From Clostridiales bacterium (GTDB lineage: Bacteria; Bacillota; Clostridia; Oscillospirales; Acutalibacteraceae), in assembly GCA_012839705.1 (NCBI GenBank), contig DUMT01000119.1:1-45081 (forward strand): a stretch of 45,081 nucleotides of DNA. The letters are read 5' to 3'. Positions 1 to 45,081 of this stretch are shown in pieces (position 1 is the stretch's first letter; each line of letters starts with the position of its first letter). A model generated the notes under the pieces. The model saw nothing but the letters and a program-made list of their open reading frames with translations. It was not told the DNA's origin and searched no databases. A program made the translations under genes and the position numbers.

Positions 1-32
1 AATTTGTTAATGTGAAAAATCTTTATCACATA

Positions 33-725
33 TTAAGCGCCAATCTTTGAAGGGTTGATTTTAATGCCGGGGCCCATGGTTGTTGCCACAACACAGGAGC
101 GGATATACTGTCCCTTTGCAGCAGCCGGCTTGGCTTTAATGATAGCCTCCAGCAGGGTTTCAAAGTTGTCCTTCAGTTTATCAACACCAAAGGATACCTT
201 ACCGATGGGGCAGTGAATGATGTTGGTCTTGTCAAGGCGGTACTCAATCTTACCAGCCTTGGCTTCCTGGACAGCCCTTGCGACATCGGGTGTTACAGTG
301 CCGGCTTTGGGGCTCGGCATTAAGCCGCGGGGGCCCAAAACCTTACCAAGGCGTCCTACAAGTCCCATCATATCCGGGCTGGCGATAACAACGTCAAAAT
401 CCATCCAGCCGCCCTGAATCTTGTTAACCAAATCCTCAGCGCCTACATAATCTGCACCGGCGTTGATTGCATCCTGAGCTTTATCGTCCTTTGCGAAAAC
501 AAGGATGCGTACGGTTTTGCCGGTACCGTGCGGAAGAACGATAGCGCCACGTACCTGCTGGTCTGCATGGCGGCTGTCAACGCCCAGGCGGACATGAACT
601 TCAACAGTTTCGTCAAATTTTGCCTTGCCGGTCTGGACAGCTAATTCCAAAGCTCCCTGAACGTCATATAATGTGTTGCGGTCGACAAGCTTTGCGCTCT
701 CGACATATTTTTTTCCACGTTTCAT
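33..725 (-). CDS. rplA: 50S ribosomal protein L1 (start moved from the ORF-track start at 770 to the MKRGKKY methionine)
   Basis: Protein [30 protein letters not shown]...[15 protein letters not shown]...[13 protein letters not shown] is typical L1; the upstream 15 aa are an in-frame extension. Confidence 0.97.
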
Positions 726-890
726 ACTTAATTTCCTCCCTGTTTGAGTGGTAAAATCGGAATAATCCAATCTTGCTGTTTATATAAAACAGCGGTTTTC
801 CTCCCACCCGTCCGCCAACGTTTAAACATTTTCTGTAAAAAGTTAGCGTCCTTGTCTGGGGCCCACAATAAGGTGTGATTTACGCCTTAA

Positions 891-1316
891 TTAATCAACA
901 ACTTCAACGCCCATACTGCGGGCTGTACCGGCAATCATGCTCATAGCCGCTTCAATGGTTGAAGCATTGAGATCAGGCATTTTGGTTTCGGCGATCTTGC
1001 GGATTTGTTCCTTTGTAATCTTGGCTACCTTGTTCTTGTTCGGTACGCCGGAACCGGATTCAATGCCGCATGCCTTTTTAATCAAAACTGCGGCAGGCGG
1101 AGTTTTGGTGATGAAAGTGAAGGAGCGGTCGGCATAAACGGTGATAACAACCGGGATAATCATACCGACATCGTTTTTTGTACGCTCGTTAAACTCCTTG
1201 GTAAATGCCATGATGTTGACGCCGTGCTGACCCAAAGCGGGGCCAACAGGAGGCGCCGGGGTCGCCTTGCCAGCGGGGATCTGCAATTTAATATAACCGA
1301 TTACCTTCTGAGCCAT
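891..1316 (-). CDS. rplK: 50S ribosomal protein L11
   Basis: [38 protein letters not shown] is typical L11. Confidence 0.98.
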
Positions 1317-1449
1317 TTCTAATATGCACCTCCAAAAATCGTGGTGGATGGCGGAGCGGCTTGTTTTGCCCCTCCTCCCACATCCCGGTTTCCCGGGGTT
1401 GCCGGATTACCCGGCAAATCTCTAACAAAACAGCTAAATCCGCTGTCAG

Positions 1450-1974
1450 TTATTCGAACAGTTCAGCATGATCAAGGTCAATCTCGACCGGAGTTTCACG
1501 GCCGAACATTGAAATAATAACACGAACCTTGTTTCTTTCAAGGTCGATTTCATCGACAATGCCGACAGAGTTCTGCAGCGGGCCGGTCACAATTGTTACC
1601 GTATCGCCAACAGCGTAATCTATCTCGACCTTGCGTTTTTCCTCTACTCCGAGGACCTCAACCTCTTCTTCAGTAAGGGGAACCGGTTTCCCATTAGGCC
1701 CTACAAACCCTGTGCAGCCCCGCGTGTTGCGGACGACGTACCAGGATTCGTCGGTCATAATCATTTTTACAAGGACATAGCCGGGGAAGATTTTGCGCTC
1801 TACCTCGCGCTTTTTATTGTCCTTGATTTCGACCACTTTTTCGGTGGGAACCCGGATCTCATGAATCAAATCATGAAGATTGCGGTTTTCGACGATCCTT
1901 TCGAGGTTTTTGGCTACCTTATTTTCGTAGCCCGAGTAGGTATGCACTACATACCATTTTGCTTCTTCGGACAT
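1450..1974 (-). CDS. nusG: Transcription termination/antitermination protein NusG
   Basis: WYVVHTYSGYENKVAKNLE...FPGYVLVKM...VRNTRGCTGFVG...GPLQNSVGIVDEID. Confidence 0.98.
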   Translation of the reverse strand: MSEEAKWYVVHTYSGYENKVAKNLERIVENRNLHDLIHEIRVPTEKVVEIKDNKKREVERKIFPGYVLVKMIMTDESWYVVRNTRGCTGFVGPNGKPVPLTEEEVEVLGVEEKRKVEIDYAVGDTVTIVTGPLQNSVGIVDEIDLERNKVRVIISMFGRETPVEIDLDHAELFE

Positions 1975-2013
1975 TGCAATCCTCCTTGCGGGTTAGCAGA
2001 TACCACCAAGGGG

Positions 2014-2313
2014 TTACAGCGACAGGAACAGCTTAATCAAAGCTGAAATACCTAAGTCAAACAACCCGACAAAAAGCCCGACGAACAAACACATTGCCAA
2101 TGTGACAGCGGTGTTGCGGAACAGGGTTTGCCTGGTCGGCCAGATGATTTTCTTGAATTCACCCTTCAAGTCGCGGAAAAACTTCTTGATTGCCGGGAAA
2201 ACCCTGGCCCCCTTCTTTTTAGGCTTGCCAGACTTGTCCGATTTTGCCGCTTCTGCATTTTTTACCGCTTCTGCATTTTCATTCTGCACGGAAAGATCCT
2301 TTTTATCAGCCAT
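2014..2313 (-). CDS. secE: Preprotein translocase subunit SecE
   Basis: C-terminal FFRDLKGEFKKIIWPTRQTLFRNTAVTLAMCL single-TM SecE signature, directly upstream of nusG. Confidence 0.95.
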   Translation of the reverse strand: MADKKDLSVQNENAEAVKNAEAAKSDKSGKPKKKGARVFPAIKKFFRDLKGEFKKIIWPTRQTLFRNTAVTLAMCLFVGLFVGLFDLGISALIKLFLSL

Positions 2314-2395
2314 TCTGAAACCTTCCTCTCACGCCCGGTCCGCGTTCATCCACAGTCCGGCATATTCACAGCTTTGCCAATCCAAAAGGCTGGCA

Positions 2396-2545
2396 TTACT
2401 TGGTTTCCCGGTGGACAGTGTGTTTGCGGCAGAACCGGCAGTATTTGTTCATCTCCAGTCTGTCAGGGTCATTCTTCTTGTTCTTTGTGGTGTTGTAGTT
2501 GCGCTGCTTGCATTCTGTGCAGGCAAGTGTGATTTTTACTCTCAT
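2396..2545 (-). CDS. rpmG: 50S ribosomal protein L33 (49 aa, below the ORF-track length cutoff)
   Basis: Translated by hand: [49 protein letters not shown]; start preceded by gggaggtg; located upstream of secE. Confidence 0.95.
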
Positions 2546-2779
2546 AACGGCACCTCCCGATGGTCGGAAATTTGTCGTGGCGGCATAATACCGTTCACAT
2601 TATTCAGCATCGACTAATAAAAAGGTACTGGCCGCACACAGCCTCCCTCTCAGGGTTTTTGAGCACAAAAAAAGAACCCCTTTTGAGGTACTATCAAATA
2701 TACCATATCAATTTCCATTGGTCAAGAGGAAAAAATTAAAAATTTATCCAATTTGCTAAATTTTATATTTAAAAATTTG

Positions 2780-2804
2780 CCCCGGCAACATTTAGCTGCC
2801 AGGG
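2780..2804 (-). terminator. Intrinsic terminator downstream of pduL-like gene
   Basis: Minus strand CCCTGGCAGC-TAAAT-GTTGCCGGGG stem (two G:U pairs) followed by CAAATTTTTAAAT. Confidence 0.65.
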
Positions 2805-2820
2805 CGGAACAAATCAAACA

Positions 2821-3408
2821 TTATTTGATTACGGTACCCATGACCTCGCAGGCAATCCCGGCGGCGTTGGCTTCGTCAGTGTCGATATGCATTGCAAGGG
2901 AGAACTTGTCGCTGACCCTTACAACCACATCCCCGAAAATCAGGGAGCGCTCATCGGTATCAACCTTTACGCTGACAACGTCCTTGTCTTTAAGCCCGAA
3001 CTCCTCAGCATCCTTTGGAGTCATATGGATATGGCGCTTTGCTATAATTACCCCTTCTTTTATCTCAACCTCACCCTTGGGACCTATCAGCTTGCAGCCG
3101 GCAGAGCCAGCTATATCGCCGGATTCCCGAACCGGGGCGGTTATTCCGATGGACCTGGCGTCGGTCATGGAAAGCTCCACCTGGGTGGCGGGGCGGACCG
3201 GGCCTAAAATCGTTACCCCTTTAATAGTCTTTTTGGGGCCTACCACATCAACACGCTCAAAGCAGGCAAACTGACCGGGCTGGGACAGGTCCTTTTTATT
3301 CGTAAGTTCATAACCTTCCCCGAAAAGGGTATCAAGGTCCTCACGGGATAGGTGTATGTGGCGGGCAGAAGTTTCAATCAGCACTTGGTTTTTCAACTTT
3401 AAAAACAT
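2821..3408 (-). CDS. pduL: Phosphate propanoyltransferase / PduL-type phosphotransacylase
   Basis: ETSARHIHLSREDLDTLFG...QFACFERV...GPVRPATQVELSMTDARSIGI...AKRHIHMTPKDAEEFGL. Confidence 0.93.
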   Translation of the reverse strand: MFLKLKNQVLIETSARHIHLSREDLDTLFGEGYELTNKKDLSQPGQFACFERVDVVGPKKTIKGVTILGPVRPATQVELSMTDARSIGITAPVRESGDIAGSAGCKLIGPKGEVEIKEGVIIAKRHIHMTPKDAEEFGLKDKDVVSVKVDTDERSLIFGDVVVRVSDKFSLAMHIDTDEANAAGIACEVMGTVIK

Positions 3409-3606
3409 CCTTTCAACAAAAACGGTATATAAAAATAAATATTTTATCTATCCTACCTCTATTCTACATCTACAGGGCTATTATTTCAAGCAAAAGTATG
3501 TTATTATTATATCAAATAATTTATTTAATTTTTTCCGGTTTTCCGGTATTATTATATGCCGAAATTAAAATACAGGAATTTTCAAATATAAGGCAGGTGT
3601 TTCTAT

Positions 3607-4191
3607 TTGGCAGTTATGGACTGGGATACTTTAACTGAGCAGTGCAAAAGCTGCACCGCGTGCATGCTGGCGGAAACCCGGACCAATGTGGTTGTGGGCG
3701 TAGGCGTTGCCGAATCGGAAGTTATGTTTATCGGCGAGGGCCCGGGCGAGCAGGAAGATTTGAAAGGCGAGCCATTTGTCGGGCGCGGAGGGCAGCTATT
3801 AGATAAAATGCTGGCGGCGGTGGGGCTTTCCCGCCACCACAATATCTATATCGCAAACATTGTAAAATGCAGGCCGCCGGGAAACAGGGACCCGCTTCCG
3901 GACGAGCAGGAAGCCTGCATTAAATGGCTGCGAAACCAGGTGGCAATTATCCGCCCGAAAATAATCGTATGCCTTGGGCGCATTTCCGCCTGCCGGCTGA
4001 TAGACCCCAACTACAAGGTGACAAAACAGCACGGCGAGTTTGTGAGCAAAGGCGGTATATTGATGATGGGTACTTTCCACCCCGCGGCGATTCTGCGCAA
4101 CCCCAATTTAAAACCCGCAGCCTTCGAGGATTTAATCAGGCTGCGGGATAAAATCACCGAGATATGCGAACATACCAAGCTGGTTTACTGA
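3607..4191 (+). CDS. Uracil-DNA glycosylase, Fe-S containing family 4/5 type (TTG start)
   Basis: CKSCTACMLAETRTNVV...FIGEGPGEQEDLKGEPFVGRGGQLLDKML...NIVKCRPPGNRDP...GTFHPAAILRNP. Confidence 0.93.
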   Translation: MAVMDWDTLTEQCKSCTACMLAETRTNVVVGVGVAESEVMFIGEGPGEQEDLKGEPFVGRGGQLLDKMLAAVGLSRHHNIYIANIVKCRPPGNRDPLPDEQEACIKWLRNQVAIIRPKIIVCLGRISACRLIDPNYKVTKQHGEFVSKGGILMMGTFHPAAILRNPNLKPAAFEDLIRLRDKITEICEHTKLVY

Positions 4192-4192
4192 T

Positions 4193-4873
4193 TTAATCCT
4201 TACCGTTGACAGGCACGATATCCTGGAAAACTGCCCGAAGGCTTTTGCTCAGCACCTTGTCGGTATGAAGGGAGCCAAAAAACCAGCATTCATATTCAAC
4301 TTCGCTTTCAATCAGCCCCAGATATGCATTCAGCCCGTTCTGGCGGCCCTTTTTATCAAAATAAATTCCGGTTTTGCCGGGGTATTCGTGGGTAAGGATG
4401 TAATCCACCTTGTTTCCGTTTTCTTTCAGCCGCTGGCGGCCGCTTAACATCTCCTCGGCGGAGGGCATTTCCTCCTCCCACCAGGTGTTTGTATCCTCGC
4501 GGATGTCGAAGTCGCGGCTTTCTCCCCCGCCGAATGCAAAATATTTCTTGGATTCAATGGTGTAAATCTCCCCCCGAAGCAGGTGGATTATATTATCGGC
4601 TATTTTCTGCACCCTGCCGCCATTCCATTCGGTAACAGGGTAATCCCTTAGCAGGTCATAGTTTTCGTGGGGGCCGTCCAGAAACAGCACCGTGTATTTC
4701 AGCCGCGACATTTTTTTCAGGACTTTTTTCTCTTTCTTGCTTCCATCCCACAAAAAACCGAAATCCCCAAGCACGATAAGGGTATCCCCGCGGCGAAGGC
4801 GGCGGGCAGCCGGGGATGTGAACCGTGAGAAATCCCCATGAGTGTCGCCGGTAATATAAACCATATAAACCAT
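4193..4873 (-). CDS. Metallophosphoesterase
   Basis: ITGDTHGDFSRF, VLGDFGFLWDG, FLDGPHENYDLL, LTHEYPG calcineurin-like motifs. Confidence 0.85.
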   Translation of the reverse strand: MVYMVYITGDTHGDFSRFTSPAARRLRRGDTLIVLGDFGFLWDGSKKEKKVLKKMSRLKYTVLFLDGPHENYDLLRDYPVTEWNGGRVQKIADNIIHLLRGEIYTIESKKYFAFGGGESRDFDIREDTNTWWEEEMPSAEEMLSGRQRLKENGNKVDYILTHEYPGKTGIYFDKKGRQNGLNAYLGLIESEVEYECWFFGSLHTDKVLSKSLRAVFQDIVPVNGKD

Positions 4874-4918
4874 GCCTTTCTGTTAACATAAAAAATCCAG
4901 GTTAAAGGATGAACAAAC

Positions 4919-6319
4919 ATGCAGAATCTGAAAAAGTTAAAATCTATTTTTACCACAGCGTTTTCACGCTCTGCAGCAATCATCTTGGCAGCATCCGTTT
5001 TGATAAATATCATCGCTATCCCTGCAAATGCCCAGTCCCTTTACGATCTGCCTGCGGGCACAAGCATCAGCGCCAAAGCTGCGATACTGGTTAGCCTGGG
5101 CGCAACAGAGAAGGAGGACCTTGCGCTTTTTGAGCTGAATGCCGACCAGAAACGCTCCCCCGCCGCTTTGGTCCGCCTGATGGTGGGAATCACCGCCATA
5201 GAAATCATCCGGGAAAAGGGCATCGATATTAAAAATACAACCGGAAAATACACCATGGATGCCTTTAATACGATAGCAGGGCAGAACCTTGCCACCGCAG
5301 GCATGACCATTGGCGAAGAATGGACTATAAAAGACCTTTTAAGCCTTTCCATGATCCAGACCGCCGCCGACGCCTGCGCCACCCTTGCCGTCACCCTGGG
5401 GGGCACCCACAGCGGGTTTGTGGCTAAGATGAACGAGATTGCCAGGAAAATCGGCTGTGAAAACACCTCGTTTACTAATGTTAGCGGCATTGACAATCCC
5501 AGTCAATACACTACCGCCAGGGATTTGTATAAAATTATCCGTTACGGGATGAATTATCCTGAATTCGAGCCCCTGTTCTCCCCCGCCCAATACACCGTAA
5601 AGCCGGTGAGCGGCGGAAAAGAGCGCACTTACCCTAACACAAACGACATGCTGAGGTCCACAACACCCTATTATTATTCCCCCATGGCCTTCGGCAAAAC
5701 GGGATTTACCGATTCGGCAGGGCGGTGCCTTGCCTCAGTTGCCCGGGACAGCGGTTATGAATACCTGTGCATCGTGATGGGTGTTCCAAACACAGACGAA
5801 AACGGCAATACCGGCGTGTATTTCAGGGATACCCGCACCCTGTTCAAGTGGGCTTTCAACAACTTCACCTACAAGGTGCTGCTGAACAAAAACCAGCCCA
5901 TCACCCAGCTACCCGTAAGGCTCGCCTGGAACAGGGACAGCGTCACCCTTATCCCGGAAAAAAGCTTCGCGGCGATTGTTATCAACGACCTCCAGCCCGA
6001 AACCGTAACAAAAAAAATAATAAGGCTGAAGGAAACCGCCGACGCCCCCATTGAAAAAGGGCAGGTTCTGGGCAAGGTGGAGCTTTATATCCAGACCGAC
6101 CGAAAAATCGGCGAAGTCAACCTGGTGGCCGCCGAGTCAATCGAGCGCAGCCAGCTCCTTGCCGTTTGGGCGCAAATCCAAAGCTTTCTGTCCTCACCAT
6201 GGTTTTATGCGGGGCTTGGGCTCCTTGCCCTGATGTTTATTGGGTATATAATCCTTAATTTCATACACAACCGGAAACTCCGCCGCAAGCGGATGAAAAA
6301 GCTGACCCGGTTCCGCTAA
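4919..6319 (+). CDS. D-alanyl-D-alanine carboxypeptidase (peptidase S11) homologue with degenerate active site; C-terminal membrane anchor
   Basis: DacF-like fold: N-terminal signal peptide, MIQTAADACATLA, GKTGFTDSAGRCLAS, PBP5_C-like region APIEKGQVLGKVELY, C-terminal TM plus basic tail. Confidence 0.9.
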   Translation: MQNLKKLKSIFTTAFSRSAAIILAASVLINIIAIPANAQSLYDLPAGTSISAKAAILVSLGATEKEDLALFELNADQKRSPAALVRLMVGITAIEIIREKGIDIKNTTGKYTMDAFNTIAGQNLATAGMTIGEEWTIKDLLSLSMIQTAADACATLAVTLGGTHSGFVAKMNEIARKIGCENTSFTNVSGIDNPSQYTTARDLYKIIRYGMNYPEFEPLFSPAQYTVKPVSGGKERTYPNTNDMLRSTTPYYYSPMAFGKTGFTDSAGRCLASVARDSGYEYLCIVMGVPNTDENGNTGVYFRDTRTLFKWAFNNFTYKVLLNKNQPITQLPVRLAWNRDSVTLIPEKSFAAIVINDLQPETVTKKIIRLKETADAPIEKGQVLGKVELYIQTDRKIGEVNLVAAESIERSQLLAVWAQIQSFLSSPWFYAGLGLLALMFIGYIILNFIHNRKLRRKRMKKLTRFR

Positions 6320-6321
6320 AA

Positions 6322-6810
6322 TCAATACCCGAAAGTGCCTAACAGGGATTCATCGCTGTCAATCCACTCCTGAACATTGAAAACGGTGTAGCTGTCCGGA
6401 GTGTTCCTGACTATCACCTGTTCAATCCCGGCATTTATAATCAGCCTCTTGCACATCGAGCAGGAACAGGCATTCTCCACAAGCTCCCCTGTCCTCTTTT
6501 CAACCCCCACAAGATACAGGGTAGCGCCTATCATGTCGTTCCTGGAGGCGTGGATAATCGCGTTTGCTTCGGCGTGGACCGAGCGGCAAAGCTCATACCT
6601 CTCCCCGCGGGGAATGTTCATCTTCTCCCGCAGGCAATACCCGAGGTCCGAGCAGTTTTTCCGCCCTCTTGGTGCCCCCGTATAGCCGGTGGAAATAATC
6701 TGGTCGTTTTTTACAATAATAGCGCCGAAATTCCGCCGAAGGCATGTTCCCCGCTCAGCTACCGCCTCGGCGATATCGAGATAATAATTTACCTTATCAC
6801 GTCTATTCAT
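6322..6810 (-). CDS. ComEB-like dCMP/cytidine deaminase family protein
   Basis: VHAEANAIIHAS zinc site, ENACSCSMCKRLIINAGI. Confidence 0.92.
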   Translation of the reverse strand: MNRRDKVNYYLDIAEAVAERGTCLRRNFGAIIVKNDQIISTGYTGAPRGRKNCSDLGYCLREKMNIPRGERYELCRSVHAEANAIIHASRNDMIGATLYLVGVEKRTGELVENACSCSMCKRLIINAGIEQVIVRNTPDSYTVFNVQEWIDSDESLLGTFGY

Positions 6811-6957
6811 ACAAACGCCCTCTTTTTTAGTATAAAATCAAAAATTTATATTGTAATAATATATCAAAATCAGCGGCTGTGCAACTAAATTTATATTTGC
6901 CACAAATGCCGCCAATCCGCAGTTGATAACCCTTGCTAAATCAGGGAGGGAATATTT

Positions 6958-7350
6958 ATGACAGAATCTGAAATCTTAAAACTGGTGGAGCTTGCACAGA
7001 AAGCCCGGCTGTATTCGTACAGCCCCTATTCCGGATTCGCCGTCGGGGCAGCGCTTTTGGCGGAATCCGGGAAGATTTACACAGGCGCCAACTGCGAAAA
7101 TGCGTCTTTCGGGGCTACAATCTGCGCTGAGCGGGCAGCCCTTGCCTCTGCTATATCAGCGGGCGAGCGGTGTTTTACCGCCATTGCGGTGGCGGCAGGG
7201 GATAAGCCTGTAACCCCCTGCGGCATCTGCCGGCAGACACTGGCGGAATTCGGTGACATGGCAGTAATATGCGCAACCGCCGAGGGAAATGAGTATAAAT
7301 TATTCTTCCTCTCCTCCCTGCTGCCGGAGGCGTTTACAAGCTACAAATAA
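6958..7350 (+). CDS. cdd: Cytidine deaminase
   Basis: YSPYSGFAVGAALL...GANCENASFGATICAERAALASAI...PCGICRQTLAEF. Confidence 0.95.
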   Translation: MTESEILKLVELAQKARLYSYSPYSGFAVGAALLAESGKIYTGANCENASFGATICAERAALASAISAGERCFTAIAVAAGDKPVTPCGICRQTLAEFGDMAVICATAEGNEYKLFFLSSLLPEAFTSYK

Positions 7351-7377
7351 TTCTCTATTTTTACAAAGGATGAAACC

Positions 7378-8229
7378 ATGCAGAGTTTAACAAATATATC
7401 TGAAATAAAGGATTTGCTGTCAAGGCACGGGTTTAGCTTTTCAAAGGCATTAGGCCAAAACTTCCTTATTAACCCTTCAGTCTGCCCGAGGATGGCGATG
7501 TCCTGCGGAGCTGATGAAAATACCGGGGTTTTGGAAATCGGCCCCGGGATTGGGGTTTTGACAAGGGAGCTGGCGAAAGTAGCCGCCCGGGTGGCCGCGA
7601 TAGAAATAGACGGAAGGCTATTGCCAGTACTGAATGAAACCCTCGCGGGCTATGACAACATCAGCCTTATCCACGGGGATGTAATGGAACTGGATTTGCA
7701 GGAGATAATCAACCGGGAATTTGGCGGGATGAGGACGGTTATCTGCGCAAACCTGCCCTATTACATCACCTCGCCAATCCTGATGAAGCTGCTGGAAAGC
7801 CGCCTGCCGGTGGACAGCATTACGGTAATGGTGCAAAAGGAGGCCGCTGACAGGATTTGCGCCAAACCCGGAACCCGTGAATGCGGCGCTGTGACTCTGG
7901 CGGTGTGGTATTACTCCGAGCCCCAAAAGCTTTTTCCGGTTTCCCGGGGCAGTTTTATGCCCGCTCCCAATGTGGACAGCGCGGTAATCAGGCTGAATAT
8001 CAGGAAAAACCCGCCCTGCGAGGTAAAGGATGAAAAAGCCATGTTCCGGCTTATCAAAGCAGCCTTCGGCCAGCGCCGAAAGACCCTGCCTAATTCTTTA
8101 ATGGGCGCCGGGCTTTCAAGGGATGAGGCAATATCCCTGCTCGACGCTGCCGGAATCCCCCGGCAGGCCCGGGCAGAGCAATTAACCCTGGAACAGTTTG
8201 CGGAACTTGCCAATATAATGAGCGTTTAA
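7378..8229 (+). CDS. rsmA: 16S rRNA (adenine1518/1519-N6) dimethyltransferase
   Basis: KALGQNFLINPSV...VLEIGPGIGVLTRELA...ANLPYYITSPILMKLLES. Confidence 0.97.
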   Translation: MQSLTNISEIKDLLSRHGFSFSKALGQNFLINPSVCPRMAMSCGADENTGVLEIGPGIGVLTRELAKVAARVAAIEIDGRLLPVLNETLAGYDNISLIHGDVMELDLQEIINREFGGMRTVICANLPYYITSPILMKLLESRLPVDSITVMVQKEAADRICAKPGTRECGAVTLAVWYYSEPQKLFPVSRGSFMPAPNVDSAVIRLNIRKNPPCEVKDEKAMFRLIKAAFGQRRKTLPNSLMGAGLSRDEAISLLDAAGIPRQARAEQLTLEQFAELANIMSV

Positions 8230-8240
8230 TGCATTCAAAA

Positions 8241-8270
8241 ACCGCCGAAAGCTTTCCAGCCTTCGGCGGT
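8241..8270. terminator. Bidirectional intrinsic terminator between convergent rsmA and rnfB
   Basis: ACCGCCGAA-agctttccagcc-TTCGGCGGT flanked by A- and T-rich runs. Confidence 0.8.
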
Positions 8271-8283
8271 TTAGTTTTACTGC

Positions 8284-9105
8284 TTATACTGCAGCCTTTT
8301 GTTTTTTCGGCTGATATCCAAAAATGTTGATACAGCCCGTGGGGCAACTGTCGGCACAGGCGCCGCAGCCCACGCATTTTTCAGGGTCGATTTTGGCGAG
8401 GAAATTCGATACATGAATAGCGTCGTATTCACAAACCTTGGTACACTTCATGCAGCCGATACATCCGACACTGCAGGCTTTGCGCACCACCGCGCCCTTG
8501 TCGTGGCTGGAGCAGCGGACAATCCCTTTAGCGCTCCCCGGCACCATTTCAATAATTGATTTCGGGCAGACAGACACGCACTTGGTGCAGCCCACGCAAA
8601 GGTCTTTGTTTATAATCGCCAGCCCGTTTTCAACTGTAATCGCGCCGTATTCGCACGCAGCCGCACAGTCGCCGTAACCCAGACATCCATAGGAACAGGA
8701 GGGCTCACCGCCGTAAAACTGGTTTGCCGCCGCGCAGGTGGCAATCCCCCTGTATTCCAGTTTGGTGTTGATGTATTGGTCGCACCCTCCGCATTTCACC
8801 TGCGCCTTTTTCTCCTGCACCCCGGCGCTTTCTACGCCGAGTATGGAGGCTGTAATTTCCGCAACATCCTGGCCTCCGGGGGTGCAAAGCCCAGGTTGGG
8901 CTTCTCCCCTTGCCATGGCTTCGGCATACCCGTCACAGCCGGAATAGCCGCAGGCTCCGCAGTTGGCGCCCGGAAGGGCTGAGCGCAGGGCTTCAACCTT
9001 TTCGTCCACGGGAACAGCCATCACCGCGGACGCAAAGGCAAGAATAAGCCCAAAGACAAGCCCCAGCGCTGTTAAAATAATTATAGCTAAAATTACCTCA
9101 AACAT
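8284..9105 (-). CDS. rnfB: Rnf electron transport complex subunit B (multi Fe-S ferredoxin)
   Basis: N-terminal TM, GANCGACGYSGCDGYAEA, multiple CxxCxxCxxxC clusters. Confidence 0.96.
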   Translation of the reverse strand: MFEVILAIIILTALGLVFGLILAFASAVMAVPVDEKVEALRSALPGANCGACGYSGCDGYAEAMARGEAQPGLCTPGGQDVAEITASILGVESAGVQEKKAQVKCGGCDQYINTKLEYRGIATCAAANQFYGGEPSCSYGCLGYGDCAAACEYGAITVENGLAIINKDLCVGCTKCVSVCPKSIIEMVPGSAKGIVRCSSHDKGAVVRKACSVGCIGCMKCTKVCEYDAIHVSNFLAKIDPEKCVGCGACADSCPTGCINIFGYQPKKQKAAV

Positions 9106-9142
9106 ATTTAAAACCTTGCCTTTCCTGTTTAAACTTCAAGGC

Positions 9143-9730
9143 TTATAATCCGAAAAGGCCCTGGAAACCGACAAAGGTAATGGACACAAGGGACGCCGCA
9201 ACCAAAGTTGAGGGCAACCCTTTCAGCCCCTCTGGTATGTCAGCAGTTTCAAGCCTTTCCCTGACTCCCGCGAACATGACCATCGCCAGCAGGAACCCTC
9301 CCCCTGCGCCAAGGGTGTTGACAAGGGATTGCAGATAACCATACCCCTTGTCAATATTCAGTATGGTAACGCCCAGAACCGCGCAGTTTGTGGTTATCAG
9401 TGGGAGGTAAATTCCCAGGGCATTATACAGGGGTTTTACATACCGCTTCAGCACTATCTCTACCAATTGGACGAGGGAGGCGATAATCAGGATAAACGCC
9501 ACCGTCTGAAGGTATCCAAGCCCCGCGGGCACTAAAATAAATGTATAAATAGGCCAGGTAACAGCGGTAGCCATCATCATAACAAATATAACCGCAAGGG
9601 ACATTCCCACCGCGGAATTGAGTTTCTTTGAAACTCCAAGAAACGGGCAAATGCCAAGAAACTGTGACAATACAAAGTTGTTGACCAGCAGCCCGCCTAT
9701 TAATATAGGAAACAATCCTGTGCTATTCAT
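9143..9730 (-). CDS. rnfA: Rnf electron transport complex subunit A
   Basis: LLVNNFVLSQFLGICPFLGVSKK...LPLITTNCAVLGVTILN. Confidence 0.96.
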   Translation of the reverse strand: MNSTGLFPILIGGLLVNNFVLSQFLGICPFLGVSKKLNSAVGMSLAVIFVMMMATAVTWPIYTFILVPAGLGYLQTVAFILIIASLVQLVEIVLKRYVKPLYNALGIYLPLITTNCAVLGVTILNIDKGYGYLQSLVNTLGAGGGFLLAMVMFAGVRERLETADIPEGLKGLPSTLVAASLVSITFVGFQGLFGL

Positions 9731-10476
9731 TCAACGGATTCCACCTTTCCGTTACCGGAAGATTCCGGCTCATTTCCCTCCGCCTTTGCCTCGGTTTTGG
9801 AGGCAACCACATTGCAGCAGGCGGCATTGGGGCAGGCGGCGCACCCGGCGGCGGTTTCAACCTTTATTCCCTTTTTTTCAAGCCTATCAGCCAACCTGTT
9901 TGTAAGCCAGATAAGCATCCCGAACACAAAGAACCCGCCCGGGGAGAGCACAAATATGGTAATCGGGTGGATAAGCCCGCCATCTGGCCAGCCGAACAGG
10001 GTACCGTTGCCGAGAAGCTCCCGGATTCCGCCCATCAGCACCAGGGCAGCGGTGAAACCCGCCCCCATGCCAAGGCCGTCCAAAGCTGACAGCCCAACGC
10101 TGTTCTTGCTGGCAAAAGCCTCCGCCCTGCCGAGGATTATGCAATTAACTGTGATGAGAGGCAGGTAAATACCCAAAGCGCTGTCGATGGCAGGCAGGTA
10201 TGCCTTAACCAGCATTTCAACAATTGTGGTAAACCCGGCAATCACCACGATAAAGGCGGGAAGCCGCACTTTATCCGGTATTACTTTCCTCAAAAGGGAT
10301 ATGACTATGTTGGAGCAAACCAGGACAAAAGTTGTGGCAGCCCCCATCCCAAGCCCGTTCATCACCGCGGTAGTAACCGCCAGTGTGGGGCAGGTACCAA
10401 GGACAAGGCGCAAAATCGGGTTTTCCCTGAGCAATCCTTTGGTAAACTCTTTTTTATATTCTGCAGCCGTTGCCAT
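9727..10476 (-). CDS. rnfE: Rnf electron transport complex subunit E with Cys-containing C-terminal extension
   Basis: KGLLRENPILRLVLGTCPTLAVTTAVMNGLGMG...YLPLITVNCIILGRAEAFASKN; C-terminal GCAACPNAACCNV. Confidence 0.96.
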   Translation of the reverse strand: MATAAEYKKEFTKGLLRENPILRLVLGTCPTLAVTTAVMNGLGMGAATTFVLVCSNIVISLLRKVIPDKVRLPAFIVVIAGFTTIVEMLVKAYLPAIDSALGIYLPLITVNCIILGRAEAFASKNSVGLSALDGLGMGAGFTAALVLMGGIRELLGNGTLFGWPDGGLIHPITIFVLSPGGFFVFGMLIWLTNRLADRLEKKGIKVETAAGCAACPNAACCNVVASKTEAKAEGNEPESSGNGKVESVE

Positions 10477-11042
10477 TATTTCCCCTCCCCGCTGGCTAAA
10501 CTATGATAGTATTCCAGGGCTTTGTTGACGCCCTCTGCAATCCCCTTGACGGTTTTGGTAGCCTGGGACACCCCGTCGATGTTTGAGCCGACTTTTAACT
10601 TAGTATTTGAATCCCAGCCTGTAAGCCGCCCAAGGAATCCTGCTTTTTTCACTTTATCCACATAACCGGCGGTTTCGTTTTCATCCACAATCACAACCCC
10701 GGTTACCTTGCCTTCAACAGAAATGCCCGTCATAACCACCAAGCCAGAGCTTTTGCCGGTTGAGGATACGGTGAATACGTAACCCACCAGTTCATCTCCT
10801 TTATTAGCGGTGTAACAGGTAACTTCACCGTCATCCACGGCAAATTTTATTTCCGCAAAAGAATCCGCGTCGATAACCTGCTGCCTTAGATTTGACTGGT
10901 TTTCCTGGTACAGCTCTTCAATCCTTCCTGCTGTCGCCGCATTTGTCAGCGCCAGGGCAGCGGTTATACCTGCGGCGATGATTGCAAGCGACAGAGCGCA
11001 GATAAGTATCTCCTTAACATTTATCTTTATTTTTTCTGCCAT
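10476..11042 (-). CDS. rnfG: Rnf electron transport complex subunit G (FMN-binding)
   Basis: N-terminal TM, FMN_bind-type region IDGVSQATKTVKGIAEGVNKALEYY; position in rnf operon. Confidence 0.93.
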   Translation of the reverse strand: MAEKIKINVKEILICALSLAIIAAGITAALALTNAATAGRIEELYQENQSNLRQQVIDADSFAEIKFAVDDGEVTCYTANKGDELVGYVFTVSSTGKSSGLVVMTGISVEGKVTGVVIVDENETAGYVDKVKKAGFLGRLTGWDSNTKLKVGSNIDGVSQATKTVKGIAEGVNKALEYYHSLASGEGK

Positions 11043-11980
11043 ATGGCAAACCTCCTTTCCTCACCGAAAGGAAGAGGCCTTGTGGCTCTCTCAATCAGGG
11101 GTACAAGCACATTCATAATTACAATCGCAAAGGATACCCCTTCGGCAAGGGAGCCGTAAATCCGGATAAGTACCGTCAAAAGCCCGCAGCCAATGGCATA
11201 AACGACTTTGCCTGCGGTGTTTATCGGGGATGTGGCATAATCGGTAGCCATAAACACAGCGCCCAGCACCAGGCCGCCGGACAAAACATGTATCAGCGGA
11301 TTCTCGCCGGCAATCCAGGTCAAAATGAAGACTGTGCCAATATAAACCAAAGGGATGGCCGGGGATATCACACGCCGTACCACAAGATAAGCTCCCCCGA
11401 GCAGCAGGGCGATAATGCAGGTCTCCCCGAGGCTTCCCGGCCTGATGCCTACCAGCAACTGCTGATAGCTGTAAGCCATCTCACCCTGTGCCATGCTTTC
11501 AAGGGGAGTTGCAGAAGCAAGCCCGTCAACCATCCTGCCCTGAAGCGGGGTCACCCAGTTGTTCATATCAGAAGGGAAACTAGCCATCATAACTATACGC
11601 CCTATAAGAGCGGGGTTTACAAAATTATGTCCTATTCCGCCGAACATCTGCTTTACAACCACAATAGCCGCAACACTGCCTATGGCAGCCTGCCAAAAGG
11701 GTATGGTTGCAGGCAGGTTGAAGGCAAGCAGGACTCCTGTCACCACAGCGGAAAGGTCCCCCACAGTCTGGGGCCTTTTGAGTACAATCGCACTTAAATA
11801 TTCCGATGCCATACAGGACGCCACACACACCAGAATCACAGCGGCAGCCCTCCAGCCAAACAGCAGCACAGAGGCTACAGCGGCGGGGGACAGGGCAATC
11901 AGCACATCCAGCATTATTTCCCGGGTGCTAACCCCGCTATGAAGGTGTGGTGACGATGAAACTACCAATCGGTTTTCCAT
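11027..11980 (-). CDS. rnfD: Rnf electron transport complex subunit D
   Basis: SSPHLHSGVSTREIMLDVLIAL...GLASATPLESM...VFMATDYATSPI. Confidence 0.96.
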   Translation of the reverse strand: MENRLVVSSSPHLHSGVSTREIMLDVLIALSPAAVASVLLFGWRAAAVILVCVASCMASEYLSAIVLKRPQTVGDLSAVVTGVLLAFNLPATIPFWQAAIGSVAAIVVVKQMFGGIGHNFVNPALIGRIVMMASFPSDMNNWVTPLQGRMVDGLASATPLESMAQGEMAYSYQQLLVGIRPGSLGETCIIALLLGGAYLVVRRVISPAIPLVYIGTVFILTWIAGENPLIHVLSGGLVLGAVFMATDYATSPINTAGKVVYAIGCGLLTVLIRIYGSLAEGVSFAIVIMNVLVPLIERATRPLPFGEERRFAIWQKK

Positions 11981-12060
11981 CAGACCGGTTCACTCCTTAG
12001 AATAATTTCCAGCTACTAAAGCGTCTTTGTAGCATGCTTTTCTTCCCTTTAGCTTTTAGC

Positions 12061-13401
12061 TTAAGCCTTTTTGGCCGCCTGAGCCTTTCTCAGCTCGCCT
12101 TTCGCCAGCCTCATTGACTGGACAAGCTTGCGGCTGGCGGGGCAGCTGAATGAACAGCAGCCGCATTCCATACAGTTCATGACACCAAGTTTAGCCATCT
12201 TTTCGGTATCCTTAATTTTCAATGCGGCCTCAATGGACGGGGGCAGAAGGTTCATTGGGCAAGCCCTGACACACCTGCCGCAGCGTATGCATGCCGATTG
12301 CCCACCGGGCAATACGTCCTCCTCGGCAAAAGCCAGAATAGCGTTGTTCTGCTTTAACACCGGGAGCTGGTCATCCATCATGGCTAATCCCATCATGGGG
12401 CCGCCCATGATCAGTTTCCTGACTTCGCTTTTTACTCCGCCGCAAAACTCTAATACATCATGGACGGGAGTGCCCACAATCACCCGAACATTTTTAGGCT
12501 CTTTCACCGCAGAACCATCCACCGTCAGCCGTTTGTCGACCAAAGGCATTCCGGTTCTTAAATATTTTGCGAGGAAGGATACCGAGGTAACGTTCATAAC
12601 AATGCACCCTACATCCGATGGCAGCTTGCCCGGAGGCACCATTCTGCCGGTGCAGGAGTAAATCAAAACCTTTTCCGCACCCTGGGGGTAACGGGATGGC
12701 AGAACTTTAACGGCAACCTCCCTGCCGGGCTCGCTAACCTCCGCCGCGGCTTTTGAAAGCTTTGAAATAGCCGCAGGCTTGTTCCTCTCAACACCGATAA
12801 TTGCCTTGCTTATATTCAAATACTTCATTACTGCCTGAATTCCGTCCAGAATATCACCGGTATTTTCGATACATTCCCGGTAGTCTGCGGTTATGTAAGG
12901 CTCACATTCCGCCGCATTAATAATCAATGTATCAATAGCCTCCGGATTTGGGGGGTTAAGCTTGATATGGGTTGGAAATCCCGCACCGCCAAGGCCCACC
13001 AGCCCGGAAGAACGGACAGCCTTTAAAAAATCCTGATAGTTTTCAACCGCCGGCGGTTTGATTTCCTGGTAAACCCTCTGTTCACCATCGGTTTGGATTA
13101 CCACCGCACTTGTCTTAACCCCGCCGGGCAAAACCAGCTCGGTTATGGCAGCAACTTTCCCCGACACACCGCTGTGGATGGGGGCGGATACGGGCTTATC
13201 GCTGTCGCCCACAACCTGCCCGACTTCCACTATATCTCCTACTTTAACAGTAGGAATACAAGGCGCGCCAATGTGCTGCTGCATTGAAATAATTACCCTC
13301 TCAGGAGGCGGCATAACCAGTGTTTCTGATTCCGCCGTATTTTTATAGTGAGGGGCTCTGACACCGGCGTTGGATTTAAAAATCCGCTTTAAAACGCTCA
13401 T
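12061..13401 (-). CDS. rnfC: Rnf electron transport complex subunit C (start set at MSVLKRIF, inside the ORF-track ORF that begins at 13428)
   Basis: GLVGLGGAGFPTHIKLNPP...LIINAAECEPYITADYRE...CIRCGRCVRACPMNLLP, CMECGCCSFSCPASRKL. Confidence 0.95.
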   Translation of the reverse strand: MSVLKRIFKSNAGVRAPHYKNTAESETLVMPPPERVIISMQQHIGAPCIPTVKVGDIVEVGQVVGDSDKPVSAPIHSGVSGKVAAITELVLPGGVKTSAVVIQTDGEQRVYQEIKPPAVENYQDFLKAVRSSGLVGLGGAGFPTHIKLNPPNPEAIDTLIINAAECEPYITADYRECIENTGDILDGIQAVMKYLNISKAIIGVERNKPAAISKLSKAAAEVSEPGREVAVKVLPSRYPQGAEKVLIYSCTGRMVPPGKLPSDVGCIVMNVTSVSFLAKYLRTGMPLVDKRLTVDGSAVKEPKNVRVIVGTPVHDVLEFCGGVKSEVRKLIMGGPMMGLAMMDDQLPVLKQNNAILAFAEEDVLPGGQSACIRCGRCVRACPMNLLPPSIEAALKIKDTEKMAKLGVMNCMECGCCSFSCPASRKLVQSMRLAKGELRKAQAAKKA

Positions 13402-13867
13402 AATATTAATACCATTCCCTTCCAGCACAGGCCGAACAGCATGGCCAATTTTGACTTATAACCATAAAGAATAAATAATAAACAATAACACCTCGTTTAA
13501 TAATATATTATTTTGTAGTGAAATACAAGAGGGAAGCCTCTCCAGCGGAGGAAAAAATCCTTAATATCCTATATATTTTTTCTGATATACTCTTACTTTT
13601 TGATAATTACCCTTTGGGTTCTCCAATTTCCCTTATAATCCGATTTACAAAATTACATTTCAAAAAGGAAAGCCCCTCGGGCTTAAGAGATAGAATAATT
13701 ATTAATGCTGTTATGCTGTCACGGCTGGGTGCTGTTTTTTTGTCCAGCAAAAAGTCAATGTGTATATTTAGCTAACTGTTGAATTTCTAAAAATTAACTG
13801 GTACAATTTTTTCATAACTTTAAACTATTATTTCTTTAATATAAACAAACCGAAAGGATGCTTAAAC

Positions 13868-14974
13868 ATGGATTTTAATTTTCTCATGCCCGTAAAGGTC
13901 ATCAGCGGCGAAGGGTGCGTATTAAAAAGCGCCAAATTGCTGCGCAGCCTTGGCAGGCGCTGTTTAATCATGACCAGCCGCAGCGCAGCGAAAACTAGTG
14001 GAGCCCTTGACGATTTAATAAGCACCTTAGAGGAAGCTAAGATAAACTACACAATATTTTCTGAAATTTCCCCTAACCCCCTGCTGTCCCAGTGCCAGGC
14101 AGCGGCTTATGCCGCCCAGCTTTGCCGCTCCCAATTCATTATAGGGGTTGGCGGCGGCTCGGTAATGGACGCGGCAAAGGCCGCGGCATGGCTTGCAAAT
14201 AATAACTGCTCCGCCGGGGAAAAACTAATGAAGGGAGAGCTCCGCCACGGCCCGCTGCCCCTGGTTTTAATCGGCACCACCGCAGGCACCGGGAGCGAGG
14301 TCACCCCTGCCGCCGTTTTGACCATGGATAAAACCGGGCAGAAAAGGAGCATCACCCACCATAACTGCTTTGCCGACATAGCTTTTGCCGACCCTCGCTA
14401 TACCTATACAGTAAACAGGGATCACACGGTTTCCGCGGCGCTGGACGCCTTCTCCCATGCGGTGGAAGGGTGGTTTGCCCCTGCCTGCGGGGATTTGCCC
14501 ACGGCTTTTGGCGAGAAAGCCCTGCCTTTAATTTTAGAAGGGCTTGAATGGATGTCCGAAAATGACGGGCTGCCGGAAAAGGAAATGCGGGATAAGCTAT
14601 ATTACGGCTCCCTTTGGGCGGGCATGGTGCTGAATGCCACCGGCACCGCCTTCCCCCATCCCCTGGGTTACATTTTAACCGAAGAATATTCTGTCCCCCA
14701 CGGTATGGCATGCGCTGTATTCCTTCCCGCGCTTTTGGAGCGGGCTGAAAAATACTGCAAGGACAGGGCTGAAAGGCTATATTCCCTTTGCGGTGGCAGG
14801 GACAGGGTTTTTGCAATACTCGGCAGGCTCGTATCCCACAATGTCAGGATGGGCTCCGAGCAGATAGAAAGCTATAAACCCCGCTGGGAGGGGGTTAAAA
14901 ACTTTGAGCGCACCCCGGGCGGTTTTACCGCTGAGGATGCCGCCGGGGTTTTCCGCTCCCTGTTTTTGGATTGA
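13868..14974 (+). CDS. Iron-containing (group III) alcohol dehydrogenase
   Basis: GVGGGSVMDAAKAAA, TTAGTGSEVT, SAALDAFSHAVEGW, FPHPLGYILTEEYSVPHG (metal ligands intact). Confidence 0.93.
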   Translation: MDFNFLMPVKVISGEGCVLKSAKLLRSLGRRCLIMTSRSAAKTSGALDDLISTLEEAKINYTIFSEISPNPLLSQCQAAAYAAQLCRSQFIIGVGGGSVMDAAKAAAWLANNNCSAGEKLMKGELRHGPLPLVLIGTTAGTGSEVTPAAVLTMDKTGQKRSITHHNCFADIAFADPRYTYTVNRDHTVSAALDAFSHAVEGWFAPACGDLPTAFGEKALPLILEGLEWMSENDGLPEKEMRDKLYYGSLWAGMVLNATGTAFPHPLGYILTEEYSVPHGMACAVFLPALLERAEKYCKDRAERLYSLCGGRDRVFAILGRLVSHNVRMGSEQIESYKPRWEGVKNFERTPGGFTAEDAAGVFRSLFLD

Positions 14975-15077
14975 GCTTGCCGGTGGCATAATCCCCGCTC
15001 TGGCTGGGCAAAATTCTATTTAGCTGAAAAAATTTTGGCTAAACAAATCTGCCAAATTAACAGAGAGAGGCTAGGTT

Positions 15078-15923
15078 ATGGGGATTACACAGCAGGCGAA
15101 AAATTTGCTTAAAGGCCAGTGGATTATTGCAGTTTCCGTGGAGTGTATCCGGTTTGCAGCATGGCTGGTGATTGCGTTTTTCTATCTTTCCGCTCTGACT
15201 GCTTTCAGCCTTAACCCGGATTCGGTGGTCCACGTGTCCGGCATAATGAACGGGGGCTGGCTTTACCCGGTTATAACTGTATTTTTCCTGATTTTGGACC
15301 TGCTGCTGGTGTCCCCGGTACTAATGGGGCGGATGTCATTTTATTACAAAATCGCTACTGGCGAAAACCCGACCTTAAAAGAGGTTTTTAAATACTTTGG
15401 CATTGGGCGCTATTCAAAGGCGCTGCGCTGGAGGTTTTTCACTGGGATTTACAAGCTTTTTGACCTTCTTGTCTGCCTTTCCCCCGCCGCCGTTGCCGGC
15501 GGGATTGCAAAATCTGCACGCCAGGGCGGAGGGTTTACCCCTCAGGGCGATTTTTTAATGCTGATGGGAAATGTGTCCTGCGTTTTTCTTCTTATTATGG
15601 GTTTGATTGTTTACGCTATCATATCCCAGCGCCGCCTGTTGCCGGTTTTTTTGATGGTTTCAGAAGATGAAATGCCGAAAAAGCCCTTCTTATCCTCCTC
15701 ACGGAAAATGCGCGGCAACCTCACCAATATGTTTATCTTTAATTTAAGTTTTTCCGGGCGGCTGCTTTCCTGCATTTTGGTAATACCAATGTTTTATGTG
15801 ATGCCCTTGTACATGACCTCGAAAACCCTGGCAGCTATCGGGATAATGTCCGAAAACCGCGAAAAACAGCCCTCCGCAATAAAACCAGTTTCCCAGGACA
15901 CCCTGGAGATTCCGAATTTTTAA
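15078..15923 (+). CDS. Uncharacterised multi-pass membrane protein
   Basis: 281 aa ORF with several hydrophobic segments, good start context (gagagaggctaggttATG) and a downstream terminator. Confidence 0.75.
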   Translation: MGITQQAKNLLKGQWIIAVSVECIRFAAWLVIAFFYLSALTAFSLNPDSVVHVSGIMNGGWLYPVITVFFLILDLLLVSPVLMGRMSFYYKIATGENPTLKEVFKYFGIGRYSKALRWRFFTGIYKLFDLLVCLSPAAVAGGIAKSARQGGGFTPQGDFLMLMGNVSCVFLLIMGLIVYAIISQRRLLPVFLMVSEDEMPKKPFLSSSRKMRGNLTNMFIFNLSFSGRLLSCILVIPMFYVMPLYMTSKTLAAIGIMSENREKQPSAIKPVSQDTLEIPNF

Positions 15924-15966
15924 AAAACCTTTCTGAGTCATTCCACCTGCCTCAGAAAGGTTTTTT
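15923..15966 (+). terminator. Intrinsic terminator
   Basis: AAAAAACCTTTCTGAG-tcattccacctgc-CTCAGAAAGGTTTTTT. Confidence 0.85.
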
Positions 15967-16063
15967 ATTCTGGCATGGTACACTTTTAGCCCATGGGTAT
16001 GCTTGCCTTTACCTGCATTTAATACTATACTATTATTAATCAGAGTATAAATGGGGGCTTGCC

Positions 16064-19000
16064 ATGCTTCAGCTAATCTTAGGACGTTCTGGAACAGGAA
16101 AGACTTATACAATATATAAAACCCTCTCAAATCTAGCCAGTGAAGGCTGTGAAAAATTAATCCTAATCGTCCCCGAACAGTTTTCTTTTGAAAATGAACG
16201 CGCCCTTTTAAGGGAGCTTGGCCCCAGGCTGGCTTCAAGGGTTCAGGTACTGAGCTTCACCCGGATGGCGGAACACCTTTACCGGGAACTGGGCGGGCTG
16301 ACCCTCAGGCGGATGGATGACGCCACTAGATTCCTTATCATGAGCCGGGCAATGGAGCAAATCACTGAAAACCTCACCCTCTACCGCCGTGCCGCTTCAG
16401 ACCCCGGCGCCATCAGCACCATACTTTCAATGGTGACCGAGCTTAAGCAATGCGGGATAGCCGCAAACCAGCTTGAAAAAGCGTCATTGATTCTGCCCGA
16501 AGGCACCTTAAAACGCAAAGCCGCTGAGCTTGCCCTTATAATGGAGGCTTACGAAACGGTTGCGGCAGGGATTACCAAAGGGGAGGAAGAAGGCTCCCCC
16601 GGGTTTATCGACCCTCTGGACGACCTCGCCCTGCTGGCAAAAAAACTGCCTGAAAGCAGCATTGCAGACGGCGCTTACATATTTATAGATTCCTTTAAGG
16701 ATTTCACAGCTCCAGAAATTGAGATTATCGAGGTATTAATCCGCCAGGCAAAGCAGCTAACTGTCTCCCTTTGCGCCGACACCATAACGGACAAATCCTC
16801 CGGCTACGGGCTGTTTTCCCAGGCCATAAAAACCGCCGCAAGGCTGCGGGATATCGCCTATAAAGCCGGAGTGCCAGTTGCAAAAATACAGTATCTTACC
16901 GAGAATAAGAGAACCTCAACCGAAGCGCTCAAAGCCCTAGAGGCAAACATATTCATGCCCCGCCCGGAAATTTACGATAAAAATGCCCAGGAGGTCGTTA
17001 TTGCCTCCTGTTACGATATATATGAGGAATGCGACTTTGTAGCGCGGGAAATCCGCCGGAGTTTAAGGGAAAACGGCGGGCGGTGCCGGGACTTTACGGT
17101 GGTTGCGAGAAATCTGGGCGATTACCGCGGGGTTATCGATGTGTCCATGGAAAAGCAGGGAATCCCCTTTATTATGGACGAGCGCACCGATATCCGCACC
17201 GAGCCGCTGGTGGCGCTGGTGATAAACGCTTTGGATGCCGTTACCGGCGGGTACCCATCCGACAGCCTGCTTTCCCTGATGAAAACAGGGCTTGCGGGGT
17301 TTTCAACAAATTCGGTTGCAAAGCTTGAAAACTATGTATTCATGTGGAAAATCAACGGCAGCCGCTGGAAAACGGATTGGAGTGGCAACCCGAATGGGCT
17401 GGGCGAAAAATTCGACAAAGAGGCAGAAAAACAGCTTGGATACCTCAACCTGCTGCGCAAGAGGCTTGTAAAGCCTCTTGAAAAGCTCAGGGCCGCCATT
17501 TACTCCCCTAACGCCACAGGATACCATTTTTCAAAAGCGGTTTATGCTTATTTGCTGGAAGTTCGGGCGGATTTGCTCACCCGTTTGAGGGTAAACCGCC
17601 TTGACAGCATGGGCGAGCCCGCTCTGGCGGAGCGGATGGCGCGGGTGTGGGATATCACCATGGAGCTGCTTGATAAAATCGCGGTAATATACGGCAACGC
17701 CCATTGCAACCCCCAGAGGATGGCGGAAATATTCAAGCTGTCCGCAAGCCTTGTGGATTTGGGCTCGGTGCCCCAGAGCCTTGATGCTGTGCAAATTGGC
17801 GCCGCCGACAGGATACGCTATTCAGCCCCGAAAACAGTATTCATCCTCGGGGCAAACGAAGGGGTTTTCCCCTCTTACCACAGCCCCGGCGGGATTCTGA
17901 CCGATATGGAAAGGAACAGGCTTATTGAGCTTGGCTTGCCCCTTGTCAATACCATAGATAAAATCGCGGCGGAAGAACGGTTTTTCGCCTATTCTGCTGT
18001 GGCTGCCCCCACTGAGCGGCTGGTGGTAAGCTTTATCAGCAAGAATTCAAAAGGTGAGCCCATGGCAGAATCGGTGCTGGTTAGCTCCATAAAGAAAATC
18101 CTTCCCCAATGCAGAAGTGTAAACCCCGCCGGGGAAATCAACGCGGAATCGGAGAGGGATGCCTTTGAACAAACCGCCCTTTTGTGGCGAAAGCAGGATC
18201 CCAAGGCCGCGGCGCTTAAAAAGATTTTTGCCGCAAAAGAGGAATACATAACCAGGGTTTTTGCCCTTGAACGGGCTGCCAACAAAAAGCCCGCGGCTTT
18301 CTCGGACAAACAAAGCGCCGAAAAGCTGTTCGGTAAGGATTTGAAGCTTACAGCCTACCAAATCGACTCTTTCTATAATTGCAGGTTCGGATATTTTTGC
18401 AATTACGGGCTGAAGGCAAAACCCCGCCGCACCGCCGAAATGGATGCCCTCACTTTCGGCACCCTGACCCACTGGGTTATGGAATCGGTGCTGCCCGAAT
18501 ATACCAAAACCGGCTTTGACAATATCACCCAAAGCCAGGTGAACCGGGACACCAGAAAAGCGGTTATGGATTATGTTGAAAAGAACCTTGGAGGGCTTGA
18601 GGATAAGCCTTTCCGCTTTACCGCGCTGCTTTACAGGCTTGAGAAGCTGGCGCAGATATTGCTGTGGCATGTGGTATGCGAATTAAGGCAGAGCCGTTTT
18701 GTCCCAGTTGATTATGAGCTTGCCATCGGCGACAGCCGCCGGGAGGATACCCCCGCCATCCCCCCTGTCGTATTGAAACTCCCCGACGGCAGCACAATAC
18801 AGGTTCGCGGAAAAATTGACCGGGTGGACGTTTACAAAAAAGACGGCGTATCCTATATAAGAATTATTGATTACAAGACTGGGCAGATAGAATTCAACCT
18901 CTCCCACATAATTGAAGGGTTAAATGTCCAGATGCTGCTATACCTTTTCGCCATATGCGAAAATGGAAGGAGCAGGTACGGCGAGATTTTCCCAGCAGGG

Positions 19001-19495
19001 GTTCTGTACCTGCCAGCAAAGCTTCCGGTTGTCCAGGCGGAGCGGTGGGCGGACCCGGAGGATATCAAAAAGGAACAGGCCCGCGCCCTTTGCATGGATG
19101 GGCTTCTGATTGACGACCCGGATATAATAAGAGCCATGGAACCGGAGGCAAAAGGTATCTTCATACCCGCCACCTGTTCAGAGGACGGAAAATTCGGCAG
19201 GGGGTCGAGAATCGCGACATTAAGCCAGTTCGGGCTCCTTAAAAAGAAGATTGACAGCCTGTTAATCGAAATGGCGCAAACACTTAAATCCGGCGATATC
19301 GCAGCCATACCGGCGTCGGGGGATGTGGACGCCTGCAAAAACTGCTCTTACAAAACGGTCTGCTGGCATGAGCCGGAGGACCCTGTCCGCACGGTTGAAA
19401 ACCTGAAAAGCAACGAGGTTTTCAGTTTGCTTGAGAAAGCCCAGCCCGGACAATCCGAGGGCACCGAAACCGAACAAACAAGCGAAGGAGAATAG
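16064..19495 (+). CDS. addB: ATP-dependent helicase/deoxyribonuclease subunit B
   Basis: LILGRSGTGKTYTIY, DYKTGQIEFNLSHIIEGLNVQMLLYLFA nuclease motif, C-terminal CKNCSYKTVCWH Fe-S ligands. Confidence 0.95.
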   Translation: MLQLILGRSGTGKTYTIYKTLSNLASEGCEKLILIVPEQFSFENERALLRELGPRLASRVQVLSFTRMAEHLYRELGGLTLRRMDDATRFLIMSRAMEQITENLTLYRRAASDPGAISTILSMVTELKQCGIAANQLEKASLILPEGTLKRKAAELALIMEAYETVAAGITKGEEEGSPGFIDPLDDLALLAKKLPESSIADGAYIFIDSFKDFTAPEIEIIEVLIRQAKQLTVSLCADTITDKSSGYGLFSQAIKTAARLRDIAYKAGVPVAKIQYLTENKRTSTEALKALEANIFMPRPEIYDKNAQEVVIASCYDIYEECDFVAREIRRSLRENGGRCRDFTVVARNLGDYRGVIDVSMEKQGIPFIMDERTDIRTEPLVALVINALDAVTGGYPSDSLLSLMKTGLAGFSTNSVAKLENYVFMWKINGSRWKTDWSGNPNGLGEKFDKEAEKQLGYLNLLRKRLVKPLEKLRAAIYSPNATGYHFSKAVYAYLLEVRADLLTRLRVNRLDSMGEPALAERMARVWDITMELLDKIAVIYGNAHCNPQRMAEIFKLSASLVDLGSVPQSLDAVQIGAADRIRYSAPKTVFILGANEGVFPSYHSPGGILTDMERNRLIELGLPLVNTIDKIAAEERFFAYSAVAAPTERLVVSFISKNSKGEPMAESVLVSSIKKILPQCRSVNPAGEINAESERDAFEQTALLWRKQDPKAAALKKIFAAKEEYITRVFALERAANKKPAAFSDKQSAEKLFGKDLKLTAYQIDSFYNCRFGYFCNYGLKAKPRRTAEMDALTFGTLTHWVMESVLPEYTKTGFDNITQSQVNRDTRKAVMDYVEKNLGGLEDKPFRFTALLYRLEKLAQILLWHVVCELRQSRFVPVDYELAIGDSRREDTPAIPPVVLKLPDGSTIQVRGKIDRVDVYKKDGVSYIRIIDYKTGQIEFNLSHIIEGLNVQMLLYLFAICENGRSRYGEIFPAGVLYLPAKLPVVQAERWADPEDIKKEQARALCMDGLLIDDPDIIRAMEPEAKGIFIPATCSEDGKFGRGSRIATLSQFGLLKKKIDSLLIEMAQTLKSGDIAAIPASGDVDACKNCSYKTVCWHEPEDPVRTVENLKSNEVFSLLEKAQPGQSEGTETEQTSEGE

Positions 19496-19498
19496 GCA

Positions 19499-22400
19499 AT
19501 GGCGGCAAAAAACTGGACTGACGAACAAAAAGCTTGCATAGAATCCCGTGACGGCACCCTGCTGGTTTCGGCTGCGGCAGGGTCGGGAAAAACCTCGGTG
19601 CTGGTGGAAAGGGTCATCAGGCGGGTTACCGATGAGAATTCCCCGGTGGACATAGACCGGCTGCTGATTGTCACCTTCACCAGCGCTGCCGCTGCGGAAA
19701 TGAAGCAGCGCCTTGCAGCCACCCTTGCGGCAAGGATTTCGGAGGAGCCGGAAAACATACATCTTCAGCGCCAGCAGATGCTGCTGGCCCGCGCACAGAT
19801 AAGCACGGTGCACAGCTTCTGCCTGTCTTTGATAAAAGACCATTTCCACATACTTGGGCTTCCCCCGCAGTTTCGCACCGGGGAAACCGCCGAAATCTCC
19901 CAGATTCAGGAGCAGGCTCTGGAAGAGGTTATCGAGGAAATGTACCGGGAGGATTCCCCAGAATTTATTGAGCTTGCAAACCTTTTAAGCCCCGGGAAAA
20001 GCGATTATGCCCTGTTTGATGCCGTAAGGAAGATACACACCTTCATCCAGTCCCACCCTTATCCCGAAAAATGGCTTGATGAAAAGCTGGAAGAATACTA
20101 CACAAACCTCCCCCTGGAACAAACCCGCTGGGGCAAGGTTTTGCTTGAAAAGGCCCATGACGTGCTAATTGGGGCATCATTTTACATCCGCCGTGCCCTG
20201 GAACTCTCCGACCAGGACCCAAAGATGGCGGAAAAGTATTCGGAATCTTTAAGGCGTGAATATGCCATGCTCCAAAACGCCGCAAAAGCTGTATTGTCAA
20301 ACAACTGGGATGTGGCGCTGGTTTCCGCCGGAGGGATAACCTTCGGTACCCTGCCGCAGCTCAGGAAATACCCTGACACCGCCCGCAAGGAAAGGGTTCA
20401 GGATTTAAGAAAGCGGGCAAAAGCCGAAATCGACAAAAAGCTTAAACCCCTTTTCTGCGGTACCGAAGAGGAGTGCAGGGATGATATAAAATACCTGTCG
20501 GTGCTTGTAAAAACCCTGTTTGAAGTGGTAAAAAGGTTTGAAGCCAGATTCGCAGAATTAAAACTTGCAAAAGGGGTTGCCGACTACAGCGACCTTGAAC
20601 ATATGGCTTTAAAGCTGCTGATAGATGAAAACGGGGAGCGCACCGAGCTGGCAAAGGAAATATCCCAGCGGTTTGAGGAAGTGCTGGTGGACGAATACCA
20701 GGACACCAACGCAGCCCAGGATGCCCTTTTCAGGGCAGTTTCCCGGGACGAAACCAACCTTTTCATGGTGGGTGACGTAAAACAGAGCATTTACGGGTTC
20801 CGTCAGGCGATGCCGGAAATCTTTTTGAACCGCAGGAACAGCTATCCGGCGTATGACGGGAAAAATTACCCCGCTTCGATTACACTGGGGCATAATTTCC
20901 GCAGCCGCACTGAGGTGACAGACGCTGTAAATTTTGTTTTCCGCCAACTTATGACCAAATCCGTTTCCGGGATGGATTATGATAAGCAGGAAGAACTGAT
21001 AGCCTCGGCAAAATATCCTGAAAGCGCCGGATATGAGGCTGAACTGCTGATAATCGACAAGGCATCTGTCCAAAAACCGGACAGCGCCGACGCGGCGGAG
21101 GCCCGGCTTATCGCAGAGCGTATCCGTGAGATAATGGATACCCTGACGGTTACCGAAGGCTCTGAGCAGCGAAAACCCCGGTATAGGGATTTTTGCATCC
21201 TGCTTCGCAGCAACAGCGCCCATGCAAAGGCTTATTCGGATGGGCTTGCCCTTTACGGGATCCCTGCAATCACCGACGCGGTAGGGGGATTTTACTCTGC
21301 CCCTGAGGTTGCCTCGGCAATTGCGCTGCTTAATGTAATAGATAACCCCATGCAGGATGTGCCTTTGCTGTCCGTCCTCCTTTCCCCCGCCTTCGGGTTC
21401 ACTCCCGACCAGCTTGCCGAAATCAGGGTTAACGACCCGGACAGCGGGCTTTATACCGCATTGTGCCGGTATGGAAAAACCGGAGCCGATGAAAATCTGA
21501 GAAAGCAGGTTCAATCTTTCCTAAGCCAGATTGAAAAATGGCGGCTTTTGGCGGTTACAATGCCCGCCGACCTGCTTATTCACCGCATTTACGAGGACGC
21601 CGCCCTTATGTCCATCGCGGCAGCCATGAAAAACGGAGAGCAGCGCCAGGCTAACCTGCGAATCCTCCACGAAAGGGCGAGGAGCTTTGAGCACAACGGC
21701 TTTAGGGGCCTGTCCGCCTTTGTCAGGATGCTCAACCGGGAGATTGAATCCGGCGAGCAGGGTCCCCAGGCAGCCCTGGCATCCCAAGACGCTGTGCGGA
21801 TAATGAGCATCCACAGCTCAAAGGGGCTTGAATTTCCCTTTGTGTTTGTGGCGGGCCTCGGCAACCCCTTCAACAAAGAATCCTCAAACGACAACCTGCT
21901 GCTGCATATAGACATGGGCATTGGCTTTAAGCGCCGGGATTTTGAAACCATGAGGCAGTGGAATACCCTTCCCCGCCTTGCAGTATCCCACACCATAACA
22001 AAAAGCTACCTTGCCGAGGAGCAGCGGGTACTTTATGTCGCCATGACCAGGGCAAGGGAAAAACTGATAATGGTCATGACCGTACCAAATATAGATTCCA
22101 AGCTCTCCTCCCTCTCGGCTCTGGTAGGCTCGGAAGACAGGCTTCCTTCTTCTGTGGTTATGGGAGCCGGCGGGATGTGCGACTGGCTGCTTGCGGCAGC
22201 CCTCCGCCATCCTTCGGGGAAAATCCTGCGCTCCCTTGCCGGGGATGAGGAAATCCCGAAAATGCCCGCTGACCATCCGTGGATTATAAAAATACTTCCC
22301 GCTCCCGAAAAATTACAGCCTGAAACCGCGGAAACGGTTCAGGTGGAGCCGGACATGGATTTTGCCGAAATTATCCGGCAGAGGATATCCTACACCTACC

Positions 22401-23056
22401 CCTTCGCGGCCCTCAGCGCCGTTCCCGCAAAGCTTGCCGCGTCGGACCTTTCAAGCGGCAAGGTTACCAGAGAGAATATCGCCAAATCCCGCCCGGCGTT
22501 TTTAAGCGAAGGGGGGCTTACCCCTGCAGAGCGTGGTACCGCACTGCACACCTTCATGCAGTTTGCGGACTATGAAGCGGCGTCAACGGAGCCGGAAGCG
22601 GAAATCAACCGCCTTGTCAAAAACGGGTATCTTACTCCCGAGCAGGGCAGGGTTATTCCTTTGGATAAGCTTAAAAAATTCTTTGAAAGCAGCCTGTATC
22701 AAAGATTTAAAAATGCCGACAATATTTTAAGGGAAGTTCAGTTTACAATGGATTTCCCGGTTAAATCCCTGCTTGATATTGATTTGCCCGATGCCTGCCA
22801 GGATGAATCGCTGGTGGTTCAGGGAATTGCCGACTGCGTTATAGTGGAAAACGGCACCCTTACCGTGGTAGATTATAAAACCGATTTTGTAAAATCCGGC
22901 GAAACCCTTGTGGAGCGGTACAGGGAACAGCTAAGGATTTATTCCCTGGCGCTGCAGCAGGCCCTCGGCATGCCGGTGAAGGAATGCCTGCTCTACTCCT
23001 TCTCGCTGGATGCTGTGGTGGATGCCACCAGAATTATCATGACTTCCCGCCTGTAA
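19499..23056 (+). CDS. addA: ATP-dependent helicase/nuclease subunit A
   Basis: AAAGSGKTSVLVERVIRRV, VDEYQDTNAAQDALF, SIHSSKGLEFPFVFVAGLG, VVDYKTDFV nuclease motif. Confidence 0.97.
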   Translation: MAAKNWTDEQKACIESRDGTLLVSAAAGSGKTSVLVERVIRRVTDENSPVDIDRLLIVTFTSAAAAEMKQRLAATLAARISEEPENIHLQRQQMLLARAQISTVHSFCLSLIKDHFHILGLPPQFRTGETAEISQIQEQALEEVIEEMYREDSPEFIELANLLSPGKSDYALFDAVRKIHTFIQSHPYPEKWLDEKLEEYYTNLPLEQTRWGKVLLEKAHDVLIGASFYIRRALELSDQDPKMAEKYSESLRREYAMLQNAAKAVLSNNWDVALVSAGGITFGTLPQLRKYPDTARKERVQDLRKRAKAEIDKKLKPLFCGTEEECRDDIKYLSVLVKTLFEVVKRFEARFAELKLAKGVADYSDLEHMALKLLIDENGERTELAKEISQRFEEVLVDEYQDTNAAQDALFRAVSRDETNLFMVGDVKQSIYGFRQAMPEIFLNRRNSYPAYDGKNYPASITLGHNFRSRTEVTDAVNFVFRQLMTKSVSGMDYDKQEELIASAKYPESAGYEAELLIIDKASVQKPDSADAAEARLIAERIREIMDTLTVTEGSEQRKPRYRDFCILLRSNSAHAKAYSDGLALYGIPAITDAVGGFYSAPEVASAIALLNVIDNPMQDVPLLSVLLSPAFGFTPDQLAEIRVNDPDSGLYTALCRYGKTGADENLRKQVQSFLSQIEKWRLLAVTMPADLLIHRIYEDAALMSIAAAMKNGEQRQANLRILHERARSFEHNGFRGLSAFVRMLNREIESGEQGPQAALASQDAVRIMSIHSSKGLEFPFVFVAGLGNPFNKESSNDNLLLHIDMGIGFKRRDFETMRQWNTLPRLAVSHTITKSYLAEEQRVLYVAMTRAREKLIMVMTVPNIDSKLSSLSALVGSEDRLPSSVVMGAGGMCDWLLAAALRHPSGKILRSLAGDEEIPKMPADHPWIIKILPAPEKLQPETAETVQVEPDMDFAEIIRQRISYTYPFAALSAVPAKLAASDLSSGKVTRENIAKSRPAFLSEGGLTPAERGTALHTFMQFADYEAASTEPEAEINRLVKNGYLTPEQGRVIPLDKLKKFFESSLYQRFKNADNILREVQFTMDFPVKSLLDIDLPDACQDESLVVQGIADCVIVENGTLTVVDYKTDFVKSGETLVERYREQLRIYSLALQQALGMPVKECLLYSFSLDAVVDATRIIMTSRL

Positions 23057-23134
23057 CGGATAGTAAAACATCGTATAGGGATTATCACTATAAGCTCAAT
23101 AATAAATTAAAGTATTAACAGAGGGGTTGTTAGT

Positions 23135-23512
23135 ATGATTGATTTTCAAAATGGAACATTTTTTAAACTCAGCCCGGTGCCGGTTGGCAATGTTTTGTCT
23201 GCTCTCCAGCCGCTTCTCATCGAAGGGGAGCAGCTTATTGCCAGCTTTAAGGGAATCAGGGACAGCGTAACCTTTACCAATATGCGGATAATTGCAGTAA
23301 ACGTTCAGGGGATTACAGGCAAGAAAAAGGATTACACCTCCCTGCCCTACAGCAAAATACAGGCGTATTCCATTGAAAGCGCCGGGGTTTTTGATATCGA
23401 CAGCGAGCTTGAGCTTTATTTCAGCGGGCTGGGCAAGGTGCGGTTTGAATTTGTCGGAAATGTGGATACTGCAGCAATCAGCCGCATCATCAGCCAGTTT
23501 GTGTTGAAATAA
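23135..23512 (+). CDS. Small bacterial PH-domain protein (bPH type)
   Basis: LIEGEQLIASFKGIRDSVTFTNMRIIAVNVQGITGKKKDYTSLPYSKIQAYSIESAGVFDIDSELELYFSGLG. Confidence 0.85.
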   Translation: MIDFQNGTFFKLSPVPVGNVLSALQPLLIEGEQLIASFKGIRDSVTFTNMRIIAVNVQGITGKKKDYTSLPYSKIQAYSIESAGVFDIDSELELYFSGLGKVRFEFVGNVDTAAISRIISQFVLK

Positions 23513-23623
23513 AACAGTATTTGAAATAATTTAGCTAATAAAGTTTTAAATAATGTTCATAAATATGGATTAAATTTTGTTAAAATTAAAGGGTAATAAT
23601 TTTTTCTTAAGGGGGTCTGCTGA

Positions 23624-24325
23624 ATGTCGGCAGGCAAGATAATGGTTGTGGATGACGACAGCAATATATGCGAGCTGCTTCGGCTATACCTTGAAAAGGA
23701 AGATTTTGAGGTTCGGCTCGCTTACAACGGGTCCGAAGCCCTAGAGATGTTCGAGAGGGAAAAACCAGATTTGATCCTTCTGGATATTATGATGCCTGTC
23801 CTGGACGGATGGCAGGTCTGCCGGGAAATCAGAAAAAAGTCCTCCTGCCCGATAATCATGCTGACAGCAAAGGGCGAGGTTTTTGACAAGGTGCTTGGCC
23901 TTGAGCTTGGGGCTGACGACTATGTTGTAAAGCCCTTTGAGGCGAAGGAAGTTGTCGCCCGCGTCAAGGCTGTGCTGCGCCGCAGCGGAAAATCCCAGCA
24001 AAAATCCAAGATAGTACAGTTTGACAACCTATATATCAATATGGAAAATTACGAGCTGAAAATTCGCGGCAAACAGGTTGACACCCCGCCAAAGGAAATG
24101 GAGCTTATTTTCCACCTTGCCAGCAACCCCAACCGGGTTTTCACCCGCGACCAGCTACTTGACGAGGTATGGGGTTTTGAATATTATGGAGATAGCCGTA
24201 CTGTAGACGTCCATGTCAAGCGGCTGAGGGAAAAACTGGACGGGGCATCAGACCAGTGGAGCCTCAAAACCGTTTGGGGCGTAGGTTACAAGTTTGAAGT
24301 GAAGGACAGCAACGAACAGCAGTAA
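23624..24325 (+). CDS. OmpR/PhoB-family response regulator
   Basis: MVVDDDSNICELLRLYLEKEDFEV...DLILLDIMMPVLDGWQVC...KPFEAKEVVARV plus winged-helix C-terminus. Confidence 0.95.
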   Translation: MSAGKIMVVDDDSNICELLRLYLEKEDFEVRLAYNGSEALEMFEREKPDLILLDIMMPVLDGWQVCREIRKKSSCPIIMLTAKGEVFDKVLGLELGADDYVVKPFEAKEVVARVKAVLRRSGKSQQKSKIVQFDNLYINMENYELKIRGKQVDTPPKEMELIFHLASNPNRVFTRDQLLDEVWGFEYYGDSRTVDVHVKRLREKLDGASDQWSLKTVWGVGYKFEVKDSNEQQ

Positions 24326-24393
24326 TTTGTCAGATGGTTTGAATGTTATGAGAAAGACTGGTTTTTTTATTATTGCGGAAGTAGGTGCAGGTT

Positions 24394-25821
24394 GTGTTTA
24401 AAAGCATTTTTGCGAAATATTTTACCGTGCTGTCCGCAATAATTACCATAAGTTTCGCCGCTATGGGCGGAATGCAGATGCTCCTTTCCACCCGGTACTG
24501 GGTTGCCGAGAAAAAACAGCTTTTGAGGGAAAACACTCTTAGCATGGCGAAAATGACAGCCCAGTACGCAAAAAGAGGAGAAAACATCACCGGGCTTTAC
24601 CCGTATATAAGCCTTATGGCGGATACAATTGATTCCTATATTTTTATTACAGACACCGATGGGAATATACTTCTCTATTCCGATAACGCGGTCGCATTGA
24701 AAAAAGTCAAACTCTCACAGCAAATAGTTGAAAGGCTCGATTCCGGGGAATATTTTGAAGTAGGGCTTTTGGACGGGCTTTATGCAACCCGGCAGTACAC
24801 CATCGGCGTGCCTGTAACGGTTTATGATAATACCGTGGTGGGGTACGTTTTCGCCTCCACCTCCGCCGAAATGCTCAGTGAATACCTCCTTAACAACTTA
24901 AATGTATTTATCGTTTCTGCCCTGGGTGTGCTGGCGCTGACTTTCATAGCGGTTTATATAATGACCTTCCGGATGGTAAAACCCTTAAGGCAGATGGCGG
25001 CTGCCGCCCGCAGCTATGGTATGGGGGATTTCAGCAAGAGAATCCACGTGGAAGGCCATGACGAGATTGCCGAACTTGCAACTTCGTTGAACAACATGGC
25101 AATATCCCTTTCCTCCGCTGAAGGAATGCGCCGCAGTTTTATTGCCAACGTTTCCCATGAGCTTAAAACACCCATGACAACCATAGCCGGGTTTATCGAC
25201 GGAATCCTCGATGGCACAATTCCAAAGGAAAAACATGAATATTACCTTAGGATTGTCACCCAGGAAGTAAAAAGGCTTTCCCGGCTCGTTAAAACCATGC
25301 TTGACCTTTCCCGCATTGACAATGGGGAATTAAGGCTCAATCCCACCCATTACGACTTGACAGACCAGGTCTGCAATATACTTTTGTCCTTCGTTCAGCG
25401 GATTGAGGAAAAGAATGTAACGGTGGAAGGGCTTGAGGACTGCCCCCGGGTAGACGTTTATGCTGATTATGATTTGATAGGGCAGGTAATTTATAACCTT
25501 ATCGACAACGCCATCAAGTTCATGAACTATGGCGGCACAATAACAATAAACATCGCCCACAGGGATAAAAGGGTATACTGCTCCGTCAGGAACACCGGAA
25601 TGGGAATCCCCTCCCATGAGATGCCCTATATTTTTGAAAGGTTTTATAAAACCGACAAATCCAGAAGCCTTGACAAAAACGGCATGGGTTTGGGGCTTTA
25701 TATTGTAAAAACGGTTATCAATTTGCACCACGGCGAAATTTCGGTAAGGTCCACCGAAGGGGAGTTTTGCGAGTTTGTTTTCTGGCTTCCGGACTCGGGC
25801 ATAGTTCCCAGGAAGGCTTAA
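24394..25821 (+). CDS. Sensor histidine kinase with extracytoplasmic sensor and HAMP domain (GTG start)
   Basis: NVSHELKTPMTTIAGFIDG, NLIDNAIKFM, GMGLGLYIVKTVI; HAMP region after second TM. Confidence 0.95.
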   Translation: MFKSIFAKYFTVLSAIITISFAAMGGMQMLLSTRYWVAEKKQLLRENTLSMAKMTAQYAKRGENITGLYPYISLMADTIDSYIFITDTDGNILLYSDNAVALKKVKLSQQIVERLDSGEYFEVGLLDGLYATRQYTIGVPVTVYDNTVVGYVFASTSAEMLSEYLLNNLNVFIVSALGVLALTFIAVYIMTFRMVKPLRQMAAAARSYGMGDFSKRIHVEGHDEIAELATSLNNMAISLSSAEGMRRSFIANVSHELKTPMTTIAGFIDGILDGTIPKEKHEYYLRIVTQEVKRLSRLVKTMLDLSRIDNGELRLNPTHYDLTDQVCNILLSFVQRIEEKNVTVEGLEDCPRVDVYADYDLIGQVIYNLIDNAIKFMNYGGTITINIAHRDKRVYCSVRNTGMGIPSHEMPYIFERFYKTDKSRSLDKNGMGLGLYIVKTVINLHHGEISVRSTEGEFCEFVFWLPDSGIVPRKA

Positions 25822-25839
25822 TAAAATGTATTAATTTTA

Positions 25840-25879
25840 TTTAATACTTATTTAACAGTTATACATAAAATGTACATAA
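25840..25879 (+). promoter_or_regulatory. Candidate response-regulator binding array: four 7-mers in 11-bp register upstream of htrA
   Basis: TTTAATA (25840), TTTAACA (25851), TACATAA (25862), TACATAA (25873); candidate -10 TAGAAT at 25888-25893. Confidence 0.5.
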
Positions 25880-25931
25880 AAACAGGTTAGAATATATACA
25901 AACACCTAAACAGCCGAAAGGAATGAAGTTT

Positions 25932-27599
25932 ATGGCAAGCTGGTTTGATGAAAACAATTTCAATGAGCCAAACGAGGATGAAAAACTGAAAAACGAAAAT
26001 AGCGGCGCTGATGGCGGGCAGAGCGAAAGCCAGCCTTCCATCCCGGATTTGGAAAATGAAAACAAAGAAGAACAGAATCAAACCGCCGAAACGGAAGATA
26101 TAAAACCCAATAATTCCTGGTACACACCGGGAGGTTCAAGCTACACCGCAGGCAACCCTGGCAGCCAGGGCAATTACGGCACAACTTACCGCTACGGCGT
26201 AAATGCCCCAAACCCTGTCCCATTTAACACAAACCACTATTCACCCAATCAGCCGCAGAACAACAATTCAGGCGGCTACAATCCGCCCACTGGTGGCTTT
26301 AACAATAATTCGGGTAATTACCATAATTCGGGCAATTACAATTCCGGCGGCTATAACCCATATGGCAGCTGGCAAAGGCCGCCTCAGCAACCCACTCCGC
26401 CCAATTCACCCAATATGAGCAATTTCAACGGCAGCCAGCCGCCAAAGCCCCCAAAAAAGAAGAAGGGCGCTACTATCGCAATCGCCACCCTCAGTGTAGT
26501 TTGCGCCGCAGCCATTATAACGCTGTCTGTTTTGCTGGCAATCGCCCTTAATGACAACAAAGTTCCCAGGGACAACAACACCTCATCCACCACTTCGTCC
26601 ACCGCTTCAGGAAATGCACCTTCTGTGGAGATTGTTGAAAACGACCCTGACGCTATGGGGCTGAGCACACCGTCCATCATAGAAAAGAACCTGCATTCTA
26701 CTGTGGTAATCTCTGTTTATGAGCGCCGGAATACCATGTACGGAATCAGCCCGGTTGAGGTAGGCGCCGCCTCCGGTATTGTCATGAGCCGGGATGGGTA
26801 TATCATCACCAACTGGCATGTTGTGATTAACGAAAAAACCGGAAAAACTTACGATAAGATCACCGTTAAAACCTATGACGGCACTGTTTATGAAAACGCC
26901 CAGGTTATTGGCGCCGATAAGGATACCGACCTCGCGGTCATCAAGGTTGCCGCTGTTAACCTTGCCGTCCCTGAATTCGGGGATTCATCCAAACTCAAGC
27001 TTGGCGACAAGGTTGTTGCCATTGGCAATGCTGGCGGCCTCTCCTGGACCTCCACTCAGGGTATCGTATCAGGTTTGGCGCGTGATGTTTATGAAGATAC
27101 CGGCTATGCTATTAAATGCTTGCAGATAGATGCCGCTATCAACCCCGGAAACTCCGGCGGGCCCCTTCTCAACGCGCAGGGGCAGGTTGTCGGAATCAAT
27201 TCCGCAAAAATCGTAGCCAACGGCTATGAAGGTTTGGGATTCTCAATCCCGATAACCGAAGCCAAAGTGATTATTGACGACCTGGTGAAATACGGTTATG
27301 TCAAAAACCGAGTAATGCTTGGAGTTTCTGTTATCGATATTGAGCAGCTCGGATATGAAGGCTGCCAAATCCGTGAAATCAATGAGGATTCCTGCCTTGT
27401 GGGCACCAAAGTACAGGTTGGGGATATAATCGTAAAAGTCGGGGATAAGAGTATTAGAACCGGCGTTGAGCTCAGAAATGAGCTTTCAAAATACAAAGTT
27501 GGCGACCAGGTCACCCTCACCCTGCTCAGGGTCAGCCGCGATTTTTCAAAGGATTATTTCACAGTTACCGTTACTTTAAAGGAATATAACGGAAAATAA
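25932..27599 (+). CDS. HtrA/DegP-like serine protease with cytoplasmic Asn/Gly/Tyr/Pro-rich N-terminal tail, one TM and PDZ domain
   Basis: SGIVMSRDGYIITNWHVV, DKDTDLAVIKV, INPGNSGGPLLNAQGQVVGIN, C-terminal PDZ-like region. Confidence 0.95.
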   Translation: MASWFDENNFNEPNEDEKLKNENSGADGGQSESQPSIPDLENENKEEQNQTAETEDIKPNNSWYTPGGSSYTAGNPGSQGNYGTTYRYGVNAPNPVPFNTNHYSPNQPQNNNSGGYNPPTGGFNNNSGNYHNSGNYNSGGYNPYGSWQRPPQQPTPPNSPNMSNFNGSQPPKPPKKKKGATIAIATLSVVCAAAIITLSVLLAIALNDNKVPRDNNTSSTTSSTASGNAPSVEIVENDPDAMGLSTPSIIEKNLHSTVVISVYERRNTMYGISPVEVGAASGIVMSRDGYIITNWHVVINEKTGKTYDKITVKTYDGTVYENAQVIGADKDTDLAVIKVAAVNLAVPEFGDSSKLKLGDKVVAIGNAGGLSWTSTQGIVSGLARDVYEDTGYAIKCLQIDAAINPGNSGGPLLNAQGQVVGINSAKIVANGYEGLGFSIPITEAKVIIDDLVKYGYVKNRVMLGVSVIDIEQLGYEGCQIREINEDSCLVGTKVQVGDIIVKVGDKSIRTGVELRNELSKYKVGDQVTLTLLRVSRDFSKDYFTVTVTLKEYNGK

Positions 27600-27615
27600 G
27601 TAACCAATAATTTGC

Positions 27616-27650
27616 GCCTGAAGTTCGTATTTGAACTTCAGGCATTTTTT
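27616..27650 (+). terminator. Intrinsic terminator downstream of htrA
   Basis: GCCTGAAGTTC-gtattt-GAACTTCAGGC followed by ATTTTTT. Confidence 0.9.
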
Positions 27651-27761
27651 ATTGTTTATTATTCACTAATCTATTTCAATTGATTTGTTGATTTTCTATG
27701 AGCGGTTTTTATATATAAAACGGAAATGAATACTGCGGGTTTTTTCGGCTAATATTAAAGA

Positions 27762-27790
27762 TTGACAGTTTAACCCTGCAAGGTTATAAT
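27762..27790 (+). promoter_or_regulatory. Sigma-A promoter of adhE
   Basis: TTGACA (27762-27767), 17-bp spacer, TATAAT (27785-27790); both hexamers match consensus. Confidence 0.88.
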
Positions 27791-27801
27791 ATAATTGAAA
27801 A

Positions 27802-27819
27802 TTGTTAAATGTTTAACAA
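27802..27819. promoter_or_regulatory. Rex operator
   Basis: TTGTTAA-ATGT-TTAACAA, perfect inverted arms matching the Rex consensus TTGTTAAnnnnTTAACAA, just downstream of the -10. Confidence 0.88.
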
Positions 27820-27853
27820 ACTTTTGAAACGATTTCCAAGAAAGGGGATTGCT

Positions 27854-30442
27854 ATGCAGGCTGTTAAAAACGATGTCCAAAACACTATTGATGTTCTTGT
27901 AAATAATGCCTTGGAAGCTTTAGAGGAATATATGAAACTTTCCCAGGAGCAGGTTGATAAAATCACCCATGCCATGGCATTGGCCGGCCTTGACAATCAC
28001 ATGATGCTGGCAAAAATGGCTGTAGAAGAAACCGGCAGGGGAATTTTAGAGGACAAGGTTACAAAGAACATTTTCGCCACCGAGTATGTTTACCACAGCA
28101 TTAAATATGAGAAGACCGTTGGGATTGTCAACGAAAATGAACACGAGGATTACTACGAAGTTATTGAGCCTGTAGGTGTAATCGCAGGCGTTACCCCGGT
28201 TACCAACCCCACTTCAACCACTATGTTCAAATCCATTATCTCCGCCAAGACCCGCAACCCGATTATCTTTGCCTTCCATCCTTCCGCGCAGAAGTGCAGC
28301 GCCGAAGCCGCCAGAATATTGAGGGATGCAGCCGTCAAGGCAGGCGCACCGAAATATTGCATCCAGTGGATTGAAACTCCCTCTATTGAAGCTACCCAGG
28401 CTTTGATGGCACACAAAGGCGTTTCGCTGATTCTGGCAACCGGCGGTACAGGAATGGTCAGGTCTGCATATTCCTGCGGCAAACCGGCTTTAGGCGTTGG
28501 CCCCGGCAATGTCCCCTGCTTTATCGAAAAAACCGCCAAGCTCAAAAGGGCGATTACCGACCTTATCCTTTCAAAATCCTTCGACAACGGCATGATTTGT
28601 GCATCAGAGCAGGCTGCAATAATCGAGGAGCCAATTTACAACGAGGCTGTCGCCTTTATGAAGGAGCATAAATGCTACTTCACCACTCCCGAAGAAACCA
28701 AAAAGATTGAAGCGGCAGTAATGAATGTTGAGAAATGCGCGGTTAACCCGGATGTCGTAGGAAAAAGCCCGAAATATATCGCTGAAAAGGCTGGCATCAC
28801 AATCCCGGAAGATACAAAAATTATCTGCTGCGAAATCGACGGAGTCGGCAGGGAATACCCGCTGTCCTTTGAGAAGCTCTCCCCTGTCCTTGCAGTAATC
28901 AAGGCAAAGGATGTTGAGCATGGAATCCAGCTGGCCGAAAAAATGGTCGAGATAGGCGGGCTTGGGCACTCTTCGGTTATCCATTCAAGCGATGAAAATG
29001 TAATCGAGGAATTCTCAAAGAGGATGAAAACCGGCCGCGTAATAATCAACTCTCCTTCCACCCACGGAGCCATTGGCGATATCTACAACACCAACATGCC
29101 ATCCCTCACCCTTGGCTGTGGTTCCTACGGTTCCAACTCCACCACTTCCAATGTTTCGGCTGTAAACCTTGTTAACAGAAAAAGAGTCGCCAAAAGGAGA
29201 GTCAATATGCAGTGGTTCAAGGTTCCTGAAAAGATTTACTTCGAGCCGGGAAGCCTTCAGTACCTTGAAAAAATGCCCGATATAAGCCGCGCCTTCATCG
29301 TCACCGACCCCCATATGGTTAAACTGGGCTATGTTGACAGGGTACTCTACTACCTCAGAAAACGCACAAGTTATGTCCATTCCGAAATCTTCACCGATGT
29401 TGAGCCCGACCCCTCACTGGATACAGTCCTTAAGGGCGCCGCTATGATGAACAACTTCAAACCCGATGTGATTATTGCTTTGGGCGGCGGCTCCGCAATT
29501 GACGCTGCAAAGGGCATGTGGCTGTACTATGAGCACCCTGAAACCGACTTTAAAGGCCTTGCCGAGAAGTTCATGGATATAAGGAAAAGGGTATATAAGC
29601 TGCCGAAGATGGGCACAAAGGCAAAACTGGTGGCAATCCCCACAACCTCAGGAACAGGCAGCGAAGTTACATCCTTCGCGGTTATCACCGACAAGCAGCG
29701 CAACATCAAATATCCACTTGCTGACTATGAGCTGACTCCCGACGTCGCCATAATCGACCCCGATTTTGTCATGACCGTTCCCCCTTCAATTACTGCCGAT
29801 ACTGGTATGGACGTTTTGACCCACGCCATGGAGGCTTATGTATCAGTCCTTGCATCTGACTACACCGACGCCCTCGCAATCAAGGCCATCAAGATGGTAT
29901 TCAAGTACCTGCCGATTGCCTACAAAAACGGCTCAGACCAGGTTGCCCGGGAGAAAATGCACAACGCTTCCACCATGGCTGGCATGGCATTTACAAACGC
30001 CTTCCTTGGAATCAACCACTCCCTTGCCCACAAGCTCGGAGCGGAGTTTAACCTCCCCCACGGCAGGGCAAACGCCATCCTTCTTCCCCATGTAATCGAA
30101 TACAACGGTGTAAAGACCCCGACTAAATTCATGTCCTTCCCGAAATATGAGCATTACATCGCCGCCGACAAATATGCGGAAATCGCGGAAGAACTGGGGC
30201 TTAAGATCAAAACCGCTGAAGAAGGCGCAAAAGCCCTTGCCAACGCGGTCAGGCAGCTTATGAAGGAGCTTAATATACCCCTCACATTGAAGGATTGCGG
30301 CATTGATGAGAAAAAATTCCTTGAAAAGGTGGACTATCTCGCAAACAAAGCCTTTGAAGACCAGTGCACCACTGCAAACCCGCGCATGCCCTTAATCAGC
30401 GAGCTGGCGGAAATCTATAAAAAGGCTTACTACGGGAAATAA
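27854..30442 (+). CDS. adhE: Bifunctional acetaldehyde-CoA/alcohol dehydrogenase (start set at MQAVKNDVQ; the ORF-track start at 27809 lies in the operator)
   Basis: SFDNGMICASEQAAI (ALDH Cys), GGGSAIDAAKGMW and FLGINHSLAHKLGAEFNLPHGRANAILLPHVI (Fe-ADH); RBS aaagggg. Confidence 0.97.
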   Translation: MQAVKNDVQNTIDVLVNNALEALEEYMKLSQEQVDKITHAMALAGLDNHMMLAKMAVEETGRGILEDKVTKNIFATEYVYHSIKYEKTVGIVNENEHEDYYEVIEPVGVIAGVTPVTNPTSTTMFKSIISAKTRNPIIFAFHPSAQKCSAEAARILRDAAVKAGAPKYCIQWIETPSIEATQALMAHKGVSLILATGGTGMVRSAYSCGKPALGVGPGNVPCFIEKTAKLKRAITDLILSKSFDNGMICASEQAAIIEEPIYNEAVAFMKEHKCYFTTPEETKKIEAAVMNVEKCAVNPDVVGKSPKYIAEKAGITIPEDTKIICCEIDGVGREYPLSFEKLSPVLAVIKAKDVEHGIQLAEKMVEIGGLGHSSVIHSSDENVIEEFSKRMKTGRVIINSPSTHGAIGDIYNTNMPSLTLGCGSYGSNSTTSNVSAVNLVNRKRVAKRRVNMQWFKVPEKIYFEPGSLQYLEKMPDISRAFIVTDPHMVKLGYVDRVLYYLRKRTSYVHSEIFTDVEPDPSLDTVLKGAAMMNNFKPDVIIALGGGSAIDAAKGMWLYYEHPETDFKGLAEKFMDIRKRVYKLPKMGTKAKLVAIPTTSGTGSEVTSFAVITDKQRNIKYPLADYELTPDVAIIDPDFVMTVPPSITADTGMDVLTHAMEAYVSVLASDYTDALAIKAIKMVFKYLPIAYKNGSDQVAREKMHNASTMAGMAFTNAFLGINHSLAHKLGAEFNLPHGRANAILLPHVIEYNGVKTPTKFMSFPKYEHYIAADKYAEIAEELGLKIKTAEEGAKALANAVRQLMKELNIPLTLKDCGIDEKKFLEKVDYLANKAFEDQCTTANPRMPLISELAEIYKKAYYGK

Positions 30443-30460
30443 TAATCAATACAGCAGAAA

Positions 30461-30484
30461 AAGCGCCTCAGACAAGAGGCGCTT
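30461..30484. terminator. Bidirectional terminator between convergent adhE and coat-protein genes
   Basis: AAGCGCCTC-agacaa-GAGGCGCTT with flanking A and T runs. Confidence 0.9.
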
Positions 30485-30497
30485 TTATTTTTACCCA

Positions 30498-30767
30498 TTA
30501 GCCCTGCTGAAGCTCGCTTTTTACCTGCTGAACCTCATTGTCATTTGCCTTCATTGCCGGCTTGTAGTAGCCTTTGGACTGGGCCATTTTGAACAGGTCA
30601 TACTGGGAAGTTTCGCAGTTGTTGCGAATCTGCTGGAAAGTGCTCCTCAATTGCTGGTTTTCGCATTCGGAAATAGCAGTAGCATAGGTGGTAAGGCTGC
30701 TTTTCATCATGGAAAGAGCATCATTTACCATCACTTTATCCTGCAACATCATCTTTTCCTGAACCAT
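30498..30767 (-). CDS. CotF-like spore coat protein
   Basis: MVQEKMMLQDKVMVNDALSMMKSSLTTYATAISECENQQLRSTFQQIRNNCETSQYDLFKMAQSKGYYKPA resembles the coat F domain. Confidence 0.8.
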   Translation of the reverse strand: MVQEKMMLQDKVMVNDALSMMKSSLTTYATAISECENQQLRSTFQQIRNNCETSQYDLFKMAQSKGYYKPAMKANDNEVQQVKSELQQG

Positions 30768-30779
30768 CGTTATTCCTCC

Positions 30780-30965
30780 TTACTGCAAAAAGCTCATTAA
30801 CTGCTGTTTAGTCTGCTGGGCATCCTGGGCGGATTTTTCAAAAAAGCTCTTAACCTGCGGGTCGGTCGCCTGCTGTGCATAAGCCATGAACTTCTGGCTT
30901 ATCATATCATGGGAGCCGATGATATGGCGCAGATACTGCAATTCCATTTGGTTAAGCTGTGACAT
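30780..30965 (-). CDS. Small helical protein, probable coat-associated partner
   Basis: 61 aa QYLRHIIGSHDMISQKFMAYAQQATDPQVKSFFEKSAQDAQQTKQQLMSFLQ, RBS aggagac upstream, same operon as the CotF-like gene. Confidence 0.7.
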   Translation of the reverse strand: MSQLNQMELQYLRHIIGSHDMISQKFMAYAQQATDPQVKSFFEKSAQDAQQTKQQLMSFLQ

Positions 30966-31058
30966 TTAAATGTCTCCTTCCTTTTTTTAATTTGGTTTTC
31001 TATCTTATTATTCTCAAAAATCAGATTAAATCTGACGGAAAATATTTCTGTTTTTCTA

Positions 31059-31087
31059 TTGACTTTTTAAGTTTACTATCTTATAAT
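31059..31087 (+). promoter_or_regulatory. Sigma-A promoter of nrdDG
   Basis: TTGACT (31059-31064), 17-bp spacer, TATAAT (31082-31087). Confidence 0.85.
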
Positions 31088-31088
31088 C

Positions 31089-31134
31089 ACTATACATTTT
31101 GTGTTTTTTCTATTAATTAAACCATATATATTGT
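31089..31134. promoter_or_regulatory. Tandem NrdR-box-like elements
   Basis: ACTATACATTTTGT (31089-31102) and ACCATATATATTGT (31121-31134), about 10/14 and 12/14 to ACACWATATVTWGT, starts 32 bp apart. Confidence 0.65.
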
Positions 31135-31171
31135 GGTTATTAAATTTAAACAGGTGAGGAGTTTTTTTACG

Positions 31172-33268
31172 ATGCGTCAGATTATTAAAAGAGACCGCTC
31201 TGTCGCCCCTTTCAAAAAAGAAAAAATTGTCCTGGCGATTTTCAAGGCTGCAAACGCTGTTGGAGGAAATGATTTCTCAACAGCCGAAAGGCTTGCCGAT
31301 GAGGTTGTCCGGATTGCCGACAGCCAGTTCCCCGACGGAGTGGCGGAAGTTGAGAGCATACAGGATATTGTAGAAAAAGTCCTTATCGAATCGGGCCACG
31401 CGAAAACAGCAAAGGCTTATATTCTTTACCGTGAAAAACGGCGCGCCGCCAGGGAGTCAAACGCACTGATTGGCGCCACTATAAATATGTTTACCGAATA
31501 TTTAAACGACCTGGACTGGCGGATTAACGAGAACGCCAATACCCAGAAATCCATAAACGGGCTTAACAATTATATCCGTGAAGCTTTTACCAAAAACTAT
31601 TGGCTCCATGAGATTTACCCGGAGGATATCAGAAGCGCCCATATGTCCGGTGACATACATATCCACGACCTCGGGTTTTTCGGCCCATACTGCGCCGGAT
31701 GGGATTTAAGGCAGATTTTAATAAACGGTTTCGGCGGCGTTCCCGGCAAAGTGGAATCCAAACCGCCGAAGCATCTAAGGTCATTCCTGGGGCAGATAGT
31801 AAACTCAACCTTCACAACCCAGGGGGAATGCGCCGGTGCGCAGGCTTGGTCATCCTTTGACACATATTGCGCCCCCTTTATCCGTTACGATAAGATGGAT
31901 TACAATTCAGTCCGCCAGGCGCTGCAGGAATTTGTTTTCAACCTCAATGTCCCCACCCGTGTGGGATTTCAGTGCCCCTTCTCCAACCTGACCTTTGACA
32001 TTGTGCCGCCCAGAACCTTAAAGGATCAAAACGTCATTATCGGCGGCAAAATCATGCCCGAAACATACGGCGATTTTCAGGAAGAAATGAATATGCTCAA
32101 CATGGCTTTTTGCGACGTCATGATGGAAGGCGATGCGAAAGGCAGGGTGTTCACCTTCCCAATTCCAACAATAAATATAACCAGGGATTTTGACTGGGAC
32201 AGCCCCGTTGTTGAAAAGTTTATGGAAATCACCTGCAAATACGGAATCCCCTATTTCTCCAATTACATTAATTCCGATTTGTCCCCGGAGGATGCCCTTT
32301 CCATGTGCTGCCGCCTGCGGCTGAATACTGCCGAACTCAGGAAACGCGGCGGCGGGCTTTTCGGCTCAAACCCCCTTACCGGCTCCATCGGGGTTGTGAC
32401 AATTAACCTTCCAAGGCTCGCTTACCTTTCTAAATCTGAATCTGAATTTAAAATCCGGCTATGGCAGCAGATGAATATTGCCAAAAACAGCCTTGAGATT
32501 AAACGCAAGGTTATAGAGGAGCAAACCGCCAAAGGGCTTTACCCCTATTCCGCAAACTATTTAAAAGACGTCAAGGCAAGGACCGGCAGCTACTGGTACA
32601 ACCATTTCAACACCATCGGCCTTGTGGGCATGAACGAGGCATGCCAAAACCTTTTTGGAGCCGACTGCGACATTACCACCAAAGAGGGGCAGGAATTTGC
32701 AATAAGGACTCTGAATTATATGCGGGACGTCATCATGGAAATTCAGGAGGAAACCGGGCATTATTACAATCTCGAGGCAACCCCTGCCGAAGGGACAAGC
32801 TACCGGCTCGCTAAAAAGGACAAGGAAATCTACCCGGATATTATCACTGCCGGGGACAAGGTTCCCTATTACACCAATTCAACCCAGCTTCCCGTGGGCT
32901 ATACCGAAGATATTTTCGAAACCCTCGACCTTCAGGACGAGCTGCAGTCCCTTTACACCGGCGGGACAGTGCTGCACCTCTATCTGGGCGAGGAAATCCG
33001 GGACCGGAATGTTGCAAAGACCCTGCTTAGAAAAGTGTTTACCAATTACAAGCTCCCCTATTTGTCCATTACTCCCACTTTCTCAATCTGCAACAACCAC
33101 GGCTACATTTCCGGCGAGCATTTTGAATGCCCTGAGTGCGGCGAAAAAACCGAGGTATGGAGTAGGGTTGTTGGATACCTCAGGCCGGTACAAAATTACA
33201 ACAAGGGCAAAAAAGAGGAATACTCCGAGCGCAGGAAATATGTTATTAAAGAAAAACAGGTGATATAA
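31172..33268 (+). CDS. nrdD: Anaerobic ribonucleoside-triphosphate reductase (start set at MRQIIKRDRS)
   Basis: N-terminal ATP-cone, CPECGEKTEVWSRVVGYLRPV glycyl-radical and zinc region. Confidence 0.97.
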   Translation: MRQIIKRDRSVAPFKKEKIVLAIFKAANAVGGNDFSTAERLADEVVRIADSQFPDGVAEVESIQDIVEKVLIESGHAKTAKAYILYREKRRAARESNALIGATINMFTEYLNDLDWRINENANTQKSINGLNNYIREAFTKNYWLHEIYPEDIRSAHMSGDIHIHDLGFFGPYCAGWDLRQILINGFGGVPGKVESKPPKHLRSFLGQIVNSTFTTQGECAGAQAWSSFDTYCAPFIRYDKMDYNSVRQALQEFVFNLNVPTRVGFQCPFSNLTFDIVPPRTLKDQNVIIGGKIMPETYGDFQEEMNMLNMAFCDVMMEGDAKGRVFTFPIPTINITRDFDWDSPVVEKFMEITCKYGIPYFSNYINSDLSPEDALSMCCRLRLNTAELRKRGGGLFGSNPLTGSIGVVTINLPRLAYLSKSESEFKIRLWQQMNIAKNSLEIKRKVIEEQTAKGLYPYSANYLKDVKARTGSYWYNHFNTIGLVGMNEACQNLFGADCDITTKEGQEFAIRTLNYMRDVIMEIQEETGHYYNLEATPAEGTSYRLAKKDKEIYPDIITAGDKVPYYTNSTQLPVGYTEDIFETLDLQDELQSLYTGGTVLHLYLGEEIRDRNVAKTLLRKVFTNYKLPYLSITPTFSICNNHGYISGEHFECPECGEKTEVWSRVVGYLRPVQNYNKGKKEEYSERRKYVIKEKQVI

Positions 33269-33283
33269 AAGGAGTCGAATCCC

Positions 33284-33970
33284 TTGATTATTTCCGGTAT
33301 AGTTAAAAGCTCCTTTGTGGATTATCCCGGGCTTATTTCCGCCGTACTCTTTGCCCCCGGCTGCAATTATAACTGCTTTTATTGCCACAACCGCCAGCTG
33401 CTCTCCGGTCCACAGGAGGAAATCAGCCTTGATTATATTTATAAATTCTTAGATTCCCGCAGAGGGCTGATTGATGCGGTTGTAATCACCGGCGGTGAGC
33501 CGACACTGCAAAAGGATTTAATCCCTTTTTTGCATAAAATTAAATCCCTGGGTTTTAAGCTAAAGCTTGACACAAACGGCTCGAAACCCAATGTAGTGGA
33601 GAATATTTTAAAGGAAAATATCGTGGATTACTTCGCGGTGGATTATAAGGCGCCAAAATCCCGGTACCCGTCGGTTGCCGGATGCAGCATAACGGCTGAA
33701 CCGGTGCTTAAAACCATAAACCTCCTGCTTGAATCAGATACGGATTTTGAAGCCAGGACCACCCTTTTCCCCGGCCTTTCAGGGGAAGATATTTTCCAAA
33801 TGGCAAAGGAGATGCCGGTTCTCCCAAGATATGTGCTAAACCGATATAGAAAACCTGAAAACTACCTGCCCGGGGATTTAGAAAAAATTAATTCTATCCC
33901 ATTATCGCAGTCTGAAATATCCGCCATAGTTAAAAAGATTAGAGAATACCAGCCGAATATATGTTTTTAA
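33284..33970 (+). CDS. nrdG: Anaerobic ribonucleoside-triphosphate reductase activating protein (radical SAM; TTG start)
   Basis: FAPGCNYNCFYCHNRQL radical-SAM cluster, directly downstream of nrdD; RBS aaaggag. Confidence 0.93.
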   Translation: MIISGIVKSSFVDYPGLISAVLFAPGCNYNCFYCHNRQLLSGPQEEISLDYIYKFLDSRRGLIDAVVITGGEPTLQKDLIPFLHKIKSLGFKLKLDTNGSKPNVVENILKENIVDYFAVDYKAPKSRYPSVAGCSITAEPVLKTINLLLESDTDFEARTTLFPGLSGEDIFQMAKEMPVLPRYVLNRYRKPENYLPGDLEKINSIPLSQSEISAIVKKIREYQPNICF

Positions 33971-33999
33971 AAGGGGAAATTGAACCCCTGACAAAAATA

Positions 34000-34027
34000 C
34001 CAGGGGATTAATTTCCCCTGGCTTTTT
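34000..34027. terminator. Bidirectional hairpin terminator overlapping the 3' end of the minus-strand ORF
   Basis: CCAGGGGATTAATTTCCCCTGG followed by CTTTTTT on plus; TATTTTT on minus. Confidence 0.8.
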
Positions 34028-34757
34028 TATAGATATAAGCGTTGCCTGATTTTCCAATTCGTATAATTGCGCCTGTCGTATACAATATGTTGCAAATTGT
34101 GCTGGCGTAAGGCTTTGCTGTTTTGATATGTTTTGCAAGGTCAATGCTTGTAAACTCGCCTGGAAGCCCTGGCGGCAGCAGCGAGGAGTAATCCTCGGGT
34201 TTGAAAAGCTCAATTTCATCAATAAAACTTAATGGAATCCGCTCCATCCGGTGCGAGCCTTTCTTCCCGCCCTTTGCCCAGCCATCCTTCAGCCTGTATT
34301 CATCAATGTCGAGGAAAACCAGCTTGATTTTCAGGTTTTTATCAGACAGGTAGCCCTTAATCTTATACAGCTCTTTAAAAGCACCCCAAGCCGTTCCGGT
34401 TTTTGGTGATTTACGGGGTTTTGTAGCCTCCCCCGTTATAGGGTCCACCCAGATAATCCTCTTTATCCTGGCTATCGGGTACACAATTGTAACAGGAAAT
34501 TCCGGCAACAGTTTTTCAAGTTTTGGCCTTAAGGTGTTAAAATCCCTGGTCTGGATTTCAGTTATCCTTTCCCCATCAAAAATATCTGCAATAATCCGCC
34601 CTACTCCCACCGGCTTTTCATGGTGGCTTTCGTCCGGGTCAATGTAGTATTTCAATATCAAATGAAGGCTCCGCTCGCCCAGTGTGCCTATTCCCTGTTT
34701 ATCATGAAGGCGTTTTAATGCCTTTGCTTTTGCGGTTTCAAAATCACTCAAACACAT
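34008..34757 (-). CDS. Uncharacterised protein: PD-(D/E)XK nuclease-like N-terminus plus winged-helix-like C-terminus
   Basis: GERSLHLILKYY...VGRIIADIFDGERITEIQTRDFNTLRPKLEKLL; C-terminal FTSIDLAKHIKTAKPYASTICNILYTTGAIIRIGKSGNAYIYKK. Confidence 0.8.
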   Translation of the reverse strand: MCLSDFETAKAKALKRLHDKQGIGTLGERSLHLILKYYIDPDESHHEKPVGVGRIIADIFDGERITEIQTRDFNTLRPKLEKLLPEFPVTIVYPIARIKRIIWVDPITGEATKPRKSPKTGTAWGAFKELYKIKGYLSDKNLKIKLVFLDIDEYRLKDGWAKGGKKGSHRMERIPLSFIDEIELFKPEDYSSLLPPGLPGEFTSIDLAKHIKTAKPYASTICNILYTTGAIIRIGKSGNAYIYKKARGN

Positions 34758-34769
34758 CCCACAATTAAC

Positions 34770-35528
34770 CTATCCTGCAAATTTCACACTGGCTTCAAAA
34801 CAGCGCCCTCTTTTGTGTCCGCCTGCCAGCCAGAACTGTTTTGTTTCCATATCGGCAAGAGTTTTAAGGCTAATCTCCTCACCTTCAAGGGCTTCGCTCT
34901 GAAAATTAATTGAAAACTCCGAAATTTCAAGTCTCCTTAAATCTTTTGGCAGGCAATCAGCCACAATATCCGCATAAACAGTATTGTTCAAATGCCCGTT
35001 ATAGTCTATATCCGACCAGCCAACCTTGCGGATACCCGCGTCAATTAAATTCGCGGGAACCTGTATTTTTTCAGGGTCGGGGCAGCCGTTAACCCGAGCT
35101 GGCTGAGTGGCTATGCCAAATTTTAAAAACTCCGAGGGCCTTAAAACCCTGTGGGTTTCTGGGTCCACCAGCGCAAAGGCGGAAACACTTTCAATCAGAG
35201 GATTGCCGCCGGCGTCTGAATATTGATAACACCTGAAAAACTGGGCGCCCTTTGAATCCCGGTGCCAGGTTGTAAGGGATAGCTGCTCATTCAATTTTGG
35301 CATCCGGTGGATTTTAGCCCTTGCCCTTGTGATTACAAAGGCCATCCCGTTCCTCACCAGTTCCTCAAACCCCAGCCCGCCAATATCGAAGTGGAGTTCC
35401 CCCACTTCCTGCTGGTATTTCAGTATGCTGGACAGTTTCATCCTTCTATCCTGCCCCACATCAAAAGAAGATATTTTAATGTTCCAGGTATAATCCAGCG
35501 GCACATTATAAGTATGCATAATCAACAC
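34770..35528 (-). CDS. Acyl-ACP thioesterase family protein
   Basis: MHTYNVPLDYTWNIKISSFDVGQDRRMKLSSILKYQQEVGELH...WSDIDYNGHLNNTVYADIV. Confidence 0.88.
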   Translation of the reverse strand: MLIMHTYNVPLDYTWNIKISSFDVGQDRRMKLSSILKYQQEVGELHFDIGGLGFEELVRNGMAFVITRARAKIHRMPKLNEQLSLTTWHRDSKGAQFFRCYQYSDAGGNPLIESVSAFALVDPETHRVLRPSEFLKFGIATQPARVNGCPDPEKIQVPANLIDAGIRKVGWSDIDYNGHLNNTVYADIVADCLPKDLRRLEISEFSINFQSEALEGEEISLKTLADMETKQFWLAGGHKRGRCFEASVKFAG

Positions 35529-35549
35529 CCTGTATAAGAATGAATTACA

Positions 35550-36026
35550 TTACGAATTGTTAATTTCTTTGCAAACATCAACCCATTTTACTATACCAGC
35601 ATATTCTTCTAATTCTGAAAGTTTTAATTCGATTGCCGAATTGCTGCTGCCACAGGCTGGAAAAACCGTTTCATATTTTTTCAGGGATACATCCGCAAAA
35701 ACAGGCACTCCCTCCGGCACTGCAAAGGGGCAAACTCCGCCCACCGCATGGCCGGTTAGCCGCAGCACATCCTCCGGCGGGAGCATGGACGCCCTAAACC
35801 CAAATTCAGCCTTAAACTTCGGGTTGTCTATCTTAACATCCCCAGCCGCCACAATCAGAATGCAACCATCACCTTTTTTAAAGCAGAGGGTTTTGGCAAT
35901 CCGCCCGGGCTCCACGCCAAGCACCCTTGCAGCAAGCTCCACCGTGGCGCTTGAGCTGTCAAATTCCAAAACGGCCTTGCCCCTGCCCCAGTTATTAAGG
36001 TAATTTTTCACCGCTTCTACTGACAT
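35550..36026 (-). CDS. YbaK/ProX-type aminoacyl-tRNA deacylase
   Basis: RIAKTLCFKKGDGCILIVAAGDVKIDNPKFKAEFG...GHAVGGVCPFAVPEGVPVFADVSL. Confidence 0.9.
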   Translation of the reverse strand: MSVEAVKNYLNNWGRGKAVLEFDSSSATVELAARVLGVEPGRIAKTLCFKKGDGCILIVAAGDVKIDNPKFKAEFGFRASMLPPEDVLRLTGHAVGGVCPFAVPEGVPVFADVSLKKYETVFPACGSSNSAIELKLSELEEYAGIVKWVDVCKEINNS

Positions 36027-36066
36027 TGACTATTATCCTTTCTGTTAATTCGCCTTTTTTAAATAT

Positions 36067-36090
36067 AAAGGACGGGTATCCCCGTCCTTT
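36067..36090. terminator. Terminator downstream of serS
   Basis: AAAGGACGGG-tat-CCCCGTCCTTT with A/T-rich flanks. Confidence 0.75.
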
Positions 36091-36095
36091 TAAAT

Positions 36096-37376
<1,281 letters not shown>

Positions 37377-37396
37377 TTACTCCTTTAAAAAATTAA

Positions 37397-38248
37397 CTAC
37401 TTTTCTGGTACAATTTCATTCGCCAGCATCCTTAGGTCATCCTGGGAGAAAAACTCAATCTGCAGTGTGCCGCCTTTGCCGGTTTCCACCACTTTTACCC
37501 TCCGCCCAAGATGTTCAGTCAATGCCAGCTCCACTTCATCGTAAAAGCTATTTCTTATATTAGCCTTTTTATCCTTAACTTTTTTGGGATTGTTGGCCTG
37601 TTTTGCCCTTTTCTCGATTTCCCTGACCGACAGCCCCTTTTTTATTATCTCCCTGGCGGTATCAACCTGCTGCTCGGTGGGTAATGACAACAGCGCCCTT
37701 GCATGCCCTGCCGAAATCTCGCCGGCAGCAACCATTTCCGCCACTTCCTGCGGAAGGTTTAAGAGCCTTAGGGCATTTGCTACGGCGGGCCGGGATTTGT
37801 TGACCACCTTCGCTGTTTCCTCCTGGGTCAGCCCGTAGTTTTCCATCAGGGTTTTGTATCCCAGGGCTTCTTCCATTGGGTTTAAATCCTCCCTTTGGAG
37901 GTTTTCAATCAACGCCAGCTCCGATGCCTGCTGGTCGGTCATCTCCCTGATTACCACCGGAACCTCGGCCAGCCCCGCCATTTGGGCTGCCCGCCACCTT
38001 CTCTCCCCTGCCACCAGCTGATATGTGCCGTCCGGCATCGGCCTTACAAGCAGGGGCTGAAGTATCCCGTGCTGTGAAATTGAATCAGCCAGTTCTGCCA
38101 GTGCATCCTGGTCAAAATTCTTCCGGGGCTGGTCCCGGTTTGGCTGGATTTCGGATATTCTAAGGGTTATTTTCGCGTCGTCTTCCAACGAATTTTCTGC
38201 TAACAGTGCGCCAAGCCCTTTGCCAAGCCCTCGCTTTTTTGATGACAT
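37397..38248 (-). CDS. parB: Chromosome partitioning protein ParB (Spo0J)
   Basis: RGLGKGLGALL, ISEIQPNRDQPRKNF, QLVAGERRWRAAQMAGL, NKSRPAVANALRLLNLP. Confidence 0.96.
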   Translation of the reverse strand: MSSKKRGLGKGLGALLAENSLEDDAKITLRISEIQPNRDQPRKNFDQDALAELADSISQHGILQPLLVRPMPDGTYQLVAGERRWRAAQMAGLAEVPVVIREMTDQQASELALIENLQREDLNPMEEALGYKTLMENYGLTQEETAKVVNKSRPAVANALRLLNLPQEVAEMVAAGEISAGHARALLSLPTEQQVDTAREIIKKGLSVREIEKRAKQANNPKKVKDKKANIRNSFYDEVELALTEHLGRRVKVVETGKGGTLQIEFFSQDDLRMLANEIVPEK

Positions 38249-38271
38249 TCCGGCGCCTCCTTTATATTTTA

Positions 38272-39042
38272 TCAGTTTTTCATAATTAGCTCGTCCGCCA
38301 GTTCATTATAGGCTTCCGCCCCCCGGGATGATGGGTCGTAATAATTTATCGGTTTTCCAAAACTCGGAGCTTCGGAAAGCCTGACACTCCTTGGAATGGC
38401 GGTTCCAAACACCTTGCGGGGGAAGAATTTTTTTACCTCTGCCACCACCTGTTGGGTCAGGTTCAAACGCCCGTCATACATGGTCAGCAGAACCCCCTCT
38501 ATCTCCAGTGCAGGGTTATAAAGCCTTTTTACCTGCCTTACTGTGCTCATCAGCTGGGACAACCCTTCCAGCGCATAATATTCGCACTGGATTGGCACAA
38601 TCAGAGTATCTGCCGCGCACAAAGCGTTAAGGGTTAAAAGCCCCAGAGAAGGCGGGCAATCTATCAAAATATAATCATATCTATCCCGCAAAGGCGCCAA
38701 TGTGGCAGTGAGCCTGCTTTCCCTGCGGTTAATATCTACCAGCTCGATTTCGGCGCCTGCAAGCCGGATTCCTGCCGGCAGCAAATCAACATTTTTATAT
38801 TGCGTTTTGAAAACTGCGTTTTCAGGTTGCGCAGCGCCGATTAGCAGCTCATATGTAGAAATCCGGTTCTCCCTTTTATCTACACCAAGCCCGCTGGTTG
38901 AATTGCCCTGGGGGTCTATATCCACAAGCAGGCAGCGTTTTCCTTTGGACCCCAGCGCCGAAACCAGGTTTACCGCGGTGGTTGTCTTTCCCACACCGCC
39001 TTTTTGATTTACAACCGCTATAATTTTACCCAAATTCATCAC
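38272..39042 (-). CDS. parA: Chromosome partitioning ATPase ParA (Soj)
   Basis: IIAVVNQKGGVGKTTTAVNLVSALG deviant Walker A; YILIDCPPSLGLLTLNAL. Confidence 0.97.
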   Translation of the reverse strand: MMNLGKIIAVVNQKGGVGKTTTAVNLVSALGSKGKRCLLVDIDPQGNSTSGLGVDKRENRISTYELLIGAAQPENAVFKTQYKNVDLLPAGIRLAGAEIELVDINRRESRLTATLAPLRDRYDYILIDCPPSLGLLTLNALCAADTLIVPIQCEYYALEGLSQLMSTVRQVKRLYNPALEIEGVLLTMYDGRLNLTQQVVAEVKKFFPRKVFGTAIPRSVRLSEAPSFGKPINYYDPSSRGAEAYNELADELIMKN

Positions 39043-39165
39043 CCTCTATCCTGCTTATGGGAAATTAATACCCGGCAAAATCGCGAATTAATTCTTTTGT
39101 ATTATATCACAATAATATTTTTTTAGAAATAGCCATAGTAAATATATTTTCAGAAAATCTCAAAA

Positions 39166-39181
39166 TGTTTCATGTGAAACA
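39166..39181. promoter_or_regulatory. parS: parS centromere site (parA-noc intergenic)
   Basis: TGTTTCATGTGAAACA, one base from the Firmicute consensus TGTTTCACGTGAAACA. Confidence 0.92.
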
Positions 39182-39206
39182 TTAAAAAACCTCCCAAAAG
39201 GGAGGT
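39182..39206 (-). terminator. Terminator downstream of noc
   Basis: ACCTCCC-AAAA-GGGAGGT stem, minus-strand T tract at 39182-39188. Confidence 0.85.
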
Positions 39207-39209
39207 CTT

Positions 39210-40070
39210 TTAAGCTGTTATATGCTGCCTTTGCAGTTTTGTGGTTTCAGTGCTGTTTTTCTTTTTTGGAATCCGCACAAAATACTCTATGTAATCATCT
39301 GTTTCAATCTTTTCAGCGCTAGCGTCAATCCCCGAGCGCCTCATGGTGTCAATGGCGTTATTAACTGTGTTTAAAAACAGCCTTACATCCCTTATAAGTG
39401 GTACTGCCTGGCGCCGCCTTTCCTTTGGCTTTGATTTTTCCAGAATGTCTTCAACCAGCTTTTCAGTCTGGTAAACATTAAGTTTTTGCTGAACAATCCT
39501 CAACAGAGCGTTTTTTCTCTGCTCCCCATCCAGGCGGATTAACGCCCTGGCATGCCTTTCTGACAGCCCTTCCTTAATGATAATCTTCCTCTCTTCTTCG
39601 GTAAGCTTTAATATCCTTAGCCTGTTCGCTACAGTCGACTGGGCGCAACCAAGCTGATGGGCGACCTCCTCCTGGGTTAGCCCGTAATCTTTAATCAGTT
39701 TCCTTATCCCTTCTGCTTCCTCGAAACAGTTCATATCTTCCCTTTGCAGGTTTTCAAGCAAAGCCAGAAGTGCAGCCCGGGAGCGGTCTGCTTCTATAAC
39801 TATGCAGGGAATTTCCTTAATCCCTGCGATTTTTGCCGCCCTTAGGCGCCTTTCGCCAGCTACAAGGACGGGTTTGCAATCTTTTAAAGTAACAGTAATA
39901 GGCTGTAGCAAACCGTTTTCGCTTATACTTTGTGCCAGTTCCAAAAGCTTTTCATAGCTGAATTCCCGCCGCGGCTGGTCAGGGTTCGGCTGTATTTCAT
40001 TTACAGGAATCATCAATATTCTGCTGCTGCTTTTATACTTCGGGCGTTTTATAATCTCCATAATCTCCAT
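39210..40070 (-). CDS. noc: Nucleoid occlusion protein Noc-like (ParB paralogue)
   Basis: IPVNEIQPNPDQPRREFSYEKL, AGERRLRAAKIAGI, QLGCAQSTVANRLRILKL, SERHARALIRL (Noc-like rather than Spo0J-like recognition region). Confidence 0.88.
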   Translation of the reverse strand: MEIMEIIKRPKYKSSSRILMIPVNEIQPNPDQPRREFSYEKLLELAQSISENGLLQPITVTLKDCKPVLVAGERRLRAAKIAGIKEIPCIVIEADRSRAALLALLENLQREDMNCFEEAEGIRKLIKDYGLTQEEVAHQLGCAQSTVANRLRILKLTEEERKIIIKEGLSERHARALIRLDGEQRKNALLRIVQQKLNVYQTEKLVEDILEKSKPKERRRQAVPLIRDVRLFLNTVNNAIDTMRRSGIDASAEKIETDDYIEYFVRIPKKKNSTETTKLQRQHITA

Positions 40071-40144
40071 ACTGACACATCCTTTCGGTGCCAGTATATC
40101 ATGGAATATTTTTCCAGTTTGTAGCTTTTCGCTGTCGTTATTTA

Positions 40145-40873
40145 TTATTTTAACGGTTCTTTTTTGATTTTTGCAGTATTCCTCGGATATTTTTCCGGTG
40201 TTGAGCTTATTTTGTCGAACACTACCAGCCGCCTTTCAATTGCTTCCTCCTCCAGTTTTAACTGGATTGGCTGAACTTCCCTAAACTCAGCTCCGAGTAA
40301 TTTTGCAACCTTTGGAATAATTTTTGATTCTTCGTCCACATCCGGGCCCTTCATGGCAATAAACTTGCCGCCAAGTTTTACATATGGAATGCAGTATTCG
40401 CATAATACGGGCAGGTTTGCCACTGCTCTGGCTGTTGCTACATCATAACCTTCCCTCAACTCGCCATTATGGGCTGCAACCTCTGCCCTGCCGTGGACAA
40501 GATTCGCCGGAATCTGAAGCCGCCTGCATAACTCCTGCAAATATACAATCCGCTTGTTCAATGAATCCAGTAGGGTCAGATTTACATCCGGGCGGGCGAT
40601 TGCCACCGGTATGCCCGGATAACCTGCCCCTGTGCCGACATCTATCATAGAAAATTCCCCATCTGGCAGCAAAGGTACAATGGAAAGGCTGTCTGCAAAA
40701 TGCTTTACCGCAATTTCCTTAGAATCAGTGATTGCAGTGAGGTTTATCTTCTCGTTCCACTCAAGCATTATGCCGGCTACCACTTCAAAACGGTCCAGTG
40801 CCGCCTCATCAAGTATTACACCGATTGCTGCCGCCTGTTCCCGAAGCAAACCTCTATCATAACTGCCGACCAT
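40145..40873 (-). CDS. rsmG: 16S rRNA (guanine527-N7)-methyltransferase
   Basis: MLEWNEKINLTAITDSKEIAVKHFADSLS...MIDVGTGAGYPGIPVAIARPD. Confidence 0.97.
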   Translation of the reverse strand: MVGSYDRGLLREQAAAIGVILDEAALDRFEVVAGIMLEWNEKINLTAITDSKEIAVKHFADSLSIVPLLPDGEFSMIDVGTGAGYPGIPVAIARPDVNLTLLDSLNKRIVYLQELCRRLQIPANLVHGRAEVAAHNGELREGYDVATARAVANLPVLCEYCIPYVKLGGKFIAMKGPDVDEESKIIPKVAKLLGAEFREVQPIQLKLEEEAIERRLVVFDKISSTPEKYPRNTAKIKKEPLK

Positions 40874-40884
40874 TATATCATCCC

Positions 40885-42765
40885 CTAATCCTCACTGATA
40901 ATATTATTGCTGCTCAGCCAGACAATTAATACCGACAAATCCGCGGGGCTGACCCCGCTGATGCGGGACGCCTGCCCTAAATTCCTGGGCCGGATTTTAC
41001 TGAGCTTCTCTTTTGCTTCTATCCTAAGCCCTTTTATCTGGCTGTAATCAATATCCTCCGGCAATAGCTTGTTTTCCAGCCTTCTCATCTCATCAATGGC
41101 TGCCTGCTGCCGTTTGATATACCCTTCATATTTAATTTCTACCTCAATCTGTTCCTTCACAAGTGGGTCCAGCTCAGGCCTGCCTGTATCAACAGGTGCA
41201 AGCTTTTCATAATCCAGCTGCGGGCGTTTAAGCAAATCCTCGAGCCGTACCCCGGTTTTTACCGGAGATGTTTCACATGAAACAAGTATTCTGTTTAACT
41301 CCTCGGAAGGCGGCAGAATGGTTGATTTAAGCCTCTTTCTCTCCTGTTTCTTTGCCTCCTGCCTGCGGCAGAAGTTTTCCCATCTTTCATCGTCCACCAG
41401 CCCCACTTCCCTGCCAATGGGGGTAAGCCGCTCATCCGCATTATCCTGCCTGAGAATCAGTCGGTATTCTGAACGGGATGTCATCATCCTGTATGGGTCG
41501 GTGCATCCCTTTGTTACAAGGTCGTCAACCAGGGTTCCAATATAACTTGAGGCGCGGTCAAGAATCATTGGCGGTTTTCCGAGTATTTTCAGAGCGGCAT
41601 TTATCCCTGCCACAATACCCTGAGCCGCCGCCTCCTCATAACCGGAACTTCCATTAAACTGCCCTGCGCCATATAAACCCGGAACATCCATAAACTCAAG
41701 GGTTGCAGATAACTGCAACGGGTCGCAGCAGTCATATTCTATAGCGTAAGCCGGGCGCATGATTTTAACATTTTCAAGCCCCGGAATGGTGCGTAAAAAC
41801 TCCACCTGCACATCCACCGGCAGGGAAGTTGAAAGCCCCTGTAGGTACATCTCCTCGGTCCTAAGGCCGCAGGGTTCAATGAATACCTGGTGCCTTTCCT
41901 TGTCGGCAAATCTTACAAACTTATCCTCAATGCTCGGGCAGTACCTTGTGCCAATCCATTTTACCTTGCCCCCATACATCGGCGAACGGGAAAGGTTTTT
42001 ATAGATAATTTCCTTTGTTTTTTCTGTGGTCCATGTTATATGGCAGTCAACTTTATTTTCAAGCTCTTCATTTGTTTCAAATGAGAAAGGCACAATGGGG
42101 TCCTCACCGGGCTGTGGTTCCATTTTTGAAAAATCAATGCTTGAACGCAGAGCCCTAGCAGGGGTTCCGGTCTTGAACCTGCGGATTGTAACACCAAGTT
42201 CCCTCAATGAATTGGTCAGGCTCCTGGCGGCGAACATCCCATCCGGGCCGCTGTCGTAGCTTATATCACCGATATAAATCCTTCCGTTAAGATATGTCCC
42301 TGTGGCTATTATCACTGCTTTAACGATAAATTCGGTTTCAAGATGGGTAATTAAACGCCACTTTTCCCCGAACCTCTCGATTCTTACAACCTCAGCCTGC
42401 TGAATGTCAAGGTTTTTAGTTGTTTCCAGCCTGTGCTTCATGTATATCGCATACTGCCGCCTGTCTATCTGCGCCCTTAATGAATGTACGGCAGGGCCTT
42501 TCCCCCTGTTCAGCATTCTGGACTGAAGAAGGTTGGCATCAGCGGCCAAACCCATCTCCCCGCCCAAAGCATCTATTTCCCTGACAAGGTGCCCCTTGGC
42601 AGTTCCTCCTATGGATGGGTTGCAGGGCATATTTCCTATTGAGTCAAGATTTATTGTAAATATAACTGTAGCGCATCCAAGCCTTGCCGAGGCGAGGGCG
42701 GCTTCAATCCCCGCATGCCCGGCACCTATAACCGCCACGTCATATTCCCCAAACAAAAAACCCAT
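40885..42765 (-). CDS. mnmG: tRNA uridine-5-carboxymethylaminomethyl modification enzyme MnmG/GidA
   Basis: YDVAVIGAGHAGIEAALASARLGC...CNPSIGGTAKGHLVREIDALGGEMG...GLYGAGQFNGSSGYEEAAAQGIVAGINAA. Confidence 0.98.
   Translation of the reverse strand: MGFLFGEYDVAVIGAGHAGIEAALASARLGCATVIFTINLDSIGNMPCNPSIGGTAKGHLVREIDALGGEMGLAADANLLQSRMLNRGKGPAVHSLRAQIDRRQYAIYMKHRLETTKNLDIQQAEVVRIERFGEKWRLITHLETEFIVKAVIIATGTYLNGRIYIGDISYDSGPDGMFAARSLTNSLRELGVTIRRFKTGTPARALRSSIDFSKMEPQPGEDPIVPFSFETNEELENKVDCHITWTTEKTKEIIYKNLSRSPMYGGKVKWIGTRYCPSIEDKFVRFADKERHQVFIEPCGLRTEEMYLQGLSTSLPVDVQVEFLRTIPGLENVKIMRPAYAIEYDCCDPLQLSATLEFMDVPGLYGAGQFNGSSGYEEAAAQGIVAGINAALKILGKPPMILDRASSYIGTLVDDLVTKGCTDPYRMMTSRSEYRLILRQDNADERLTPIGREVGLVDDERWENFCRRQEAKKQERKRLKSTILPPSEELNRILVSCETSPVKTGVRLEDLLKRPQLDYEKLAPVDTGRPELDPLVKEQIEVEIKYEGYIKRQQAAIDEMRRLENKLLPEDIDYSQIKGLRIEAKEKLSKIRPRNLGQASRISGVSPADLSVLIVWLSSNNIISED
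41269..41284. promoter_or_regulatory. parS: parS centromere site inside mnmG
   Basis: TGTTTCACATGAAACA, exact reverse complement of the 39166-39181 site; one base from consensus. Confidence 0.88.
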
Positions 42766-42801
42766 TTGACTTACCCTAAACCTTTCTATATAACTAATAA
42801 A

Positions 42802-44169
42802 TTACTTACCAACACAAAATCTTTCAAAAATCTTGTTTACAACTGCCTCGGTTGCCCGCTCTCCGGTTAGCTCCAGCAATGCTTCAATGGCGTCGTCGAT
42901 ACATACGCCTACTGCATCCAGGGTATAGGATTGTTCAATGGCGCCCCGGGCTTCCCTTACCGCATCAAGGCATTTTACTACACACAGCCTTTGCCTTTCA
43001 GTCGATAGCAGCGGCTCCGTATCGCTGAGGGCTGAAACTCCAGTTACCTCGCTTACAGCCCGTTCAAGAGCCTCAATACCTTCCCCTGTTTCAGCAGATA
43101 ATATTACTATATGTTTAAATTTTGATTCTATATACTTATAGTCAATTTTTAAACCCTTATCCGATTTGTTAATAACAGCAATTGATGTTTGCCGTGATGC
43201 CTTTTCGGCTAGTTCTATGTCGTCATCATTTAAAGGCTCGGAACCGTCGAATACAGCGATAACCAACGCTGCCCTTTCAAGCCTTTCCTTTGCCCGCTGT
43301 ACTCCAATCATCTCAACCTGGTCATCGGTAGACCTGAGCCCGGCGGTATCCGCAAGCCTCAGTATTACATCGCCGAGCCGGATAGTTTCCTCCACAATAT
43401 CCCTTGTAGTACCCGCTATTGGGGTGACAATGCTGCGCTCATGCCCCGCCAGCAGGTTCATCAGTGTTGATTTGCCAACATTGGGCCTTCCGACAATAAC
43501 GGTATCTATGCCTTCCCTCACCACTTTGCCCGCGTCAAACCTGTCAATTAGCTTTTTTAATTCAGCTTCAGCATTTTTAAGCATTTCATCAAGGGCTTCC
43601 GGTTCAAGCTCTGGGATATCGTCATCCGGGTAATCCACAAAAGCCGACAAATTGGCAGCAGCATATGTCAGCCCATCCAGAACTGACCGGATTTTTTTGT
43701 ATATCGCCCCTTCCCGGGCGGCTAAAGCTGTTTTTGCGGCAAGCCTCCCGTTGGCGGAAATCAAATCCATTACAGCCTCCGCCCCGGTAAGGTCAACCTT
43801 CCCGTTGACAAATGCCCTTTTAGTAAACTCACCTGGCTCTGCGGGAACAGCACCTGCGGCAAAAGCAGCCCTTAAAGTGCGCTGGAGCAGGTATAATCCA
43901 CCATGGCAGGAAAGCTCAACAACATTTTCACCTGTATAACTGTGGGGAGCGCGAAAAACAAGGGCAACACATTCATCTATATCCCCTTCGGCATCAAATG
44001 TCCAGCCGTAAAGGGCGGAATAACCCGGCAAATCCGTTAATCTCCTGCTTTTTGAAGCAGGGCGGAATATCCTGCTAGCCACCTCAATGGCATTATCGCC
44101 GGATAAGCGTATAACCCCAAGCCCCGCCGGAGCCATCGCCGTTGATATTGCAGCTATAACCTTGCTCAT
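42802..44169 (-). CDS. mnmE: tRNA uridine-5-carboxymethylaminomethyl modification GTPase MnmE
   Basis: GRPNVGKSTLMNLLAGHERSIVTPIAGTTRDIVEE, C-terminal FERFCVGK. Confidence 0.98.
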   Translation of the reverse strand: MSKVIAAISTAMAPAGLGVIRLSGDNAIEVASRIFRPASKSRRLTDLPGYSALYGWTFDAEGDIDECVALVFRAPHSYTGENVVELSCHGGLYLLQRTLRAAFAAGAVPAEPGEFTKRAFVNGKVDLTGAEAVMDLISANGRLAAKTALAAREGAIYKKIRSVLDGLTYAAANLSAFVDYPDDDIPELEPEALDEMLKNAEAELKKLIDRFDAGKVVREGIDTVIVGRPNVGKSTLMNLLAGHERSIVTPIAGTTRDIVEETIRLGDVILRLADTAGLRSTDDQVEMIGVQRAKERLERAALVIAVFDGSEPLNDDDIELAEKASRQTSIAVINKSDKGLKIDYKYIESKFKHIVILSAETGEGIEALERAVSEVTGVSALSDTEPLLSTERQRLCVVKCLDAVREARGAIEQSYTLDAVGVCIDDAIEALLELTGERATEAVVNKIFERFCVGK

Positions 44170-44305
44170 TCCTTCTCCCTCTCATTTTATAAATAAAAGC
44201 CGCCAGCCTATACCGGACAACTGCCAAAATGATTCCGGAAGATGTCCGGGTTCCGGCACTTGTCCGGGTCGGCAGCGACCCTGCTTATGTTTTATACACA
44301 GTTTA

Positions 44306-45037
44306 TTATGCTTCAGGCTGATCCCAGTTATGCCAGACATTCTGAACGTCGTCATTGTCTTCCAGCATATCAAGCAGTTTTTCCATTTTTGCGGCGATTT
44401 CGGGATCTTCAATGGTGTTATAAACATCGGGAACCTGTTCAACTTCCGCAGAAATGAAAGAATAACCTTTTGCCTCAAGCTGTTCTCTGACAAATGCAAA
44501 ATCATCGGGTTCGGTGAAAATCTCAAAAACATCCCCGTCGGTTGCAAAGTCGGCAGCACCGGCTTCCAAAGCGTCCTCCATCACTTTATCCTCGTTCAAT
44601 CCTTCAGCCTCAATAACAATTACGCCTTTTTTATTGAACATATAGCTTACGCATCCGGTTGTTCCGAGGTTGCCTCCGCATTTGTCAAAGTAATGGCGCA
44701 AATCACCGGCAGTGCGGTTCCTGTTATCGGTCAATGTTTCAACAATAACGGCAATACCCCCGGGGCCGTAACCCTCATACTGGATGGATTCATAATTGTC
44801 GGTGGTGGTGTCGCCAACCGCTTTTTTGATGATTCTTTCTATATTTTCATTAGGCACGTTATTAGCTTTTGCCTTGGCGATACAATCACGAAGCTTAGAG
44901 TTGTTAGCCGGGTCTGGCCCGCCTTCCCTTACAGCCACGGCAAGCTCGCGCCCGATTTTTGTAAATATCTTCGCCCGCTGGCTGTCGGTTTTCTCCTTCT
45001 TTCGCTTGATATTATTCCATTTGGAATGACCGGACAT
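44306..45037 (-). CDS. yebC: YebC/PmpR-family DNA-binding regulatory protein
   Basis: MSGHSKWNNIKRKKEKTDSQRAKIFTKIGRELAVAVREGGPDPANNSKLRDCIAKAKANNVPNENIERIIKK. Confidence 0.96.
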   Translation of the reverse strand: MSGHSKWNNIKRKKEKTDSQRAKIFTKIGRELAVAVREGGPDPANNSKLRDCIAKAKANNVPNENIERIIKKAVGDTTTDNYESIQYEGYGPGGIAVIVETLTDNRNRTAGDLRHYFDKCGGNLGTTGCVSYMFNKKGVIVIEAEGLNEDKVMEDALEAGAADFATDGDVFEIFTEPDDFAFVREQLEAKGYSFISAEVEQVPDVYNTIEDPEIAAKMEKLLDMLEDNDDVQNVWHNWDQPEA

Positions 45038-45081
45038 AAAAAGCTCCCCTCTAAAATTTGAATACAGGATAAAAATAGCCT

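Follow-up and report, generated by a model that had tools for sequence, protein, structure and literature searches.

A gene in the stretch of Clostridiales DNA analysed here (contig DUMT01000119.1, 45,081 nucleotides; hereafter the window) encodes a member of peptidase family S11 in which the acylating residues have been replaced, while the protein is kept under purifying selection. It is best explained as a bitopic S11 pseudoenzyme, which is likely to have a non-catalytic role at the wall or membrane as a scaffold or regulator, and this role is probably older than the loss of catalysis. The first-pass annotation had read the open reading frame (ORF) as an extracytoplasmic pseudoenzyme, a reading supported by the motif losses and the purifying selection described below, with catalytic death predicted from the residues. 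Beyond this single protein, a pseudoenzyme clade spanning seven genera and repeated losses of the SxxK motif elsewhere among the orthologs were identified.

The ORF (4919..6319, + strand, as are all features of the protein given here) starts with ATG and comprises 466 codons with no internal stops. A putative N-terminal hydrophobic signal or anchor segment (residues ~1-38; 4919..5032), evident in the sequence and modelled as a helix at residues 2-31, precedes a Peptidase_S11 domain (residues 49-290; 5063..5788; Pfam, with a PF00768 match at the same coordinates; Bitscore: 117.7; cut-off: 27.6). A PBP5_C domain (residues 316-410; 5864..6148; Pfam; Bitscore: 43.2; cut-off: 21.2) is located downstream, as in PBP5-type (DacA/DacF) proteins. 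A transmembrane-like segment recognized by hydropathy (residues ~428-449; 6200..6265; helix 427-465 in the model) is followed by the basic C-terminal tail HNRKLRRKRMKKLTRFR (6266..6316), which from its charge is probably cytoplasmic under the positive-inside rule. The PBP5_C-like region noted as kept in the first-pass annotation is borne out, and the C-terminal anchor noted there corresponds to the hydrophobic segment with its basic tail. By profile and fold, the window protein belongs to family S11.

Motif positions were assigned by phmmer alignment to the solved D,D-carboxypeptidases PBP5 of Pseudomonas aeruginosa (4k91), PBP6 of Escherichia coli (3it9) and PBP5 of Haemophilus influenzae (3a3j). 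At residue level, the serine and lysine of the SxxK motif align with A83 and R86 (A83-L-V-R86; 5165..5176; codons 5165-5167 and 5174-5176, respectively), the serine and asparagine of SxN with T148 and A150 (T148-A-A150; 5360..5368), and KTG with K260-T261-G262 (5696..5704). The SxxK of an active S11 enzyme is therefore replaced by AxxR and its SxN by TxA, with KTG being retained, exactly as had been read from the letters and at the same coordinates. Acylation by S11 enzymes uses the nucleophilic serine, the general-base lysine and the SxN residues. As these are lost, acylation, D,D-carboxypeptidase activity and covalent penicillin or other β-lactam binding are predicted to be very unlikely in the window protein.

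An AlphaFold model was built from a five-sequence alignment (mean pLDDT: 72.7; pTM: 0.60) and compared with the PDB using Foldseek. The model matches PBP5, PBP6 and DacB of Bacillus subtilis (E ~1e-20 to 1e-25, with E ~1e-25 for PBP5/6), indicating that, as modelled, the D,D-carboxypeptidase fold is retained overall. The comparison with PBP5-type folds thus stands at the level of the fold, while residues 237-266 near KTG have a pLDDT below 50 and the pocket cannot be read from the model.

Orthologs are present in 12/12 genomes of the genus, the other eleven sharing 62-82% identity with the window protein. All twelve combine AxxR, TxA and KTG in open frames, and no genus ortholog has an intact SxxK. 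Pairwise dN/dS values (NG86; 15 pairs with dS<2) range from 0.066 to 0.238 with a median of 0.157, and the gene is under purifying selection within the genus, in agreement with the earlier view that it is not a decayed pseudogene. Fixation in all twelve genomes and in seven genera excludes a one-strain lesion or sequencing error. The genome of origin (1.9 Mb assembly, 160 contigs) also encodes three S11 paralogues in which all motifs are intact (SVTK/SAN/KTG, STTK/SGN/KTG and SLTK/SGN/KTG). Among the S11 paralogues of the other genus genomes, a pattern search recovered SxxK, SxN and KTG at 24/26 loci, paralogue L063 being without the SxN pattern and L048 being missed by the search. The data speak against a redundant duplicate freed from selection, as most genomes hold a single match at E<=1e-40 and the dead protein has no second close ortholog beside it; three other S11 enzymes nonetheless coexist with it in its own genome.

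Across the bacterial family (coded f1), orthologs matching query P0001 at E<=1e-40 were found in 286/298 genomes and 109/111 genera, mostly in exactly one copy per genome, while twelve of the 298 genomes are without a match at this threshold. The sporulation marker SpoIVA (PF09547) was detected in 271/298 genomes. The S11 ortholog is present in 19 of the 20 SpoIVA-less genomes listed, and SpoIVA is present in eleven of the twelve genomes without an S11 match, including four of genus g55. Presence of the S11 gene does not follow that of SpoIVA, suggesting that the gene is not tied to sporulation, and a sporulation-specific role, which had been offered as one option in the first-pass annotation, is weakened. 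The g55 genomes (G065, G168, G239 and G292) are reduced (0.9-1.0 Mb) and retain SpoIVA without an S11 match at E<=1e-40, and represent natural absences of use for comparison. A search of viral contigs for relatives gave three weak matches, which were not used.

A divergent ORF on the opposite strand (4193..4873, - strand; 226 amino acids) encodes a metallophosphatase-like protein with a GDTHGD motif. This gene is the only conserved neighbour of the S11 gene, being located upstream in 57 of the 78 f1 loci that include 280 nt or more on that side and beside the S11 gene in most genera, and it accompanies intact and degenerate S11 loci alike. It serves here as a conserved synteny marker. Its product reads G[PTAR]HE and GSLHxD where GNHE and GHxH are expected, and has no family match in Pfam, NCBIfam or the PDB. 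The shared synteny supports the orthology of the f1 S11 loci; among the loci read, those of g2, g24 and g123 and some of g50 lack this neighbour next to the gene. Genes for UDG, KsgA and a deaminase flank the S11 locus in the genus and part of the clade described below. Alignment of the regions upstream of the S11 gene showed no clear conserved regulatory motif.

The motifs were surveyed in 116 ortholog rows, comprising 31 clade rows (g59 included), 62 rows with all motifs intact and 23 others; outside the clade, mostly one genome per genus was picked by score, and the proportions are as such not frequencies. In a maximum-likelihood tree built without the motif columns (418 columns; 116 rows, three of which are outgroup paralogues), genera g1, g74, g50, g123, g79, g100 and g24 form a single clade with an SH-aLRT of 100. 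An apparent eighth clade genus, g59 (L110, GxxR/TxS), was omitted from the tree. Every clade member covering the sites has R86 in place of lysine and alanine or serine in place of Asn150, the SxN position reading TxA or NxS/SxS/AxS/TxS across the clade. KTG is intact in g1, g74 and g79 and drifts to RTG, RCG or KNG in sister genera, while the old nucleophile position is occupied by alanine, serine, glycine or proline. Catalytic residues are hence lost across a whole lineage under purifying selection, as expected of a pseudoenzyme. Some clade members, namely g50 and a single species of g24, retain the serine (SxxR), and residual or altered chemistry may persist in these.

The invariance of R86 in the clade, matching that of K86 in the intact orthologs, indicates a position that is selected rather than drifting, and would be in keeping with a new chemistry on the same fold, such as that of another hydrolase or an esterase, in which R86 is catalytic or binds an anion. 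Such a neo-enzyme is nevertheless very improbable, as the sites fixed solely in the dead clade include no invariant serine or threonine, the one fixed cysteine (C180) is mostly conserved in intact orthologs too, and the old nucleophile position varies among the four residues named above.

Beyond the clade, SxxK is retained in the majority of the genera sampled. It is broken in g2 (AxxK), in g9 (GxxG) together with g14 (AxxM), and in g4 (AxxK), g71 (AxxN), g63 (SxxT), g106 (SxxQ) and g130 (SxxV). The SxxK state requires a minimum of seven changes on the tree, and a topology constrained to unite all 38 SxxK-less rows fits significantly worse (lnL difference: 290; p-AU: 1.2e-7). A single origin of all degenerate orthologs can therefore be rejected, the motif columns having been left out, and SxxK has been lost at least seven times among the orthologs of one gene. 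KTG is also broken outside the main clade, in L144 (g4; KQT) and L149 (g47; NSG), and a further degenerate homologue, L037 of Ruminococcus, reads PxxN/SxI.

On several branches of the tree, SxxK and KTG are intact and only the asparagine of SxN is replaced, giving SxC in L018, L021, L033, L124 and L134, SxG in L020, L114, L118, L129 and L136, and SxA in L084 and L089. These orthologs possibly represent an early step of decay, or alternatively a tolerated variant of altered activity. The occurrence of such SxN-only losses, together with the placement of g106 and g130 among the SxG rows, suggests that the asparagine may have been lost before SxxK, an order hinted at around g70, g82, g89, g106 and g130.

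Hydropathy identified the C-terminal hydrophobic segment, followed by a basic tail, in 30/31 rows of the dead clade, 61/62 of the intact set and 23/23 of the remainder, and the tail has a median net charge of +9 in dead and intact orthologs alike. This suggests that the bitopic design is ancestral rather than a novelty of the dead clade. By hydropathy only, the strongly hydrophobic segment and basic tail of the window protein appear to differ from the amphipathic anchor of PBP5-type enzymes, and the paralogues in its own genome (L001-L003) have a lower C-terminal hydropathy.

Ten sites are conserved in both the dead and intact sets with differing residues, three of which are the motif positions 86, 148 and 150 (hypergeometric P: 3e-4). 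At matched depth (13 sequences per set; mean identity 0.445 for dead and 0.444 for intact), invariant sites number 47.6 in the dead clade versus 45.0 in the intact orthologs, while the 13 positions of the active-site region include 2.3 invariant ones in the dead clade versus 11.8 in the intact orthologs. The outcome of this comparison could partly reflect that seven dead genera are set against many intact ones. Twenty-three positions are fixed in all dead subsamples and seldom in intact ones, and these positions include Y42, A55, D67, Y111, W135, D139, R208, P229, F316, Y318 and W428. On these alignments, constraint appears to have moved from the active site to other positions and not to have been relaxed. 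That the gene is instead functionless and on its way to being lost, to which its several degenerate catalytic motifs and the twelve family genomes without a match might point, is scarcely credible given the open frames and the dN/dS of ~0.16 in the genus, its retention across seven genera and the sites newly fixed in the clade.

The retained ectodomain fold and PBP5_C domain, the conserved bitopic topology with its basic tail, and the intact KTG of g1, g74 and g79 would suit a pseudo-receptor, in which the dead pocket binds the D-Ala-D-Ala stem peptide non-covalently and senses or tethers peptidoglycan, with signalling through the transmembrane helix and basic tail. We consider this unlikely. 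The pocket is not conserved in the clade, with only about two of the 13 active-site positions invariant, and its drift in the sister genera, including that of KTG to RTG, RCG and KNG, disfavours a strict peptide-receptor role. Furthermore, the basic tail occurs equally in intact orthologs and hence gives no sign of gained signalling.

The strong purifying selection on the gene, the repeated losses of catalysis and the re-targeted constraint argue instead for a non-catalytic role, of which a membrane-wall scaffold or regulator is the most economical form. The window protein would be secreted and anchored in the membrane, retaining the fold, the PBP5_C stalk, the transmembrane-like helix and the basic tail, while the acylation machinery, namely the nucleophilic serine, the general-base lysine and both the serine and asparagine of SxN, is gone. 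Its selected function would be non-catalytic; most likely, the newly fixed positions would enable the protein to hold or regulate a partner where membrane and wall meet, with a wall enzyme or a component of the division or elongation machinery as candidate partner. This role probably preceded the loss of catalysis, since the gene is retained wherever catalysis has decayed, with other S11 enzymes covering the trimming.

In combining an S11 domain with a PBP5_C-like domain in a secreted, membrane-anchored protein, the window protein resembles PBP5 and PBP6 (DacA/DacC) of E. coli, DacB of B. subtilis and PBP5 of P. aeruginosa. Unlike in these enzymes, its SxxK and SxN motifs are destroyed and its anchor appears to be a hydrophobic, transmembrane-like segment with a basic tail. 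A precedent for the catalysis-independent retention of a wall-enzyme fold is found in SpoIIQ, the LytM domain of which is degenerate in Bacilli (dead in B. subtilis) and intact in several Clostridia (PMC4982068). As with the S11 gene, lineages differ in whether the ortholog is catalytically intact or dead, and SpoIIQ has a structural role (PMC4982068); however, it has an unrelated fold (M23/LytM) and is a sporulation channel protein, whereas the S11 gene is kept in SpoIVA-less genomes. A structural role independent of catalysis is likewise seen in PBP 2B of B. subtilis, the division role of which survives an engineered inactivating active-site mutation, with another PBP supplying the activity (PMC5656894), although this PBP acts in division and belongs to a different class, and the dead form was made in the laboratory and is no natural pseudoenzyme. 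Naturally inactive serine-protease homologues have been catalogued in prokaryotes across five families (trypsin, subtilisin, S12, Clp and others) and are believed to have gained new functions (PMC2605481). The window protein resembles these in being natural and in lacking catalytic residues, but the survey is without the ortholog-level history of loss available for the present S11 series. Inactive serine-protease homologues are as such already known as a kind, while a clade of S11 pseudoenzymes was not met in the literature searched; neither S11 nor PBP pseudoenzymes were matched there, its coverage being partial, so that descriptions may still exist.

The 'D-alanyl-D-alanine carboxypeptidase' assigned by automatic annotation would be wrong as to activity for the whole Clostridia clade. 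The loss of catalysis over at least seven Clostridia genera, in a protein nonetheless kept intact by selection, suggests that the useful job of the window pseudoenzyme is probably not cutting. A wider proposal, which we regard as possible but hold with rather more doubt than belief, is that the near-universal, single-copy, bitopic S11 protein of the family has an important function independent of D,D-carboxypeptidase activity, catalysis being a dispensable ancestral extra that was shed at least seven times, with the seven-genus clade rebuilt around an invariant arginine for the catalytic lysine and new fixed positions. If true, it would constitute a wall-anchored scaffold or regulator of a type undescribed for any S11 protein. 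D,D-carboxypeptidases are widely seen as tuners of cell shape and cross-linking, with puzzlingly mild phenotypes. The natural series of intact and independently dead orthologs, all of them retained, would allow the structural role of an S11 protein to be told apart from its catalysis in evolution, and may provide a direct route to testing that structural role.
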